The position numbers and the translations under genes were made by a program. A stretch of DNA of 64,000 bases from an uncultured Neokomagataea sp. (GTDB lineage: Bacteria > Pseudomonadota > Alphaproteobacteria > Acetobacterales > Acetobacteraceae): contig NZ_CAMKWA010000003.1 of NCBI RefSeq assembly GCF_946476835.1, positions 124,001 through 188,000 on the forward strand, written 5' to 3'. Of this stretch, positions 1 to 64,000 are shown piece after piece. The notes under the pieces were generated by a model that searched no databases, was not told where the DNA came from, and worked only from the letters and a program-made list of their open reading frames with translations. Positions within the stretch are counted from its first letter, which is position 1, and every line of letters begins with the position of its first letter.

Positions 1-1
1 G

Positions 2-565
2 GGGCGATATGATGCTCAGTCCCGTATGATTCTGACGGCGGGCCGCCTGACGGAGCAAAAGGGGTATGACCTTCTTTTGCAGGCATGGGCGCAGTTGGTT
101 GAGCGTGATGAAGCGGCCGAATGGTCTTTGTTGATCCGAGGGGATGGGCCGGACAAAGCAGCACTGATGGAGCAAATGGAGGGCCTGCCGCGTGTGGTGT
201 TGGCGCCCGCGACGGAAGGGATCGCGCAGGATTATGCGCGGGCTGCCTTGTATGTGTGCTCGTCACGCTATGAAGGGCTGCCGATGGTTTTGTTGGAGGC
301 TGCTGCAGCTGGGGTGCCGATTGTGTCGTTTGATTGTGTGACCGGGCCGGCGGAAATTGTTGAGCAGGATGTGTCGGGGCTTTTGGTGCCGCCGGAGGAT
401 GTTCCTGCGCTTGTGGAGAGTTTGGCCGCGTTGATGCGGGATGGGGAACGGCGTTCAGAAATGGCTGTGGCGGTAAAGCAGCGTGCGCTGGCTTTTCAAG
501 AAGGGCCGATTATGGCCCGATGGGGGGTATTATTGGGTGCCGAATGGGGTAGGGAGCGCAGCTAG
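2..565 (+). CDS. Glycosyltransferase family 4, C-terminal part (cut by window start)
   Basis: The frame is open to the left edge, so only the C-terminal part of about 187 residues is visible. It shows the GT-B donor-nucleotide half: a strand reading ILTAGRLTEQKGYDLLLQAW, then RGDGPDKAAL, and the SSRYEGLPMVLLEAAAAGVP block whose conserved Glu contacts the sugar nucleotide in GT4 enzymes. It should move a sugar from a nucleotide donor onto a glycan or lipid at the cytoplasmic membrane face. The acceptor cannot be told. The gene ends just before a strong hairpin shared with the convergent DUF2147 gene. Confidence 0.85.
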   Translation, partial: GRYDAQSRMILTAGRLTEQKGYDLLLQAWAQLVERDEAAEWSLLIRGDGPDKAALMEQMEGLPRVVLAPATEGIAQDYARAALYVCSSRYEGLPMVLLEAAAAGVPIVSFDCVTGPAEIVEQDVSGLLVPPEDVPALVESLAALMRDGERRSEMAVAVKQRALAFQEGPIMARWGVLLGAEWGRERS

Positions 566-595
566 GCTGACCGTGGTGTGAGGAGGGATAGAGTG

Positions 596-627
596 AGGCT
601 ATGCCAGTTTGTTGTGTGGCATAGCCT
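596..627. terminator. Bidirectional hairpin between convergent genes
   Basis: Perfect 11-bp inverted repeat (AGGCTATGCCA / TGGCATAGCCT) with a 10-nt loop, between the glycosyltransferase and the convergent DUF2147 gene. There is no long U-run, so terminator function is inferred from strength and position. Confidence 0.6.
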
Positions 628-646
628 TAGAGGTGTGTGTGGGTGT

Positions 647-1111
647 TTATGGTGCGGAAACGCGTTTCCAGATTTGGCTACGACCGAACATAGGCATGCC
701 GACATAACCACGGACTTCGAGCATTTTGTCGTGAAAAAGCTGCATATGGCAATGATAGCTCTGGCCGTTGGCGGGGTCGATGATGGAACCGCCTTCCCAT
801 GTGTTTTTAACAGCTTTCATATCGGACAAAATAGGAAGGCCGACGAAAGGGGCATTATGCAGGGTGCCTTTGCAGTTGCCACATGTATCACCTCCGGCAG
901 GGACGAGTTTTTTAACGATTTTCCCTGAGAGGCTGCCGTCAGCATTTTTATAGATTTGGATGATGGCTTTAGGAGTATTGGTATGCTCATCAACAGACTG
1001 CCAAAACCCCACGGGGGAGCCCTCATCGGCAGCATATGCTGGTGCCAGGAAAACAGTGGCGCAGCAGAGAGCGAGCGCAGCGCATGAATGGGTGAAGACG
1101 CGCTTCAGCAT
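647..1111 (-). CDS. Secreted DUF2147 family protein
   Basis: A 154-residue protein with an N-terminal signal peptide (hydrophobic core about residues 9-24, cut after APAYA). The mature part follows the DUF2147 pattern: a start like VGFWQSVDEHT, an IQIYKNADGSLSGKIVK segment, a Cys pair in GDTCGNCKG and a GGSIIDPANGQSY block. DUF2147 proteins are small periplasmic beta-rich proteins of unknown role, one to a few per genome in many proteobacteria. The gene stands alone, convergent with the glycosyltransferase and divergent from tsaE. No function is assigned beyond the family. Confidence 0.8.
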   Translation of the reverse strand: MLKRVFTHSCAALALCCATVFLAPAYAADEGSPVGFWQSVDEHTNTPKAIIQIYKNADGSLSGKIVKKLVPAGGDTCGNCKGTLHNAPFVGLPILSDMKAVKNTWEGGSIIDPANGQSYHCHMQLFHDKMLEVRGYVGMPMFGRSQIWKRVSAP

Positions 1112-1270
1112 GAGATGAGTATCCTCTCAAGGGTTGCCGATAGGCGTATAGCGATAGAGCGGAATAGGGTTCCTGACAAAGATTAAATGGGGACTGTGCT
1201 TCTTTGAAATATGACACAGTTTGAAAGAAGGTCCTTGCCGTAAAGTATGTGGAGGCGGCACAAGTAGAAT

Positions 1271-1720
1271 ATGCGCTTATTTCTTAAAAATCAGTCAGAG
1301 ACGGAAGCTTTGGGTGTTTCTTTGGCCGCTTTGTGTGTGCCGGGGGATTGCATTGCTTTGAATGGGTCCTACGGCATGGGCAAAAGTACATTTGCTCGGG
1401 CGTTTCTCCGTGCGTTGACGGGAGATCCCTCGTTGGATGTGCCGAGCCCGAGTTTTCCCATTTTGCTGACGTATGACACGCCGCGTGGCCCGGTGTTTCA
1501 CTATGATTTATGGCGTTTGGAAGGGCCTGATGCGTTGGATGAACTCGATTGGGACGCCGCATGTGAAGGTATTATGCTGGTGGAATGGCCGGAGCGGGCT
1601 GAAGATATGTTGCCGGATGGCGTGCTTCATCTGACGTTGGAGCAAGGGGCGGCGGATGATGAGCGTGAGGTGTCTCTTGTTGGGTGGCCTGATGCGCGTT
1701 TGATGGGGGTGGGGGTTTAA
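1271..1720 (+). CDS. tsaE: tRNA threonylcarbamoyladenosine biosynthesis ATPase TsaE
   Basis: 149 residues, typical TsaE length. A P-loop lies at residues 32-40 (GSYGMGKST), followed by VPSPSFPILLTY and HYDLWRL, which match the TsaE motifs around the switch region, and a VEWPERAEDMLP block near the C-terminus. TsaE is the ATPase partner of TsaB/TsaD that makes the t6A37 modification of ANN-decoding tRNAs in the cytoplasm. addB starts 5 nt downstream with GTG, so the two are probably co-transcribed. In many alphaproteobacteria a kinase and a nucleotidyltransferase gene (amgK/murU type) lie between tsaE and addB; they are absent here. Confidence 0.92.
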   Translation: MRLFLKNQSETEALGVSLAALCVPGDCIALNGSYGMGKSTFARAFLRALTGDPSLDVPSPSFPILLTYDTPRGPVFHYDLWRLEGPDALDELDWDAACEGIMLVEWPERAEDMLPDGVLHLTLEQGAADDEREVSLVGWPDARLMGVGV

Positions 1721-1725
1721 GTATC

Positions 1726-4700
1726 GTGACAATTGTGAGTGTGGCGCCGGGATTACCCTTTTTGGATCGTGTTGTGCGGGAGTGGCTCGCGCAGGATGTT
1801 GGCGGTTTAAGGGGGGGGCACCACGCTCAGTCAAGGTGTGGTCAGGTAGGATATGATCAGCTGGGGCATAGCGTGGCAGGAGATGCTGGGCCGGGGTTGA
1901 TTCTCGTGCCAAGCCGCCGTGCGGGGCGTGCACTCATGGAAGCGTTTTTGCGGGTTTTGGATGGTCAGGCCGCGTTATTGCCACGCGTTGTGGCGATGAA
2001 TGATGTGGATGAGAGCGGGTTAGGGCTGTCAGGCGGTGTGGAGGCGGAGCTACCGCCTGCGGTGGATAAGCAGCAGCGTTTGGCGGTGTTGTCTTATTTG
2101 ATTTTACAGACGCCAATTGTCAGTCTTGGCATGGATCGTACCAAGGGCATTGATCGGGCATGGCCTTTGGCCAAGGCTTTGGCGGAGTTAATGGATGAGG
2201 CTGAGCGCTCGGGCGTTGATCTGGCGACATCTCTGCCGGAGGCCGTGGAAGAGCAGTTCTCTGAGCATTGGCAGCAAACGCTCAAATTCTTGGAGATTGT
2301 GACCTCTGTTTGGCCGCAATGGTTGCAGGAAGCGGGATTGATGAACCCGGTGGCCCGGCAGGTGGCGCGTTTGAAAGCGCAAGCGGCGCTATGGGATGAG
2401 CAGCCGCCACAAACGCCCGTTTGGGCTGTTGGGTTTGCAGATGGTTCTGCGGCGGTTGTGGATGTTCTGGCGGCGGTGGCGCGTATGCCGCAAGGCTGTG
2501 TGGTGCTGCCGGGCGTCGACTTGACGTTGGATGACGAGTTGTGGGGGGCGTTGCCCCCGGCGCATCCGCAAGCGGGTTTGAAAGAGATTATTGATACGCT
2601 GGGTGTGGCGCGTGGCGATGTCGAGGAATGGGGTTTTGCAGCTTCAGCCGATAGTGTGCAGCTGCGTTTACGTGAAGGTGTGATGCGTGATGTGATGCTA
2701 CCGGAGCGTGGCATTGCCGTGTGGGGGCAGGATCTGACGCCACGTGATGTGACGGGGTTATACCGTTTGCCCGCGCAGGACCAGCAGCAAGAGGCACAGG
2801 CGATTGCGCTGGTGTTGCGTGATGCGGTGGAAGTGCCGGGGAAAACGGCTGCTTTGATTACGCCGGATCGGAGTTTGGCGCGTCGTGTCGGTACGGAGCT
2901 ACAGCGTTTTGGCGTGGTGGCGGATGATAGTGCGGGCATGAGTTTGGCGGAGGCGCCGCAAGCGGTGTTTCTGCGTTTGATCGCGCAGGCGGTGGAGGCG
3001 GAGCTTTCGCCGGTGGCACTATTGGCGATGGTGAAGCATCCACTGGCTGCTATGGGGCAGTCTCCCGGTGTGTGTCGTGCGTCGGCTCGACGGTTGGAAC
3101 GGTTGGTGCTGCGAGGGCCTGCGCCTGTGCCGGAGATTGCGGGTTTGCGTGCAGCACTGCATGCGTTGGACCAAGAGCGGTTGGAACGTGACCCCGGTTT
3201 GAGTGCGGATGCGCCGGATGTTGCTGAGGGGCCGCTTGGGTTTGTAGAGCGTTTGGAGCAGTGTTTGGCGCCGCTTTTGGGGATTGCGGGTGCAGTACCA
3301 TTGCCGGAACTTTTGGGGGCGTTGATCCAGTCTGCGGAGGCTTTAGCCGCAGTGGAAGCACCTGCCATGGACGGGGAGGCTGAAGCGTCAGATTATGGGG
3401 CCTCTCGCCTTTGGGTAGGGGAAGAAGGGGAGGCTTTGGCGCAGCATTTGGCGGGGTTAATGGAGCATACGGCGCTGTTACCGCCACAGCGTCTGGGGCA
3501 TTTGGATTCCTTTCTGAATACAGCGTTATCAGGTGAGACCCTGACGGGTGCGCGTGCGTATCGTGGTGGCGAAGAATTGGCGCATCCGCGCGTGTCGATC
3601 CTTGGTGTTTTGGAAGCGCGGTTGCAGGCGTTTGATGTTGTCGTGTTGGGTGGGTTGAATGAGACGGTTTGGCCGCCCGCAGCGGATTCTGGACCGTGGC
3701 TGAGCCGCCCGATGCGCGCGCGGGTTGGGTTGGCGCCCCCTGAGCGTCAGACGGGTATTAGTGCGCATGATTTTGTATCCTCTGTGTTAGCGGGGGGAGA
3801 AGTTGTTTTTTCCAATGCTGTGCGGCGTGATGGGGCGCCCGGTACGCCTGCGCGTTGGTTGGTGCGGATGGAGGCGTTTTTGAAAGGGCGTGGTCAGACT
3901 TTACCCGTGCATCATGCGCTGGGGTGGCAAGCGGAGTTGGACCATCAGCCTGAGGAATATGTGACGCTTTTAGCACCGCCAATGCCGCGCCCACCGGTGG
4001 CTTTAAGGCCGCGCAAACTGAGCATTACGGATATCGAGACCTTAAAGCTGGATCCGTATTCTATTTATGCCAAGCATATTTTGAAATTACGGGCTTTGCC
4101 GCCGCTTGAAGAAGGGGTGGAGCATGCAGATTTCGGTATGATTGTGCATGATGCCATGGAAGATGTGCTGAAACAGTTTCCGCAAAATTGGCCAGAAAAT
4201 GCTTTAGCGCATGTTCGGCGGGCTTTCCTGACGGCGCTTGATGAGGCGGCTGTTCGGCCTGCTTTGGCAAATTGGTGGCGGCCGCGCCTGATGCGTATTG
4301 CGGAGTGGGTGTCAGAGCAGGAAAAGGAGCGTCGTTTAGCGGAGCCGGCGGCGGCGCGTTATGTGGAGGTTGACGCTCTGTATCAGTTAATGACGGAGCT
4401 AGGGCCTTTTGCTGTGACAGGCCGCGCGGATCGGGTCGATATTGATGCGGCGAGTGGGGCGACGGTGTTTGATTATAAAACCGGGACACCGCCATCTGGT
4501 ACGAGTGTTGAAGAGGGGTGGTCCATCCAACTGGTGTTGGAAGGGGCATTATTGGCGGCCGGGGCGTTTTCTAAAGTGCCAGTTGCGGAGACGAAGGCGC
4601 TTTTATACTGGCATTTGAGCGGTAATGCGAAGCCGGGTGAAGAAAGGCGCGTGCCGAGTGCAAGGAGCAAGGTTACCCCGCAGGATTTGATTTCTAACGT

Positions 4701-4866
4701 TATAGATCAACTGCGCAGTTTGATTGTGCAGTATGAAGACCCGCAGCAAGCGTATCGTTCTGAGCCATGGGCGGGCAAGGAGATGCGTTATACGGATTAT
4801 GCCTTATTGGCACGGGTGCCGGAGTGGAAAGCGGCCTCACAGGATGATGAAGGGGCCGAGGGATGA
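1726..4866 (+). CDS. addB: Double-strand break repair protein AddB
   Basis: 1046 residues with a GTG start 5 nt after tsaE. The N-terminal region carries an inactivated helicase-like fold (LVPSRRAGRALMEAFL near residue 60) and the middle has GGLNETVWPP, both typical of alphaproteobacterial AddB. The C-terminal RecB-type PD-(D/E)XK nuclease is clear: GRADRVDID near residue 900 and VFDYKTG near 915. With AddA it forms the helicase-nuclease that resects double-strand ends for RecA loading. The stop overlaps the addA start by four bases (ATGA), which points to translational coupling. An extra stretch rich in Gly and His near residues 25-55 before the first motif looks lineage-specific. Confidence 0.93.
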   Translation: MTIVSVAPGLPFLDRVVREWLAQDVGGLRGGHHAQSRCGQVGYDQLGHSVAGDAGPGLILVPSRRAGRALMEAFLRVLDGQAALLPRVVAMNDVDESGLGLSGGVEAELPPAVDKQQRLAVLSYLILQTPIVSLGMDRTKGIDRAWPLAKALAELMDEAERSGVDLATSLPEAVEEQFSEHWQQTLKFLEIVTSVWPQWLQEAGLMNPVARQVARLKAQAALWDEQPPQTPVWAVGFADGSAAVVDVLAAVARMPQGCVVLPGVDLTLDDELWGALPPAHPQAGLKEIIDTLGVARGDVEEWGFAASADSVQLRLREGVMRDVMLPERGIAVWGQDLTPRDVTGLYRLPAQDQQQEAQAIALVLRDAVEVPGKTAALITPDRSLARRVGTELQRFGVVADDSAGMSLAEAPQAVFLRLIAQAVEAELSPVALLAMVKHPLAAMGQSPGVCRASARRLERLVLRGPAPVPEIAGLRAALHALDQERLERDPGLSADAPDVAEGPLGFVERLEQCLAPLLGIAGAVPLPELLGALIQSAEALAAVEAPAMDGEAEASDYGASRLWVGEEGEALAQHLAGLMEHTALLPPQRLGHLDSFLNTALSGETLTGARAYRGGEELAHPRVSILGVLEARLQAFDVVVLGGLNETVWPPAADSGPWLSRPMRARVGLAPPERQTGISAHDFVSSVLAGGEVVFSNAVRRDGAPGTPARWLVRMEAFLKGRGQTLPVHHALGWQAELDHQPEEYVTLLAPPMPRPPVALRPRKLSITDIETLKLDPYSIYAKHILKLRALPPLEEGVEHADFGMIVHDAMEDVLKQFPQNWPENALAHVRRAFLTALDEAAVRPALANWWRPRLMRIAEWVSEQEKERRLAEPAAARYVEVDALYQLMTELGPFAVTGRADRVDIDAASGATVFDYKTGTPPSGTSVEEGWSIQLVLEGALLAAGAFSKVPVAETKALLYWHLSGNAKPGEERRVPSARSKVTPQDLISNVIDQLRSLIVQYEDPQQAYRSEPWAGKEMRYTDYALLARVPEWKAASQDDEGAEG

Positions 4867-7800
4867 CCGGGATGACGGTAGAGCACCATACTGCTGCTGC
4901 GGCAAAAGCACAGGCGAATAAAACGCAAAGCTTGGCTTCTGACCCGATGGCATCTGTGTTTGTGTCGGCCTCTGCGGGGTCAGGTAAGACAAAGCTGCTT
5001 ATTGATCGCTTGTTGCGTTTGATGCTGCCGCTAGAAGTGAATGGGCCAGATGGTGTGCCTGTCGTGGTGGAAGGGGCAAATCCGGCGCGTATTGTATGTT
5101 TGACCTATACGAAAGCTGCAGCGGCGGAAATGGCGCATCGTTTGCAGGCGAAGCTGGGTGCATGGGTGTCTTTATCCGATGATGCGTTGGGGGCGGAATT
5201 GGCCGGGTTGTCCGTGCCGAATTTGCCGGAAACGCGGGCGGCGGCGCGGGGGCTGTTCTTAAAGGTGCTCGACCTGCCGGGTGGGTTACGGATTGAGACC
5301 ATTCATGCCTTTTGCCAATCTTTGCTGCGGCGTTTTCCTTTAGAAGCCTCCATTGATCCGCATTTTGATCTGATGGAAGAGACGGACACGCTTATGGCGT
5401 TGCGTGTGGCGATGGAGGATGAGTTAGCGCGTTCTCCGCAGCGTGTGGCGGAATTGGCGGGGAATATTGGTTTAGAAGTCTTTTTCAAAACGCTCCAAAC
5501 GCTGAATAATGCTGGTAACCGTCTGGAGCCTTTACTGGCGGCTTTAGCGGCGCAGCCGGAGCGGTTGAGGCAGTTCTATAATGCTGCACTCGAGGCTGGT
5601 TCTGAGAGTGTGGAAGATTTGGAGGCGATGATTAAAGCTCCGCCTGAGGCGGATGCGTTTCGGCGTGAATTTAACACGATTTATGATGCGTCCTCTGATG
5701 CTGCGAAGAAGAAGCTTAACGATGCTTTGGGGTGGTTAGGGAGCTATCCGGAAGAGCGTTCGACAGCGGATTGGCAAGCGCATTTCCTGACGCAAAAAGG
5801 TGAGATCCGCGCGAAGTGGAGCCACTTGGTGGGGGCAAAGGTAAAGCTTTCTGCACCAGAGTTGGAGGCTCGTTTAGACCGTGAAGCGCAGCGTTTAGTG
5901 GCGCTGTCTGAGCGGATGCGTGCGGTGGCCCTGTCAGCGATTAATCAGGCGATTATGGCTTTGGCTACGCCGATTTTGCAGGGTTTTCGGGATGGGAAGG
6001 CTGCGCGTGGTTTGGTGGATTATGGGGATCTGATCCGAGAGACGCGGAATTTGCTCGATGACCCCGGTGCCGCGTGGGTTTTGTATAAATTAGATGGCGG
6101 AATTGATCATCTTCTGCTGGATGAAGTGCAGGATAATTCAGGCGTTCAGTGGGAAATTGCGGGGGCATTAACCTCCGAATTTTTTGTAGGGGAGGCTGCG
6201 CGAGATGCAGGGCTTCGGCCGCGTACGATCTTTGCCGTGGGGGATTACAAGCAGTCGATTTATGGTTTCCAAGGGGCGGACCCGGATCAGTTCCATTATT
6301 GGCGCGGTGAATTTGCGCGGCGGGTGAAAGCTGCGGGGCTGCTGTGGCGGGACCCGGAATTGAATGTGTCCTTCCGTTCTGTGGCCCCAGTGTTGAACTT
6401 TGTAGATGCGGTGTTTTCGCAGTCAGATACTGCGAAGGGGCTGCGAGAAGGCGAAGATAGCACGTTGCTTCCGCATATTTCTGCGCGTTCTGGGGAAGGC
6501 GGACGCGTTGAGTTGTGGCCTTTGGTCCCTGTGGATGATGAGAATGATGATGAGGACGACGTACCATCATCGTGGGCGCCGCCATCGCGGAATTATGGGC
6601 AGCGCAGTGCACAGCAGCGTTTGGCCGAAAGCTTGGGGGCGTGGATTGCCCAGCAGATTGGTCGTGTGCCGCAGCCGGGTAAGCCGCCACTGAAGGCCGG
6701 AGAAATTCTGATTTTGGTGCCGCGCCGTTCGTCATTTTTGCGGGCGCTTATTCGTTCTTTGAAAGGGAAGAATGTTCCCGTTGCCACAATGGTGCGCGTT
6801 GGTCTGACGGAGACGGTTGCAGTCCGTGATTTGATGACCTTGTGTGCGGCGTTGTTGCTCCCGCAGGATGATTTGACGCTGGCCTCCGTGTTGACCTCTC
6901 CTTTGGGTGGGCTGACGGATGAGTCTTTGATGGCCTTGGCGACGAAGGATGGACGCGGTCCGGCGCTGGGCAAAGGAGGGCAGCCGTTATGGACGGTCCT
7001 GCGGGAGCGGCATCAGGAGCGTGAAGACTGGCGGGCCGCATGGCGTATGTTGTCTGGGCTTTATACGCGTGTGGATTATGCCACGCCGTATCGGTTGTTG
7101 TCGGAAGCGTTGGGGCAGTATAGCGGGCGGGCGCGTTTGTTGCAGCGCTTGGGCGAAGAAGCGGTTGAGCCGGTGGATGAGTTGCTCAGCGCGGCGCTGC
7201 GGTATGAGGGTTTGCACCCACCGTCTTTGCAGGGGTTTTTGCACTGGCTGGAGGCGAGTAACATTGAATCCAAGCGTGAGGCTGAAAGCGGCGGCGATGC
7301 TGTGCGGGTGATGACCGTGCATGGCTCTAAGGGATTACAGGCGCGTTTGGTTGTGATGCCGGATACTGTGGCTTCGGGGCAGAAAACGGAAAATCTCTAT
7401 TGGTCTGAGGCAGGGGGCGTTGAATTGCCGCTGATGGTGCCCCGGGTGGATGCGGCGGTGCAGGCTTCGTCCGTATTGGCAGACGAGCAGAAGGCGAGGG
7501 CTCAGGCAGAGCGCAACCGGTTGTTGTATGTGGCACTGACGCGGGCCAGCGATTGGCTGGTGGTGTGTGGTGCCATGCCCAAGAAAGGCATACCGGATAC
7601 GAGCTGGTATCGACAGTGTGAGGCAGGTTTCGAAGCGCTGGGCGAGCGTGCACGGAAAGAATCCTGTGATGATTTGCCGTGGGGTGGTGAGCGTTGGGTG
7701 CTGGATGAGCAGAGTGATGGTCCGGCTGACCGTGCTGTGCCTGCATTACCTTTGCATGAGGCGGTGAGTGTGCCTGTCGTGCCGACATGGATGGGGTGTG

Positions 7801-8483
7801 CACCGTATTGGGTAGCAACGCCAGCAGAGCGTGAAGACGCGATGACGCGCCCGTTAGCGCCAAGCCGTCCCGATGGTGCAGAATATGGGCCACAGGTGGC
7901 GGTACGGTCTCCCCTTGAGCATTTGGCACGGCGTAAAACTGTGCAGAGCATTGGTGAGGCCGTGCAGGTGCGGCGGCAGGCCATGCGGCGTGGGACAATG
8001 ATCCACCGTCTCTTGCAGCTTTTGCCAGATGTGGCCCCGGTGGAGCGACCAGATGTGGCCGCGCAGTGGCTGGGACGGACGGCTTTGGGGTTAGAGGCTG
8101 GTGAGATTGATCATCTGGTACGGCAAGTCTTGGCTGTGTTGGATGATGCACGTTTGGCACCGCTTTTTCTGCATGGCAGCCGTGCAGAACAGCCTATATC
8201 GGGGGTAAGTCGCGGGCGTGTTGTTTTGGGGCAGGTGGACCGTTTATGGGTTGGGCCTGAGGAAGTGTGGGTCTGTGATTACAAAACAAATCGTATGCCG
8301 CCTGCGCGGGTTGAACGTACGCCGATTGCGTATTTGAGGCAGATGGCCGCGTATCGAGATGTTTTGGCCCAGCTGTATCCCCAAGCTACGATACGTTGTG
8401 TTCTTGTGTGGACAGAGGGTGCGCAAGTTCATGTTTTACCCCAATCCTTGTTGGAAGGTGTGCGGCAAGAGGGGCTTGCATGA
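4863..8483 (+). CDS. addA: Double-strand break repair helicase-nuclease AddA
   Basis: 1206 residues. UvrD/Rep-type superfamily 1 helicase with Walker A at about residues 36-45 (ASAGSGKTKLL), Walker B LLLDEVQD near 420 (Val where Ala is usual in DEAQD), GDYKQSIYGFQGADP shortly after, and motif VI as ALTRASDWLVV. The C-terminal RecB nuclease has GQVDRLW near residue 1122 and DYKTN near 1139. It unwinds and degrades broken DNA together with AddB. A Glu/Asp-rich loop (DDENDDEDD) near residue 560 is an unusual acidic insertion. trxA follows closely. Confidence 0.94.
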   Translation: MTGMTVEHHTAAAAKAQANKTQSLASDPMASVFVSASAGSGKTKLLIDRLLRLMLPLEVNGPDGVPVVVEGANPARIVCLTYTKAAAAEMAHRLQAKLGAWVSLSDDALGAELAGLSVPNLPETRAAARGLFLKVLDLPGGLRIETIHAFCQSLLRRFPLEASIDPHFDLMEETDTLMALRVAMEDELARSPQRVAELAGNIGLEVFFKTLQTLNNAGNRLEPLLAALAAQPERLRQFYNAALEAGSESVEDLEAMIKAPPEADAFRREFNTIYDASSDAAKKKLNDALGWLGSYPEERSTADWQAHFLTQKGEIRAKWSHLVGAKVKLSAPELEARLDREAQRLVALSERMRAVALSAINQAIMALATPILQGFRDGKAARGLVDYGDLIRETRNLLDDPGAAWVLYKLDGGIDHLLLDEVQDNSGVQWEIAGALTSEFFVGEAARDAGLRPRTIFAVGDYKQSIYGFQGADPDQFHYWRGEFARRVKAAGLLWRDPELNVSFRSVAPVLNFVDAVFSQSDTAKGLREGEDSTLLPHISARSGEGGRVELWPLVPVDDENDDEDDVPSSWAPPSRNYGQRSAQQRLAESLGAWIAQQIGRVPQPGKPPLKAGEILILVPRRSSFLRALIRSLKGKNVPVATMVRVGLTETVAVRDLMTLCAALLLPQDDLTLASVLTSPLGGLTDESLMALATKDGRGPALGKGGQPLWTVLRERHQEREDWRAAWRMLSGLYTRVDYATPYRLLSEALGQYSGRARLLQRLGEEAVEPVDELLSAALRYEGLHPPSLQGFLHWLEASNIESKREAESGGDAVRVMTVHGSKGLQARLVVMPDTVASGQKTENLYWSEAGGVELPLMVPRVDAAVQASSVLADEQKARAQAERNRLLYVALTRASDWLVVCGAMPKKGIPDTSWYRQCEAGFEALGERARKESCDDLPWGGERWVLDEQSDGPADRAVPALPLHEAVSVPVVPTWMGCAPYWVATPAEREDAMTRPLAPSRPDGAEYGPQVAVRSPLEHLARRKTVQSIGEAVQVRRQAMRRGTMIHRLLQLLPDVAPVERPDVAAQWLGRTALGLEAGEIDHLVRQVLAVLDDARLAPLFLHGSRAEQPISGVSRGRVVLGQVDRLWVGPEEVWVCDYKTNRMPPARVERTPIAYLRQMAAYRDVLAQLYPQATIRCVLVWTEGAQVHVLPQSLLEGVRQEGLA

Positions 8484-8546
8484 TGTTTGGAACAGGACAA
8501 TATCAGTCCGGTAAAGACAAATGGCCTTAGAATAAGGAAGAAAAGC

Positions 8547-8873
8547 ATGAGCGCGAACACGGTAGCAGTGACCGATAGCAGCTTCGAGCAGGACGTATTG
8601 AAGGCAGAAGGCCCTGTTCTGGTTGATTTTTGGGCAGAATGGTGTGGTCCGTGCAAAATGATTGCGCCTGCGCTGGAAGAAATCGGTGCAGAATTTCAAG
8701 GGCGTGTGAAGGTGGCTAAGGTCAATATTGACTCGAACCCAGAAGCACCGACGCAATTTGGTGTTCGTAGCATTCCGACATTGATTGTCTTCAAAGATGG
8801 CAAGCCAGTGGCGCAGCAACTTGGTGCGATGCCGAAGAGCCAGTTGAAGGCATGGGTTGAAAAATCCATCTAA
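8547..8873 (+). CDS. trxA: Thioredoxin 1
   Basis: 108 residues from the ATG at 8547, which has an AAGGAAG ribosome site ahead of it; the in-frame ATG at 8487 lies upstream without one. The active site is WCGPC (Cys33 and Cys36), preceded by VDFWAEW and followed by the cis-Pro loop [10 protein letters not shown]. It is a cytoplasmic disulfide reductase recycled by thioredoxin reductase. The addB-addA-trxA order is common in alphaproteobacteria. A strong hairpin lies 15 bases past the stop. Confidence 0.96.
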
Positions 8874-8887
8874 TTGGTCAGATGGTC

Positions 8888-8916
8888 GGGCCCTTGATCA
8901 TGACGGATCAGGGGCC
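8888..8916 (+). terminator. Hairpin after trxA
   Basis: Arms GGCCCTTGATC and GATCAGGGGCC pair with one G-U wobble around a short loop, directly after trxA. The 3' side is A-rich rather than U-rich, so it may terminate weakly or protect the mRNA end. Confidence 0.55.
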
Positions 8917-8974
8917 AGAAAGATATGCGCAGAGTTGCGTAGTCAGGCGGCTTTGCTTTGTGTAAGATGGCGGC

Positions 8975-10192
8975 ATGTGTGCAAAGAAGCTTGAATTTCC
9001 TGCCCCCGTTCTGCTGACGACGACTGATGATGTCGCTCAGATCTGTGCTAAGCTCCGCCAAGAGCCTTACGTCACGATTGATACAGAATTTGTGCGCGAG
9101 AAAACATATTGGCCTGAGCTGTGCCTTGTGCAGCTTGGCGGTATTGAAGACGTTGTTTTAATTGATACATTAGCGCCGGGTTTGGATTTGACGCCATTAG
9201 CGGAGCTTCTGGACGCACCGGATTGTATTAAAGTCTTCCATGCTGCGCGGCAGGATTTAGAAATTTTCCTGCATTTGTTTGATCGTTTGCCACGTTCTAT
9301 GTTTGATACGCAGGTGGCTGCGATGGTGGCGGGGTTTGGTGACCAAGTGGGCTATGATAGCCTTGTGGGCTCCATCACGGGTAAAGCCATTGATAAAGCG
9401 CACCGCTTTAGTGATTGGTCTGCGCGCCCATTAACGCCAGCGCAAATTGCGTATGCTGCGGCTGACGTGACGTATCTGCGTATTGTGTATGAAAGCTTGC
9501 ACAGTCAGTTGAAAAAAGAGGGGCGTTTGCGCTGGGCTGATGCTGAGCAGGCGGTCCTTACGGAAGAAAAGACATTCCGTCCAGATCCACGGCGTCTATG
9601 GGAAAAACTGAAAGCCCGTACCAGTAATCGTCGTATGCTCGGTGTGCTGCGTGAAGTGGCCGCGTGGCGTGAAAGTGCGGCTCAAGAGGCTAATATTCCT
9701 CGGCAGCGTTTGATCCGTGACGAGAGCCTGTTGGAGATCGCGGCAATCCGCCCGACGGATACGGATGCGTTAAGCCGTGTGCGTGGTGTGACGCGTGGTT
9801 TTGCAGAAGGGCGTATGGGGGCAGGTTTGCTTGATGCTGTACGCATTGGGCTTGAATTGCCGGATACAGATTTACCTAAGCCCTCGTCTAAGTCAGATAA
9901 GGCGCGGCCATCTTCCGCTCTGGTGGCAATGCTGCGTGTGTTGCTTGCAGCTAAGTGTGAAGAGCATGGTGTTGCGCCAAAACTTGTTGCAACAGCCGAT
10001 GACTTGGACCGCATTGCCATTGGGGAAACAGAGGTTTCTCCGTTGAAAGGGTGGCGTAAAGAGGTCTTTGGAATTGATGCGCTGGCTTTGGTTAACGGAG
10101 AAATCGCGTTGGCTGTTGTTGAGGGGCGTGTTGTGCTTCGTCCAGTTGAAGATGAGAGTTTTTCTAAGCCTGCCTCTGGACAGAGCATATAA
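8975..10192 (+). CDS. rnd: Ribonuclease D
   Basis: 405 residues, near the usual RNase D length. The three exonuclease motifs of the DEDDy family are visible: Exo I with IDTEFVREKTYWPELCLVQL (Asp36, Glu38), Exo II with VFHAARQDLEIF, and Exo III with YAAADVTYL. An HRDC domain follows (residues about 205-290) with a second helical region to the end. It is a cytoplasmic 3'-5' exoribonuclease that trims tRNA precursors. Its closeness to an intron-containing tRNA gene about 1.2 kb downstream is probably coincidence. Confidence 0.93.
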   Translation: MCAKKLEFPAPVLLTTTDDVAQICAKLRQEPYVTIDTEFVREKTYWPELCLVQLGGIEDVVLIDTLAPGLDLTPLAELLDAPDCIKVFHAARQDLEIFLHLFDRLPRSMFDTQVAAMVAGFGDQVGYDSLVGSITGKAIDKAHRFSDWSARPLTPAQIAYAAADVTYLRIVYESLHSQLKKEGRLRWADAEQAVLTEEKTFRPDPRRLWEKLKARTSNRRMLGVLREVAAWRESAAQEANIPRQRLIRDESLLEIAAIRPTDTDALSRVRGVTRGFAEGRMGAGLLDAVRIGLELPDTDLPKPSSKSDKARPSSALVAMLRVLLAAKCEEHGVAPKLVATADDLDRIAIGETEVSPLKGWRKEVFGIDALALVNGEIALAVVEGRVVLRPVEDESFSKPASGQSI

Positions 10193-10348
10193 GAATAGAG
10201 TTGGGTAGAGAGTGTCTCTGGGAGTGACTTCGACCTTGGGTGAAGTTTCTGCTAGAGATATCAGTATGGTGTGCGGGGATGCTTGACCTAACCGGTGAAA
10301 GGTTTGCCGGGGGTACAAGCGTTAATTCGGGACAGGGGAAGCCGATTT

Positions 10349-11053
10349 ATGGACTGGACGGACGAGACGATCGCCAGACTTCGTGAATTGTGGGATCAGG
10401 GTCTTTCAACGGCTGAGATCGGACGCCAGTTAGAAATCACTAAGAATGCGGTTGTTGGTAAAGCGCATCGTCTTGGTCTGCCGCCCCGTCCATCGCCTAT
10501 CCGTAATCGGAAGACGGTTATTGCCGCAGATGGAACGGTGGAAGTTCCCAAGCGTAAGCCACCAACACGGTCAAAAGCAAAGCCGAAGGTAGCAGCGAAC
10601 GCGGAGCAGGGGACACTTCTCCCAGAGGCTGCAAAAAACTCTGAGATTAAGGCTGATGTGAAGGTTACAGCCTCGTCTGAGGTTGCAAAAGCGGCTCCAT
10701 CAGAGAAAAAGCCTGTGCCTGCAGCGAGTGCCGCTCCTAAAAAAGCAGCGCCTGTGGCGAAATTGAGCACCCAAGCTGGGCCTCAAAAAGATACTACAGG
10801 AGCAGCGCCAGCAACTCCGAGCAGAGAAGAACCAAAGCGTGCCTTGTCATCTGTTGTGGGGCATTCAGGGGCGCCGCGTATGGCTCCTGCGATTGACCGT
10901 CCAGTAAGACGCGGCCCGTCATGCTGTTGGCCTTTTGGTGATCCGGGAACGCCGGGGTTCCACTTCTGTGGTGCGCGCCCTCTTTCCGGAAAGCCTTATT
11001 GTGCTGAGCATGCTGCTATTGCGTATGTAAAAATTCGAGATCGCCGCGATTAA
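10349..11053 (+). CDS. gcrA: Cell cycle regulator GcrA
   Basis: 234 residues from the ATG at 10349; the N-terminus MDWTDETIARLRELWDQGLS matches the conserved GcrA start exactly, so the 18 codons upstream are not used. An HTH with GRQLEITKNAVVGKAHRLGL occupies residues 1-45. Residues about 60-170 form a long Lys/Ala/Pro-rich linker. The C-terminal sigma-binding part keeps PSCCWPFGDPG, FHFCGA and PYCAEHA. GcrA binds sigma-70 RNA polymerase and activates promoters carrying CcrM-methylated GANTC sites, so this implies a CcrM-based cell cycle circuit. The linker is longer than in Caulobacter GcrA (173 residues). Confidence 0.93.
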   Translation: MDWTDETIARLRELWDQGLSTAEIGRQLEITKNAVVGKAHRLGLPPRPSPIRNRKTVIAADGTVEVPKRKPPTRSKAKPKVAANAEQGTLLPEAAKNSEIKADVKVTASSEVAKAAPSEKKPVPAASAAPKKAAPVAKLSTQAGPQKDTTGAAPATPSREEPKRALSSVVGHSGAPRMAPAIDRPVRRGPSCCWPFGDPGTPGFHFCGARPLSGKPYCAEHAAIAYVKIRDRRD

Positions 11054-11346
11054 GTATGTTCTTTGGTGCAGCGTCTGATGCCGTGTCGTTTCATTCTACC
11101 GATGAGGCGATGTGTGTCGGGCGCTGTGCTTTTTTGTGTAAAAGGGTTTTTGTTAGAAGTGACGCCTAATAGAAGCCGTCGCTAAAGTAGGCTGTAGCCT
11201 TTATTGAACAGCGCATATTAATGGTAATGTTATTATAATATATTAAGCATTAATATGGCCATCACACATAGGCTAGATGGTCTAATTACGCTTTAAAAGC
11301 ATCAAGAAAAGACTAGAAAATTTCCTGTATGGAACAGTGAGGTAAG
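11054..11346. other. AT-rich intergenic region with a 10-bp inverted repeat
   Basis: No open reading frame with a convincing start was seen between gcrA and the tRNA gene. The region becomes AT-rich and contains a perfect inverted repeat, CATATTAATG at 11214-11223 and CATTAATATG at 11248-11257, around a 24-nt A/T spacer. A short AGGCTGTAGCCT palindrome lies near 11190. An unannotated small RNA cannot be excluded. Confidence 0.4.
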
Positions 11347-11656
11347 TGGTGTCCACGGAAGGATTCGAACCTTCGGCCCCAGGATTCATACCACTTCGGT
11401 TTTCACCGCCAAGCACGATCAGAGTGCTTGTTCGTGGTCTGGACTGTCTCTTCACCATGGCTTGAATGCCAAGGTGTTGCCCGTACAGTCTCTACACCTT
11501 CTTCCTTAAAGGGAAGCTTGGCTCGGGATTGGCACGACCTTTGGAAAAAGGCCAGAGCGTTCCCCGAATTTGAGCAAATCCACCATGTAGTTTCCAAGCA
11601 TGGCGCCCAATTTAATACTAGGAATCCTGTGCTCTATCCTACTGAGCTACGCAGAC
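11347..11656 (-). tRNA. tRNA-Arg(CCU), split by a group I intron
   Basis: Read on the minus strand, the two exons give a 77-nt tRNA with encoded CCA. The acceptor GTCTGCG (11656-11650) pairs with CGTGGAC (11357-11351), with two wobble pairs. The D arm is GCTC/GAGC. The anticodon stem is CAGGA/TCCTG around loop TTCCTAA, giving anticodon CCU at 11622-11620. The T arm is GAAGG-TTCGAAT-CCTTC and the discriminator is A. The 5' exon ends at U36 and the 3' exon starts at A37 (11386). The tRNA reads AGG arginine codons. A promoter lies just upstream at 11667-11695. Confidence 0.93.
11387..11619 (-). other. Group I self-splicing intron in tRNA-Arg(CCU)
   Basis: 233 nt inserted after U36 of the anticodon loop; the last intron base is G. 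P1 can form as CCUAGU with AUUGGG, placing the splice-site U36 opposite G as group I introns require. The core elements are recognisable: Q as AATCCCGAGCCAAGC, a P8-like hairpin CTTCC-CTTTAA-GGAAG, R as GTGTAGAGACTGTACGGGC, S as AAGAGACAGTCC (R AGACT pairs with S AGTC to form P7), and a 7-bp P9 hairpin CAAGCAC/GTGCTTG. The R and S boxes closely resemble those of cyanobacterial tRNA-Leu introns (subgroup IC3). No homing endonuclease frame is present. Introns in tRNA-Arg(CCU) are known from Agrobacterium and some other proteobacteria. Confidence 0.92.
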
Positions 11657-11666
11657 ACGCGATTTT

Positions 11667-11695
11667 TTTCTAAGGGATATTAGAAAGTTTGACAA
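11667..11695 (-). promoter_or_regulatory. Likely sigma-70 promoter of tRNA-Arg(CCU)
   Basis: On the minus strand, TTGTCA (11695-11690) and TAGAAA (11672-11667) are separated by 17 bp, with initiation predicted within a few bases of the tRNA 5' end. Confidence 0.55.
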
Positions 11696-11765
11696 GCACC
11701 TAGGATTTTTGGGAGAAAAATTAATTGTGTCAATTTATAAAATATTTTATAATATAAAGAAGAAT

Positions 11766-11798
11766 GCGCCCTTAATCTTAGGTCAACATTAAGGGCGC
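11766..11798. repeat. Perfect 11-bp inverted repeat upstream of the XRE regulator gene
   Basis: GCGCCCTTAAT (11766-11776) and ATTAAGGGCGC (11788-11798) flank an 11-nt loop, in AT-rich DNA between the tRNA promoter and the XRE regulator gene. No U-run follows on either strand. It could be a factor-independent terminator remnant, an mRNA hairpin or an operator. Confidence 0.6.
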
Positions 11799-11935
11799 TA
11801 CAGCAAAGATCTGTTACGCTTCAATCTTATTATGACATTGAATGACGGGTTGTTAACATAGTATGTACGCAAATATGGGAACTGTTGAGCACATGGGCGT
11901 CTATCGTGGCTACTTATAGGGGTGCTGATCGTTTT

Positions 11936-12328
11936 ATGAGTGATGCTCGATCAGTTGAGAGCGAAGTTTTGTCGCCAGGGTTAGATTTGGGGCGCCGTAT
12001 TCGGTTGTTGCGTGAGATGGCTGGGTTGAGTCAATTGCAACTGGCTCAAAAAGTAGGCATTTCGCGCTCTGCAGTGGCCTTTTGGGAAACGGGCAGAGCT
12101 GGCCATGTTGGAAAGCATTTAGGTCAATTGGCAAATGTTTTAGGTGTTGAGCCTGAAGTGTTGCTGACGGGCATGGCGGTGAAGGATATTCCGGCCGTGC
12201 TCACGCCGGATGAAGATACGTTGTTGAAGATGTATCGTCAGTTGGACCCGTTGATTAAATTGCAAACCCAGAAATGGATTGAACGACGGGTGAAAGAGAT
12301 CAAAAAATCAGATCTTCCTTCTATGTGA
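11936..12328 (+). CDS. XRE-family transcriptional regulator
   Basis: 130 residues from ATG 11936 with an AGGGG ribosome site upstream; a TTG at 11885 would add 17 residues. A Cro/C1-type helix-turn-helix lies at about residues 19-73 (LGRRIRLLREMAGLSQLQLAQ, then GISRSAVAFWETGRAG and LANVLGVEPEVLLTG). The C-terminal 50 residues are helical and Lys-rich, with no ligand domain recognised. It stands alone, so its targets are unknown. It resembles chromosomal XRE regulators more than phage repressors, since no mobile genes surround it. A classical terminator follows. Confidence 0.8.
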   Translation: MSDARSVESEVLSPGLDLGRRIRLLREMAGLSQLQLAQKVGISRSAVAFWETGRAGHVGKHLGQLANVLGVEPEVLLTGMAVKDIPAVLTPDEDTLLKMYRQLDPLIKLQTQKWIERRVKEIKKSDLPSM

Positions 12329-12337
12329 GGGGGAAAG

Positions 12338-12361
12338 GCCGGGTTCCCCCGGCTTTTTTTT
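12338..12361 (+). terminator. Rho-independent terminator after the XRE gene
   Basis: GCCGGG-TTCC-CCCGGC followed by eight T residues, directly after the XRE stop codon and meeting the end of the convergent DUF1737 gene. Confidence 0.9.
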
Positions 12362-12554
12362 ATGTCTGATCGGTATGAGGCCAGAGAATGGCCTGCGCGA
12401 CAATCACGTCTTTGCCGTTGAATGTGCAGGAGGGAGAGCCGTGTAGGCGGTATCCAGAGGCGAGAGCCTCTGAAATGCGGCGGCAAAAATTTGCATCATC
12501 TTTACCTGTGATCAGGCGGTAGATTGGTTTGTCATCTGGCGGAAGAGCGCTCAT
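12360..12554 (-). CDS. DUF1737 domain protein
   Basis: 64 residues. The stretch YRLITGKDDANFCRRISEAL, followed by GYRLHGSPSCTFNGKDVIVAQAI, fits the DUF1737 pattern, a short domain of unknown function found alone or at the N-terminus of bacterial and phage proteins. An AAGGAA ribosome site precedes the ATG. It lies 12 nt downstream of the Suv3-like helicase gene on the same strand, so they probably share a transcript. Its final codon touches the terminator of the convergent XRE gene. Confidence 0.75.
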   Translation of the reverse strand: MSALPPDDKPIYRLITGKDDANFCRRISEALASGYRLHGSPSCTFNGKDVIVAQAILWPHTDQT

Positions 12555-12566
12555 GGTGAAGTTCCT

Positions 12567-15035
12567 TTATTTCCGGCGTGAGCGTTTCGCAGGTTTTTGG
12601 CCGAGGGAAAGGGTTTTTCGCCCTTTTTTTGCGGAAGAGTAATGTTTTGGGCCATCGTCTGAGCGAGACGATGTGCGTGAAAAGCCACGGTTACGCTGTT
12701 GCTTTTGGCTTTCACGCATACGGCTTTGCGTACGGAGAACTTGCTCAATCCAGTCATTGAGAATGGCTGTATTGATTTCCGCATTTTCGCGTGCAGGGTA
12801 AGCTTCGGGGAAGCGTAAGGCTAGCCAGCGCCATGCGACGAGGCGCTTATGGCGTTTTTCTGCACGTTCGAGTTCTTCGCGGCTAGCTTGCTCTGGGTGT
12901 GGTAGGCGGCCTGTGCCGGGTGGTGGAACGGGGCGACCAGCGGCATGATCTGCTGCCCAGCCGGTGAGGCGTTGAATCCCGTTATCGCGTTCATCAATTG
13001 GGCACATCGCATAGGTCCAGCGTGAGGACAGGTCTAGTCCTTCAACGCCTTCGAGGGATGCGGCAATCTCGAGTGATTGCTCCATATCGGCGAGGCGGTA
13101 ATTGGGATCATCTTGGCGGAGTACGGCACGTTTAATGCGGGTGAGAACACCATACAAGCTGTCGGATTCAATCTCTTCAGCAACGACGCGGACAATGTCA
13201 GAATCCGGTTGGACGAGGGGGCGTAGCTCTGTAACGGGCTCTGGCGGTGCGGCGAGCATCTGACGGACAAAATTAGGGCTTCCAGCTCCTGCGAGGACGC
13301 AGACAAAGCCTTCTTCATGTTTGCCGTATCGACCGGCACGGCCACCAATCTGCTTGACTTCTTGTGAGGTCAGATCACGCGTTTGGCGGCCATCAAACTT
13401 ACGCAAAGCGCTGAAGATGACACGGCGGATGGAGAGATTGAGGCCCATCCCAATCGCATCGGTTGCGATAATAATATCCGCTTTGCCTTCGTTGAAACGG
13501 GCGGCTTCAGCACGGCGGACTTCTGGGCTTAATGCGCCATAAACAACAGCAACGCGGCGGCCTTGGGCCATGAGTTCGGCACGGAGGTCAAGCACTTCAC
13601 GGCGTGAGAACGCAATGAGTGCATCGCCCGTTGTGAGTTCTGATAGGGCGAGGGGCGCGCCAGTTTTCAGTGGGCTTTTACGTTCGAGATGAATTTCATC
13701 CACGGGGTCATCGCATAGTTCTGCGATGCGCTTGACCAAGGGAATGCAGTCTGGTGCGCCGAGGATGAAAACGTGCCGTGCGGGAACGCCCATGATCGCG
13801 GCGGTCCATGCGGCACCACGATCCGGGTCTGCTAGCATTTGGGCCTCGTCAATGACGGCAACATCGACGGGTTTATGGAAGGGGCACATTTCAACCGTGG
13901 CCGCGAGATGGCGTGCGCCGGGGACTTCTATGCGCTCTTCGCCCGTGGCGAGGGATGCTGGTACGCCACGATTCAGCAGGGTCTCGCGGAATTCATGGGC
14001 CAACAAGCGTAGGGGGGCCAGAGCGAGGCCGCTTTCGGCCGCAGCAAGGGCGTTGAGTGCTGTATAGGATTTGCCGGAGTTTGTCGGGCCGGTGACGAGC
14101 GTGATGCGGCGCTTGAGGGCGCGTGCCGTACGGAAATGCCCTGCGAAGCGGTCTAGAGCGGCAACACGGGCGATAGCGGCGTTGCCTGCCTTATTGCCCA
14201 GATCCAGTACTTCAGGGCGGCCCGTGGATTTGCCACGCCATTCTGGGAGTTTTGTACGAATTTTCTTCAGTTCGATAGGGTCGAAGAAGAAGAGTTCGAT
14301 GCCGTCATTGCGGGTTTCGCGGCGGGCAACGGGTAGGCGGTTTTCGGCTATCCAGCGCAAGGCTTCGCGGCGCGAGCAATGTAGAAGTGCAGGGAGTTCA
14401 TCAAAGCCGACGAGGCTCTCTTCCCATGCTCGCAAACGGGACATTTCGAGGGCACGGCGTTCTTCTGCGCGTGCCTCAATATCGGCTTGTTCACGGGCGC
14501 GGCGTTCTTCCGCGAGGCGCAAATCATCTTCGAAGCCGAGGTCAACACTGCCAAATGCATGGGCAATGGACCGGGAGAGCGTGTCAAACTGCCGGGCGGA
14601 CAGGATAAGGCCTGCATCAGTCAGGTCTGCGCGTACATCTTCGAGGACTTGGCGTGGGGTATCGCCCATTTCTTGCCAGCGAACCATCAACGTGTCGTTG
14701 AGGGCTTGGCGTAGTGTGTCGGCATCGGCGCGGGGGTCTGTGACACCTGCGACGGCATCTTGTGTGTCCGCTTTGGTGACCCAGACTTCACCTGCGCGGC
14801 GGGCGGTGTTCATCAACTGGGAAGCCCAGTTCTTACGACGCACGACACAGAGCGCTTCTAACAAGGCATCTGCGGAGAGGTTATTCTCGGCATCAAGGCG
14901 GCGGGAGGCCTGCCTTAAAAGGTTGGGGCGTTCTTTTGGAGTGATCGCCAGCGAGTCGCCAAAAAGGGCTTCAGCCGCGGCGAGAGCGCGTTCAGCAGGA
15001 GAAAGCGGGGCGTCGGGCATGATATCATCGGTCAT
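12567..15035 (-). CDS. Suv3-like superfamily 2 helicase
   Basis: 822 residues. Walker A GPTNSGKS sits near residue 318 and Walker B VIDEAQML near 395. Motif V/VI region shows IIATDAIGMGLNL and QIGGRAGRYG, with SUV3-type spacing. This fits the alphaproteobacterial homologues of the mitochondrial degradosome helicase Suv3. The first 280 residues hold an alpha-helical Ala/Glu/Arg-rich domain, and the C-terminal 50 residues are Arg/Ser/Lys-rich (RSRRK end), probably RNA-binding. The likely role is ATP-dependent RNA unwinding in RNA turnover. It is divergent from fpr. Confidence 0.85.
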   Translation of the reverse strand: MTDDIMPDAPLSPAERALAAAEALFGDSLAITPKERPNLLRQASRRLDAENNLSADALLEALCVVRRKNWASQLMNTARRAGEVWVTKADTQDAVAGVTDPRADADTLRQALNDTLMVRWQEMGDTPRQVLEDVRADLTDAGLILSARQFDTLSRSIAHAFGSVDLGFEDDLRLAEERRAREQADIEARAEERRALEMSRLRAWEESLVGFDELPALLHCSRREALRWIAENRLPVARRETRNDGIELFFFDPIELKKIRTKLPEWRGKSTGRPEVLDLGNKAGNAAIARVAALDRFAGHFRTARALKRRITLVTGPTNSGKSYTALNALAAAESGLALAPLRLLAHEFRETLLNRGVPASLATGEERIEVPGARHLAATVEMCPFHKPVDVAVIDEAQMLADPDRGAAWTAAIMGVPARHVFILGAPDCIPLVKRIAELCDDPVDEIHLERKSPLKTGAPLALSELTTGDALIAFSRREVLDLRAELMAQGRRVAVVYGALSPEVRRAEAARFNEGKADIIIATDAIGMGLNLSIRRVIFSALRKFDGRQTRDLTSQEVKQIGGRAGRYGKHEEGFVCVLAGAGSPNFVRQMLAAPPEPVTELRPLVQPDSDIVRVVAEEIESDSLYGVLTRIKRAVLRQDDPNYRLADMEQSLEIAASLEGVEGLDLSSRWTYAMCPIDERDNGIQRLTGWAADHAAGRPVPPPGTGRLPHPEQASREELERAEKRHKRLVAWRWLALRFPEAYPARENAEINTAILNDWIEQVLRTQSRMRESQKQQRNRGFSRTSSRSDDGPKHYSSAKKGRKTLSLGQKPAKRSRRK

Positions 15036-15186
15036 GTGTTGATTTGTGCGTCATTCCCGGCCTTCGTTCAATCTCAAACCCATCACTTCGTGTTTTCACG
15101 ATTGTAAAACGTATTCCCGATGGCGCGCGGGGTTTTCTCATAATGATTCTTTAGGCTACAACACTCGCCCCTATCAGGCTGACCTG

Positions 15187-15219
15187 TTGACGGTTGAGCC
15201 TGTTCTTTTGCGCTATAAT
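15187..15219 (+). promoter_or_regulatory. Possible promoter of the ferredoxin-NADP reductase gene
   Basis: A consensus -10 TATAAT at 15214-15219 lies 21 bases before the ATG, immediately ahead of the GAAGAGGGAG ribosome site. A TTGACG hexamer at 15187-15192 is 21 bp away, too far for an ideal -35, so the upstream element is uncertain. Confidence 0.4.
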
Positions 15220-15240
15220 TTCTGAAGAGGGAGTTTCCTC

Positions 15241-16128
15241 ATGTCCCAGCCGTTGCCTTCCGCACCGACGCCTGAAATTGATGAGGCCCTGACGGGTCTG
15301 GTGCCGTATGAAGGGCATCCACGGCAGTACCGCCTTGCGGACCCAACGAAGGAATACGGGCATCTTTACCCCGCGAAGGTTCTGACCGTTCATCACTGGA
15401 CGGATCGTTTGTTTAGCTTCACCACGACGCGTGATCCGGGCCTGCGCTTTGAAAATGGCCAGTTTGCGATGATCGGGATCGAAGTGGAAGGCAAGCCTTT
15501 GCTGCGTGCGTATTCCATCGCTTCTGCAAATTATGAAGATAATTTGGAGTTCCTTTCTATCGCTGTGGAAGATGGCCCTCTGACATCACGTTTACGCCAT
15601 GTGAAGGTTGGGGACACGGTGCTGATTGGCCGTAAGCCTGTCGGTACGTTGCTGCTGGATAACCTCAAGCCGGGTCGTAACCTGTACTTCTTGTCTACAG
15701 GTACGGGGCTTGCGCCGTTTATGGCGCTGATTAAAGATCCAGAAGCTTATGAGCGTTATGAGAATGTGATTCTGAGCCATACGGTCCGTATTTCGGGTGA
15801 ATTGGCTTATGAAAACCATATCCGTCATGAACTGCCGAAGCATGAGTTCTTGGGAGAGATGCTGGACGGGAAGCTGCGTTATTACCCCGCAGTGACGCGT
15901 GAAGAGTATGCCGTGACGGATCGGATCACGACGCTGATCAAGAACGGTCAGATTTTCCGTGACCTCAACATTGATGAACTGGACCCGGAGCACGATCGTG
16001 TGATGATCTGTGGTTCGCCGGAGATGTTGGCGGATACGGAGAAACTTCTTGAAGAGCGCGGTTTTGAAGAAGGCAATATGAACCGTCAGGGTTCTTATGT
16101 TGTCGAAAAAGCCTTTGCAGAGCGCTAA
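15241..16128 (+). CDS. fpr: Ferredoxin-NADP reductase
   Basis: 295 residues. The FAD-binding motif RAYSIASANYE is at 89-99, the NADP-binding part has FLSTGTGLAPFMALI, and the C-terminal MICGSPEML and VVEKAFAER ends are typical of bacterial FPR-type reductases. It passes electrons between NADPH and ferredoxin or flavodoxin in the cytoplasm, often as part of oxidative-stress defence. The N-terminus is about 30 residues longer than in Escherichia coli Fpr. The ribosome site AAGAGGGAG supports the ATG chosen. Glutathione reductase follows 70 bp downstream. Confidence 0.93.
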   Translation: MSQPLPSAPTPEIDEALTGLVPYEGHPRQYRLADPTKEYGHLYPAKVLTVHHWTDRLFSFTTTRDPGLRFENGQFAMIGIEVEGKPLLRAYSIASANYEDNLEFLSIAVEDGPLTSRLRHVKVGDTVLIGRKPVGTLLLDNLKPGRNLYFLSTGTGLAPFMALIKDPEAYERYENVILSHTVRISGELAYENHIRHELPKHEFLGEMLDGKLRYYPAVTREEYAVTDRITTLIKNGQIFRDLNIDELDPEHDRVMICGSPEMLADTEKLLEERGFEEGNMNRQGSYVVEKAFAER

Positions 16129-16152
16129 GGCCTAAAACAAAGTGGTGTGATG

Positions 16153-16180
16153 GTCGGCCTCATGGTGTTTTGAGGCCGAC
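16153..16180. terminator. Palindromic hairpin between fpr and gor
   Basis: Perfect 10-bp arms GTCGGCCTCA/TGAGGCCGAC around an 8-nt loop. The 3' flank is A-rich, so on the + strand it is not a classical terminator; it may stabilise the fpr mRNA or terminate partly. Confidence 0.5.
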
Positions 16181-16198
16181 AAAAAGAGAGGCCGGAAC

Positions 16199-17590
16199 AT
16201 GCAGGAATACGATCTTTTCGTCATTGGTGGTGGATCGGGCGGTGTGCGTTGTGCGCGGATCGCGGCTCAGAATGGTGCGCGGGTTGGTATTGTTGAGCGT
16301 CGCCATTGGGGTGGAACCTGTGTGAACCTTGGCTGTGTGCCCAAGAAATTAATGGTGTACGCGGCCGAGTATGGTCACGCGATTGAGGATGCCCGTCATT
16401 ATGGGTGGGACGCTCAGGAGCATGGGCATGACTGGGCCTCTTTCATCGCAGCAAAAGATAAAGAAATTAACCGATTGAACGGGATTTATGTCTCGTTGCT
16501 CGAGAAAGCAGGTGTTGACCTTTATACAGGGGATGCCCGCTTTTTGGATGCGGAAACACTGGAAATTGGACCTTCGCCGCTGGACCCAACGGCAGAAACG
16601 CGAGTGGTACGCGCCAAGAATATCGTGATTGCGACGGGCTCTACCCCGACGCGCCCGGATATTCCCGGTGCAGAACATGGCATTGTGTCAGATGAAGCGT
16701 TTCATTTGGCAGAGCGCCCGCAGCGTGTGGCGATTATTGGTGGTGGGTATATTGGCGTTGAATTTGCAGGGATTTTTGCAGGTTTAGGCTCCAAGGTTGA
16801 TCTGATTTATCGTCAGGAGCAGCCGCTGCGTGGTTTCGATGAAGAACTACGTACGCATTTGACTGAGCAGTTCCCTCATTTCGGCATTACGGCACATGCG
16901 GGCAGCACGCCGGAACGCATTGAAAAGACGGCTTCGGGTTATGTTGTGCATGTGAGTGGTGGGAAGACGGTCGAGACGGATTGTGTTTTCTTCGCGACTG
17001 GGCGGCATCCGCGTATTGAGACGCTTAACCTCGAACAAGCAGGCGTGTTCGTGCGGGATGGATGTATTCCTGCGCGGATTGTGAATTCTGCGACGAACGT
17101 ACCCGGCATTTATGCCATCGGTGATGTCACAGCGGCCCATAATTTGACGCCGACGGCCATTGCAGAAGGTCATTTGTTGGCGGAGCGTTTGTTCGGGCAG
17201 GAAGGGCGTGAGTGGTCCTTCGCGACAACGCCTAAAGCAGTGTTTTTCTCTCAGCCTTTGGCGTCTGTCGGGCAGACGGAAGAGGAAGCATCACAACATC
17301 ATAAGGTTGATATTTACACATCACGTTTCCGGCCAATGCGTCAGACATTGTCTGGGCGTGAAGAGCGCGCATTCATGAAGTTGGTGGTGGATGCTGAAAG
17401 TCAGGTTGTGCTGGGGGCGCATATGGCAGGGCCTGAAGCCGCTGAGATTATTCAGGGCTTGGCGATTGTTGTCACGGCGGGTTTGACCAAGCGTGATGTT
17501 GACCGGACGATTGGCTTGCACCCAACAAGCGCAGAGGAATTCGTGACGATGCGTGTGCCGACCCGACAAGTGGGTACGTCTGCGCGATAA
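16199..17590 (+). CDS. gor: Glutathione-disulfide reductase
   Basis: 463 residues. FAD-binding IGGGSGG starts near residue 9, and the redox disulfide is CVNLGCVPKK (Cys41, Cys46). The NADPH-binding fold IIGGGYIGVEFAGIFAGLGS follows, then a dimer domain with LSGREERAFMKLVVD and the proton-relay HPTSAEEF near the C-terminus. This pattern separates it from lipoamide and mercuric reductases. It reduces glutathione disulfide with NADPH in the cytoplasm. Together with fpr and trxA nearby it suggests a redox-homeostasis neighbourhood. A terminator follows. Confidence 0.93.
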   Translation: MQEYDLFVIGGGSGGVRCARIAAQNGARVGIVERRHWGGTCVNLGCVPKKLMVYAAEYGHAIEDARHYGWDAQEHGHDWASFIAAKDKEINRLNGIYVSLLEKAGVDLYTGDARFLDAETLEIGPSPLDPTAETRVVRAKNIVIATGSTPTRPDIPGAEHGIVSDEAFHLAERPQRVAIIGGGYIGVEFAGIFAGLGSKVDLIYRQEQPLRGFDEELRTHLTEQFPHFGITAHAGSTPERIEKTASGYVVHVSGGKTVETDCVFFATGRHPRIETLNLEQAGVFVRDGCIPARIVNSATNVPGIYAIGDVTAAHNLTPTAIAEGHLLAERLFGQEGREWSFATTPKAVFFSQPLASVGQTEEEASQHHKVDIYTSRFRPMRQTLSGREERAFMKLVVDAESQVVLGAHMAGPEAAEIIQGLAIVVTAGLTKRDVDRTIGLHPTSAEEFVTMRVPTRQVGTSAR

Positions 17591-17629
17591 GTTCGCTGGT
17601 TTTAAGATTATTATAAGGTGTGATGAGGC

Positions 17630-17664
17630 ATGGCCGCTCCTGAAGAGGGAGCGGCCATAGTTTT
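17630..17664 (+). terminator. Terminator after glutathione reductase
   Basis: Perfect 11-bp stem ATGGCCGCTCC/GGAGCGGCCAT with a short loop, then AGTTTTA. Confidence 0.75.
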
Positions 17665-17809
17665 ATGGCGCAGAAATGGAAACGAAGTGTTTCCATTGTT
17701 GTGCTTTTGTTAGGTACGGGTCTGTGCGTAACGTGCTGAGAATGAATGCGGTGCATTGTGCCGCAGTGAGGAAGCAAAACGTTTCCGATATAATGAAAGG
17801 CATGTTGTC

Positions 17810-18418
17810 ATGAACAAGACTTTTGGTCTCATCGCATCTGTTGCGTTGGTTTTGTCTGCTCCGGCTGTGAAGGCTCAGGCCGTTACAGATGCGGGGAAGG
17901 TGCAGGCTGGTCATTATGCTGTGGAACCAGGGCATACGCAGGTTGGTTTCTCGGTGCTGCATTTTGGTTTCACGCGGTATCAGGGGACGTTTTCTGGCGT
18001 GTCGGGCACGCTGGATTTAAATGATAAGACGCCATCTGCATCGGCATTGTCCGTGACGATTCCTGTTGCATCTGTACAGACGACCAGTGCGAAGCTGACG
18101 GATGAGTTGAAAAGCCCACAATGGTTTGATGCGGCACAATATGCGAATGCTACGTTCGTCTCTAAGCAGGTGCGCCGCGTGGGGCATAACGACGCTGTGG
18201 TGACAGGGGATTTAACCCTGCATGGCGTGACCAAGCCAGAAACGCTGAAGGTTCATTTCGTTGGGGCAGGCGTGAACCCGCTAGACAAGAAATATACGGT
18301 TGGCTTTGACGTAACAGGCACCATTAAGCGCAGCGATTTTGGCGTAAAAATGTATGTGCCGTATGTTAGCGATGACGTGCAGCTGCACATTGCAGGTGCT
18401 TTTGAAAAGCAAGACTAA
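17810..18418 (+). CDS. Periplasmic YceI family protein
   Basis: 202 residues from the ATG at 17810, which has GAAAGG upstream. A signal peptide covers residues 1-22 (MNKTFGLIASVALVLSAPAV, cut near KAQA). The mature domain shows YAVEPGHTQVGFSVLHFGFT, FSGVSGTLDL, MTGDLTLHGVTKP-like VTGDLTLHGVTKPETL, and TIKRSDFGVKMYVPYVSDDVQL, the hallmarks of the YceI lipocalin-like fold that binds polyisoprenoid ligands. Its cellular role is unknown; family members respond to stress or high pH. It is a single-gene unit ending in a strong hairpin. Confidence 0.9.
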   Translation: MNKTFGLIASVALVLSAPAVKAQAVTDAGKVQAGHYAVEPGHTQVGFSVLHFGFTRYQGTFSGVSGTLDLNDKTPSASALSVTIPVASVQTTSAKLTDELKSPQWFDAAQYANATFVSKQVRRVGHNDAVVTGDLTLHGVTKPETLKVHFVGAGVNPLDKKYTVGFDVTGTIKRSDFGVKMYVPYVSDDVQLHIAGAFEKQD

Positions 18419-18430
18419 GGGACTTTAAGA

Positions 18431-18459
18431 AGGCTCCGCCAGCTTGTTCTGCTGGCGGA
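18431..18459. terminator. Hairpin between convergent yceI and secreted-protein genes
   Basis: 10-bp stem CTCCGCCAGC/GCTGGCGGAG with a 7-nt loop lies between two convergent stop codons. No T-run follows, so function rests on position. Confidence 0.6.
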
Positions 18460-18471
18460 GTGGGCATGTGC

Positions 18472-18879
18472 TTACCAGCCATTGCCCTTGGGGGCGACCC
18501 AGCCATTGCCGCTGGCGTCCCCGAGTTGTCCGGACTGGACATTGCTGCCGCTCTGATAAGCGGAGCCGAATTTTGATAAATTAGCGCCTGTTACGCTATC
18601 ACGCTGCACGCCAGCTTCATGGTCCGGGTCTGGGCCGTGCTGGAAATCTGTGGATGGGGTGTCTTGGTAACCCGGAGGTGGTGTGCGGTGTCCGCGTGCG
18701 TGGAAATGTTCACCGCCATGCATTTGGTGATCGTCCGTCGGGTCTGACGGTGCTTTTGGGTTTTGCGTTGGCGCGCCTGTATAGGGGGCATTGAAGCTTG
18801 TGCTTTGTGCCATTACCTGACCGGTTGCTAAGCCGGAGAGAAGTGCAACGGTAGCAGCGTACCGGAAAAGGCGGGTCAT
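18472..18879 (-). CDS. Small secreted protein of unknown function
   Basis: 135 residues with a clear signal peptide (hydrophobic residues 9-22, cut after VMA). The mature part is low-complexity, rich in His, Pro, Asp, Gly and Ser: HQMHGGEHFHARGHRTPPPGY, then DPDHEAGVQRD and a Gly/Ser/Asn tail ending in two copies of GNGW. I do not recognise a family. The His/Asp clusters could bind metal, but this is inference. A GGAAG ribosome site precedes the ATG. It ends convergent with yceI. Confidence 0.65.
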   Translation of the reverse strand: MTRLFRYAATVALLSGLATGQVMAQSTSFNAPYTGAPTQNPKAPSDPTDDHQMHGGEHFHARGHRTPPPGYQDTPSTDFQHGPDPDHEAGVQRDSVTGANLSKFGSAYQSGSNVQSGQLGDASGNGWVAPKGNGW

Positions 18880-19002
18880 GATGGTTCTTCCTCACACCAT
18901 AGGGTCTGTGATGCATAATCGGGGTGAGTGCCGTTGGGTTCAAGCTGCGATTGCGTGATAAACGGTATTTTTTGCTGTGGAGAGAGTTAAGGGGTGATGT
19001 AA

Positions 19003-19128
19003 TCACCGGTCGATATGGTCACGGATGAGCTTTGCTGGGGCGATACGTTCACGCATGAGGCGGTGGGGATCTAGACGAGGCTGCGCCGGGTGAATGCGTG
19101 CAGGTTGGCGGCCGAGGACGAAGGGCAT
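19003..19128 (-). CDS. Possible 41-residue basic small protein
   Basis: A short frame starting at the ATG at 19128 with GGAG seven bases upstream, reading MPFVLGRQPARIHPAQPRLD and ending IRDHIDR. It is basic (many Arg and His), has no membrane segment and matches no family I know. The support is its ribosome site and an otherwise empty intergenic region. It lies upstream of the secreted-protein gene on the same strand, about 120 bp away, so they might be co-transcribed. Treat as tentative. Confidence 0.4.
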   Translation of the reverse strand: MPFVLGRQPARIHPAQPRLDPHRLMRERIAPAKLIRDHIDR

Positions 19129-19229
19129 GGTGATTCTCCAAAAAAAACATTTTTTGGTCAGTAGAAATTTTAGTAAGAATTATGTATTTAATGGCAGTTA
19201 ATGGCCGATTTAGAGCATTATAGAAAATA

Positions 19230-19421
19230 AATTGGCAGAAATTTTACAATATATTTACAAAAAACTGTTTGCATTTCAGATAAGAAAGGCGCAGTTGATC
19301 ACTCGACGGGTGATTTTGCCTTGGAAGTTTGACGCATGTGGCGTCATGTTTCTTCCTGTATTTGTTATTTTACACGCAAGTGTTTTGTGCGTGTCCGTCA
19401 TGTTATTAAAGGAGCCTCGTT
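19230..19421 (+). promoter_or_regulatory. Structured 5' leader of the cold-shock gene
   Basis: About 190 non-coding bases precede the cold-shock gene. They contain a hairpin TGACGC-ATGTG-GCGTCA (19330-19346) and a second stem ACACGC/GCGTGT (19372-19394), then AAAGGAG just before the ATG. Long folded leaders that melt or rearrange on cooling are typical of cspA-type mRNAs; the same role is inferred here. Confidence 0.5.
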
Positions 19422-19628
19422 ATGACAACAGGCACCGTAAAATGGTACAACTCCACCAAAGGCTACGGCTTTATCCAACCTGATACCGATGGCGATGACG
19501 TGTTTGTGCACGCAACCGCCCTTGAAATGGCGCGTATCTCAGGGTTGAATGAGGGCCAGCAGCTCTCATATGACGTTGAAGTCGGCCGCAATGGCAAGAC
19601 ATCAGCGGTAAACATTCAAGCAGCATAA
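19422..19628 (+). CDS. Cold-shock protein, CspA family
   Basis: 68 residues forming one cold-shock domain. RNP1 is KGYGFIQP and RNP2 is VFVHATAL; the start TTGTVKWYN is standard. Such proteins bind single-stranded RNA or DNA and act as RNA chaperones in the cytoplasm. Several paralogues usually exist per genome, so whether this one is cold-induced is unknown. A structured leader precedes it and a classical terminator follows. Confidence 0.95.
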   Translation: MTTGTVKWYNSTKGYGFIQPDTDGDDVFVHATALEMARISGLNEGQQLSYDVEVGRNGKTSAVNIQAA

Positions 19629-19656
19629 TTTCTGCACGTAGTGTTTGCACACAGAA

Positions 19657-19682
19657 GGCCGTCCGTTAGGGCGGCTTTTTTG
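19657..19682 (+). terminator. Rho-independent terminator of the cold-shock gene
   Basis: GCCGTCC-GTTA-GGGCGGC followed by seven T residues. Confidence 0.9.
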
Positions 19683-19951
19683 CGTTTAGAGCTGTAAAAA
19701 CTGCCGGGTTAGAGGCGGCTTCATTACGCAAAATCAGTTAATGTGGCATCATCGCTGTTTCTTTAGGGGCGCATGGAACTTGTCACGTTGAGAGGTCTGC
19801 AACGGCATGGAAGCCGTGTGTATGCTTTCAAACTGTGCGCAAAGTGACGGTTCCTCATGGCGTTGAAAGCGCAGAGTGAGTTCTCTCGGCTCATTGTCGC
19901 GAAATTTGCGTCACCAGATTATACGCTGGCGCTAGGCCGTTACATGCCTAT
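19683..19951. other. Non-coding stretch between csp and nsrR
   Basis: Two transcription units end here (the cold-shock gene and nsrR are convergent). Only a small hairpin ACGGC-ATGGAA-GCCGT near 19801 was noted. No convincing gene was seen. Confidence 0.4.
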
Positions 19952-20392
19952 TCACGTGTTAGATTGTAAGCGTTCCATCAAAGCGGCTCGTTCTGGTGGT
20001 TTGAGGAGATCTTCCAGAGTTTGTGCGTCTAGTACGGCCATAAAGGCATCAAGCGCACTTCCGAGCAAAGTTTGTAAGCGGCATGCTCCCGTCAGCAAGC
20101 AGCTTTGTCCCGTTTGGAAACAGGCAACGAGCGCCATATCTTCTTCTGTGAAGCGGACGAGATCACCAAGGCGAATTTCGGCTGGAGGGCGGGCCAGTGT
20201 CAACCCGCCGCCACGTCCGCGTGTTGTGGTTACGAACCCGCCCTGACCAAGGCGGTGCACAATTTTCACGAGATGATTTTCGGATATCCGATAGAGCGTC
20301 GCTATCTCGTGGATGGCGACGCGGCGCTCCTGATTGAGGCCGAGATAGAGCAGCACGCGTAAGGCGTAATCAGTGTGCAAGGTCAGGCGCAT
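19952..20392 (-). CDS. nsrR: Rrf2-family nitric-oxide-sensing repressor NsrR
   Basis: 146 residues. The winged helix-turn-helix starts at MRLTLHTDYALRVLLYLGL, with recognition region ISENHLVKIVHRL and wing RGRGGGLTLARP. Cys91, Cys98 and Cys104 (ACFQTGQSC, GAC) match the three [Fe-S] ligands of NsrR. NsrR loses DNA binding when NO attacks its cluster, releasing genes such as hmp. It is divergent from the flavohaemoglobin gene and two NsrR-like palindromes lie between them, one only 6 bases from its own start, which suggests autoregulation as well. Confidence 0.92.
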   Translation of the reverse strand: MRLTLHTDYALRVLLYLGLNQERRVAIHEIATLYRISENHLVKIVHRLGQGGFVTTTRGRGGGLTLARPPAEIRLGDLVRFTEEDMALVACFQTGQSCLLTGACRLQTLLGSALDAFMAVLDAQTLEDLLKPPERAALMERLQSNT

Positions 20393-20397
20393 TCCAA

Positions 20398-20420
20398 AAG
20401 ATGTATCATATTTGCACCTT
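20398..20420. promoter_or_regulatory. NsrR-like operator, site 1 (weaker)
   Basis: A 23-bp imperfect inverted repeat starting AAGATGTAT and ending GCACCTT, resembling the NsrR consensus AAGATGCAT-N5-ATGCATCTT with 6 of 11 positions symmetric. It lies immediately upstream of the nsrR start. Confidence 0.6.
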
Positions 20421-20437
20421 TAATACATTAGGCCTAA

Positions 20438-20460
20438 AAGATGTATATTAAATACACCTT
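20438..20460. promoter_or_regulatory. NsrR-like operator, site 2 (stronger)
   Basis: A 23-bp inverted repeat starting AAGATGTATAT and ending AAATACACCTT, with 9 of 11 positions symmetric. It ends 14 bases before the hmp start and sits exactly 40 bp from site 1. Confidence 0.75.
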
Positions 20461-20474
20461 TTAGGATTCGGATT

Positions 20475-21665
20475 GTGATTGAAGCACTTGAACCGGGCAC
20501 TGTTGATATCGTTCAGGCGACGATCCCCGCCTTGGAGGCTCATGGCGTCACCATTGCCAAAACGATGTACGCTTCTCTCATGCAAAGCTCTGCAATTGCG
20601 GCGATGTTTAACCAAACGGATCAGGCCAATGCGCGTCAGCCGCAGGCGCTTGCTGCTGCAGTCTTGGCTTATGCGCGTCATATTGAGCATCCCGAAAAGC
20701 TGGAAGCGGCTCTGGATCTGATCGTTGAACGTCACGCCTCAATCATGGTCAAACCTGAGCACTATCCGGTTGTTGGTGAAGCTCTTCTAGGCGCGATTAA
20801 AGCGGTTTTAGGGGGGGCTGCGACGCCCGCGATCCTACAAGCTTGGGGTGATGCCTATCGGTTTCTTGCTGATGCACTGATCGCTCGAGAAGCCCGTGTT
20901 TACGCGAAGCGTGCTACTCTACCGGGTGGATGGCGTGACTGGCGGTCATTCCGCGTTGCGGCACGTGTGCAAGAAAGCGATACTGTTGTATCTTTCTGGC
21001 TCGTTCCAGTGGATGGCCAGCCGGTTCTGCGGCATCAGGCAGGTCAATCTCTGACTTTCCGTCTTGACTGTGATGGCGTTAAAACGCGGCGCAGTTATAG
21101 TATTTCGAGTGCACCCAGTGGAGAAGGGTACCGTATTTCCGTCAAGCGTGACCCACATGGGCTGGTTTCGTGCTGGTTCCATGACAAGGTTAATGTTGGT
21201 GATGCACTGGACGTGACGCCACCTGCTGGGAACTTTACCCTACAAAGGATAGGTGCCGTCCCAGTTGTTCTGGTCAGTGCTGGAATTGGTATTACGCCAT
21301 TTCTAAGTATGTTACTCGAAGCGAATGCTGCCAAGGATGCTCGTAGCTTGCAGCTTATTCATGGCGATCATGATCTTCGTCATATGCCGTTCGGATCGGC
21401 GCTCGCTGAACTTGTAGTGGGGCCTCATGCCCCTCGGATCAACCTTTTTGGCAGAGGGGGGCAGAATGCTGGGCTGCCCATTACATATCATGAGGGGCGC
21501 ATCTCAGCAGGTGATGTGTTCAAGCAGATGGCTCTTGATACGCATGTGTTCATTTGTGGGCCGCGGGGTTTTCAGCGTGACTTAATAAAAGGCCTCCATC
21601 AGCTTGGCGTAGAGAAGGGGCGTATTCATCATGAGTTTTTCGGCTCTTCTGAGGAGATATCTTAG
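20475..21665 (+). CDS. hmp: Flavohaemoglobin, nitric oxide dioxygenase
   Basis: 396 residues, the normal Hmp length, from a GTG start preceded by AGGA. The globin domain (1-140) has the proximal haem His at about 87 (ERHAS) and KPEHYPVVGEALL. The FAD domain has RRSYSISSAP and the NAD domain has VLVSAGIGITPFLSML and FICGPRGF. It converts NO and O2 to nitrate using NAD(P)H in the cytoplasm. NsrR control is expected from the operator-like sites in the shared promoter region. Confidence 0.95.
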   Translation: MIEALEPGTVDIVQATIPALEAHGVTIAKTMYASLMQSSAIAAMFNQTDQANARQPQALAAAVLAYARHIEHPEKLEAALDLIVERHASIMVKPEHYPVVGEALLGAIKAVLGGAATPAILQAWGDAYRFLADALIAREARVYAKRATLPGGWRDWRSFRVAARVQESDTVVSFWLVPVDGQPVLRHQAGQSLTFRLDCDGVKTRRSYSISSAPSGEGYRISVKRDPHGLVSCWFHDKVNVGDALDVTPPAGNFTLQRIGAVPVVLVSAGIGITPFLSMLLEANAAKDARSLQLIHGDHDLRHMPFGSALAELVVGPHAPRINLFGRGGQNAGLPITYHEGRISAGDVFKQMALDTHVFICGPRGFQRDLIKGLHQLGVEKGRIHHEFFGSSEEIS

Positions 21666-22016
21666 CTGTTGGGACGCAAAGACAAGCAGGGTGTCAGTAC
21701 GTCATTGTTGGCAGTAGCCCTGGGGTTCAAGGGCAATGTTATCGCCGGTTATGTCGTTGTTCTTTGGGGCTGTGCTTCTTATATGGGGTTAGGTTGAAAG
21801 GTCGGGTTAGGCCTCTTGAATGAGAGCGGGGATGCCGTTCTTTGTGGGGGGCTGATCATGTTTGGCGTAGGACGCAATTCAGCTGTTATAGTCTGTATGT
21901 CGTCTTTTGACGGGTGGTCTGCGTTATAATCTTACCTTTCATGCTATCGTTACGAAAACTTTTCGTTCATAAACGCGGCCTGTTTCATTTATTAACTCCT
22001 ATTAGGAGGGCTTTTC
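21666..22016. promoter_or_regulatory. Long upstream region of the DAHP synthase gene
   Basis: No gene was recognised in these 351 bases. A TATAAT hexamer lies at 21925-21930 and a perfect palindrome ACGAAAA-C-TTTTCGT at 21952-21966, followed by TTAGGAGGG as ribosome site. The palindrome lies where a repressor could act on aroG transcription. Confidence 0.45.
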
Positions 22017-23399
22017 ATGCACCCCTCGACACCGACCTCAACGCCTGACACCAAGACGTTATGGTCACCTACAAGCTGGCGTTCAAAACCGATCGTCCAA
22101 GCACCGTCCTATGAGGATGAGGCTGCGCTTGCTGCTGTTGAGGAACGCCTGCACCGATATCCACCTTTGGTTTTTGCCGGTGAAGCGCGCCGCTTGAAGA
22201 AGCGCTTGGCAGCGGCATCACGCGGGGAGGCTTTTGTGCTGCAGGGCGGGGCGTGTGCTGAAAGCTTTGATGAGTTCACAGCAGATATTGTCCGCGATAC
22301 GTTCCGTGTTTTGTTGCAAATGTCGGTTGTACTGACGTATGCGGCCAAGGTGCCTGTGGTCAAAATTGGCCGTATGGCTGGGCAGTATGCGAAGCCGCGC
22401 TCTTCCGCCACAGAGACAAAAGATGGCGTGACGCTTCCGTGCTACCGTGGGGACATTATTAACGGCCCGGCTTTCACGCCAGAGGCGCGCTATGCTGACC
22501 CGACGCGTATGGAAACAGGTTACTTCCAATCTGCTGGGGTAATGAATCTTCTGCGTGCTTTCGCCCATGGTGGTTATGCGAATTTGCATGAAGTGCATCG
22601 TTGGAATCTTGGGTTCGTAGAGCGCTCACCACTCTCCGCTCGTTACCGTGATATTGCGCAGCGTATTGACGAGACGCTGTCTTTCTTACGGGCATGTGGC
22701 ATTGATGGTGCATCAGCGCAGATTGATGAGACAGAGTTCTTTACGTCTCATGAAGCACTGCTCTTGCCGTATGAGCAGGCGTTGACGCGTGTTGATAGCC
22801 TGAGCGGTGATTATTATGATTGCTCAGCGCATTTCCTGTGGATTGGTGACCGGACGCGCCAGCCAGATGGTGCGCATGTTGAGTTCTTACGTGGCGTTCA
22901 AAACCCAATTGGCATTAAGGTTGGGCCGACAACGACGGTGAGTGACCTTGAGCGTCTGCTCGATATTCTGAACCCGAATGATGAGCCGGGTCGCATCTCG
23001 TTGATTTCACGTATGGGTAAAGACAAGGTGCGTGATCTGCTGCCGCCTTTGTTGGAGGCTGTGGACCGTACGGGCCGTACGGTGACGTGGTTGTGTGATC
23101 CAATGCATGGCAACACGACAACGACGAGCAACAAGATCAAGACACGTGCTTTTGAAAATATTCTGGGCGAAGTGCTGGGCTTTTTTGATGTATTCGCACA
23201 AGCAGGGCGCCGTCCCGGTGGTATCCATTTGGAAATGACCGGTCAGGATGTCACGGAATGCATTGGTGGCGCTCAGTGTCTGACGGAAGCAGATTTGGGG
23301 GATCGTTATGAAACCTTCTGTGACCCACGCCTGAATGCTGAACAATCGCTCGAAATGGCGTTCCTACTGGCGCATGAACTGACGGCACGTCAGGGCTAA
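22017..23399 (+). CDS. aroG: 3-deoxy-7-phosphoheptulonate synthase, class II
   Basis: 460 residues, plant/actinobacterial-type (class II) DAHP synthase. It begins with a tryptophan-rich SWRSKP segment, has the metal-binding Cys in GGACAESF near residue 81, [22 protein letters not shown], and [11 protein letters not shown] near 365. It condenses phosphoenolpyruvate with erythrose 4-phosphate, the first step to chorismate. The pabB and pabC genes about 35 kb away draw on the same chorismate pool. It has a strong AGGAGG-type ribosome site and an isolated upstream region, suggesting its own regulation. Confidence 0.93.
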
Positions 23400-23509
23400 A
23401 AATGCCGAGCCCTCTTTTGTCGTGTAGAGAGGGCAGCACATAATGATTTTAGAGTATGGCTGTTTGGAACCGCAGCTATGCTCTAACCGCGATCAGGAGG
23501 CGGACGTTC

Positions 23510-24712
23510 ATGACTGCTACCAAAACGCCAAGCACAGCAGCGGCAACATTGGCGCAAGCTTATGGGGTGATGGGGCCGTTGGATAAGGGCACGATCCTTA
23601 GTCGAGCGGATGCGTATTTTGGGCGGACGCGCCAGATTGTGGAGCATTTTGGTGACTGTGACGTCACCTATGCGGTGTTTATTCGCCGTCCGGTCATTGC
23701 GGCCTGTGGGTTGGCTGTAACGTGGCTGAAGAATGTTGCGCAGGAGCAGGGCTTCGCGCTGGAGTGTCGGGAAGTTTATGCCGAAGGCGAGTGGGTTGGT
23801 GCCGGTGAGCCGCTTTTATATCTCACGGGATCTTTCACTCATCTTGCTCCTTTAGAAACGCTGCTTTTGCAGAAGTTGGGTGCAGCTTGTGTGGCGGCGC
23901 ATAACGCCTATCAGATGTGTTTGGCATTGCCAGAGATTCCATTTTTGGCGATGGAAGCACGTCATTGTTCTGGCTATGAAATGCAAGAGCAGATGGGGTA
24001 TGCGGCCGGTGTAGGGTCACGTGCAGCGCAGCGTGAAGGGGCGCGTGGCTTCATTGGGAATGCGAATGATGCCACGGCTGGCTTCTTTGGTATGGAGCAA
24101 GGGTTGGGTACGATGCCGCATGCTCTGATTGGCTATGCCGGTTCCACCCTACGCGCTGCGGAAATGTATGCTGAAGTGTTTCCGGATGATCCGCTGACGG
24201 TGTTGGTGGATTATTTTGGGCAGGAAATTACCGATAGTTTGGAAGTCTGCCGCCGTTTCCCTGAACATGCTGCGCAAGGGCGCTTGAGTGTGCGGCTGGA
24301 TACGCATGGTGGACGTTTCCTTGAGGGGCTAGACCCGCAAAGTTCATATGCAGTTTTGGAGCGTTATACGCCGGGGACAATCCGCCGTTACCGCTCTGAC
24401 CGTGAGTTGCGTGATTTGGTGGGGACGGGTGTGTCTGCCGCAGCAATTTGGCGTATGCGTGAAGCTTTGAATGAGGCGGGTTTCCCGAATGTAAAGATTG
24501 TCGTGTCATCCGGTTTTAACGTTGATAAATGCACGGCTATGCATGAAGCGCATGCTCCTATTGACGTTGTGGGCACGGGTTCCTTTATTCCCAATCATTG
24601 GTCAGAAACATACGCGACGGCAGATATTGTGGCCTATAATGGCGATCTGCGCGTGAAAGTCGGTCGTGAATTCCTTTTGGGGAAGGTGCAGGCTGGTAAG
24701 GAGAAGTTATGA
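23510..24712 (+). CDS. pncB: Nicotinate phosphoribosyltransferase
   Basis: 400 residues from ATG 23510, which follows CAGGAGG; an upstream in-frame ATG at 23456 lacks a ribosome site. Conserved blocks include LSRADAYFGRT, FLAMEARHCSGYEMQEQ, GFIGNANDATAGFFG, MPHALIGYAGSTLRAAEMY and VDVVGTGSFIPNHWSET-like VVGTGSFIP. It makes nicotinate mononucleotide from nicotinate and PRPP for NAD salvage. The family also resembles the archaeal-type enzymes, so the substrate is fairly but not fully certain. It overlaps the next gene by four bases. Confidence 0.85.
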   Translation: MTATKTPSTAAATLAQAYGVMGPLDKGTILSRADAYFGRTRQIVEHFGDCDVTYAVFIRRPVIAACGLAVTWLKNVAQEQGFALECREVYAEGEWVGAGEPLLYLTGSFTHLAPLETLLLQKLGAACVAAHNAYQMCLALPEIPFLAMEARHCSGYEMQEQMGYAAGVGSRAAQREGARGFIGNANDATAGFFGMEQGLGTMPHALIGYAGSTLRAAEMYAEVFPDDPLTVLVDYFGQEITDSLEVCRRFPEHAAQGRLSVRLDTHGGRFLEGLDPQSSYAVLERYTPGTIRRYRSDRELRDLVGTGVSAAAIWRMREALNEAGFPNVKIVVSSGFNVDKCTAMHEAHAPIDVVGTGSFIPNHWSETYATADIVAYNGDLRVKVGREFLLGKVQAGKEKL

Positions 24713-25155
24713 GTGAAGCAACGGATAAGCCAGCAGCGCAAGGGTGGAATGTTCGGATTATTGACCATTCGGGTGCCTCTGAAGGAGATACCGTTGAAGA
24801 AGTAAAAGACTTCATGGATCTGGCACATGCGAATGCTTATGCGCGCGCTTATGTTCGTGACAGCATTGAGCGCTGCCGTGTGCCGGGTGCGACCAGTAAA
24901 GAGGTGCTGGAGAGCTGGTTTGCGTTTGGTGAGAACGCTGAAGTTGTTGATGCGGGTGACGATGCTTGGAAGTCATCAACGGAACTAGAAGATTTTGCTG
25001 CGAACCCGGCCTCTTTGTTGGAGCGGGATTGGCGCTCTATTGATCCGCGCCGTCTTGTAGATGATGAAGAGATTGCGGGGCCGTCTGAGGCAGAAGATGA
25101 CGCCGATGAAGATGATTGGGACGCTGAAGACGAGGCTCCCGTTACACATCATTAA
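24709..25155 (+). CDS. Acidic conserved-type protein of unknown function
   Basis: 148 residues starting in an ATGA overlap with the pncB stop, so it is translationally coupled. Residues 10-70 look folded (WNVRIIDHSGASEGDTVEEV, then a helix AHANAYARAYVRDSIERCR), while the last 40 are almost all Asp/Glu (SEAEDDADEDDWDAEDEAP). I do not recognise a family. No membrane segment or signal is present. Its coupling to pncB may reflect a shared NAD-related or housekeeping function, but that is inference. Confidence 0.7.
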   Translation: MSEATDKPAAQGWNVRIIDHSGASEGDTVEEVKDFMDLAHANAYARAYVRDSIERCRVPGATSKEVLESWFAFGENAEVVDAGDDAWKSSTELEDFAANPASLLERDWRSIDPRRLVDDEEIAGPSEAEDDADEDDWDAEDEAPVTHH

Positions 25156-25197
25156 GTGTGTGGTGTGTGACGAGAGTGTAGCGTTGAAAGAGGCATC

Positions 25198-25800
25198 ATG
25201 GCGTCTTCTTTGATATTGGCGAGTGGTTCTTCTGCGCGGCGCGCATTGTTGGAAGCCAGCGGGGTGGCGCATCGGTGCCACCCCGTGGCGTTGGACGAAG
25301 AGCGTGTGCGTCTGGCGTGCCAAGCGCGTGGTGAGACGTTGCGTGATACGGCATTGGCTTTGGCTGAAGAGAAGGCCCGTTTAGCGTGTACGCAACTACC
25401 AGAAGGCACGTTGGTGATCGGTGCCGATCAGATTTTGGATTTGAACGGGGAGGCTTTTGCGAAGCCGACCTCTCTTTCAGAGGTGCGTACGCAATTAGGG
25501 CGATTGCGTGGAAAAACACATATTTTGCAAACAGCGGTTGTGCTGATGCGAGATGGGCAGCGTGTGTGGCATGAGGTAGCTGCGCCTCGTTTGACCATGC
25601 GGGCATTTTCCGATGCTTTTCTTGATGCGTATGTTGCGCAGGAAGGTGAGGCGCTGTTCTCGTGTGTTGGGGCGTATCGACTGGAAGGGCTGGGTGTGCA
25701 GCTCTTTGCGGCGTTGGATGGTGCGCATGATGCCGTGTTGGGTTTGCCGCGCCTAGGGTTGATGGAGGCTTTGCGGCAAGCGGGTATTTTGTTGCCCTAA
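25198..25800 (+). CDS. Maf-like nucleotide pyrophosphatase
   Basis: 200 residues with the Maf signature LILASGSSARRALLEASGV at the N-terminus, a catalytic-type GADQIL near residue 78, and CVGAYRLEGLG in the C-terminal half. Maf/YceF/YhdE enzymes hydrolyse non-canonical or modified nucleoside triphosphates to monophosphates and are linked to division control. Which subfamily (dTTP/UTP, or m7GTP) is not clear; lack of the full YhdE motif makes the YceF type more likely. A terminator-like hairpin follows. Confidence 0.88.
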   Translation: MASSLILASGSSARRALLEASGVAHRCHPVALDEERVRLACQARGETLRDTALALAEEKARLACTQLPEGTLVIGADQILDLNGEAFAKPTSLSEVRTQLGRLRGKTHILQTAVVLMRDGQRVWHEVAAPRLTMRAFSDAFLDAYVAQEGEALFSCVGAYRLEGLGVQLFAALDGAHDAVLGLPRLGLMEALRQAGILLP

Positions 25801-25809
25801 AAGAAGAAA

Positions 25810-25829
25810 GAATGCGTGAGTGCATTTTT
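25810..25829 (+). terminator. Terminator after the Maf gene
   Basis: AATGC-GTGAGT-GCATT stem extended by A/T pairs (AAGAAAG/TTTCTT), with a T-rich 3' side. Confidence 0.65.
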
Positions 25830-25912
25830 CTTCATTTTAGGGGGTTGTCATCTTTCGGACATAACAGTATATCCGTCTTCACCGCAGCGCTGTTACCAGT
25901 GCGTTGCAGTAA

Positions 25913-25988
25913 GGGGCCATAGCTCAGCTGGGAGAGCGCCTGGATGGCATTCAGGAGGTCGTCGGTTCGATCCCGTCTGGCTCCACCA
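25913..25988 (+). tRNA. tRNA-Ala(GGC)
   Basis: 76 nt cloverleaf with acceptor GGGGCCA/TGGCTCC, D arm GCTC/GAGC, anticodon stem CCTGG/TCAGG (one wobble) with anticodon GGC at 25946-25948, T arm CGGTTCGATCCCG and encoded CCA. No duplicated 3' end was noticed nearby, so no integration is indicated. Confidence 0.97.
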
Positions 25989-26324
25989 TACTATAATTTG
26001 GTATGGTATTTAAATATCTCTTCAAAAGAGATTATTCCTAAAAATAACAAGAGTAGCGTTAAGGTGCCTAGGGCATATTATACGTTCTTATCTTCCGACC
26101 TCCTAGTAAGTGCTGATCGGTCCTGCTTCTTGAAATAATGGCGTTTGTTGCAGCGTAGCCTCATTGCGCGCCGTACTCATTGATCACTCAACGGAAAATA
26201 TTCCTGCAATATTGCAGCTTTTGGTTTTAATGCACAGTTGTGGTGTGTGCGGGTAGCTGCCCGCATTATAGTGAAGTTGAATTGTTCTGCGTCTGATTTA
26301 AACACAGGAAGACTGTGTGGGCCC
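25989..26324. other. Non-coding region after tRNA-Ala
   Basis: 336 bases without a convincing gene. Small hairpins occur at ATCTCTTCAAAAGAGAT (near 26015) and TGCGGG/CCCGCA (near 26248). The latter sits past the end of the TonB receptor gene that converges on it. Confidence 0.4.
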
Positions 26325-28583
26325 TCAATGAGTTAAGCGCAGACTGATACCATAAACACTGGGCATGCCAGAGAGTGCGATATTATCGCCAGAAAGAAAG
26401 AAATTGCGCGTTACATCGTAGTGTTTGTTCAGAATATTGTTGCCAAAGGCTGTAATGCTCCAAAAACCATTATGTGGTCCAAACGAAGCATTAGCTCCCC
26501 ATAATGTATAGCCAGAAACGTCGTACAGGCGGCCAAAGAGGGAGTGGTAGGTAGAGCGTAGGCTGTAATTGACCGAAAGGTTGGCATCGTAATGTCCGAT
26601 GGACCAGCGATAGAGGGCAGAACCATTTAAGGTGATTTTGGGGGCGGGCAGGGCTGTACCGCGTTTATTGGCGTAAATGGGTGAAAATACGCCATTGATG
26701 CGCTGTGTTGTATAAACGGATTGGAAGCGGTCAAACTGCCCAACAGCCCACCCGCCGGACTGGGTAAGGAGGAGGCCATGCAGAGGGCTCCAATCAGCTT
26801 CAAATTCGCCACCAGCCAGATGTGAGCGTGGTGCATTCACAAGAGCGCCGATTAGGCCTGTTTGTGGGTCAACCGTGGCGGAGAGGACCTGTTGGTCATG
26901 GTAGTCGTAATAAAAAGCTGAGAGATTGAGGCGCAGATGAGCGGTGGGAATGTCTAATTTATTACCGATCTCGTAAGCGAGCAGCTTCTCGGGTTTGTAT
27001 GGGTTCGATGAAGCGCGGGCGTTGATGGTATTATAGGTTGTGAAACCGCCAGAATTAATGCCGCGTGAGACGGAAGCATAGGCCATGTCATGTGATGAGA
27101 TGAAATATTGTGCCTCTGTTTTCCATGACGGCAGCGTGTAGTTTAGGGAACGTTTGGCGACGCTGTTATCTGGGTTAAGGATTGTTTGGGCGGCATTATA
27201 CGAGAAGGCCCGATAGTTAGAGAGATCGCGGCTCTCATGTTCAAGGCGTATACCGCCTGTGAGGTGCAGGCGCGGGGTAATTTTGTAGGTGCCCTGCACA
27301 AAACCACTAAAGGTATTGACGGACTGGCTATACATGACGCTGCGATTTAAACCGGTTGCGGCCATGAAGCCTGAAAAATATTGATCGGCGAGGTATTCGT
27401 TTCCGTAATACAAGCCGGTGATCCAGTTGAAGCGATGATCCCCATTGGAAATCAGGCGTAATTCGTTTTGTAAGACGTTTGCGCGACTATTGAACGCGAC
27501 ATCTGCAACGGGTTGAGATGATGCATCAAAATTATCGTATTCGCGGCGGTTGGAGACATCGTAGCTGAGCAAATTGGTTAGCGTAGCGAAAGAGAAGTCT
27601 TGGTCTGCCCGGATGCTACCGCCGCCCGTTTTAATATGGCGATAGGGCTTTTGATCGGGGGTAATGCCAATGAGTTTCGCAAAGGAAGGGGAGGTGCCCC
27701 AATGCGTGATGAAGCGGTCTGTATCAGCGGGCTGAATGGATGCGCCAGGATGATAAGTGGCGATGGTGGTTAAAGGTGTGAAGAGATGCATGCCTGTGCC
27801 ATCTGAATGATCAAGGCTGCCGTGAAGGTTGGTATGTAGTGTGAGGTGTGGTGTGAGTGAAATGGTGGTGAGCAGACGTAAAGAGGTACGGTTGACGTTT
27901 CCGAGATGCGCTCCCGCATCGTTATATTGCCATGCTCCACCTTGTTGGCTCTCGCCAGAGAGGCGCATATTGACGCCGTTGGCGATGTGGCCAGAAAGGT
28001 AGCCGTCGTATTTTTGGGCGCTGAATGACCCAACTTGAATATTAGTCCCTGCTTTGAATGTTTCTGTTGGTTGGTTGATAATATAATTAATGGCACCGCC
28101 GGTTGTGTTTCGGCCGTATAATGTGCCTTGAGGTCCGCGGAGAACTTCGACGCGCTCAACATCAAACATTTGCCCATTACTAGCCCACGATACTGGGTTG
28201 GCAACGCCATCAGTGTATAACCCTACGGGCGAGACATTCGATGAGCCGTAATCTTGGTGCCCAACACCACGAATTTCAAAATCGGGCTGTCCACTTCCGA
28301 ATTGAGGGGTCACCTGTAAGGATGGGGTAAGATATTGCAGATCAAAAACGTTATTGACGTTACGTGCTGTGAGGTCGCGCGCGGAGATCGTACTAAGGGA
28401 GGAACCAATTTTTTGCGGGTTCTGCTTCCGGTGCTCAGAGGTGACCGTAATATGTTCGAGTGCGGTATCGTTGGTTGTGTCCGCTGTTTGGCGAGCGGGT
28501 GTCGCTGCATGCAGTAGGGTATGGCCGCTGAGAAGTGTTGTCCCGATCAGGCTTAGGGTGCGTACAGAAACAAAGCGGGCCAA
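26325..28583 (-). CDS. TonB-dependent outer-membrane receptor 1
   Basis: 752 residues with signal peptide (1-27). A TonB-box-like ITVTSEHR follows at about 43, then a plug domain with the hallmark VERVEVLRGPQGTLYGRNTTGGAINYI, and a 22-strand barrel to the end. It imports a substrate across the outer membrane using TonB energy. The plug (GHQDYGSSNVSPVGLYTDGV) is like nutrient-type rather than classic siderophore receptors; the substrate is unknown. The last residue is His (LRLTH) where a terminal aromatic residue is usual. It lies downstream of receptor 2, separated by a long hairpin. Confidence 0.88.
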   Translation of the reverse strand: MARFVSVRTLSLIGTTLLSGHTLLHAATPARQTADTTNDTALEHITVTSEHRKQNPQKIGSSLSTISARDLTARNVNNVFDLQYLTPSLQVTPQFGSGQPDFEIRGVGHQDYGSSNVSPVGLYTDGVANPVSWASNGQMFDVERVEVLRGPQGTLYGRNTTGGAINYIINQPTETFKAGTNIQVGSFSAQKYDGYLSGHIANGVNMRLSGESQQGGAWQYNDAGAHLGNVNRTSLRLLTTISLTPHLTLHTNLHGSLDHSDGTGMHLFTPLTTIATYHPGASIQPADTDRFITHWGTSPSFAKLIGITPDQKPYRHIKTGGGSIRADQDFSFATLTNLLSYDVSNRREYDNFDASSQPVADVAFNSRANVLQNELRLISNGDHRFNWITGLYYGNEYLADQYFSGFMAATGLNRSVMYSQSVNTFSGFVQGTYKITPRLHLTGGIRLEHESRDLSNYRAFSYNAAQTILNPDNSVAKRSLNYTLPSWKTEAQYFISSHDMAYASVSRGINSGGFTTYNTINARASSNPYKPEKLLAYEIGNKLDIPTAHLRLNLSAFYYDYHDQQVLSATVDPQTGLIGALVNAPRSHLAGGEFEADWSPLHGLLLTQSGGWAVGQFDRFQSVYTTQRINGVFSPIYANKRGTALPAPKITLNGSALYRWSIGHYDANLSVNYSLRSTYHSLFGRLYDVSGYTLWGANASFGPHNGFWSITAFGNNILNKHYDVTRNFFLSGDNIALSGMPSVYGISLRLTH

Positions 28584-28715
28584 TCGGCAGCCTCCTTAGA
28601 CGATAACAGCTTTTTAGAGCGTGAAAATGGAGCGGCATATATCGCTAATAAAGCATGCGTGAAAGCATAAGATCATTTTGAGAGCGCAGAAAAGTCATGA
28701 CAAAATATGACAATG

Positions 28716-28768
28716 GAGCCGGGATCTCTTCTCCCGCAGTTTACTATGCGGAAGAAGAGATTGGGCTC
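28716..28768 (-). terminator. Long hairpin terminating TonB receptor 2
   Basis: A 53-nt imperfect hairpin begins one base after the receptor-2 stop. Nested stems GAGC(C)/GGGCTC, ATCTCTTCT/AGAAGAGAT and CCGCA/TGCGG surround an 8-nt loop. T-rich sequence follows on the minus strand. Confidence 0.8.
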
Positions 28769-28769
28769 A

Positions 28770-31199
28770 TTAAAATTCGGCACGTACAGAGCCAAAGAAC
28801 TGCCGCGGCGCCCCAATCAGGATAGATTGGTTGTTAAAGGCTGCGCCGTCTTGGTTGTTCATGGTGAAGCCATTTTGGCCCATGGTTGAGACATAGGTTG
28901 TATTGGCAAGGTTATAAATATTGAAGGATAGAACCAAGCGGTTCACGTGAGGGGCTGTGCTCCCGCCAAGTGCTATGTTGTGGAGTGTGTAAGAAACGCC
29001 CAGGTCGCTCATCCAGTAAGGTGCGATTTTGTAATCCCCAACATAGTCGAAGCTGCGGGCGCTGTAATATTGTGCATCAATAAAGGTTTCGAGGTTCTTC
29101 CAGTTATAAGCAAGGCGTGTTTTGTACATGAAGCTGGGGTAGCCCACCACTTGCTGCCCTTTGGTATGGTACAATGTGCCGCTGCTACGGATGTTTTGGT
29201 CATAAACAGCATGGTTATAGCTGATGCTGTTAAAGAAGGAGAGGCCACGTAGTGGGGTGATGGTGAGGCCTGCATCAACGCCGTTCATGGTCACACCACC
29301 GACATTTTGTACCGTTGCAGTTGTGTTGGTCAGCAGTGAGCCGCCGGTTGGGTTGGCAAGGATTTGTTGTAAGCGGTTACGGAAGTTGGTGTGGTAGCCG
29401 TAAACATTTGCTTGGGCCCAAGAGCCATTGTAGCGGTATCCGCCAGCGAAGGTCCAATCCGTTTCGGGGCGGAGGGTTCCGCGGATGCTGTTATAAGCGG
29501 TTTGCGATACGGCCAGTGGTGCGTTGCTCGAATTATAGCCCGATTGTGGGTAGGCGTGGATGTTTTCTGAGACATCTACGAAGAGTTCGTGGTGTGGCAG
29601 AAAGTTCCAGTCTGCGGAGAGATGCGGCAAGAAAGCGCTGGCGGTTGTGAGGCTTTCACCGCTGGTTTGCGTGGGGAAGCGTAGTGCCCAGTTGGAAGCA
29701 TCGCCCACGCGGGTGGTGTTAAGAAGGGACTTAAAGCCAGCGTGCAGCGTGAGTGATGGGCGAATATGGTAAGTATCCTGCACATAGGCTGTGAAGGTGT
29801 TGGTGTTGTATTGCTGGTGCCAGAGGGTACGGTAGGGGATGCCTGCGTAGCTGCCGAATGGGTTGATGGGGGCGCCTGCGCCTAAAACGGGCTCTTGATA
29901 TGCGAGTGCGCTCGTATCGTAGCGGTTGTTTTCGTACCAGAGGCCCGCAGAGAGGGCATGATGATCTAGAGCGTATTCGACGGATGTTGTTCCACCGAAG
30001 CGTTCGACGTAAGGGCGACGAACCTGCTCAAAAATACGACCGCCATTGAGTTGAAGTGTATCAGCCGAGGCGGGGCAGCGTATGGCCGAGGGGTCTTTGC
30101 ACGCATAAGGGCTGGCATAGGTGCCATGGCCGGTTTCTTCATGGCCGTAAAAAGTGGTTTTCCAGCGTAGGCGGTCCGTCAGTGCTAAGTCGGCTGTGAT
30201 GCCTCCAAAGAGATCGGCTGAAGAGGCCGTACTTTCATAGTAAGAAATATCTTTTGGATCAGCGATGTTGTTGTAGCCTGCTGGGAAAATGCCGCGGGAG
30301 GCGTTGTAGGCATTGGCCCATGCATTGGGGAGGCCATAGAAATTATCCAGATTGGGGCCGTTATTTTGGAGCCAATTGGGGGTGTAATCTTGGTAATTGA
30401 CCATGTTCAGCGCATCCCAGTTGAAATAAGCGCTGATTTCACTGCTGGAACGTACAGGCTGTACAATGCGCGCATTGACTTGCTGCATGAACTGGTCCCC
30501 ACCGCCTTTCCATTTCCCGGTTTGGTTTCGCATATAAGAGACAAAAAACCGTGTGCCTGTGGGGTTGAGGCGGCCGGAGTCAAAACGGAAGAAAGAATGG
30601 TAGAGTGCGTTGCTCCCAAAAGTTTGGGCGATGGTGCCGCCTGTGTGATCATGCGGGCGGGATACGACGTAATTGATAGAGCCGCCGAGGTTGTTGGTGC
30701 TGGCGGCTGATTCTGCACCAGCCCCTTGGGTGACATCGATGCGCTCTACGTTTTCCGATGAAACGGCTTGGAGGGGGTTTAAGCCGTTATAATTACGGAA
30801 TGTCGGCTCACCCAAAGGGATGCCATCAAGCGTCATGCCGATTTCATTTTGCACGAAGCCATGAACGAAAAGCTGTACGGAATATGTGTCGATGCCCTGT
30901 GGGTCATCGGATTGGAATTGTACGCCCGGCATTTGTGCGAGTGTTTTGAGGGGATTCGTTCCAGCTACTTGCTGCTCTAGAAGGTGGTGGGAGAGTGTGA
31001 CTTGGTTCCCGTGAGCACGGTGATGTGTACTGACGGAGATGCTCTCATCTTGCGCGGCGCGGATGACGGTGGGCTGATGGTGCGTGGTGGCGGTTTTATG
31101 GGATTTGTGGGCAGTAAGAGGGGTGGGAGCGGCGAGGGCGCTTCCGGTGAGGGCAAGGCTAGAGGCTGTGAATAAAAAGGTACGACGATAAGGCGGCAT
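28770..31199 (-). CDS. TonB-dependent outer-membrane receptor 2
   Basis: 809 residues from the ATG at 31199; the frame extends 11 codons further upstream, but the signal peptide MPPYRRTFLFTASSLALTGS fits this start. After a His/Thr-rich linker comes a plug with QMPGVQFQSDDPQGIDTYSVQ, FVHGFVQNEIGMTLDGIPLGE and NNLGGSINYVVSRP, then a barrel ending in the usual aromatic residue (GSVRAEF). The family resembles receptors for sulfur compounds, sugars or thiamine-like nutrients rather than ferric siderophores, but the ligand is not provable here. Its start is divergent from a TauD-type dioxygenase, about 120 bp away. Confidence 0.88.
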   Translation of the reverse strand: MPPYRRTFLFTASSLALTGSALAAPTPLTAHKSHKTATTHHQPTVIRAAQDESISVSTHHRAHGNQVTLSHHLLEQQVAGTNPLKTLAQMPGVQFQSDDPQGIDTYSVQLFVHGFVQNEIGMTLDGIPLGEPTFRNYNGLNPLQAVSSENVERIDVTQGAGAESAASTNNLGGSINYVVSRPHDHTGGTIAQTFGSNALYHSFFRFDSGRLNPTGTRFFVSYMRNQTGKWKGGGDQFMQQVNARIVQPVRSSSEISAYFNWDALNMVNYQDYTPNWLQNNGPNLDNFYGLPNAWANAYNASRGIFPAGYNNIADPKDISYYESTASSADLFGGITADLALTDRLRWKTTFYGHEETGHGTYASPYACKDPSAIRCPASADTLQLNGGRIFEQVRRPYVERFGGTTSVEYALDHHALSAGLWYENNRYDTSALAYQEPVLGAGAPINPFGSYAGIPYRTLWHQQYNTNTFTAYVQDTYHIRPSLTLHAGFKSLLNTTRVGDASNWALRFPTQTSGESLTTASAFLPHLSADWNFLPHHELFVDVSENIHAYPQSGYNSSNAPLAVSQTAYNSIRGTLRPETDWTFAGGYRYNGSWAQANVYGYHTNFRNRLQQILANPTGGSLLTNTTATVQNVGGVTMNGVDAGLTITPLRGLSFFNSISYNHAVYDQNIRSSGTLYHTKGQQVVGYPSFMYKTRLAYNWKNLETFIDAQYYSARSFDYVGDYKIAPYWMSDLGVSYTLHNIALGGSTAPHVNRLVLSFNIYNLANTTYVSTMGQNGFTMNNQDGAAFNNQSILIGAPRQFFGSVRAEF

Positions 31200-31317
31200 G
31201 GCGTGTGACCTTATAAAGTGAAAAACAACCAATAAAGAAAGTTATAACGCTTTTATATCAGGATATGTATGATTGAAAGAACAAAACAACGCTCTTAAAT
31301 CGGAATATGGTGCGTTC

Positions 31318-32250
31318 ATGGCTTATTCTCTCCGTCATCAAGATCTTCAGGTTGTTGAAGCAGTCTCTACGCAGGCTGCTGCGGTTTCCATGCCTGAAGG
31401 GTGGCAGGTAGAGCGTTTGTCTCCGCGGTTGGGGGCCGTTATTCATGGTGTGGATCTTTCTACCCCTCTGACAGATGTGTCGTTAACGGCGCTTCGTCAG
31501 TTATTGCTGGAGCATGAGGTGCTGTTTTTTCGGCGTCAGAGTATGTCGCCTCAGCAGCATCGTGCTTTGGGGGCAGCCTTTGGAACGCTGCATATCCATC
31601 CCGTGTTCCCATCTGTGCCGGCCATTCCGGAGATCATGGTGTTGGATACGCAACAGCAAGATCTAAAGGATAACGCGTTGTGGCATACAGATGTAACTTT
31701 TTCCGAAACGCCACCCTTGGGGGCAATTTTAGCGGCACGTCATGTACCGCCTTGCGGTGGAGATACGTTATGGGCCAGTGGGGTTGCCGCATATGAAGCG
31801 CTTTCCCCGATGATGAAGGCTCATTTGGAGGGATTGACGGCGCTGCATGATTTTACGCGCTCTTTTCCGTTGGCTCGTTATGGCAAGACAGCGGAAGCGG
31901 TTGCGCGGTGGAAGGCCGCGCGGGATCAGCACCCTCCGGTGGAGCATCCTGTTATTCGTGTGCATCCTGAAAGTGGGCGTCGGGCTATTTTCGTCAATGA
32001 AGGTTTCACGACGGAAATTTGCGGGTTAGAAGGCGATGAGAGCGCCGCTTTGCTCGGTTATTTGTTCCGTCATGTTACCAAGCCGGAGTTTCAGATCCGC
32101 TGGTCTTGGCAGGAAGGTGATGTTGCTTTTTGGGATAATCGTACGACTCAGCATTACGCGGTTGATGATTATCGGCCTCATCGCCGGATTATGCACCGCG
32201 TGACAATCGTGGGTGACCGGCCTTTTGGGCCGGGTGGTCGTGGCGCGTAG
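31318..32250 (+). CDS. TauD/TfdA-family 2-oxoglutarate-dependent dioxygenase
   Basis: 310 residues from ATG 31318; a TTG at 31273 would add 15. The iron-binding facial triad is visible: His123 and Asp125 in LWHTDVTF and the distal His279 in [12 protein letters not shown], followed by the 2-oxoglutarate-binding Arg region [34 protein letters not shown] is also typical. Relatives include taurine dioxygenase and alkylsulfatase AtsK, which free sulfite or sulfate from organosulfur compounds. Which substrate it uses is unknown. Its gene is divergent from TonB receptor 2, which may import the substrate. Confidence 0.88.
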
Positions 32251-32515
32251 GCTTATAATTACCGGATTTTTGGCTGGGTTTTTTCTTTGGCTCTATGAAT
32301 AGGCTGAAGGGGGAGCGTCTGCGACGAGGTGTGAGCGATTGTTAATCGGCATGGTCTGGTGCCTCTCCCTTGGCAAGTGGGGCATAATTGTTGGTGCGCG
32401 ATTGCTTTTGTAAAGCGGATTATAGAAATGTTAAAAAAATAGATGACATATCAACTATAAATACGTTAAGGGCATTTTGTCGCCGTTTTTCGGCGTTCAT
32501 GACAGAGCAGGTGAT

Positions 32516-32809
32516 ATGACGCAGTATTTACGATCCTCGCGGGGAAGAGGGGGGCAACTGGTACGTGGTGCTCCGGCTTTGGCGTTGATTTTGGGGGGCT
32601 GTACCCGTGCGCCTTTGCAGGATGTTCTGGGGTCTTTTTTTCCGTCATGGATGCTGTGTTTAACGGTGGGTAGCGCATGTGCGGCTTTGCTGCGTGTGGT
32701 GCTTGGTGTGTGTCGGGTAGATCAGGCCGTTCCTGCGCCGATTGTGACGTATCTGGCCTTTACTGTGGCGGTGACATTCGCCGTGTGGCTGTTGTTTTTC
32801 GGGCATTGA
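32516..32809 (+). CDS. ytcA: YtcA-family small membrane lipoprotein
   Basis: 97 residues from ATG 32516. Residues 14-31 read ALALILGGCTRAPLQDVLGS: a lipobox (LGGC) with a lipoprotein-type cut. FFPSWMLCLTVGSACAALLRVVL forms one membrane segment and VTYLAFTVAVTFAVWLLFFGH another. This is the YtcA pattern, the small partner gene upstream of mdtNOP in Escherichia coli. Here too it precedes a membrane-fusion gene by 8 nt, followed by FUSC and outer-membrane components. Its role in the pump is not known. Confidence 0.8.
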   Translation: MTQYLRSSRGRGGQLVRGAPALALILGGCTRAPLQDVLGSFFPSWMLCLTVGSACAALLRVVLGVCRVDQAVPAPIVTYLAFTVAVTFAVWLLFFGH

Positions 32810-32817
32810 GCGGGGGC

Positions 32818-33843
32818 ATGATGAGTGTTGAGCCACGCCGTATTGGCGGTTTGAGCATACTGGTTTTATCATTGGTTGCTTGTGCGGTTTTGGGTGTTGT
32901 TGTGCTGGATAGGCTGCACACAAAACCACGGACAGAAGATGCGTATATTACGGCGGACATCGTCCATCTTGCACCCGAGGTGAGTGGTCGTATTGTGTCC
33001 CTACCGGTGCGGGATAATCAGCATGTGCATCGAGGGCAGATTTTATTCATTATTGACCCCGAGCCCTATGAGTACCGAGTGCAGCAAGCACAGGCTCAAG
33101 TGGATGGTTTGCAAGCGCAGTTGGATGTGCAGACTAATCAAGTCAGTTCACAAATGTCTCAAGCTGGAGCTGCCGCTACAGGTGTGAGCGGTGCGCGGGC
33201 GCGTCTCGCATTGGCGCAAGCTACGCAAGCACGGTTAGAGCCATTAGCGAAGCAAGGTTTTGTCACGCGGGAAGCTTTGGATCAGGCGCGTACGACGACG
33301 CAAAATGCGGAAGTTGCTTTACAACAAGCGTTGCAATCCGCCTTAGGGGCAAAGCAAGCTGTACGCAGTGTTGCGCCTTTACGGGCTGATCTGGCCGCTG
33401 CGCAGGCAGTTTTGCGTGAGGCACAGCGTGAATTACGATTGACCAGTGTGCGGGCGCCTTGTGATGGGATTGTGACGGATCTTACGGTTGCTGCGGGTGA
33501 GTATGCGGGCGCTGGGCGGCCTGTTTTTACCGTAATTGATGAAGAACATTGGTGGGTTGTCGCGAATTTTCGTGAGACGCAGCTTGCCGCTTTGCAGTCG
33601 GGGCAAGCGGTGCAGGTCTATGCGATGGCACAGCCTAACCAAGCGATCTCTGGGGTGGTGGACAGTTTGAATGCGGGTGTCGTGCCGGATGAGGGCATGA
33701 GTGCTGGTGGCTTGCCGAAGGTGCCGCGTTCTTTGAACTGGGTACGTATTGCCCAGCGCTTCCCAGTGCGTATTTTGCTGCATAACCCACCATCATCTTT
33801 GATGCGCATTGGTGGCACCGCCGTGGTTGTGGTGAGCCGATGA
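32818..33843 (+). CDS. mdtN: Efflux membrane-fusion protein, MdtN-like
   Basis: 341 residues, close to the 343 of Escherichia coli MdtN. One N-terminal membrane helix (about 10-30) is followed by TEDAYITADIVHLAPEVSGRIVSL, the HlyD/EmrA biotinyl-like start, then a coiled-coil rich in Gln/Ala (95-200), and a second lipoyl half with VRAPCDGIVTDLTVAAGEY. Two adjacent ATG codons (32818, 32821) are possible starts. It should bridge the inner-membrane and outer-membrane pump parts in the periplasm. It overlaps the FUSC gene by four bases (ATGA). Confidence 0.9.
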   Translation: MMSVEPRRIGGLSILVLSLVACAVLGVVVLDRLHTKPRTEDAYITADIVHLAPEVSGRIVSLPVRDNQHVHRGQILFIIDPEPYEYRVQQAQAQVDGLQAQLDVQTNQVSSQMSQAGAAATGVSGARARLALAQATQARLEPLAKQGFVTREALDQARTTTQNAEVALQQALQSALGAKQAVRSVAPLRADLAAAQAVLREAQRELRLTSVRAPCDGIVTDLTVAAGEYAGAGRPVFTVIDEEHWWVVANFRETQLAALQSGQAVQVYAMAQPNQAISGVVDSLNAGVVPDEGMSAGGLPKVPRSLNWVRIAQRFPVRILLHNPPSSLMRIGGTAVVVVSR

Positions 33844-36053
33844 GCTGGACGGCCCTGAAACGCCCAAATGATCATCGCTTTGCGCCTCCTCTTATTGATG
33901 AGGGGGATCCACCGAATGGCTTGCGGGCGTTATGGGCTGAGATGGCCTCTGTTCCGGGACGGTGGCGTAATACGCTTTTGTTAACGGCGCAGGTGATTGT
34001 GATGCTTGTGATTGGGGAGGTGTTTCGCATTCCTCAATTGGCAGTCATGGTCTTTATTTGTTTTTTCCTTTCTGGGAACGACACGGCTTCGACCATTAAA
34101 AGCGCAGTGATGGGCGGAGGGGTTATTCTCTTTGGCACAGGGCTGACGATTATTTTCTTGATGTTCACCCTGTCTGAGCCAGGGTTGCGTTTACCTTTTA
34201 TGCTGCTGTTGACGCTTGGCGCAGGTTTTTTTGCTCAAGCGATGACCCTTGGGCCGTTTGTGAATATTCTGTTGTTCTGGACCGTCTATATGATGTTGAA
34301 CGCAGATACGCTTCAGACGGTTGGGTATGGAATTGGGGCCTTTGTCGGCAATACGACGGAGAGCATTCTTCCGGACGCTGACTTCTTACCGCCTGAAGAG
34401 TCCTTGTTGCATCTCATGCTGTGGACCGGTGGGATTTTTGTGATCGCGTTGGTGGCCATGGTGGCGGCTAATCGTATTGCAGGGCATGATCCGATTATTA
34501 TGCTGCGTAAGGGGCTGGTGGACCGTTTATGTGCGGTAGCCAGTCTGTTTGAGATGGATTGCCTATCCGAAGCGCCAGAGGCCCGAAAAGTTTCCGCTTT
34601 GGCGGAACAAGGGACGGTTGGGTTACGTCGCTTCCATGATTTGGCCGCTCAATTACACCCAGAATTACCGAGGCATCGTGCGGGTCTTGCGATGATCCGT
34701 AGTATGACGCGGTTGGTCATGATCGCGGCGGCATGGACGCGCTTGGAAGGGGATGGCGGCTCTGGTCTGTTAAAGGCTTCGGGCCAGATGGCGCAGCGTT
34801 GTGCGGCTGTGTTGTTAAAGCGTTCTGGTGCACGGGCCGCTTTGGAAGCGGATACGACGCGCCTTGAAGCGTTAGCAGATAAAATGAAGGGCGATGCTGC
34901 GCGCTATCCGCTGGGCGTTGAGTTGGCACGGACCTTGACGGTTATCCGAGCATTATTGTTGAAGCCTGATGCGCAGGCGCATGGCTTTGTTTATGATATT
35001 ACGGCGCAGACTCAGGGCTGGTTTAAGCCTGATGCGTTTCGTAATCCGGGTTATGTGCAGGCGGCGATCAAACTCGCGCTCTCCGTGGTCATTTGTTATG
35101 GGATTACGCGCTTTACACAATGGCCAAGCATTAGCACCTGCGTGGTAACGTGCTTCCTCGTATCTCAAGGTACGGTTGGCGATACGGTCCATAAAATGAC
35201 GTTGCGTCTGGTCGGTGCTTTAGTTGGTGCGGCGTTAGGGATCGGCACGATTTTGTGGGTGATGCCGTATCTGACGGATATAACGGATCTCATCCTCGTG
35301 GTGTTGCCCGTGACGTTATTGGCCGGGTGGGTGAAGAGCGGCAGTGAGCGGATTGCTTATGCCGGGGTGCAAACCTCCATGGCATATTTTCTAACGGTTT
35401 TGCAGGGATATGGCCCAACGCTGGATATGGCGACAGCGCGTGATCGTGTGGTGGGTATCTTCATCGGCAATGTTGTTGTGTATGTTATTTCCACGTCATT
35501 ATGGCCTGTGAGTGTGGCGTCTATCGCCCGTAAACATGTGGTGAGTGCGCTGCATGTTTTGGGGGATTTGACTGTGTATCGCCGCCATGACCGTTATGCG
35601 TTGGTGGAAGTCGGGCAAGAGCGTTTACGTGAGGCGTTTGGCCGTGCCATTGCAGCGGTACGCAGTTCCGTCATGAATGAGCCACTGGAAGCTGCGCGCG
35701 TGAATACGCGGCGCGGACATCGGAAAGTCGATGCGCGGATTGTGACGGAAATCCAGATGTTGGCTATTCCGGTTGCGATTATTGCGGATGCTCATCAAGA
35801 GCCAAGTGACGAGGTTGGCGCGCATACGGAAGCCATGAAGACTTGGCTAGAGCATTTTGGGCGCTGGGTTCTGAATGGGCAGGATGGTGAATCTCTGCGG
35901 GATGCTTTGCCCGTGCCGCCTGAACTCCCGCACGACCCAGAGCGTGGATTTTGGTTCGCTGTGTTTGATGAACGTCTTCGAGCCATTTTGGATGAACTTT
36001 TGCCGGCCACTGCGCCGCAGGGTGAGCGCCACCACACGGTGCTGTCAGCATAA
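33840..36053 (+). CDS. mdtO: FUSC-family inner-membrane transporter, MdtO-like
   Basis: 737 residues. Two blocks of about six membrane helices each lie near residues 40-215 and 410-560, with a cytoplasmic domain after each, the fusaric-acid-resistance (FUSC) layout shared by MdtO and AaeB. Residues 40-60 (LLTAQVIVMLVIGEVFRIP) and GNDTASTIKSAVMGGGV mark the first block, and WPSISTCVVTCFLVSQGTVG the second. It is the likely energised inner-membrane component, exporting aromatic acids or drugs. It sits in a ytcA-mdtN-mdtO-mdtP order. Confidence 0.88.
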   Translation: MSWTALKRPNDHRFAPPLIDEGDPPNGLRALWAEMASVPGRWRNTLLLTAQVIVMLVIGEVFRIPQLAVMVFICFFLSGNDTASTIKSAVMGGGVILFGTGLTIIFLMFTLSEPGLRLPFMLLLTLGAGFFAQAMTLGPFVNILLFWTVYMMLNADTLQTVGYGIGAFVGNTTESILPDADFLPPEESLLHLMLWTGGIFVIALVAMVAANRIAGHDPIIMLRKGLVDRLCAVASLFEMDCLSEAPEARKVSALAEQGTVGLRRFHDLAAQLHPELPRHRAGLAMIRSMTRLVMIAAAWTRLEGDGGSGLLKASGQMAQRCAAVLLKRSGARAALEADTTRLEALADKMKGDAARYPLGVELARTLTVIRALLLKPDAQAHGFVYDITAQTQGWFKPDAFRNPGYVQAAIKLALSVVICYGITRFTQWPSISTCVVTCFLVSQGTVGDTVHKMTLRLVGALVGAALGIGTILWVMPYLTDITDLILVVLPVTLLAGWVKSGSERIAYAGVQTSMAYFLTVLQGYGPTLDMATARDRVVGIFIGNVVVYVISTSLWPVSVASIARKHVVSALHVLGDLTVYRRHDRYALVEVGQERLREAFGRAIAAVRSSVMNEPLEAARVNTRRGHRKVDARIVTEIQMLAIPVAIIADAHQEPSDEVGAHTEAMKTWLEHFGRWVLNGQDGESLRDALPVPPELPHDPERGFWFAVFDERLRAILDELLPATAPQGERHHTVLSA

Positions 36054-36066
36054 GCGAGGGCGGGGC

Positions 36067-37638
36067 ATGGTAAAGAAGAGTACAGATATGATGAAGCGGA
36101 GTTCCCTCGTACTATGCGCTGCGTGGGGTTTGTCGTTGGCTGCGTGTAATGATACGCGTGACCTTGCACCAGAGCGAGCAGACCAGCCTTGGCAGCCTTC
36201 TCCGACGGTGATGGCGCATAATGGTTTGGTGATGCCGCCGGGGCAGCAGGGCTTTGCTGCGCCGCGTGAGGTAGGAAGTACGGCCCTTTTGCAGGCGCGT
36301 GTTGAGCGTTTTGATGGCGGTGGTGCGCCGCTATCCCTTGTTGAATTGATTGATGTGGCGGAGCGGACAAATCCTCAGACGCGCATGGCGTGGGAGTCTG
36401 CGCGTCAGGCGGCGATAGGTGTTGGTTTGTCGCGGGCTGCTTTATTGCCGCAACTGACATTTTCGGCGATGGGGGGCTTTCAGCGTATGGCGTTCCCGTT
36501 GCCGAGTTATTTATCGCAGCGTGGCTATTTGACCTCGAATGGAGAGGCATTTTATCCGAAGTTAGAGCTGGATTATTTGTTGTTTGATTTTGGGCAGACG
36601 CGCGCTCAGATTCAGGAAGCACAGCAAGGGGCGCTTGCGGCGGATTATGGTTTTACGCAGGTTCACCAGACGTTGATTTTGGCCGTTACGAAGGCGTATT
36701 ATACGTATCAATCTGCCCAGCAGATGGTGCAGGCTGCACAGAGTGCAGAAGAGAATGCGGCGTTGTTATTGCGGGCAGCACAAGCGCGGCATGTGCATGG
36801 TGAAGCTACAGTTGTTGATGTGGCAATCGCTCAGCGCAATGCGGCGCAGGCGGCGTTTGATCATGAGCGGGCTCAAGATGGCGAGCATGAAGCCAAGCAT
36901 GCTTTGCTGGCGGCGATGGGACTGCCCGCGACAATGGATTTAGCGGTGCAAAAGATGGATGGGCAGCATCTGCCCAATACTCTGCCTAGCAACGTACAGG
37001 GTTTGATTAATCAGGCATTACAGGCACGGCCAGATGTTCTCGCAGATTTGGCGAAGTTGCGCGCAGCGGATGCAGCCGTTGCTGCGGCCAAAGCCAGCCT
37101 CGCGCCGCGGATTGCGGTGGCGGGTATTATGCAGGGTTATATGGGGGCGTTGAAAACCTATGGTACGCAGCAATCCGCCCCGGCAGCGACCATCGCGCAG
37201 CCGGAAGGAAGTGCGTTTTTGCAAATGAATTGGCCGCTTTATCAGGGTGGTGCACGGGCCAATAGCATTCATTTGGCAGAATCGCGCCGTCAACAAGCCG
37301 AGGCGGCGCTCGCGCAAGATCGTATTACGGTTGAGCGTGAGGTGGCGGATGGGCAGGACGAGTTGAGCACGACTTTGGCGCAATTACGCTCCGCGCGTGT
37401 GCTTTGTACGGCTGCACAAACGGCGTTTAGAGGGGCTTCGGCGGCTTATGCGCAAGGCGTTGGGACATTAACGGATGCTTCTAATGCTGCGACTGCCCTT
37501 TATCAGGCGCAGGCTTCCCTCGCAGTAAGTGAAGCGCAGGCTTTCACGAGTGCTGCTGTGTTGGCACATGCCACGGGCCGTTTGGTATCTTCGTCTGCCA
37601 TGACCACGGCATTTCGTGATGATGCGGTAAGCCCGTAA
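36067..37638 (+). CDS. mdtP: Outer-membrane efflux lipoprotein, MdtP/NodT-type
   Basis: 523 residues from ATG 36067, 13 bases after the FUSC stop. The lipobox SLAAC in GLSLAACNDT near residue 25 makes it a lipoprotein. The TolC-family repeat structure is evident: FSAMGGFQRM, then YLLFDFGQTRAQIQEAQQ, long Ala/Gln-rich helices, and the second repeat with LNWPLYQGGARANSI-like QMNWPLYQGGARAN. It should form the outer-membrane channel of the tripartite pump. The frame continues upstream into the FUSC gene but that part is only a shadow. Confidence 0.9.
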   Translation: MVKKSTDMMKRSSLVLCAAWGLSLAACNDTRDLAPERADQPWQPSPTVMAHNGLVMPPGQQGFAAPREVGSTALLQARVERFDGGGAPLSLVELIDVAERTNPQTRMAWESARQAAIGVGLSRAALLPQLTFSAMGGFQRMAFPLPSYLSQRGYLTSNGEAFYPKLELDYLLFDFGQTRAQIQEAQQGALAADYGFTQVHQTLILAVTKAYYTYQSAQQMVQAAQSAEENAALLLRAAQARHVHGEATVVDVAIAQRNAAQAAFDHERAQDGEHEAKHALLAAMGLPATMDLAVQKMDGQHLPNTLPSNVQGLINQALQARPDVLADLAKLRAADAAVAAAKASLAPRIAVAGIMQGYMGALKTYGTQQSAPAATIAQPEGSAFLQMNWPLYQGGARANSIHLAESRRQQAEAALAQDRITVEREVADGQDELSTTLAQLRSARVLCTAAQTAFRGASAAYAQGVGTLTDASNAATALYQAQASLAVSEAQAFTSAAVLAHATGRLVSSSAMTTAFRDDAVSP

Positions 37639-37651
37639 GTTTAGGTGTGGT

Positions 37652-38101
37652 ATGCAAGGGCATGAGCAAGACGTTCCTCCGCTGGGGCGCATGATTGGAC
37701 GTATTGCCCGCCGCTGGCGGCAAATGATTGATGCGCGGTTGCAGCCTTACGGTGTGACGGACGCAACATGGTTGCCTCTTTTAGAGCTGGATAAGGCTGT
37801 TGAGCCTATGCATCAAAAGGATATTGCGGCGTCTCTGGGGGTGGATAATTCGGCCGTTGTTCGTGTGCTGAACACGTTAGAGCAGCGTGGTTTAGTGCAG
37901 CGCGTACCCGATAATAGGGATCGGCGGGCACGGGCTGTGAGTTTGACGGCTGAAGGACGGCAGCGTGTGAGTGAGATTTACCGCTTATCGGCCCAGATGG
38001 AAGAGACGTTATTGGCGGGGGTAACCGCAGAAGAACTCCGCGTTACCCGTAAGGTCTTAGGAGTGATTATGCACCGGATTGATCAAAAGGCAGGGGGTTA
38101 A
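37652..38101 (+). CDS. MarR-family transcriptional regulator
   Basis: 149 residues with a winged helix-turn-helix: MHQKDIAASLGVDNSAVVRVLNTLEQRGLVQR, then the wing PDNRDRRARAVSLTAEG. MarR proteins are dimeric repressors that release DNA on binding phenolic or other small ligands. It lies 13 bp after mdtP, as the last gene of the efflux operon, so it probably controls it, possibly in feedback. Most such regulators are first or divergent; placement at the end is less common. Its 3' end overlaps the ybaK stop by four bases on the opposite strand. Confidence 0.88.
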   Translation: MQGHEQDVPPLGRMIGRIARRWRQMIDARLQPYGVTDATWLPLLELDKAVEPMHQKDIAASLGVDNSAVVRVLNTLEQRGLVQRVPDNRDRRARAVSLTAEGRQRVSEIYRLSAQMEETLLAGVTAEELRVTRKVLGVIMHRIDQKAGG

Positions 38102-38583
38102 GGCGAAGTCAAATCAGCGATTAATGCACTACTGGCAGCAAGTGCATTTTCTGGTGTGATGCTGAGGAGAAGGCCACGCGCCCCGGCATTTATGATGAGT
38201 TGAGGGTGTTTTTCATCAAGCGCATGTTTGTCAAAAATAATAGGGCAAGGGCGTTTTTGCCCAAAGGGGCTGACGCCGCCAATTTGGTACCCGGTGTGGC
38301 TTTCCGCGTCGGGGCGTTGCATCATCTTCGCTTTACGGCCGTTTAAGGCTTGCGCTACGCGGGCGAAGTTCATTTCACAATCGACCGGCAGTACGACGCA
38401 GGCTGGGTTCCCATCAACCTTGACCATTAATGTTTTGAGTACGGCTTTAGGGTTTGCTTGTAAGGCCTGAGCTGCGGCGATGCCGAGGCGATCAACCGAT
38501 GAATCATATGCGTATTCATGGAGAGTATAAGGGATCGATAAGGCATCAAGCCATAATGTTGCGGGGGTTTGGTGGTTGGTCAT
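38098..38583 (-). CDS. ybaK: YbaK-type aminoacyl-tRNA deacylase
   Basis: 161 residues with the YbaK/ProX fold: TLHEYAYDSSVDRLGIAAAQALQ, KTLMVKVDGNPACVVLPVDCEMNFARVA and GYQIGGVSPFGQK (the catalytic GXXXP-type loop). YbaK hydrolyses Cys-tRNA(Pro) misacylated by ProRS, and sometimes Cys-tRNA(Cys), in the cytoplasm. A CIIFDKHALD-like IIFDKHALDEK and INAGARGLLLSI complete the pattern. It is divergent from znuA across a 160-bp region that holds a Zur-like site. Confidence 0.92.
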   Translation of the reverse strand: MTNHQTPATLWLDALSIPYTLHEYAYDSSVDRLGIAAAQALQANPKAVLKTLMVKVDGNPACVVLPVDCEMNFARVAQALNGRKAKMMQRPDAESHTGYQIGGVSPFGQKRPCPIIFDKHALDEKHPQLIINAGARGLLLSITPENALAASSALIADLTSP

Positions 38584-38698
38584 GGGGCATATCTTTTGAG
38601 GCTATGAGGTGTTTTATTATGACAAAAAATGTCTTAAGCAGCCACTCCCCCTACCGTTGCATTATGCGCGGGGGAGAGATGCGTAGCCAAAAAAGGCA

Positions 38699-38713
38699 TG
38701 TTACACTATAACA
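38699..38713. promoter_or_regulatory. Zur-like operator upstream of the zinc importer
   Basis: A near-perfect 15-bp palindrome TGTTACACTATAACA, close to known alphaproteobacterial Zur boxes (TGTTATN3ATAACA type), 30 bp before the znuA start. Repression by zinc-loaded Zur is inferred. Confidence 0.65.
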
Positions 38714-38743
38714 AGCGCTCTTCTGTTTTATTCTGCTGGTCTC

Positions 38744-39619
38744 ATGACTATTTTTTCACGATGTGCTGTAGTTTGTACCCTGTTGTTATGGGGGGGCGTC
38801 TGGTCTTGTGGGCAGGCGGCAGAGCGCCCTGTGCGGGTTGTGTGCGTTGAATCCGCTTGGTGCAATATTGCTGCGCAGATTGGTCGTGATCATGTGCAAA
38901 CGAATGCTATTATTACGACCCCTGGTATAGACCCGCATGAGTTTAGTCCTACCCCAGCCATGGCCCGGGCACTGGCTCAAGCGGACTTTGCACTGATGAA
39001 TGGTGCAACATATGATGACTGGGCGACACCATTTTTGACGCAGACACTGGTGCATTTCAATGTCGGGGAAGAAACCGGATGGGCCCCCGGGGCAGATGCG
39101 CATTTATTTTTGGATCCGCAGATTGTGCGGGGTGTCGCGCAAAAAGTCGCGGTACGTTTGCAGGCGTTATCTCCTGAAAATGCAGCGGTTTTTTCTGCCG
39201 GGTTAGCAGAATTTTTATCGACGGTAGATCAGGTACAGCATCGCCTGTCTACGATACGAATGACTCATAATCATGTGCTCTATGCTGCGACGGAGACACA
39301 AGGCACGGCATTATTTGCACAGGCCGGCTTACAATTAGTGGATGTGCGTTATGCGCAAGCTATTGCGCAGCACGCGGCCCCTTCACCACGTGATGAAGCC
39401 GCGTTAGAACTCGCCCTGCAAGAGCATAAGGTTGCATTTTTAGTTGTAAATCCAGCTGTGCAGGCACCGCAGATCGACCATTTGAAGGCGCTGGCACAGG
39501 AGGCTGGTGTATCGATCATACAAGTGGGCGAAACGCTGCCGCAGGGTATGTCTTGGCAAGAGTGGGTGATGCAGATTTTGGACCAAACGGATAAGGCACT
39601 CAATGCAGGCCACCTCTAA
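38744..39619 (+). CDS. znuA: Zinc ABC transporter substrate-binding protein, ZnuA-like
   Basis: 291 residues with a signal peptide (cut near SCGQAAE). The metal-site His residues are in DPHEFSPTP (about 66) and DAHLFLDPQ (about 120), with a third in the TRMTHNHVLYAATETQ-like MTHNHVLY segment. The family is cluster A-I (TroA/ZnuA) for zinc or manganese. The His-rich acidic loop of many ZnuA proteins is absent. A Zur-type palindrome supports zinc. It binds metal in the periplasm and overlaps znuC by 17 bases. Confidence 0.85.
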   Translation: MTIFSRCAVVCTLLLWGGVWSCGQAAERPVRVVCVESAWCNIAAQIGRDHVQTNAIITTPGIDPHEFSPTPAMARALAQADFALMNGATYDDWATPFLTQTLVHFNVGEETGWAPGADAHLFLDPQIVRGVAQKVAVRLQALSPENAAVFSAGLAEFLSTVDQVQHRLSTIRMTHNHVLYAATETQGTALFAQAGLQLVDVRYAQAIAQHAAPSPRDEAALELALQEHKVAFLVVNPAVQAPQIDHLKALAQEAGVSIIQVGETLPQGMSWQEWVMQILDQTDKALNAGHL

Positions 39620-40319
39620 GACTATGCCTGTTTTGTCATTGCGGGATGTGACGCTTGCGCATGGGGCGCATGTGCTCGTGCGGTCATGCAGCTGTGATGT
39701 GCCTCTTTCTGGGATGACGCTGCTGAGTGGTCGTAACGGCGCAGGGAAATCAACGTTTTTACAAGCCCTTTTGGGTATGGTGCGGCCTGTTCATGGGGAC
39801 TTGTTGTTAGATGGCATCCCCGTTGAGCAGGTGAAAGCGCGTTTTGGGTATATGCCGCAAGGGCGTAGTGAAATGCCCGGCCGTACAGAAGGCGCGTTGG
39901 CGATTCCGGCTTTGGCGCATATTCGTGCGGCACTCTATGGCCAGCGCTGGGGGATGTGGCCATCGTTTCAGAAAGAGAGAGACGCTTTAGAAGCGTTGTT
40001 AGCCCGTGTAGGTATTCCTAATGGGCGGCAAAGTTATGTGCATCGGCCTTTAGGGCAGTTATCCGGGGGAGAGCGGCAACGTGTCGCGCTGGCACAGGCT
40101 TTGGCACCTCTGCGCTATGTGGAGCGGGCCGTGCTTCTCTTGGATGAGCCGTTGGCTGCGTTGGATGCGCCCGGGCGTGATGCGCTTTTAGCATTACTGG
40201 CTGATTTAACAGCTTCGGGTACGGCTGTTGTGCTGACATCTCATGATATGGCGGGGTTAGTTGGTATGACGTCCCGCAATGTAACCTTGATGGAAGAGAC
40301 GCTGCATGTTTGCGTTTGA
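39603..40319 (+). CDS. znuC: Zinc ABC transporter ATP-binding protein, ZnuC-like
   Basis: 238 residues. Walker A is SGRNGAGKST, the signature is LSGGERQRVALAQAL, and Walker B is AVLLLDEPLAALD, with the H-loop in TSHD. The ATG at 39603 lies inside znuA; an ATG 21 bases later is a possible alternative. It powers uptake through the permease encoded next, overlapping it by 14 bases. Confidence 0.88.
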   Translation: MQATSKTMPVLSLRDVTLAHGAHVLVRSCSCDVPLSGMTLLSGRNGAGKSTFLQALLGMVRPVHGDLLLDGIPVEQVKARFGYMPQGRSEMPGRTEGALAIPALAHIRAALYGQRWGMWPSFQKERDALEALLARVGIPNGRQSYVHRPLGQLSGGERQRVALAQALAPLRYVERAVLLLDEPLAALDAPGRDALLALLADLTASGTAVVLTSHDMAGLVGMTSRNVTLMEETLHVCV

Positions 40320-41115
40320 GTTTATGCGCCATGCGGCAATGGGGTGCGTGTTGGTATCGCTCCTTGCGGGGCTCGTTGGGTGGTTTTTGCTCTTACGGGG
40401 GCAGGCTTTTGCTGCGCATAGCTTAACGCATGTGGGGTTTAGCGGCGCGGCAGGCGCTGTGTGGTTGGGGTTCTCTCCATTAATGGGGATGGGCGTCTTT
40501 AGTCTCTTAGCGGGTTGTGTTTTGGGCTATGAAATGCCGCAGGGGCGGCAGCCTTTAAACCGAGACGGTATGACAGGGCTTGTACTATCCGCCAGTCTGG
40601 GGTTGGGAATGTTGTTTCTGCATTTCTCAAATGGTGCATCCAGTATGGTCACGACGTTGCTATTTGGCGATGTTTTGGGGCTCAGTCGTGCATCACTTCA
40701 AACCTTGATTGGTGTGACGGCTGTGTGCTGTGCGGTTTTGGCGGTGGTAGGGCGGCCGCTTTTATTCGCGAGTTTAAACCCGGAAATGGCTTTGGCGCGT
40801 GGTGTGCCGGTGCGATTGCTCTCTCTGGCGTTGATGCTTGTTTCGGCCTTGGCCTGTGCTGTGTGTTCAGAAATTGCCGGGGCTTTGCTGTCTTTTAGCC
40901 TGATGGTAGGCCCCGCGGCGACTGCGTTGCGCTTAGGCTTGTCCCCATTATGGGGCATGGTTGCGTCTGTTATGATGGCGCTTGTGCTCTCTTTGGGGGG
41001 GCTAGTACTTTCATGGCAGACGGATGTTCCTGTACCATTTTGGATCGGTGCGGGGGCTTTAGTGCTTTATATGATTGCAGGTGGCTTTATACGGCTGCGG
41101 CGTATGGCCTTATGA
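40306..41115 (+). CDS. znuB: Zinc ABC transporter permease, ZnuB-like
   Basis: 269 residues, highly hydrophobic with about eight to nine membrane helices, and the family's conserved AAHSLTHVGFSGAAGA and RGVPVRLLSLALMLVSALA regions. ABC-3 (zinc/manganese) permeases have exactly this layout. It follows znuC with overlapping ends, so the three genes form one operon in the inner membrane. No fourth component is present. Confidence 0.88.
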   Translation: MFAFEFMRHAAMGCVLVSLLAGLVGWFLLLRGQAFAAHSLTHVGFSGAAGAVWLGFSPLMGMGVFSLLAGCVLGYEMPQGRQPLNRDGMTGLVLSASLGLGMLFLHFSNGASSMVTTLLFGDVLGLSRASLQTLIGVTAVCCAVLAVVGRPLLFASLNPEMALARGVPVRLLSLALMLVSALACAVCSEIAGALLSFSLMVGPAATALRLGLSPLWGMVASVMMALVLSLGGLVLSWQTDVPVPFWIGAGALVLYMIAGGFIRLRRMAL

Positions 41116-41213
41116 GGTAGGGCAACCGTTGGCAGTGTGGAGTGTTTGAGGCGCGTTGCTCTACAGGCATTGTATAGAGGGCGCGTTATATCTGTCCGTG
41201 GATAGGAGCGGTG

Positions 41214-42074
41214 ATGTCTTGGAGTGGGGCGGATGTCACGTACTATAAACGTACAGATTGCTCACGCGGGATAATCCGTAAGCGTTATTCGAGTGTTGAG
41301 AAAAAAGAGCGGGAACGGCACGCCTATGCGGTTATGGCTGGGAGTGGTTTAACACCGGCCTTATGTGGCTCTGGTGAAGAGCATACAGGTTCTGCCTATA
41401 ATGACATTGAAGCCTTGGAAAGTTCAGACTGTATTTTGGATTTTGTCGTTAATGCGCAGCACCGTGTGGATGCTGGGGCACTGCTCGGAAGGGTAACGGC
41501 ATATTCTCGGGCATATTTGGCGGTCCAAGGTGTTCCACATTTTACGCTTTTTCAGCGATCATGTTCATGGCCGGATTTTCTGAAAAATAAGATGGATGGG
41601 TGGGAGAGAAATATCACTACTCTCTATGCTGATATCCCAGATGGTCTTTTGAAAGCTGCGTTCAGACGGTGTCAGCGCGCGGTTGATATGATGACGCGTG
41701 GTTATGAATTATCGCTGATTCATGGGGATTATACGCAGCAAAATATTTTATGGGATACAGAGCAGAACGCGTGGAAAGTGATTGATTTTGGAGCGGCTTT
41801 AATCGGGGATGCACGTTTTGATTTAGGTAAAATTATTTGGGTGAATGGCTCACTTGAGGACAGTAATGCGCTCAAGTGTTTTATGAGGGCTTGGGAGAAA
41901 TCTGCTTATAGAGAGGTGTATTATGAGCAGATGATGTTTTATGCGCATTTGCATGCGTTAGCGGCGATAGACTGGGTATTACGCCAGTCAGTGCATGATC
42001 AGAATGCACTGACACGGGGCGCTGATTTCCTGCGCCGTGCGGTTCATGTGCTACGTTGTGCGCGTTCTTTTTAA
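41214..42074 (+). CDS. Phosphotransferase of the APH/choline-kinase fold
   Basis: 286 residues from ATG 41214 (a GTG codon directly precedes it). The catalytic loop reads LIHGDYTQQNILWD, giving HGDxxxxN, and the metal-binding IDFGAALIGDARFDLGKI follows. The N-terminal lobe has RKRYSSVEKKERERHAYAVM, with the ATP-binding Lys pattern weak. It could phosphorylate a sugar, lipid A core, choline or an antibiotic; no evidence chooses. The gene stands alone after znuB and converges on a small membrane-protein gene. Confidence 0.7.
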   Translation: MSWSGADVTYYKRTDCSRGIIRKRYSSVEKKERERHAYAVMAGSGLTPALCGSGEEHTGSAYNDIEALESSDCILDFVVNAQHRVDAGALLGRVTAYSRAYLAVQGVPHFTLFQRSCSWPDFLKNKMDGWERNITTLYADIPDGLLKAAFRRCQRAVDMMTRGYELSLIHGDYTQQNILWDTEQNAWKVIDFGAALIGDARFDLGKIIWVNGSLEDSNALKCFMRAWEKSAYREVYYEQMMFYAHLHALAAIDWVLRQSVHDQNALTRGADFLRRAVHVLRCARSF

Positions 42075-42217
42075 AAAGAACTTTGCATGTGGGTTAAAGT
42101 AAAGTGAATTAAAACAATAAAAGAAATGAGTGCGATGTGTAAAATGACGAGCCATTTCAGGGTGATGACATTGGCATCTTGTGGTTTGTCAAAGTCTACG
42201 TCGAAAGGAAGGCTCAT
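42071..42217 (-). CDS. 48-residue single-span membrane protein
   Basis: A short frame from the ATG at 42217, with GGAG seven bases upstream, beginning MSLPFDVDFDKPQDAN. One membrane helix runs from about residue 21 to 41 (LKWLVILHIALISFIVLIHF). The C-terminal tail is short. It does not match a family I can name. Its stop overlaps the end of the convergent phosphotransferase gene. Strong ribosome site and a clean transmembrane pattern argue for a real gene. Confidence 0.6.
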   Translation of the reverse strand: MSLPFDVDFDKPQDANVITLKWLVILHIALISFIVLIHFTLTHMQSSF

Positions 42218-42293
42218 GATACAACTCCAAACTGTAGCAGTGATTCAGAAGTAACAGAAAAAAGGATAAAGAAGCCAGTTTTCTCGCTGAAGA

Positions 42294-43283
42294 TTAGTCG
42301 TGTCGCTTTCCGCAGAGATACCATAAACGAAAGAGAAGGTTTTCCAAGAACGCCTGTCGACGCAAAGCGGGATAACGCCGCAGAACAGAGAGGCGTTTGG
42401 AGAAAGAGCGTGCTTGAGAGAGGTCGTTGAGAAGTATGCGGCTTTCGTCGGTGAGTTGTTCTGGGTAGAGTTGGAGCGTGGCGATGTTTGTTTCAAACGT
42501 TTCTAAGAAGGCTGATGGGCCACGTTTGATGGCGGCGAGGGCCCGCTTGCTTAACGACGTACGCGCGCCAATAGAGTTGTTGTGGTGTTGTCGGTAAAGA
42601 AGCGTGCATCGGGTGTCTGCTGAGACATGCCCGCCGGTCGCACAGGTGACGAGTAAGGCCCACCAGTCATGAAAGGCATTGGGGGGTGTTTGGGGTAGGC
42701 GCGATAATGTTGTGCGAAGGGCATTATTGAAAACAATGCTCATGCCGCTGGCTATATTTTGAGTAACAGCATTATGCAGGCTAGGCGGACGCACGATGTG
42801 GGATGATTCCCCTATGATTGTGAGGTGTTCATCCGTGAGTAACTGGCGTGCGCAATAAAGATGTGCCTCGTCTTGTGGTGTGTGAGTGAGTGAGTCTACG
42901 GCCCATGTAAGCTTTTGGGGAAGCCAGACATCATCTTGATCTGCGAAAGCATAGTAAGGAGCTGCAGGGGCAGAGCGGAGCAAAGTCATGAAAGAGGCCG
43001 TGGTGCCAAGCCGCTTTTTGGGGGAGGTGACCTCGGTACAGCGACCAGCTCCATCTGTTTGGGCGAATGCTTCCATAATGGCGCGGCTGTGGTCGTCAGA
43101 GCCATCATCGCGCCAGTATAAGTGCCATGCAGTATGAGATTGTATTAAAAAGCTGGCGAGTTGTTCGGCCAAATATGCCTCACCATTATATATGGAGAGG
43201 AGGATCGCGACGGTAGGGCGAGCATGTTTATCGGTGGCTTCGGGTGTCCAGACGGTTTCTGGTCTGGAAGGAGAAGGGGGCAT
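42294..43283 (-). CDS. Glycosyltransferase family 2
   Basis: 329 residues. A GT-A fold with VAILLSIYNGEAYLAEQLASFL, HLYWRDDGSDDHS (nucleotide-binding DDGS) and the metal site FADQDDVWLP (a DXD-type DQDD). The pattern resembles rhamnosyltransferases that use dTDP-rhamnose. It lies just after the rfb genes on the same strand, with a terminator between, so it may add rhamnose to the O-antigen or exopolysaccharide. The acceptor is unknown. Confidence 0.85.
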   Translation of the reverse strand: MPPSPSRPETVWTPEATDKHARPTVAILLSIYNGEAYLAEQLASFLIQSHTAWHLYWRDDGSDDHSRAIMEAFAQTDGAGRCTEVTSPKKRLGTTASFMTLLRSAPAAPYYAFADQDDVWLPQKLTWAVDSLTHTPQDEAHLYCARQLLTDEHLTIIGESSHIVRPPSLHNAVTQNIASGMSIVFNNALRTTLSRLPQTPPNAFHDWWALLVTCATGGHVSADTRCTLLYRQHHNNSIGARTSLSKRALAAIKRGPSAFLETFETNIATLQLYPEQLTDESRILLNDLSQARSFSKRLSVLRRYPALRRQAFLENLLFRLWYLCGKRHD

Positions 43284-43313
43284 GCGATCCTAGCGGCGAA
43301 ACGAGGTATAAAG

Positions 43314-43337
43314 TATGCCCAGCATAAGCTGGGCATA
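43314..43337 (-). terminator. Terminator after rfbD
   Basis: Perfect 10-bp stem TATGCCCAGC/GCTGGGCATA with a 4-nt loop, a few bases after the rfbD stop, with T-rich sequence following on the minus strand. Confidence 0.75.
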
Positions 43338-43343
43338 CCAAGT

Positions 43344-44228
43344 TCAAGCAAAAAGACGTGCTACTGTTTGTTTGACGCTGTCTTCCCAAGCGGGCAGGCG
43401 GACGCCAAAGACACGTTCAAGCTTGGAGCAATCAAGGCGTGAGTCTTGTGGGCGCTTTGCCGGTGTTGGCCAATCTTCCGTGCGAATGGCAGACACTTCA
43501 GGTTTGGCCTGACCATGTTCAGAAGCCGCTTCAAGAGCAGTTACAGCAAGGCCATGCCAAGTTGTCTCACCCGTGCCGGCGGCATGATAAATGCCAGCAT
43601 AATCGGCTTGCCAGCCTGTTGCTTCAATCTTGGCAATGATGGCCAAGATGGCAGCGGCGAGATCATCTGAACTGGTTGGGTTGCCGCGTTGGTCCCCGAC
43701 GACTTTGAGTGCAGGGTTTTTTGCACCTGCATTGATCATGGTTTTTACGAAATTTTTACCATGTGCAGAATAGACCCATGCCGTACGTAGGATGACGGTT
43801 TTCGGGTTGGCTGCCAGTACGGCTTGTTCGCCTTCTGCTTTGGTGCGGCCATAGACAGTTTGTGGTGTGGTGGGGTCTGTCTCTAGGTAAGGAGAGCCTT
43901 TGTCGCCTGAAAAGACATAATCTGTGGAGACGTGGATGAAGGGGATATCCGCTTCGGCGCAGGCTTTGGCGAGCGCTTCGGGGCCAGTATGGTTGCCGCG
44001 TTTTGCACCTTCTGCCTCGGTTTCAGCAAGGTCGACTGCTGTCCATGCAGCGCCATTAACAACGGCGGCAGGTTTTACGCTGCGGACGAGTTCTGCGATG
44101 GATTCAGGGCGGTCAAAATCAAACTCAGGGCGCCCGACCCGGTGAATACGTGCCCCACCAAGATTGACAAGAGAGGTAGCGAGTTGACCGCTACCGCCCG
44201 TGACGAGGATGGTCTGTGTTTCAGTCAT
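43344..44228 (-). CDS. rfbD: dTDP-4-dehydrorhamnose reductase
   Basis: 294 residues from the ATG at 44228; a GTG at 44240 overlapping the rfbC stop (GTGA) would add four. NADPH-binding GGSGQLATSL is near the start, VSTDYVFSGDKG and YGRTKAEGE (YxxxK) follow, as in RmlD. It performs the last step to dTDP-L-rhamnose in the cytoplasm. It is the last of four genes in the rfbB-rfbA-rfbC-rfbD order. Confidence 0.93.
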   Translation of the reverse strand: MTETQTILVTGGSGQLATSLVNLGGARIHRVGRPEFDFDRPESIAELVRSVKPAAVVNGAAWTAVDLAETEAEGAKRGNHTGPEALAKACAEADIPFIHVSTDYVFSGDKGSPYLETDPTTPQTVYGRTKAEGEQAVLAANPKTVILRTAWVYSAHGKNFVKTMINAGAKNPALKVVGDQRGNPTSSDDLAAAILAIIAKIEATGWQADYAGIYHAAGTGETTWHGLAVTALEAASEHGQAKPEVSAIRTEDWPTPAKRPQDSRLDCSKLERVFGVRLPAWEDSVKQTVARLFA

Positions 44229-44236
44229 GCTATCGC

Positions 44237-44800
44237 TCACTTATTGTACTGGAACCAGTCTTTGGCTTCTGAGAACTGTGGTGCGATTTTATCTTTATCA
44301 GACAAAACAGCGTCAGCCTCAGCAACGGGCCAGTCAATTTTGAGTTCGGGGCAGTTCCAGATGACGGCGCGTTCCGATGCTTTGTCGTATAGGCCGGTGC
44401 ACTTGTATTGGACTTCGGTATCTTCCTCGAGCGTCACGAAGCCGTGTAGGAAACCGGGTGGCACCCAAAGCTGGGACCAGTTTTCTGCAGAGAGTTCTGC
44501 GCCAACCCATTTGCCATATGTTGGAGAGCCTGTACGGGCATCTACAGCAACATCCCAAATGGCGCCACGCGTTACGCGAACGAGTTTGCCTTGCGCATGT
44601 GGTGCTAGCTGGCAGTGCAAGCCGCGAACGACGCCTTTTTGGCGTGACAAGCTTTGATTGTCTTGCACAAATGGCAGATCAATTCCGGCATCCGTCATGC
44701 GATCAAAATTATACGTTTCTGAGAAGAAACCACGGTTATCACCGAAGCGCGGTGGGGTCACCAAAATGACGTCTGGAATGGCGAGGCGTTCGACCTTCAT
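44237..44800 (-). CDS. rfbC: dTDP-4-dehydrorhamnose 3,5-epimerase
   Basis: 187 residues from ATG 44800, preceded by GGAAG. Cupin fold with FSETYNFDRMTDAGIDLPFVQDN, VVRGLHCQ (catalytic His in GLHxQ), ARTGSPTYGKWVGAELS and WVPPGFLHGF. It epimerises C3 and C5 of dTDP-4-keto-6-deoxyglucose. It overlaps rfbD by four bases and is 122 bp from rfbA, in which gap a strong hairpin lies. Confidence 0.93.
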   Translation of the reverse strand: MKVERLAIPDVILVTPPRFGDNRGFFSETYNFDRMTDAGIDLPFVQDNQSLSRQKGVVRGLHCQLAPHAQGKLVRVTRGAIWDVAVDARTGSPTYGKWVGAELSAENWSQLWVPPGFLHGFVTLEEDTEVQYKCTGLYDKASERAVIWNCPELKIDWPVAEADAVLSDKDKIAPQFSEAKDWFQYNK

Positions 44801-44886
44801 GGTGTCTTCCTTCTGGCAGATGCGTATGGACGTCAGGCCTACTCGTGGCAAAAGAACGGCATGACGTTCTAATTGTAGGCTTCATA

Positions 44887-44914
44887 GCGGCATGGCCGGA
44901 AGAGGCCATGCCGC
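44887..44914. other. Strong hairpin between rfbA and rfbC
   Basis: Perfect 11-bp arms GCGGCATGGCC/GGCCATGCCGC with a 6-nt loop. No T-run follows on the minus strand, so it may tune rather than end transcription into rfbC-rfbD. Confidence 0.6.
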
Positions 44915-44922
44915 GCAGATTT

Positions 44923-45819
44923 TTAGTGGCCGTGCTCAGCGAGTTCGAGCAGCAGGCGGCCTAGTTCTGTTTTGCGCATTTTTTGCGCGTATTCGCGCAG
45001 TTGATCAGCGGTGATGAAGCCATTGCGGAATGCAACTTCAGCAGGAGAGCCAACCAACATACCCTGACGGGACTGGATCGTTTGTACAAACGTACCAGCT
45101 TGCATCAAGCTATCTGGAACGCCTGCATCAAGCCAAGCACAGCCTCGGCCAAGGCGATCAACCTGCAATGTGCCTTCTTCAAGATACATGCGGTTCAAGT
45201 CGGTGATTTCGAGTTCGCCACGTTCGCTGGGCTTTACCTTTTTGGCAAACTCCACAACGCGGTGATCATAGAAGTACAGACCTGTGATTGCCCAGTGAGA
45301 CTTAGGCTTGGTCGGCTTTTCTTCGACTTCTAGCGCTTTGCCGTTTTCATCGAAGAGGACAACGCCGTAACGCTCGGGATCACGGACCTGATATGCGAAG
45401 ACCGTTGCACCTTCTGGGCGTTTTGCAGCGGCACGTAGCATGACACCAAGATGTTCGGAGAAAATCAGGTTGTCGCCCAGAGCCAATGCACATGGTGCGC
45501 CTTGAATCCAGTCTTCTGCGATCAGGAACGCTTGTGCCAGACCATCCGGCGAAGGTTGTTCCCGGTATGTGAACGAAACGCCGTATTGTGAACCATCCCC
45601 TAACAGGCGCTTGAACTGTGGCAAGTCATGCGGGGTGGTGATGATCATGATGTCTTTGATCCCTGCCAGCATCAGCGTGGACAGGGGGTAGTAGATCATC
45701 GGCTTATCGTAGACTGGCAGCAACTGCTTTGAAGACGCCAGCGTCATTGGGTGCAGGCGTGTGCCTGACCCTCCTGCAAGGATAATGCCCTTCATGGGGG
45801 TGTTCGTTGCTTGTGTCAT
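44923..45819 (-). CDS. rfbA: Glucose-1-phosphate thymidylyltransferase
   Basis: 298 residues from the ATG that overlaps the rfbB stop (ATGA). [31 protein letters not shown] is the nucleotidyltransferase signature, with [20 protein letters not shown] and [11 protein letters not shown] further on. It activates glucose 1-phosphate with dTTP, the first step to dTDP-rhamnose. A His-ending C-terminus and the normal length fit RmlA. Confidence 0.94.
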
Positions 45820-46871
45820 GAGCTTTTCCCCAGGCGTTGTCCGGTATAACGCTTGGAGCGGATACCTTCCCACCATGCGCGATTATCAATGTACCACTGA
45901 ACAGTTTTACGAATGCCGGTTTCGAAATCGTGCTTTGCTTTCCAATCCAGCGCGTTTTCGGCATGGGTAGGATCAATTTCGTACCGGAAATCATGTCCGG
46001 GGCGGTCTGTGACGTAGCGGATGAGGCGCTCACGTGGGCCTGCTGGATCCGGCATCAGTTCGTCAAGAACGGAGCAGATGGCTTTGACAACGTCAATGTT
46101 GCGGCGTGGTTGACGTGCACCAATAGCGTAGGTTTCACCCGGTTCGCCGCGTTCAACAGCACGGACCAAGGCTTCGGCGTGATCTTCCACGAACAGCCAA
46201 TCACGTACGTTATCACCTTTGCCATATACAGGCAGCTCTTTGCCTTCAATGGCATTGATGGTGACAAGTGGGATGAGCTTTTCTGGGAAATGCCAGATGC
46301 CATAATTGTTGGTCGTATTTGTGACGAACGTTGGCAAGCCATATGTATGGAACCATGCGCGCACCAAGTGGTCCGAAGCCGCTTTGGAGGCCGAGTATGG
46401 GCTGCGTGGGTCGTATGGTGTCGTTTCCGTAAAGGGTGGGTCATTCGGTTCAAGGTGGCCGAAGACTTCATCCGTTGAAATGTGATGGAAACGGAATGCT
46501 TTCTTTTGCTCAGAATCTAGCGCTGTCCAATACTTGCGGGCTGCCTCCAGTAGAGCGTAGGTGCCAACAATATTAGTCTGGATGAATACACCAGGGCCAT
46601 CAATAGAGCGATCAACGTGGCTTTCGGCTGCCAGATGCATGACGGCATCAGGCTTATACTCTTCGAAGATGCGTTGAAGTTCAACGCTATTGATAATATT
46701 GGCATCCGCGTGGCGGTAGCGCGGGTTGGAAGCGACGTCAGCGACTGTATCTGCTGAGGCAGCATAGGTCATGCAGTCAATATTGAGCACATGATGTTCG
46801 GTATTATTGATTAGATACCGAACGACGGCTGAACCGATAAATCCACAACCGCCAGTTAATAGAATACGCAT
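45816..46871 (-). CDS. rfbB: dTDP-glucose 4,6-dehydratase
   Basis: 351 residues from ATG 46871 with GGGGAAAAG upstream. NAD-binding [14 protein letters not shown] is at the N-terminus, [22 protein letters not shown], and [10 protein letters not shown] (YxxxK) follow, as in RmlB. It makes dTDP-4-keto-6-deoxyglucose. It is the first gene of the operon, so its upstream region (46872-47165) holds the promoter. Confidence 0.94.
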
Positions 46872-47165
46872 CTTTTCCCCTTGGTCATGGTCGACATCCC
46901 GAGCATGAAATATCAAAGCACACTAGGCAAAGCATACCTTACAGTATCGCGCAAGAAGCGTAAATTATGCTGATGATGTAGCAATGTTTGCAAAAGCATT
47001 GCGCGTAAGCCCTCAAAAAGAGAGGGGTAATGATGGGAAAAGGCTGAATGAGGCCGATTCGGGTATAAGAAAGCCCTATAAAAAATTCATGAAAACATAG
47101 GTAAAAATAGTCATGAAATTATGTAATTATCATGACAACTGGCAAGATATGAATGGAAGAAGAAC
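46872..47165. promoter_or_regulatory. Divergent promoter region of rfbB and the phosphatase gene
   Basis: 294 bases with no gene. A 27-bp imperfect palindrome at 47110-47136, with GTCATGA and TCATGAC ends and A/T interior, lies 30 bp before the phosphatase start. It may be an operator. Confidence 0.5.
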
Positions 47166-47864
47166 ATGTCTGATGTTGTCCAACAATCGCCAAATGAAAC
47201 GCACGGACATTTTTTAGATGAACCCGAGTTGCCCTCTGGTGTGACGCGTTTTTGGTTGATCCGTCATGCTGTTGTTGAGGCTGAAGCGCGTAAGGTGATG
47301 TATGGTGCTTTAGATGTTGCGCTCTGTTCTGAGACGATGACTAAACAACGAGCAGGCTATCGCTCATTAGCGAAGCGACTACCAAAGGGAGCGTCATGGG
47401 TGAGTTCACCTTTGAAGCGTGCGCAAGAGACTGCATTGGCTTTGATGGAGGCAGCTGGGCGTGGTGAGGGAGAACTGAAAACGGATGAGCGTTTTATTGA
47501 GCAGTCTATTGGTGACTGGCATGGGACGCCGCATGGTGACTTTCCGTCTTTGTTGTCGTTGCCCCCCAATCCTTTTTGGTCTTTAGCCGCGACAGAAACA
47601 CCGCCTTCTGGTGAAAGTATGCTGGATGTTGGGGCGCGTGTTGGTCGAGCCTTAGAAGAGCGGGCATCGGCTTCTGAGGGGCGGGATACTGTGATTGTTA
47701 GTCATGGCGGGGCTATTCGGGCAGCACTTGCGCATGCTTTACAGGTCCATCCCGAGACGGCACTGCGTTTTTCAATCCAAAATTTGTCATTGTCGATTAT
47801 TGAGCGCATTGATGGTCTTTGGCGGGTCGTTAAAGTAAATGAACTGCCTGACTTTGGGGAGTGA
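47166..47864 (+). CDS. Histidine phosphatase family protein
   Basis: 232 residues. The phosphohistidine motif is degenerate: FWLIRHAVVEAEA has RHA where RHG is usual (the His is kept). VSSPLKRAQETA, ERFIEQSIGDWHG and VIVSHGGAIRAAL are conserved. Such enzymes include phosphoglycerate mutase-like and alpha-ribazole phosphatase (CobC) types; IGDWHG resembles CobC-like members. The actual substrate is unknown. It has a GGAAGAAG ribosome site. A small membrane protein gene follows 6 bp later. Confidence 0.82.
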   Translation: MSDVVQQSPNETHGHFLDEPELPSGVTRFWLIRHAVVEAEARKVMYGALDVALCSETMTKQRAGYRSLAKRLPKGASWVSSPLKRAQETALALMEAAGRGEGELKTDERFIEQSIGDWHGTPHGDFPSLLSLPPNPFWSLAATETPPSGESMLDVGARVGRALEERASASEGRDTVIVSHGGAIRAALAHALQVHPETALRFSIQNLSLSIIERIDGLWRVVKVNELPDFGE

Positions 47865-47870
47865 CACCGC

Positions 47871-48098
47871 ATGTCTGAAAATATGGCGATGGATGCTGAG
47901 GATAAACGCCGTCAGCGTAAATTGGTTATTCGTATTGTGGGAATGACGGCTGGTTTTGCCTTATTCCTCGTATTCCTGGGTATTGCTTGCGTTACGACCA
48001 CGATGGATGCGCAAAATCATATTCATACGAATTGGTGGATGTTGGTGATCGCATTTTTTTGGGCCTGTGTTTTCATGTATCACATAGGCTTGTCATAG
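47871..48098 (+). CDS. 75-residue membrane protein of unknown function
   Basis: After a charged start (EDKRRQRK), two hydrophobic segments lie at about 20-43 and 54-72 (WWMLVIAFFWACVFMYHIGLS). It is co-transcribed with the phosphatase gene. No family was recognised. Confidence 0.65.
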   Translation: MSENMAMDAEDKRRQRKLVIRIVGMTAGFALFLVFLGIACVTTTMDAQNHIHTNWWMLVIAFFWACVFMYHIGLS

Positions 48099-48114
48099 GC
48101 CGAAAACTATAAGT

Positions 48115-48145
48115 TGCGACCTGCTTTATCTATGGGCAGGTCGCA
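48115..48145. terminator. Terminator between convergent genes and pyrD
   Basis: Perfect 10-bp stem TGCGACCTGC/GCAGGTCGCA with an A/T-rich 3' side (TAAGTATTTTA). It lies between the membrane-protein gene and convergent pyrD. Confidence 0.75.
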
Positions 48146-48153
48146 TAAGTATT

Positions 48154-49224
48154 TTACGCTAAGTCTATTCCGTGAGCGTCGTGTAAAGACGCGATGCCGT
48201 CTTCACGCATGCTGTCGAGCAGTTCTCCTTTAATGCGAGGGAGGAGGGATGCGCCTTCAAGAATGAAGGAGGTGTAGAGCTGCACCATGTTGGCACCAAG
48301 GCGGATACGGTTCAGTACATCTCGGCCGCTTTCAATGCCGCCTGCAGAAATGAGGGTAAGGCGGCCTTTGTTCAGTTGTGCAACGTGGCGCAAGACATCG
48401 CGGGCACGGGGTGCGAGTGGGCGACCAGAGAGACCACCACTTTCATGTGCATAAGGGCTTGTAAGCCCCGCAGGGCGGGCAATGGTTGTGTTCGTAAGGA
48501 TGAGGCCTTGGGCGCCGCCCTGAAGAGCGGCGTTGAGTACGGGCTCATAGGCATCATCGCTCATATCGGGCGCAAGTTTGACTAAGAGGGGTGGGCGCTC
48601 AGGGTTGCGTATTGCGATGGCTTCAAGCAGCTTTGCTAAAATATCGGCGGATTGGAGATCGCGCAGGCCCGGGGTGTTGGGCGATGAGAGGTTAATCGTT
48701 ACATAATCAGCATAGGGCCGCACACGGGCGACAAGCTCAGGGTAATCCCGCAGGGGGTCTGAACCTGTTTTGTTAATGCCAAGATTTGCACCGAGGGGAG
48801 CAATGGGCCCGCGGCGGCGACCATTGGGCTGTGGACGATGTAAGCGTGCGAGATTGCGGCAGAAACGGTCAATGCCGCAGCCGTTAAAGCCCATACGGTT
48901 AATGATGGCCCCGTCTTCTGGTAGGCGGAAAAGGCGAGGTTGCGGATTGCCGGGTTGTGGGCGAGGTGTCACGGTGCCGACTTCAACATGCCCGAATCCC
49001 ATACGGGTGAGTGGGCGGGCTGCGCGGGCATTTTTGTCAAAACCAGCGGCGAGGCCAATCGGGTTGGGAAAGCGTAAACCTAAGCACTCCACGGCAAGCG
49101 CCGGGTCATCTTTGGGTGCTTTAGGCGTAAGGCCGAGAGCCATTGCCGTAATGGCGAGTTCATGAGCGGGTTCCGGATCAAAGCGATGCAGGAACGCGGT
49201 GGCGATTTTATCCATGTCGATCAT
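48154..49224 (-). CDS. pyrD: Dihydroorotate dehydrogenase, quinone-dependent (class 2)
   Basis: 356 residues. The FMN-binding core has GLAAGFDKNARA, NRMGFNGCGID, and NLSSPNTPGLRDLQ with the catalytic Ser, plus LISAGGIESGRD near the end. The N-terminal 40-residue helix FLHRFDPEPAHELAI is the membrane-anchoring quinone tunnel. It oxidises dihydroorotate to orotate for pyrimidine synthesis. A second start at residue 4 is possible. Confidence 0.94.
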   Translation of the reverse strand: MIDMDKIATAFLHRFDPEPAHELAITAMALGLTPKAPKDDPALAVECLGLRFPNPIGLAAGFDKNARAARPLTRMGFGHVEVGTVTPRPQPGNPQPRLFRLPEDGAIINRMGFNGCGIDRFCRNLARLHRPQPNGRRRGPIAPLGANLGINKTGSDPLRDYPELVARVRPYADYVTINLSSPNTPGLRDLQSADILAKLLEAIAIRNPERPPLLVKLAPDMSDDAYEPVLNAALQGGAQGLILTNTTIARPAGLTSPYAHESGGLSGRPLAPRARDVLRHVAQLNKGRLTLISAGGIESGRDVLNRIRLGANMVQLYTSFILEGASLLPRIKGELLDSMREDGIASLHDAHGIDLA

Positions 49225-49349
49225 GAGCCGGAAGGGTACTCCAAAAGTAAGGGGTATGGGAAATTTTAGCGCGATTCTGATGCGATTTCTTGCACGGTAG
49301 TGTTGTGCAGGGCTTGGCCTGACGCATGGGACAGGATAGGACCAAGGTT

Positions 49350-49565
49350 ATGTGGGACGAACCCTATCTTGAAACGTGTTGTCGCTCGACCTTGCATCGC
49401 TTGTTGCTGTGTGGGGATGTTGGGCGGCCTGAAGGTCTTAAAGACCAGCCTTGCCTCGAGCGTTTGGAGGCAATGGGCTTTGTGGTGCGCCGCGAAGATG
49501 GACGTTTTGTTCTGACCGAAAGTGGCCGGGAGCGGCACCGGACGGAAATTGGCCCGCTTGGTTAG
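49350..49565 (+). CDS. 71-residue hypothetical protein
   Basis: From ATG 49350, with AAGG upstream; ATG 49326 is possible. The stretch LERLEAMGFVVRREDGRFVLTESGRERHRTEI looks like a small winged-helix half (a helix followed by a two-strand wing). It could be a cut regulator or a small DNA-binding protein. It ends convergent with hflX before a strong hairpin. No family is claimed. Confidence 0.55.
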   Translation: MWDEPYLETCCRSTLHRLLLCGDVGRPEGLKDQPCLERLEAMGFVVRREDGRFVLTESGRERHRTEIGPLG

Positions 49566-49577
49566 GTGGAGTACCTT

Positions 49578-49610
49578 GCACTCGAAAGAGTAAGAATATC
49601 TCTCGAGTGC
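49578..49610. terminator. Convergent hairpin before hflX end
   Basis: GCACTCGA (49578-49585) pairs with TCGAGTGC (49603-49610); inner AGA/TCT extend the stem. No long U-run follows. Confidence 0.55.
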
Positions 49611-49619
49611 GCTGGTGCT

Positions 49620-50927
49620 TTAGTCTTGACGTAGGCGGCCAGGGAAGGCTTCAGCAAAGCGTTCTTCATCCGCGGGGAAGAGACGTACGTCTACGACGAT
49701 GGCATCTTCCCGGTCTAAACGTTCAACGACTTCACCATGCTGGTACAGCCATGCCAAAGCAGCACCATCTTCGGGAGCGATATGGGCATGAGCATGGCGC
49801 ATGGAGCGTGTCATGTGTTGATCAAGAATTTCAAACAGGTCAGGAATGCCATCGCCTGTAATGGCGGAGATCGCTACGGCACCGTCCCGGCGTGGCACAG
49901 AGGCGACGCCCCCCATAAGATCGGCTTTGTTGAGGACTTCAATTGTCCGGTCAGGCCAGTTTGAATCAAGCATGCCATCGCGGACCATACCATCAAGAAC
50001 ATTCAGCACATCAGCGTGTTGGGCTGTTGAATCAGGGTGGGCGATGTCTCTTACGTGTAAAATAACGTCTGCTTGAGAGACTTCTTCAAGAGTCGCACGG
50101 AAGGCCGCGATTAGTTCTGTCGGCAATTCACTGATGAAACCTACGGTATCCGACAGAATGACTTTTCGCCCAGAGGGAAGGGTGACGCCGCGCATTGTCG
50201 GGTCTAGTGTGGCGAAAAGCTGGTCTTGTGCGTGTACGGTAGCGCCGGTGAGGGCATTGAAGAGTGTTGATTTTCCGGCATTCGTATAGCCGACGAGAGC
50301 GACGACCGGGAAAGGTACGCGTTTACGGGCATCACGGTGCAGGCCGCGGGTTCGCCGGACTTGTTCGAGTTCTTTACGGATTTTGCTAATCCGCTCTGCG
50401 AGCATACGACGATCCGCTTCCATCTGGGTTTCACCCGGGCCGCCAAGGAAGCCGAAGCCACCGCGCTGACGTTCCAAGTGGGTCCAGAGACGGACGAGGC
50501 GTGAGCGTTGATACTCAAGGTGAGCGAGTTCGACTTGCAGTACGCCCTCACGCGTTGCAGCACGTGCACCGAAAATATCAAGAATTAAGCCGGTTCGGTC
50601 GACGACTTTACAGCCCAAAATCTTTTCAAGGTTGCGCTGCTGGCCTGGTGAAAGGCGTGCATCCACCACGACAACATCGACGTCATCTTGTTTGACAGCA
50701 TCGGCGAGTTGTTCGACCTGACCTGTGCCTAAGAGTGTTGCCGGGCGGCGTGCGCGGAGCAAGAAGGCTACTTGCCGTACGATAACGAGGCCGATGGAGG
50801 CAGCCAAACCGACGGCTTCCTCTAGCCGGGCGTCAGCGGCCCGGACATCATCCGTGGCAGCAGAGCGCTCCCACGGTAAAATAACAGCAGCGCGTGTAGC
50901 GGGTTTGCGCGTATCGTGTCCGCTCAA
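49620..50927 (-). CDS. hflX: GTPase HflX
   Basis: 435 residues. The HflX N-terminal domain has [15 protein letters not shown] and [18 protein letters not shown]; the G1 motif [14 protein letters not shown] is near residue 210, G3 is DTVGFI, and NKAD is the G4. [14 protein letters not shown] is the conserved linker. HflX binds the 50S subunit and rescues stalled ribosomes after stress. It is the last gene of the ntr-hfq operon, overlapping hfq by four bases. Confidence 0.94.
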
Positions 50928-51166
50928 ATTGTATCATCCGAAAAATGGGGCATCGGGCCTGATGGCATGATGGTGCTGACAGCGTGTTTGTAAACAAGCT
51001 GAACGTGCCCATCACGGCGCAGCAGGAGGGTTTCTTGGTCAAATTGGGTGACAACGCCCTGTAATTTGACGCCGTTGACGAGAAAGACCGTGACCGGGCT
51101 TTCCGTCTTGCTGATATGGTCCAGAAAACGTTCCTGAATGGCAGGGAACGAAGCAGAAGACGTCAC
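50924..51166 (-). CDS. hfq: RNA chaperone Hfq
   Basis: 80 residues. Sm1 and Sm2 signature: [42 protein letters not shown], with the KHA[IV]S Sm2 motif. The proximal-face and rim residues appear normal and there is no long acidic tail. It forms a hexamer for sRNA-mRNA pairing. Coupled to hflX by an ATGA overlap, a common order. Confidence 0.95.
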
Positions 51167-51194
51167 GCGAATATCGACTCCAAGAGGTTATCGC

Positions 51195-52595
51195 TCACGA
51201 GGCAGTGCTCGAAGCTTTGTCGTCTTGCATTGTTACGCCCAGCTGCTTGAGCTTGCGGTGCAATGCACTACGCTCCATACAGACGAAATTGGCTGTTCGG
51301 CTTATATTTCCGCCAAACCGGGTCAACTGAACCTGTAGGTATTGTGTTTCGAAAAGGTCCCGTGCTTCCCGAAGGGGCAAGCTCATGACATCCGCTCCAG
51401 CGTTCAGCCGGGTCATGGAAGGGGCGCCTTGACTGATATTGGCAGGGAGCATATCGGCCCGGATGGGGTCATTGCCGCCACCAGGCATCATGATGAGCAG
51501 GCGCTCCATGAGGTTACGCAGCTCACGCGCATTGCCCGGCCAGTCGTAGGTTTGCAGCGCAGCGAGGGCATCCACGGAGAGCTCACGCACGGGAAGCCCG
51601 GAAGACAGCGCGCAACGCTCTAAGAAATGCCGCGCAAGAGCAGGAACATCTTCGCGGCGCTCACGCAAGGATGGGACGCGTAGTGGTACAACCGCGAGGC
51701 GGTAATACAGATCTTCACGGAAGCGATGCGCGGCGATTTCGGCCTGCAAATCTCGGTTGGTGGTCGCGATGACGCGTACATCAACTTTGACGCGGGTTGT
51801 GCCGCCGATGCGTTCAAAAGATTGATCTTGCAGAGCGCGGACGATCTTACCTTGCGTCTCTAATGGCATATCCCCGACTTCATCAAGAAGGAGGGTGCCA
51901 CGGTTAGCGCGTTCCAGCACGCCGCGCCGCATAGGCTGATCGGCGGTGCCTTCGAGGCCGAAAAGCTCTTCTTCAAAGCGGTTCGGTGCGAGTACCGCGC
52001 AGTTAAGGGCGATAAACGGGCCTTCGGGGCGGCGGGAGCGGGCATGGATCATACGCGCAGCGACTTCTTTGCCAGCACCAGCAGGGCCGGTGATTAGCAC
52101 GCGTGAGTTTGTCGGCGCGACACGCTCAATTTGAGCGCGAACGGTTGCGATGGCGGTGCCTTCCCCGAAAAGGGTGGTGTCATTACCAGCGCGCAAACGT
52201 AGTTCCGCGTTTTCTTGCTTGAGGCGTGCGGCCTCAAGGGCGCGTTGAACGACGACAAGTAAGCGGTCAGACTGGAAGGGCTTTTCGATAAAGTCATATG
52301 CCCCGTGTTTGAGGCTGGCTACGGCAGTTTCAATGGTGCCGTGGCCTGAAATCATCAAAGTTGGTAAGCCGGGTTCCTCAGATTGCATGTGCTTGAGCAC
52401 TTCAATCCCGTCCATTTTGGAACCCTGTAGCCAGATGTCCAGAATGACCAGTGACGGACGTGTGGCACGAAACATTGCCAGCGCTTGTTCCGCGCTGGAC
52501 GCTGTGCGCGTCCGGTAGCCCTCATCGTTGAGTATGCCCTCGATGAGAAACCGGATATCCGGCTCGTCATCGACGATCAGAATCTCATGTTCCAT
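51195..52595 (-). CDS. ntrX: Nitrogen regulation response regulator NtrX
   Basis: 466 residues. Receiver domain with phospho-Asp53 (LVILDIWLQG) and Lys105 (IEKP); AAA+ domain with Walker A GPAGAGKE at 170-177 and Walker B TLLLDEVGDM; a C-terminal Fis-type HTH (NISRTANFVCMERSALHRKLK). Like other NtrX proteins it lacks the sigma-54 GAFTGA loop (ELFGLEGTADQPMRR instead), so it may act on sigma-70 promoters or as repressor. It is the partner of the NtrY kinase encoded upstream, 9 bases apart. Confidence 0.93.
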   Translation of the reverse strand: MEHEILIVDDEPDIRFLIEGILNDEGYRTRTASSAEQALAMFRATRPSLVILDIWLQGSKMDGIEVLKHMQSEEPGLPTLMISGHGTIETAVASLKHGAYDFIEKPFQSDRLLVVVQRALEAARLKQENAELRLRAGNDTTLFGEGTAIATVRAQIERVAPTNSRVLITGPAGAGKEVAARMIHARSRRPEGPFIALNCAVLAPNRFEEELFGLEGTADQPMRRGVLERANRGTLLLDEVGDMPLETQGKIVRALQDQSFERIGGTTRVKVDVRVIATTNRDLQAEIAAHRFREDLYYRLAVVPLRVPSLRERREDVPALARHFLERCALSSGLPVRELSVDALAALQTYDWPGNARELRNLMERLLIMMPGGGNDPIRADMLPANISQGAPSMTRLNAGADVMSLPLREARDLFETQYLQVQLTRFGGNISRTANFVCMERSALHRKLKQLGVTMQDDKASSTAS

Positions 52596-52604
52596 CTGTT
52601 ATCC

Positions 52605-54989
52605 TCATACGCCGCCCCCCTTGTTACGCGAGGCGTCATCTTCTGCAAGGGGGAGCACCAGTGTGACTTGCGTACCACGCATGTGCTCTGTTTCTCCCTC
52701 TGCCTTGCAGATACTATCCGACTGCTTACGATCTGCGAGTGTTAATGCACCAGCGTGATCTTCCATAATCTTTTTGACAATGGCGAGGCCAAGCCCCGTT
52801 CCTTTAGCCTTATGGGTCACATAAGGTTCCGTCAAACGGTGGCGTTCTCCCTGTGGGAGGCCGATCCCGTCATCGTCAATGACTAATTGGGCATGACCGT
52901 CGTGGATGTGCAACCCCATCACAATATGGCCGATTGGCAACAAAGCACCTGTTTCGTCCGTTTCACGCTGTTTGGCGCGTTCGGTCATATGAATAGCGTC
53001 TGCTGCATTTTGGAGCAAATTGGTAAGGGCTTGTCCAATTAAGCGGCGATCACACCGTACCGCGGGGCCGGATGGTGGGAGATTTTGTGTTTCATACACA
53101 ATATCTGGGTTGGCGTTTTTCTGAAGGACGAGGGCTTCTCGGCATAAACGCGAAAAATCTTCCGTTTGGATCACTGGTTGGGGCATGCGGGCAAAGGCTG
53201 AGAACTCATCAACCATGCGGCCAATATCACTGACTTGCCGCACAATCGTATCGACCAGTTGTGTGTATGTTTCAGGATCTGACTGAATTTCTTTGAGGAA
53301 TCGGCGTTTCAACCGTTCTGATGCGAGTTGGATAGGGGTGAGGGGGTTTTTGATTTCATGGGCGACACGACGTGCAACATCAGCCCAGGCTGCTTTACGC
53401 TGTGCTGACTGAAGGGCTGTTATGTCATCGAATGTAACGACATAACCGGCAACCTCTGAACCGCGCAATTCTGCGACGATCCGCACGAGGAGGGTTCGTC
53501 CGGCACCTGCGCCGCCGCCATCACCGGGGCCGCCGGGGCGTTGGGCGCCATCAGTATCGACCTGTACTTCGGCAGTATGGACCCGTTCAGGTGCTTCACG
53601 GGCAGCTGTAAGGAGGGAGGCAAATTCTGGGACGGTTTCGACAAGGTTGTGCCCGACGGCTGGCATGAGATCTTTTTGCAGCACATTGGAAGCTGCACGA
53701 TTGGGGAGTTCAATGACTTGCCTCTTGTCGAGGCCAATGACGCCCGCAGACACACCGGAGAGTACGGTTTCGGTAAAGCGGCGGCGTTCATTGATTTGAT
53801 CATAAGCGACCATCAGCTCGGAGCGTTGGGCTTCAAGCTGGTCAGTCATGCGGTTAAAGGCACGGGATAGGCCGGTGACTTCATCATCTCGGAACATGCG
53901 ACGCCGTGATGAGTGGTCTGGGACGGGGACACGAACAGCGAGATCCCCTTGAGAAATGCGGGTGGCGGCAAGAATAAGCAGGCCGAGTGGATTAGCGATA
54001 CGGTTTGCCAAGGCCAGTCCTGTGAGCATGCCGACGGCTAGAACGAGTAAGCCCATCAACATGAATATCATGACGAAGGTGACTTGTGTCTTGCCGCGAT
54101 TGGCGAGCATGCGTTTGTAGTCCTGCACCAATTCGTCAGTGCGGTGCATATGCTCAAGGACTTGTGGGTCCACCGGGCGGGTAATGACCAGCATTAAGCC
54201 TGAATTATCGCCAAGGGATACAACCGCGCGGATAAAGCGTTGGTCCGGCCTGTCTAAAATGGCGACATCTGTACGCGCCATTTCAATTACGGATTTGGGC
54301 GGTAAAGGTGGGGGGGCCATATCGGCGGAGCCGAGTACGCCACCGGTTGCTAAAATGCGATTTGTGAGGGGGTCGAAGACTTCGGCATCGGTTAGTCCGC
54401 GTTCATAGACTTCATCATCAAGGAGTTCCCGCAGGCGTTCGGGATTATGGAGGAGGTCAACCCCATGGGCAAAAAGCTCATCATTTTGAACGAGGATGAG
54501 GGTGTTGGCTAAAGAATAGGCTGCGGTGCGGATATTATCGTTATGTTCTTGTAAGTAGCCTGCGGCGACTGAGCGGGCTTCTGTCAGAGCATTATTGACG
54601 CGGTTGGAGAACCAAATTTCTACGCCGTAATGGAAGAATAGTGTTGCGACGGCACCGACAACAATCGTGGGGGCAACGGCGACAATGCCGAAAAGCGTGA
54701 TGAGGCGTGCATGGAGGCGAGCGCCAGCAAACCCCAAGCGGCGTTCTGCGAGCATCCGCCCGACTTGAGAGACCGCGGCCGCGCTGATGAGCATCAGCAT
54801 TAAGAAGTCGAGCAAGAAAATCATCGCCTGAATGACAGGACGATGTGTGATGGAGAGGCCGCCAGCGAGGACAACAAAGGTCATAAACGCAAGGATGAGC
54901 GCCATAACTGTAAGCAGGACGACGCCATTCGCGCTTGATAAATACTCACGAAAGCGTTTGCGCCCCGTGCGTGACCGGTTTTGTGTCAA
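52605..54989 (-). CDS. ntrY: Sensor histidine kinase NtrY
   Basis: 794 residues. N-terminal membrane helices (about 20-75, 85-115) surround a long periplasmic domain, with another helix near 305, then HAMP, PAS and the kinase. The H-box is VAHEIKNPLTPIQLASERL near residue 541; the N-box is LTNLLQNAADAI, and DDDGIGLP and GTGLGLAIVKKI are the G1/G2 boxes. A Gly-rich insertion (GGPGDGGGAGAGR) in the PAS region is odd. It phosphorylates NtrX. It overlaps the NtrC remnant by four bases. Confidence 0.92.
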   Translation of the reverse strand: MTQNRSRTGRKRFREYLSSANGVVLLTVMALILAFMTFVVLAGGLSITHRPVIQAMIFLLDFLMLMLISAAAVSQVGRMLAERRLGFAGARLHARLITLFGIVAVAPTIVVGAVATLFFHYGVEIWFSNRVNNALTEARSVAAGYLQEHNDNIRTAAYSLANTLILVQNDELFAHGVDLLHNPERLRELLDDEVYERGLTDAEVFDPLTNRILATGGVLGSADMAPPPLPPKSVIEMARTDVAILDRPDQRFIRAVVSLGDNSGLMLVITRPVDPQVLEHMHRTDELVQDYKRMLANRGKTQVTFVMIFMLMGLLVLAVGMLTGLALANRIANPLGLLILAATRISQGDLAVRVPVPDHSSRRRMFRDDEVTGLSRAFNRMTDQLEAQRSELMVAYDQINERRRFTETVLSGVSAGVIGLDKRQVIELPNRAASNVLQKDLMPAVGHNLVETVPEFASLLTAAREAPERVHTAEVQVDTDGAQRPGGPGDGGGAGAGRTLLVRIVAELRGSEVAGYVVTFDDITALQSAQRKAAWADVARRVAHEIKNPLTPIQLASERLKRRFLKEIQSDPETYTQLVDTIVRQVSDIGRMVDEFSAFARMPQPVIQTEDFSRLCREALVLQKNANPDIVYETQNLPPSGPAVRCDRRLIGQALTNLLQNAADAIHMTERAKQRETDETGALLPIGHIVMGLHIHDGHAQLVIDDDGIGLPQGERHRLTEPYVTHKAKGTGLGLAIVKKIMEDHAGALTLADRKQSDSICKAEGETEHMRGTQVTLVLPLAEDDASRNKGGGV

Positions 54990-55732
54990 TCGTCGTTTCC
55001 TTTGGTCACCATGATATCAAGTTCACGAATTTTTTTGCGTAAGGTGTTGCGGTTGAGGCCTAAAATGGCAGCCGCTCGGATTTGATTGCCGCCTGTGCGG
55101 CGTAGGACTTTATCAATCAAAGGGCGTTCGATTTCTGCGACGACGCAGGCGTGTAAGTCGCCGCTATCATGTCCAGCCCCTGTTTCAAAGAATTCGCTTA
55201 ATGGTCGTTCGAGTGCGCGGGCTAAGCCGCGGAGCTGTGCGCGTTCGGAACTCACTTGGCGGCATATTGCGCTGATACGCTCTGGCCCGAGTTTTTGCAC
55301 GGTATGGAGGCCGGAGAGCCATGCATGAAGGTGTTCGTCTAATCCGCCGTGGCGCAGCAAAGAGGTGGCGTCATAGCGGCTGCCAATTAGGAGGCGAAAG
55401 CTCGCATTCTCAGCTTGCAGATGTTGGATCAGGGAGCGCTGAATATCGGGCCAGAGGCAGTCAATTTCATCCAGAAGGAGGGTGCCGCCGCGTGCTTCTT
55501 GGATCCACCCGGCTTGTTCTTCCCCATTGCCGAATAAGGCGGCGGGGCGGAGTGCGCGCGGGGTGGCGGTGAGTGTGGCAACGATAAAAGGTGCTTTTGC
55601 ACGAGGGCCCGCATTGTGCAGGCGGCGTGCTACGTCTTGGCGATCCAGACGGGTCGCGCCGTATAAAAACAGCGGCCGCATGGTTGGGTCTTCAACGGTG
55701 AGCACGGATGCTCTGAGAGACGGTTGCGTCAC
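54986..55732 (-). CDS. Reduced NtrC-family protein lacking receiver and ATPase motifs
   Basis: 248 residues where NtrC normally has about 480. No receiver domain. The AAA+ segment keeps the Walker B GGTLLLDEIDCLW and ALFGNGEEQAGW, but Walker A is LYGATRLDRQD (no GK[ST]) and the GAFTGA loop is gone. The C-terminal Fis-type HTH is intact: LRRTGGNQIRAAAILGLNRNTLRKKIREL. It probably binds DNA but cannot drive sigma-54 open complexes. It sits between dusB and ntrY, where ntrB and ntrC lie in other alphaproteobacteria; ntrB is missing. The frame is intact, so it seems retained, not a pseudogene. Confidence 0.8.
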   Translation of the reverse strand: MTQPSLRASVLTVEDPTMRPLFLYGATRLDRQDVARRLHNAGPRAKAPFIVATLTATPRALRPAALFGNGEEQAGWIQEARGGTLLLDEIDCLWPDIQRSLIQHLQAENASFRLLIGSRYDATSLLRHGGLDEHLHAWLSGLHTVQKLGPERISAICRQVSSERAQLRGLARALERPLSEFFETGAGHDSGDLHACVVAEIERPLIDKVLRRTGGNQIRAAAILGLNRNTLRKKIRELDIMVTKGNDD

Positions 55733-55763
55733 AATTTATCTCGCCACAATGTCTTACGGTGCG

Positions 55764-56864
55764 TTAGCAGGTTGTATGGCCTGTATCCGATGGGAGGCTC
55801 GCGGCAGGGCCAGTTTCACGGTCACGCGTGATGCCGGCGTCAAGGTGGCGGTTGTAAAAGTCTTCTAGAAGCTGAACGGCTTCAGGTGCGTTATCAATGC
55901 GGTTAATGGTGGAGCGGAACGTTGCGGAGCCGGGAAGGCCAGCAGAGTACCAAGAGACGTGTTTACGGGCGAGGCGTAGGCCTGGGCGCTCCCCAAAATG
56001 CTCTAACATCATACGGTAATGTTTCAGCACAATGGTTTTTTCCGTTGCTAAATCAGGATCAGGGATGTCTTGACCTGTTTTGAGGGAGCCCGCGACTTGT
56101 GCGATGAACCAAGGGCGCCCGTAGCAGCCGCGGCCAATCATGACCCCATCTGCGCCGGACTGATGCAGGGCTTCACGCGCTTTACGAATGGTGGTGACGT
56201 CACCATTTACGATAACAGGCAAAGAAACCGCGTCTTTTACAGTTTGCACAAAGCGCCAGTCGGCCTCACCATTATAGAACATTTGGCGGGTTCGACCGTG
56301 GACTGTGACCATCTTAATGCCGCTTTCCTCTGCGATTTTGGCGAGGCGAGGCGCATTGAGGTTGCTATGGTCCCAGCCCATACGCATTTTGAGCGTGACG
56401 GGGACGTTGACGGCTTTGACGGTTGCTTCAAGGAGGCGGCCGGCTTGGACCTCATCACGCATGAGGGCAGAGCCCGCCATTTGACCGATAGCGACCTTCT
56501 TAACGGGGCAACCGAAGTTGATATCGACGAGGTTAGCGCCGCCATCGACGGAAATTTTAGCAGCTTGGGCCATTGCGTCAGGCTCGCAACCAGCAAGTTG
56601 CACGGCGTTGATACCGCCGGATGCGGAGCGTGCCATACGCATGGTATTTTCATTCTCACGGATCATCGCCCATGAAGCGATCATTTCAGAGACGACAAGC
56701 CCTGCGCCTAACTCACGCGCGAGTTGGCGAAAGGGAAGATCAGTCACGCCGGAGAGGGGGGCGAGAATGACCGGGTCATCAATGACCACGCCACAGCCTA
56801 GATCAATAGGTGCTAGAACGCGGTTGGGTGGAGTGGGTGAGAAGGATTCTGCTGGGTCGGACAT
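55764..56864 (-). CDS. dusB: tRNA-dihydrouridine synthase B
   Basis: 366 residues. The TIM-barrel start [21 protein letters not shown] and catalytic Cys119 in NFGCPVKKV mark a Dus enzyme, with [26 protein letters not shown] and [16 protein letters not shown] as in DusB (NifR3). It reduces U in tRNA D-loops with FMN and NADPH. It is the first gene of the operon that continues through ntr, hfq and hflX. Confidence 0.94.
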
Positions 56865-56905
56865 TGGGGTAATTTACTGCTCGGGTCTGTTTGACGCAAA
56901 TGCAG

Positions 56906-58591
56906 TTACCGAAAGGGAGATGTGCTTGTCTGCAATTTTTTTTCAAGTTGCTTGAGTGTGAGGGGCGGAGAATAAAAAATTCCTTGTGCGAAATCACACC
57001 CTAATTGCGCCAAAATATCGGCGCATTGAGGCGTTTCAACGCCTTCGGCGATGATTTTTTTGCCCATAGCATGTGTGATGTCGATGAGGCTTTTTGTAAT
57101 GGCGTGATTAATTGCGGAGGATGGAAGCGACTTTATGAGGGTGGCATCAATCTTGGTGTAGTCATACTCGATATCTTTTAAGGGCATGAGGTAGGTTTTT
57201 TCTTTTCCGAAACCGCTTAGCATAATCTTAACGCCCATTTTCCGTAATGCGGAAATGTCTCGCTGGATAGTGTTGTTTTTGGTGTTATTGATAATATTCG
57301 TATCTATTTCCAATATTATTCCCTGTGGAGGTATGGAGTATTTTATTAATCCATCCATAATGCGTGAAATCAATTGTGTATGAATAATATTTTTTGTAGG
57401 TATCTTGAGGGATACACGTATTTCATTTGAAATACTATCTTTGATGGATTGTATATCTTTAAGTATTGCATCGAAAGCGATTTGAGTGAGGGCGCGGTCG
57501 ATCGTGATGTCATCGGCTATATTTTGTAGGTCTTCAATGTTCCAATCGTTTTTAGGTGATGGGCATTGTAAGATAGAATTAGTTGCGACGATTTCGGCTG
57601 ATGAAATATTTATAATAGGTTGGTATTTAATAAGAAAATCATTTTGTTCAAGGTTGTTTAATATGCTGGATCGTAAACGATTTCGGTCATCATGTTTATG
57701 TTTTAAGTCGGCACTATATGCGTATGCACAATTACCACCCATGGCTTTGGCTTGGTACAGAGCAAGGTCGGCTAAATATAAAGTGTTGTGAATATCTTTC
57801 TCTTTTCCATTGGCAATAGCATAGCCAATGCTGGCTGTTGTGTGGTGTGTGAGGCCATTAAATGAAAACAAAAAATTGAGTGATGTGAGGATATAGTTAA
57901 TTTGTTGAGAAAAATCTTTTTCGGATAATCCAGTTGTAATAACGGCAAATTCATCGCCCCCCATGCGGGCAGCAAGGGTGGTGTTGCTTTGTAAATTGTT
58001 TAATTTTGTTGATATTTTTTTGAGAAGCTTGTCCCCAGCTTTATGGCCAAGAGTATCATTGGCAATTTTGAAGGAATCAATATCAATCATGTAGATACAA
58101 ATTAATAATTTATCAGTTTTATCTTGAGATATATTTTTGATGTGGTTCGAGAAGGCAATTCTGTTGGATATACCCGTTAAGGGGTCAATTGTCAGAGCTT
58201 TTTGAAGCATGCTCTTGTTCGCGCGCAGGTGTTCTTCGGCTGTTTTGCGCAAAGTAACATCAAAGCATATACTAATATAAAAAGTAGTATCTCGTTCTTT
58301 ATGAAAGTAAGGAACAATTGTTAGGTCGGCCCAAGAAATTATTCCATTATTTTTGCGGTGGCATATTTCACCATGCCAATTTTTTTGATTATTGGATAAG
58401 ATTTTTATGTTTTGTATTAGATCATTTTCTGAGTTTATATTTGGTTTATAATTTGAGTTTTCAATAATTTCGGTAAATTTATTATTGTATGATAGAATGT
58501 GACCAGATGAGTCCGTAATAATAACACCAGCAGTATAATCAAGGGCACGTAAAACGAGCTGAGCATATTCAGCGTCGAAAAGTGTGAGCAT
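56906..58591 (-). CDS. PAS-GGDEF protein with a degenerate EAL domain
   Basis: 561 residues from ATG 58591; a TTG nine codons earlier is possible. A PAS domain (about 15-120) precedes an intact GGDEF motif (ARMGGDEFAVI, residues about 211-215), then an EAL-like domain. In the latter EALLR is replaced by TNSILQ, the DDFG motif by LSGFG, and the usual Asn-rich VNLS by VSLK, though IAEGVET is kept. So cyclic-di-GMP synthesis seems possible and hydrolysis unlikely. The gene is markedly richer in A/T (Asn, Ile, Lys) than its neighbours, which hints at transfer. It could instead be a c-di-GMP receptor. Confidence 0.85.
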   Translation of the reverse strand: MLTLFDAEYAQLVLRALDYTAGVIITDSSGHILSYNNKFTEIIENSNYKPNINSENDLIQNIKILSNNQKNWHGEICHRKNNGIISWADLTIVPYFHKERDTTFYISICFDVTLRKTAEEHLRANKSMLQKALTIDPLTGISNRIAFSNHIKNISQDKTDKLLICIYMIDIDSFKIANDTLGHKAGDKLLKKISTKLNNLQSNTTLAARMGGDEFAVITTGLSEKDFSQQINYILTSLNFLFSFNGLTHHTTASIGYAIANGKEKDIHNTLYLADLALYQAKAMGGNCAYAYSADLKHKHDDRNRLRSSILNNLEQNDFLIKYQPIINISSAEIVATNSILQCPSPKNDWNIEDLQNIADDITIDRALTQIAFDAILKDIQSIKDSISNEIRVSLKIPTKNIIHTQLISRIMDGLIKYSIPPQGIILEIDTNIINNTKNNTIQRDISALRKMGVKIMLSGFGKEKTYLMPLKDIEYDYTKIDATLIKSLPSSAINHAITKSLIDITHAMGKKIIAEGVETPQCADILAQLGCDFAQGIFYSPPLTLKQLEKKLQTSTSPFR

Positions 58592-58743
58592 AGTCTTGGT
58601 GAAATGGCCAGCTTCCAAAAGACGATAGCCTTATAAAGTTTAAGTCGTTCAGAATCTTTTGTTAACACAGGTGAGTGTGTTGGGAAATAAAATTTGTTAT
58701 CAAGTAGATAAAATATATAAATAGTTAATTATGGGTTAAATTT

Positions 58744-59541
58744 TTAGGATAATAAAAAATTATCAATAATTTGTTTTGTATGATCGTTGTTTTTGAAGTT
58801 TTTATGGTTAATGCTCATTATATTTAGGCTGGTAATGAGATGTGCGGAGGATGAATTATTATAATCGTCTTTGGTAATGTCCTTCTCTGTGCAGAGCCCG
58901 CTTTTGATTATTCTTTCGCGTGATATGCCGGGCAAGGCCCCGCTATGTAGTGGGGGGGTATATAGCTTATTCTCGTGAGCAATCACTAATGTGCTGGCGG
59001 TACCAGAGGCTAAGTGCTGTCCGTGGGGGCAGAGCATGAGGGCATCATGGTAGCCTGCTTCTTCGGCCTCAATACGAGCCATAATAGCGGGCAAATAAGC
59101 GAGTGATTTTACGGCGGAAAGAGGAGAAAGAGGTGGGCGGGTGTAGCGGCTTATCTGCACGGTGATGTCGGTGGGGGATGTGTTGGGGCGCGGCGCACTG
59201 GTGATGAGCAGGGTTGGGTGCGGTAGGGCTGGTGCTGCAAGGCCGCGGGGGCCGGGACCTCGGGTGAATGTGATCCGAAGGGAGCCCTCAAGGTGTTGGT
59301 TCCTTTCTAACACGCATGCGCATGCGCGGCGTAGGGATAAAAGGTCTGGTACGGGAAGGCGAAGTGTGTGGCAGCCATTGGCGAAGCGCTGCATGTGGAG
59401 GTCAAAATGTGGGAGGGTCCCACGTGTGACGCGTAGGGTTTCAAAGAGCCCATCGGCGAGGAGGAAGCCGCGATCTGTTGGGGCAATATGGGCGTCTTTC
59501 GTGTGGAGCAGTGCACCATTCAGCCAGACATAATCGCTCAT
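58744..59541 (-). CDS. pabC: Class IV aminotransferase, PabC-like aminodeoxychorismate lyase
   Basis: 265 residues. The PLP-fold start VWLNGALLHTKDAHIAPTDRGFLLADGLFETLR and a catalytic Lys at about 145 (AVKSLAYLPAIMARIEAEEAGY) mark a class IV enzyme. Next to pabB, with which it overlaps by four bases, its likely job is to cleave aminodeoxychorismate to p-aminobenzoate and pyruvate. A D-amino-acid or branched-chain aminotransferase is the alternative. The last 40 residues are A/T-rich and Asn/Lys-rich, unlike the rest. Confidence 0.82.
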   Translation of the reverse strand: MSDYVWLNGALLHTKDAHIAPTDRGFLLADGLFETLRVTRGTLPHFDLHMQRFANGCHTLRLPVPDLLSLRRACACVLERNQHLEGSLRITFTRGPGPRGLAAPALPHPTLLITSAPRPNTSPTDITVQISRYTRPPLSPLSAVKSLAYLPAIMARIEAEEAGYHDALMLCPHGQHLASGTASTLVIAHENKLYTPPLHSGALPGISRERIIKSGLCTEKDITKDDYNNSSSAHLITSLNIMSINHKNFKNNDHTKQIIDNFLLS

Positions 59542-60878
59542 GCGCTAAAGCTCCGCAGTAATGCAGCGGCTTTGAGTGTGGTTTCATCGTATTCTTTGGC
59601 GGGGTTGGAGGGCCACGTAATACCGCCTCCTGCGCCGATGGTGAGTTGGCCTGCGCTGCGTTCTGCGCTGCGGATAATAACGGAACTGTCCATGCTGCCA
59701 TCATGACCGATACGGAAGAGTGTACCGCAATAGGCTCCGCGAGAGGAGCGCTCGATCTGATCAATAAGCTGTAGGGCTTTATGTTTTGGGGCTCCGGTGA
59801 CTGAGCCGGGGGGGAGTGTGGTGCGGAGGAGGTCGATGGCGTTGTAGCACGTGGGGAGTTGGCCGGTGACGCTCGAGACAAGGTGTAAGACGTGAGAAAA
59901 GCGTTCTACATCACAAAGTTGAGGTACGTCGATTGACCCTAACGTGCAGATGCGCCCAAGGTCATGGCGCATGAGGTCTGTGATCATCAGGTTTTCGGCA
60001 TTTTCTTTCGTATCATTTTTGAGCTGTTGGATATTATGCGTGATATTGCCTGTGGCGGCGGCTGTGCCTTTGATGGGGCGCGTTTCGACCTTCCCTGATG
60101 CTGAGAGGGATAAAAAGCGTTCGACGGAAGCGCTCAGTAGCGACAGAGAGGGAGACTTGAAGTAAGCCCCAAAAGGTGCGGGGGAGAATTGGCGCAGTTG
60201 GATATAAGCCCCGATTTCATCAAAAGGCGATGTGATTTGCGCGGTGTAGCGGGTGGTGAGATTCGCCTGGAAAATATCGCCTTGGCCTATATGGCGGCGC
60301 ATGGTTTGGACGGCTTCTATCCATTCATCTCGGCTGAAATCAGCCTTGAATGTGAGGTTGGGTGATGAAGGCTGGGCGGCTGTGGTCGGAATGTGTGGGG
60401 GAGACGTGTTGTTGTGGCTAATCCACCAGCAGCGCTGTGTGTGGCGGTCAAATGCAAGGATATTATTGTAGCGCGCGGCAATAATTTCTGGTGCGCGCTG
60501 TTCGTGTCGGCTGCGTAGGTCTTCAAGGCGTAAGCCGGCATTATAGGATGCTAAACCGATAGTGCCGCCGGTAAAGGGCATGCCTGTTTGGGCTTGCAGC
60601 AGGCGTTCAGCCGGGCTGGGGTGGCGCTGCATGTGGTGGAGTGTTGTCCATACGTCGTCAGTGACGATGCGCCCGTTATGTTCGGTCTGTATGCCGTTTG
60701 TGGTCAGTGTGTCGCTGGGGGAAAGGCAGAGCCATGACCAGCGAGCACGGTCGTTTGTATCGTTTCCACCACTATCGAGCATGGTGCCCCAAGTTTCTCC
60801 CTGTAGGAGGAAGAGCGCTTGTGTGGGATCACACCACGGGAGTTCTTGAATGAGTGGGTCCGTGGCCTCAGAGGCCAC
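59538..60878 (-). CDS. pabB: Aminodeoxychorismate synthase component I
   Basis: 446 residues. Chorismate-binding fold with QANLTTRYTAQI, RPIKGTAAATGN (catalytic Lys), MITDLMRHDLGRIC and LPPGSVTGAPKHKALQLID. The pattern separates it from TrpE by RPIKGT and its partner. With PabA it makes 4-amino-4-deoxychorismate for folate. No glutaminase gene lies in the window. It is co-transcribed with pabC. Confidence 0.93.
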   Translation of the reverse strand: MASEATDPLIQELPWCDPTQALFLLQGETWGTMLDSGGNDTNDRARWSWLCLSPSDTLTTNGIQTEHNGRIVTDDVWTTLHHMQRHPSPAERLLQAQTGMPFTGGTIGLASYNAGLRLEDLRSRHEQRAPEIIAARYNNILAFDRHTQRCWWISHNNTSPPHIPTTAAQPSSPNLTFKADFSRDEWIEAVQTMRRHIGQGDIFQANLTTRYTAQITSPFDEIGAYIQLRQFSPAPFGAYFKSPSLSLLSASVERFLSLSASGKVETRPIKGTAAATGNITHNIQQLKNDTKENAENLMITDLMRHDLGRICTLGSIDVPQLCDVERFSHVLHLVSSVTGQLPTCYNAIDLLRTTLPPGSVTGAPKHKALQLIDQIERSSRGAYCGTLFRIGHDGSMDSSVIIRSAERSAGQLTIGAGGGITWPSNPAKEYDETTLKAAALLRSFSA

Positions 60879-60901
60879 GGTTGGAAAAGAGGAGGACTGT
60901 G

Positions 60902-62635
60902 TCAGAGGAGGGGCGCATCCTTGCCGGTGAGTTCCCGGCGAATAATCTTGAGGGGCACAAGGCCGGAGCCGAGCAGTGCATCATGGAAAGCACGAAGAGA
61001 GAAATTTGGGCCTTGTTCGGTCTTGAGGTCATCCCGCAGGTGTAAAATCATCAATTTACCCAAGAGATAAGAGTAATATCCTGGGTCAGCCGTGCCGCGG
61101 CGTGCTTCCTTATACCCCATCATAGGCGATTGGTGGCAGGAATGGACCATGAGGTCTGTTGCCTGTTGCAGCGTCATGCCTTGGGTATGCATACCAAAAG
61201 AGGCCAGAAGACGGCAATCACGCAAAAGAGCATCTTGGAGCTGGGCGAGGTGCAAATGTTGGTCCTGCTGATGGAAGCCTTGTTCTACCATCATTTGCTC
61301 GGTGTAATGTGCCCAGCCTTCGGTTGTCGCGTAAGATTGTGCGCCTTTACGTGTAAGGCTCCATTGTGGGTTTGCGCGCAGATAAAGGCCCTGCACGAAG
61401 TGACCCGGCATGGCTTCATGGACGGTGATGTTGAGGATGGTTGGCGTGTTGGAATCTTCCAAGAAGGTTTGGACCTGCTTGGCGTTCCATTTTGGGTCTA
61501 CTGGCGTGATGTAATAAAATGATGTTGTCGCTTTTGTTTCAAAGGCGCCGGGCCATTCTGTCGCGGCCGTGATGAGTGAACGCTGGAACGGAGGTGTTTC
61601 CGTGACAAGTGGTAGGCTGTTGGATGGCAGCGTGATTAATTGGTGGGTGAGGACGTAGCTTTGAGCGTCTTTTAATTGGTCACGGATGAGGGTGATCAGA
61701 CCATCTGCGCCGACATGGTCTTTCCGGTTTTCGGCTAAGGCGTTTTCCGGGTGGGTAGGGTCGATGCTGCGGGCGACGGCGTCAAAATCCTTTTGATCTT
61801 TGGCTAATTGCGCGCGGCCTGCGGCAATGATGCGATCAATCGGCTCATCAACCATATCTGCGGCGAGCATGGCGCGGAAAGTATCAGCACCAAGAGCGAA
61901 GCTGCCGTGGGGTTTGGTGTGGTTGAGGGTCTTTTTGAAAGCATTCAGCGCTTTCAGGGTTTGTGCGGTGGTGGTGCGCAGTTGGGCTTGTAGTGCGGCG
62001 TCTTTGACGGAAGCAAAGGCTTCGGGAATGGTGTCTTTTACGAAGCTAATGGCTCCGTCGAGGTCTTCTTTGGAGACTTCGAGAAAGATGGCAGGTACGG
62101 TTGTGAGTTGCTGTTGCCCTGTGGCGAGCATGGCAGGAATGTGCCGTTCACGTGAGATGGCATCTTTCATGCGCTCTTCGGCGGGGGCAAAGTCCCGTTC
62201 GATGAGGCTGTAGAGCGCTTCGGTCGCGAAGGAAATATATGTGTCTGGGTTGTGTTTGAACCCTTGGATACGCTCATTGGCGAGAAGTTCTTCGCTGATG
62301 CTGGAGAGCAGGATGTCTCGGTCATCGCGGCGGCGCTGTGACAAGGATGAAACATCTAATGTTTGAAGCGCTGTTTGTTCTTGGTGCAAGCGTGCTGTTT
62401 GCGTAGCGATGGCCTTGGTCGACATATCGTCGAGGGCGCCATCGGCACTGTGGATACCTAGGGCTGTGGCGCCGACCGGGCTTGCGGCCCATTCAGCGTG
62501 GAAGTGCGCTGTTTCAAGTGCGCTGAGGCGCGTTTCTGCGTCTTGTGCATGCGCTGAAGAAGCCGCAAAGGCACCGCAGGTTATAGCAGCTCCGAAGAGG
62601 AGGGCGTGACGAAGGGATGAGGTCGATTTTTTCAT
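60902..62635 (-). CDS. Secreted DUF885 family protein
   Basis: 577 residues from ATG 62635. A signal peptide (HALLFGAAITCGAFAASSAHAQ) leads to a long helical domain. The C-terminal half has TVHEAMPGHFVQGLYLRA, the HExxxGH-type DUF885 signature that suggests a zinc metallopeptidase, with SYATTEGWAHYTEQMM and MGYKEARRGTADPGYYSYLLGKL following. Enzyme activity of this family is poorly known. It is periplasmic or exported. It is divergent from an efflux gene. Confidence 0.85.
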   Translation of the reverse strand: MKKSTSSLRHALLFGAAITCGAFAASSAHAQDAETRLSALETAHFHAEWAASPVGATALGIHSADGALDDMSTKAIATQTARLHQEQTALQTLDVSSLSQRRRDDRDILLSSISEELLANERIQGFKHNPDTYISFATEALYSLIERDFAPAEERMKDAISRERHIPAMLATGQQQLTTVPAIFLEVSKEDLDGAISFVKDTIPEAFASVKDAALQAQLRTTTAQTLKALNAFKKTLNHTKPHGSFALGADTFRAMLAADMVDEPIDRIIAAGRAQLAKDQKDFDAVARSIDPTHPENALAENRKDHVGADGLITLIRDQLKDAQSYVLTHQLITLPSNSLPLVTETPPFQRSLITAATEWPGAFETKATTSFYYITPVDPKWNAKQVQTFLEDSNTPTILNITVHEAMPGHFVQGLYLRANPQWSLTRKGAQSYATTEGWAHYTEQMMVEQGFHQQDQHLHLAQLQDALLRDCRLLASFGMHTQGMTLQQATDLMVHSCHQSPMMGYKEARRGTADPGYYSYLLGKLMILHLRDDLKTEQGPNFSLRAFHDALLGSGLVPLKIIRRELTGKDAPLL

Positions 62636-62775
62636 ATTGTACACGTTACGACATGGTGGGGCGGGCGGCAATTTTTATCCTATGAGGAACACTCGTCTTT
62701 GCGGCGTTCAGGTTGCTGTCAGCTTTGGGGCGTAAAGGGCCTGCCTAAAGTGATGCAGTAATGTAGGGCAGCGCG

Positions 62776-64000
62776 ATGCTGAAACATGAATTAATTAACC
62801 AACGTGCCAAACAAACCATGTTTGGTGTTGTCGCTCTTTTGGTGCTGTTTCAGTCTGGCGTGGCTTGGGCGGGTGAGTGGTCTTTCCATGATGCGGTACG
62901 CTCTGCTTGGGAGCGGGACCCTGCACAAACAGCATTACATACGGCGGAGCGTTCGTCCTTATCGGAAGCACATGCGGCGCGTGCATGGTTTCCGGCAGGG
63001 ATGGTTGTGAACGCGCAATATACGGATGATCATTTTATCGGCAGCAACCAAGGGTATACGACCTATCAGGGGCAGTTCTCCATGCCGTTTTGGTTGCCGG
63101 GGCAAGGGCGCGCAACGGAGCGGCGTGCTTTGGCGGATGCAGGTGTGGCGCGGGCTAATAGTGATATGGAGCGTATGGCGCAGGCCATACAGCTTTTGGA
63201 TGTGACGGTTGGAGCCGCTATCGCCCAAAAGCAGCTTGCCGTCGTGCAAGAAGAAGCACAGGCGGCAGAGGCACTGTTAGGGCAATCGGCCCGGCGGTTG
63301 CGCGTGGGGGAAGAGCCGCGCACGGAGCATGATGCATTGGTTGGCTTTGTCGGGCAGTTGCATCAGCAATGCGTTGAAATCGCTGAAAATATGGCGGGAT
63401 ATCAGGCAGATATGCTGCGGTTAACGGGGACGCGCCAAGTGCCGGATATCGAAGGTATTGATGGGCGTGATCTTGCTCGGCTTGGGCGGTTACAAAGTCA
63501 GTTGATTGTCGAGCGTGACCCCCGCGTGATTTATGCGGATGCGGTGGAAAAAGCATCAGGGGCGGAGTTGGATGTTGTGCGTCATTCTTGGATGCCAACA
63601 CCAACGGCTGGCGTGCAGGTGATCCGTCAGAAGCAATTTGAAGCACTGTGGGATACTTCGGTTGGTGTGCAGGCGACGGTGCAATTGCCGAGTTCTGCGC
63701 AATACACGCCGCGTTTGATGCAGCAAGTGCGTGTGCAGGCGAATGCTGCGCGGGATCATGAGCAGGCCCGGCGTATTGTTGAGGATGAATATACCCATAC
63801 GTTGATGCGCTTACAGACGTCTTTAGCGGTGGTGAGTACGACGCATGATCAATGTGCGGCACAGTCAGACCGTGCGGAGCAAGTCACGCGTGCTTGGCGT
63901 GTGGGGGAGAGTGCGTTGGTTGAAGTCCTGCGGGCAAGGCAAGGGGCGCTCGGGGCGTGTTTGGCCTTGAAAAATGCAGAAATTTCTTGGCATGGCGCGA
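62776..64000 (+). CDS. TolC-family outer-membrane efflux protein, N-terminal part (cut by window end)
   Basis: From ATG 62776 the frame runs off the window after about 408 residues. A signal peptide (FGVVALLVLFQSGVAWA) starts it; then FHDAVRSAWERDPAQTA and ARAWFPAGMVVNAQY, and a second repeat with SGAELDVVRHSWMPTPTAGVQV, match TolC/CzcC-type channels. It is likely the first gene of an RND or metal efflux operon continuing to the right. It is probably under a promoter in the divergent gap with the DUF885 gene. Confidence 0.82.
   Translation, partial: MLKHELINQRAKQTMFGVVALLVLFQSGVAWAGEWSFHDAVRSAWERDPAQTALHTAERSSLSEAHAARAWFPAGMVVNAQYTDDHFIGSNQGYTTYQGQFSMPFWLPGQGRATERRALADAGVARANSDMERMAQAIQLLDVTVGAAIAQKQLAVVQEEAQAAEALLGQSARRLRVGEEPRTEHDALVGFVGQLHQQCVEIAENMAGYQADMLRLTGTRQVPDIEGIDGRDLARLGRLQSQLIVERDPRVIYADAVEKASGAELDVVRHSWMPTPTAGVQVIRQKQFEALWDTSVGVQATVQLPSSAQYTPRLMQQVRVQANAARDHEQARRIVEDEYTHTLMRLQTSLAVVSTTHDQCAAQSDRAEQVTRAWRVGESALVEVLRARQGALGACLALKNAEISWHGA

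Follow-up and report, generated by a model that had tools for sequence, protein, structure and literature searches.

A group I intron in the only detected tRNA-Arg(CCU) gene of an uncultured Neokomagataea species

Is the sequence that splits a tRNA-Arg(CCU) gene in an uncultured Neokomagataea species a ribozyme that could remove itself, or has the gene been lost to an insertion? We examined the gene within a window of 64,000 nucleotides (the whole stretch of DNA that was analysed; contig NZ_CAMKWA010000003.1, positions 124,001 to 188,000), to which all coordinates of the gene refer. With introns allowed, ARAGORN reports a tRNA-Arg(cct) of 77 nt with an intron of 233 nt at c[11347,11656], exactly the coordinates, strand, host gene and intron length given by the first-pass annotation. 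On the minus strand, the 5′ exon (11620..11656, 37 nt) ends in ...TTCCT, the last base being U36; the group I intron (11387..11619, 233 nt), delimited by a full-length RF00028 match, the ARAGORN boundaries and covariation, begins with A and ends with G; and the 3′ exon (11347..11386, 40 nt) has its CCA encoded. ARAGORN also places the insertion directly 3′ of the anticodon, as had been proposed. The two tRNA halves do pair, although the ARAGORN drawing has two G-U pairs in the acceptor stem. We conclude that the insert is almost certainly a small intron of the group I ribozyme class that encodes no homing endonuclease and lies between U36 and base 37 of the sole tRNA-Arg(CCU) gene detected, and that it would be spliced out to give a 77-nt tRNA reading AGG.

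Such a gene is easily overlooked. Searching Rfam with an E-value threshold matched the intron to RF00028 at 49.6 bits (E 1.1e-11) over model positions 1-253 of 253, which lies 0.4 bits below the gathering cut-off of 50 bits; the covariance-model search proposed as a check therefore does return the family, though just short of the curated cut-off. Because 49.6 bits is less than 50, Rfam at gathering scores misses the intron and the split gene and returns only a tRNA-Ala at 25913 from the whole window. ARAGORN without introns misses the split gene too, and its sole tRNA in the window is the same tRNA-Ala. The expectation that ordinary tRNA searches would miss the gene was thus borne out by both of these searches, and the genome would therefore seem to be without tRNA-Arg(CCU); for this window, the split gene matters mostly for annotation. 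An 81-aa frame in the list of open reading frames spans most of the intron on the opposite strand. It matched 0 Pfam families at E 0.01, and we rejected an endonuclease encoded by the intron, in agreement with the first reading of the sequence.

The ends of the intron carry the marks by which splice sites would be chosen. A putative internal guide sequence, GGG (11606..11608, minus strand), pairs with the CCU of the 5′ exon such that U36 faces G in P1, and the terminal intron base within the ARAGORN boundaries is G, both as originally described. Among related introns from Acetobacteraceae, the guide facing CCU is present near the 5′ end, as [TC]TGGGC, in 91/91 fully read Arg(CCU) introns, a set whose defining pattern demanded CCT before the intron and G at its end; when only the introns bounded by ARAGORN alone are considered, a U precedes the intron and a G ends it in 84/84. 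Comparison supports the predicted splice-site geometry as well as the predicted fold. In the pathway that we propose, the tRNA precursor would be transcribed and its intron would fold; a guanosine held at P7 would attack just past U36, where P1 has its U-G pair; once released, the 5′ exon would in turn attack beyond the G that ends the intron; and the ligated exons would form the 77-nt tRNA reading AGG. We infer transcription, GTP-initiated self-splicing, charging and use of the tRNA from the behaviour of the group I family.

The P3-P7 pseudoknot and the P4-P6 and P8 domains can all be drawn on the window sequence. Folded as a single sequence, the intron is moderately unusual (z -2.51, with 1/100 shuffles equally stable). 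We drew a 69-pair group I structure on the window copy and tested it on an alignment of 52 Arg(CCU) introns, chosen from the 91 fully read to be <85% identical to one another and each extended by five exon bases on either side. Paired cells amounted to 92.6% of 3477, compared with 80.0% in 500 shuffles and 31.9-42.2% with partners slid, the slide control favouring the tested structure because this was drawn on one of the aligned sequences. Two-sided changes occurred in 517 cells (170.2, sd 11.1, in shuffles; 63-167 slid) and at 43/69 pairs (34.4 in shuffles; 19-28 slid), counts that are not probabilities, because related sequences can exceed shuffles. The comparative test is strong evidence for the fold; taken by itself, minimum free energy counts as weak evidence.

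Individual helices differ in how they bear on this result (all on the minus strand). P2, a hairpin with a GAAA-type loop (11581..11605), has 98.9% of cells paired and two-sided changes at 5/7 pairs; P3 (11477..11577; strands 11572-11577 and 11477-11482), which encloses P4-P6 and the 5′ strand of P7, is 100% paired with two-sided changes at 3/6 pairs. P9 (11390..11438; 11434-11438 with 11390-11394) encloses P9a and P9b, the latter with a GAAA loop (11397-11408); these three have 94.6%, 93.0% and 99.5% of cells paired, respectively, each with two-sided changes. In P7 (11442..11490; strands 11486-11490 and 11442-11446), which is pseudoknotted with P3, 5/5 pairs are invariant and paired in 52/52 sequences. 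The helices of the catalytic core, P4, P6 and P7, are all 100% paired, and because they are invariant in the 52 sequences, covariation neither supports nor contradicts them. The poorest fit is found in P5 (71.8% paired) and in P8 (11453-11476, between the P7 strands; 75.0% paired, its outer part weakest), the outer parts of both varying between sequences. The group I identity, and the P8 and P9 hairpins, that had been read from the window are upheld by this structure, its test on 52 introns and, for the identity, the RF00028 match. The marks of subgroup IC3 are a short P1, a P5 that lacks a large extension, and GAAA loops on P2 and P9; read from its sequence alone, the window copy has the GAAA loops.

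The position of the insert would also suit a different kind of intron, since the protein-spliced tRNA introns of archaea and eukaryotes usually lie near base 37 too (PMC4090602). That the insert is instead removed by proteins, or is an unrelated insertion and not a ribozyme, is nonetheless scarcely credible given the RF00028 match and the two-sided changes in well over half of the pairs. No tRNA splicing endonuclease of the archaeal or eukaryotic kind is known from bacteria.

A second, intact tRNA-Arg(CCU) gene, which the first-pass annotation had named as grounds for regarding this copy as dead, was not found in the assembly, either by RF00005 with ARAGORN or by pattern searches. The RF00005 search of the genome gave 34 matches, and ARAGORN, run on all 34 loci, named at least one tRNA in 30/34, with Arg anticodons UCU, ACG and CCG; CCU was not found among these tRNAs. 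Because this list is incomplete (four of the 34 loci gave no tRNA, and Gln, Asp and Ile, for example, are not named), the absence of a second CCU copy rests mainly on the pattern searches. A 26-base pattern representing an uninterrupted CCU gene, allowing <=3 mismatches, matched nowhere in this genome except in the region of the split gene's own 3′ exon, and a 25-base pattern used family-wide gave 0 matches there. Two loci returned by a looser CCU pattern were rejected; they lie at the positions of two tRNA-Glu genes. The statement that no functional tRNA exists without splicing thus holds for the CCU isoacceptor but goes no further, since tRNA-Arg(UCU) is present. This tRNA could read AGG by wobble. 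If it does, the split gene may be a dead copy whose intron no longer splices, a reading that the rarity of AGG (24/1142 Arg codons, counted over 32 long ORFs from the window) would suit. Yet the window copy has its core helices, U-G pair, terminal G and both exons in place; the fold is kept in the 52 compared introns, although identity to the window copy falls as low as 52% in the set; and the intact CCU site present in 111/397 Acetobacteraceae genomes suggests that the tRNA is wanted. We therefore consider a dead copy very improbable, and continue with a splicing intron as the preferred reading.

The split gene has a GcrA-like gene on one side and a helix-turn-helix gene on the other. The best segment of a neighbouring Suv3-like helicase is 98% identical to the helicases of Neokomagataea thailandica and N. 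anthophila, which places the window in a Neokomagataea-like acetic acid bacterium and bears out the earlier placement of the DNA in that group of bacteria. When this helicase was used as bait, the split tRNA was present in the fetched flanks of 2/43 named loci, both from Neokomagataea; synteny says little here, because the neighbourhood is not common to the other loci. Upstream of the gene is a promoter-like TTGACA/AAAAAT pair (11733-11705), a consensus match only, of a kind found 5 times in the stretch against 1.5 expected, and inside the intron is a terminator-like site (11567-11552), again a consensus match only and at chance level (1 found against 0.8 expected).

How widespread is the split gene? 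We drew 397 Acetobacteraceae genomes out of a larger group; RF00028 matched at 120 places in 117/397 genomes, with 24 genomes above the cut-off. At 91/120 places, Arg(CCU) exon ends lie on both sides, 223-314 nt apart; at one more (L006), there is an Arg(CCU) 5′ exon only and the intron runs off the contig, giving 92/397 genomes with a split tRNA-Arg(CCU). Boundaries were set by matching both conserved exon ends. ARAGORN labels 84 of the 91 as Arg(cct), one of which, L098 in genome G149, has its intron at the same site as the window copy, and seven as His-atg (L074, L105, L113, L120, L121, L146 and L148); false frames (His-ATG, Thr, Asn, Pro) arise in automatic splice-site calls because splice sites can slide. 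The longest Arg(CCU) intron of the set, L064, measures 314 nt (457-770, minus strand); it has an extended P1 loop and a 104-residue stop-free stretch. An intact CCU site was identified by pattern in the 111/397 genomes mentioned above, and the two forms are mutually exclusive, occurring together in 0/397. The 194/397 genomes with neither form may reflect divergence, incompleteness or the stricter filters of large searches. Within the genus of the window, the split form is present in 14/14 genomes of the draw.

To place these introns relative to one another, we used a tree of 97 introns and 212 columns, comprising the 52/91 Arg(CCU) introns that are <85% identical, 27 other introns of the family, 17/26 loci of a class-level sample and one plasmid intron; L135 is in the tree with its host unassigned, and nine class loci that had no assigned host were left out (L207, L209, L211, L215, L218, L224, L225, L228 and L230). 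All 52 Arg(CCU) introns fall into one group (support 0.996), which also takes in a single Leu(UAA) intron on a long branch; the largest pure Arg(CCU) grouping has 39 members, and none holds all 52 alone. A single entry into the family, followed by inheritance and loss, would suit this tree. Transfer remains compatible with it as well, because all of its Arg(CCU) introns are from Acetobacteraceae. In the class-level sample, RF00028 matched in 31/385 genomes, 4 of these Acetobacteraceae, and Arg(CCU) exon ends were found at 0 of the 26 places read (of 30) outside the family. Overall, the intron in Acetobacteraceae looks old and mostly inherited, with losses. With its split and intact alleles and several host tRNAs, the family-wide sample offers natural replicates for the spread and persistence of endonuclease-free introns.

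At 26/120 places, the RF00028 match lies in one of seven tRNA genes besides Arg(CCU): Leu(UAA) (11), Leu(CAA) (4), Arg(UCU) (4), Thr(GGU) (3), Asn(GUU) (2), Thr(UGU) (1) and Lys(UUU) (1) (L002, L003, L023, L024, L025, L068, L085, L086, L088, L095, L097, L102, L107, L108, L122, L129, L131, L133, L136, L137, L140, L141, L143, L145, L147 and L150). Six of these hosts were assigned by hand (L085, L122, L129, L131, L133 and L147), four of them after the script gave no answer, and 2/120 places have no assigned host (L135, and L028, located at the end of a contig, where no tRNA 5′ exon was seen). At most of the 26 places, the guide varies with the host exon, being mostly CUU/GAG in Leu(UAA) and GGU/GCC in the Thr(GGU) introns of the family, and these other hosts support the idea of a predicted guide that follows the exon. 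The script found no guide for Asn (2 loci) or for the Thr locus L231, the Asn guide being visible by eye only. Three of the Leu(CAA) genes (L097, L136 and L141), interrupted between positions 34 and 35, have C34 in place of U as the exon base next to the intron, which would turn the usual U-G pair into C-G; possibly these genes once had the anticodon UAA and retained the intron when it changed. Elsewhere, group I introns lie in tRNA-Lys (UUU or CUU) genes of other alphaproteobacterial families (L217, L219, L229 and L233).

Mobile elements contain related sequences. Part of the window query matched 1271/72,556 plasmid records, and the two enterobacterial plasmids examined have an intron-split tRNA (L201 2824-3122; L202 2925-3223), Leu(UAA) by hand and tRNA-Stop by the ARAGORN label, with aac(3)-IId and a gene for an AAA ATPase close by. 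The L201 intron scores 36.8 bits against RF00028. Among 190 alphaproteobacterial genomes, the best match to the enterobacterial plasmid stretch is 86% over 299/299 bases, hinting at an alphaproteobacterial source for it. On a Bradyrhizobium plasmid (L203 2001-2162), an intron core is followed by what appears by eye to be the 3′ half of a tRNA-Leu; ARAGORN found no whole tRNA there. No phage match was obtained at E 1e-5, and we rejected a phage link for the intron on the basis of 0 matches in 50,697 phage records. Tentatively, and with somewhat more doubt than confidence, we suggest that one endonuclease-free group I lineage of Acetobacteraceae and other alphaproteobacteria may have spread through eight or more tRNA genes (Arg-CCU, Arg-UCU, Leu-UAA, Leu-CAA, Thr-GGU, Thr-UGU, Asn-GUU and Lys), its three-base guide tracking the final bases of the exon, which is what reverse splicing would lead one to expect, and that the Arg(CCU) copy entered the family once and was then inherited and lost. 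This wider host range is more interesting than the window copy itself.

The first-pass annotation supposed that such an intron may be little described in acetic acid bacteria, but the split gene is already in print: footnote c to Table 1 of PMC4596401 marks a tRNA-Arg as interrupted by a group I-like sequence for Asaia bogorensis, Acetobacter pasteurianus, Gluconobacter oxydans, Komagataeibacter medellinensis and Gluconacetobacter diazotrophicus; Granulibacter is without the mark. In the text of that paper Neokomagataea appears once, in a list of genera, and it is absent from the table rows consulted; full-text literature, in which most subscription journals are outside coverage, yielded no other paper on introns that names Neokomagataea. 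The structure of the Azoarcus tRNA-Ile intron is cited in PMC3984707. Insertion in tRNA-Arg(CCU) directly after the anticodon, as in the window copy, is what defines the alphaproteobacterial tRNA-Arg(CCU) intron family. The window intron is a real, ordinary and well-preserved member of this known family, and close relatives have already been noted with it. Group IC3 introns of Azoarcus tRNA-Ile and cyanobacterial tRNA-Leu have a short guide, an insertion in the anticodon loop and GAAA loops on P2 and P9. The window copy shares the short guide, anticodon-loop insertion and GAAA loops with them, whereas they differ in interrupting other tRNAs and, in tRNA-Leu, in lying between positions 34 and 35. 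Nearer to it are the five acetic acid bacteria of PMC4596401, which have the same tRNA amino acid and belong to the same bacterial family; this likeness is by description, the passage giving the split gene without sequence, structure, anticodon or position. The alphaproteobacterial tRNA-Arg(CCU) family was discovered in Agrobacterium (Paquin et al., 1999, as cited in PMC7717549), and BbgpI of Bartonella bacilliformis, an intron of tRNA-Arg(CCU), is described there as splicing in vivo and self-splicing in vitro. Likened by description, BbgpI and the window copy interrupt the same tRNA and have CCT on both sides of the intron (PMC7717549).
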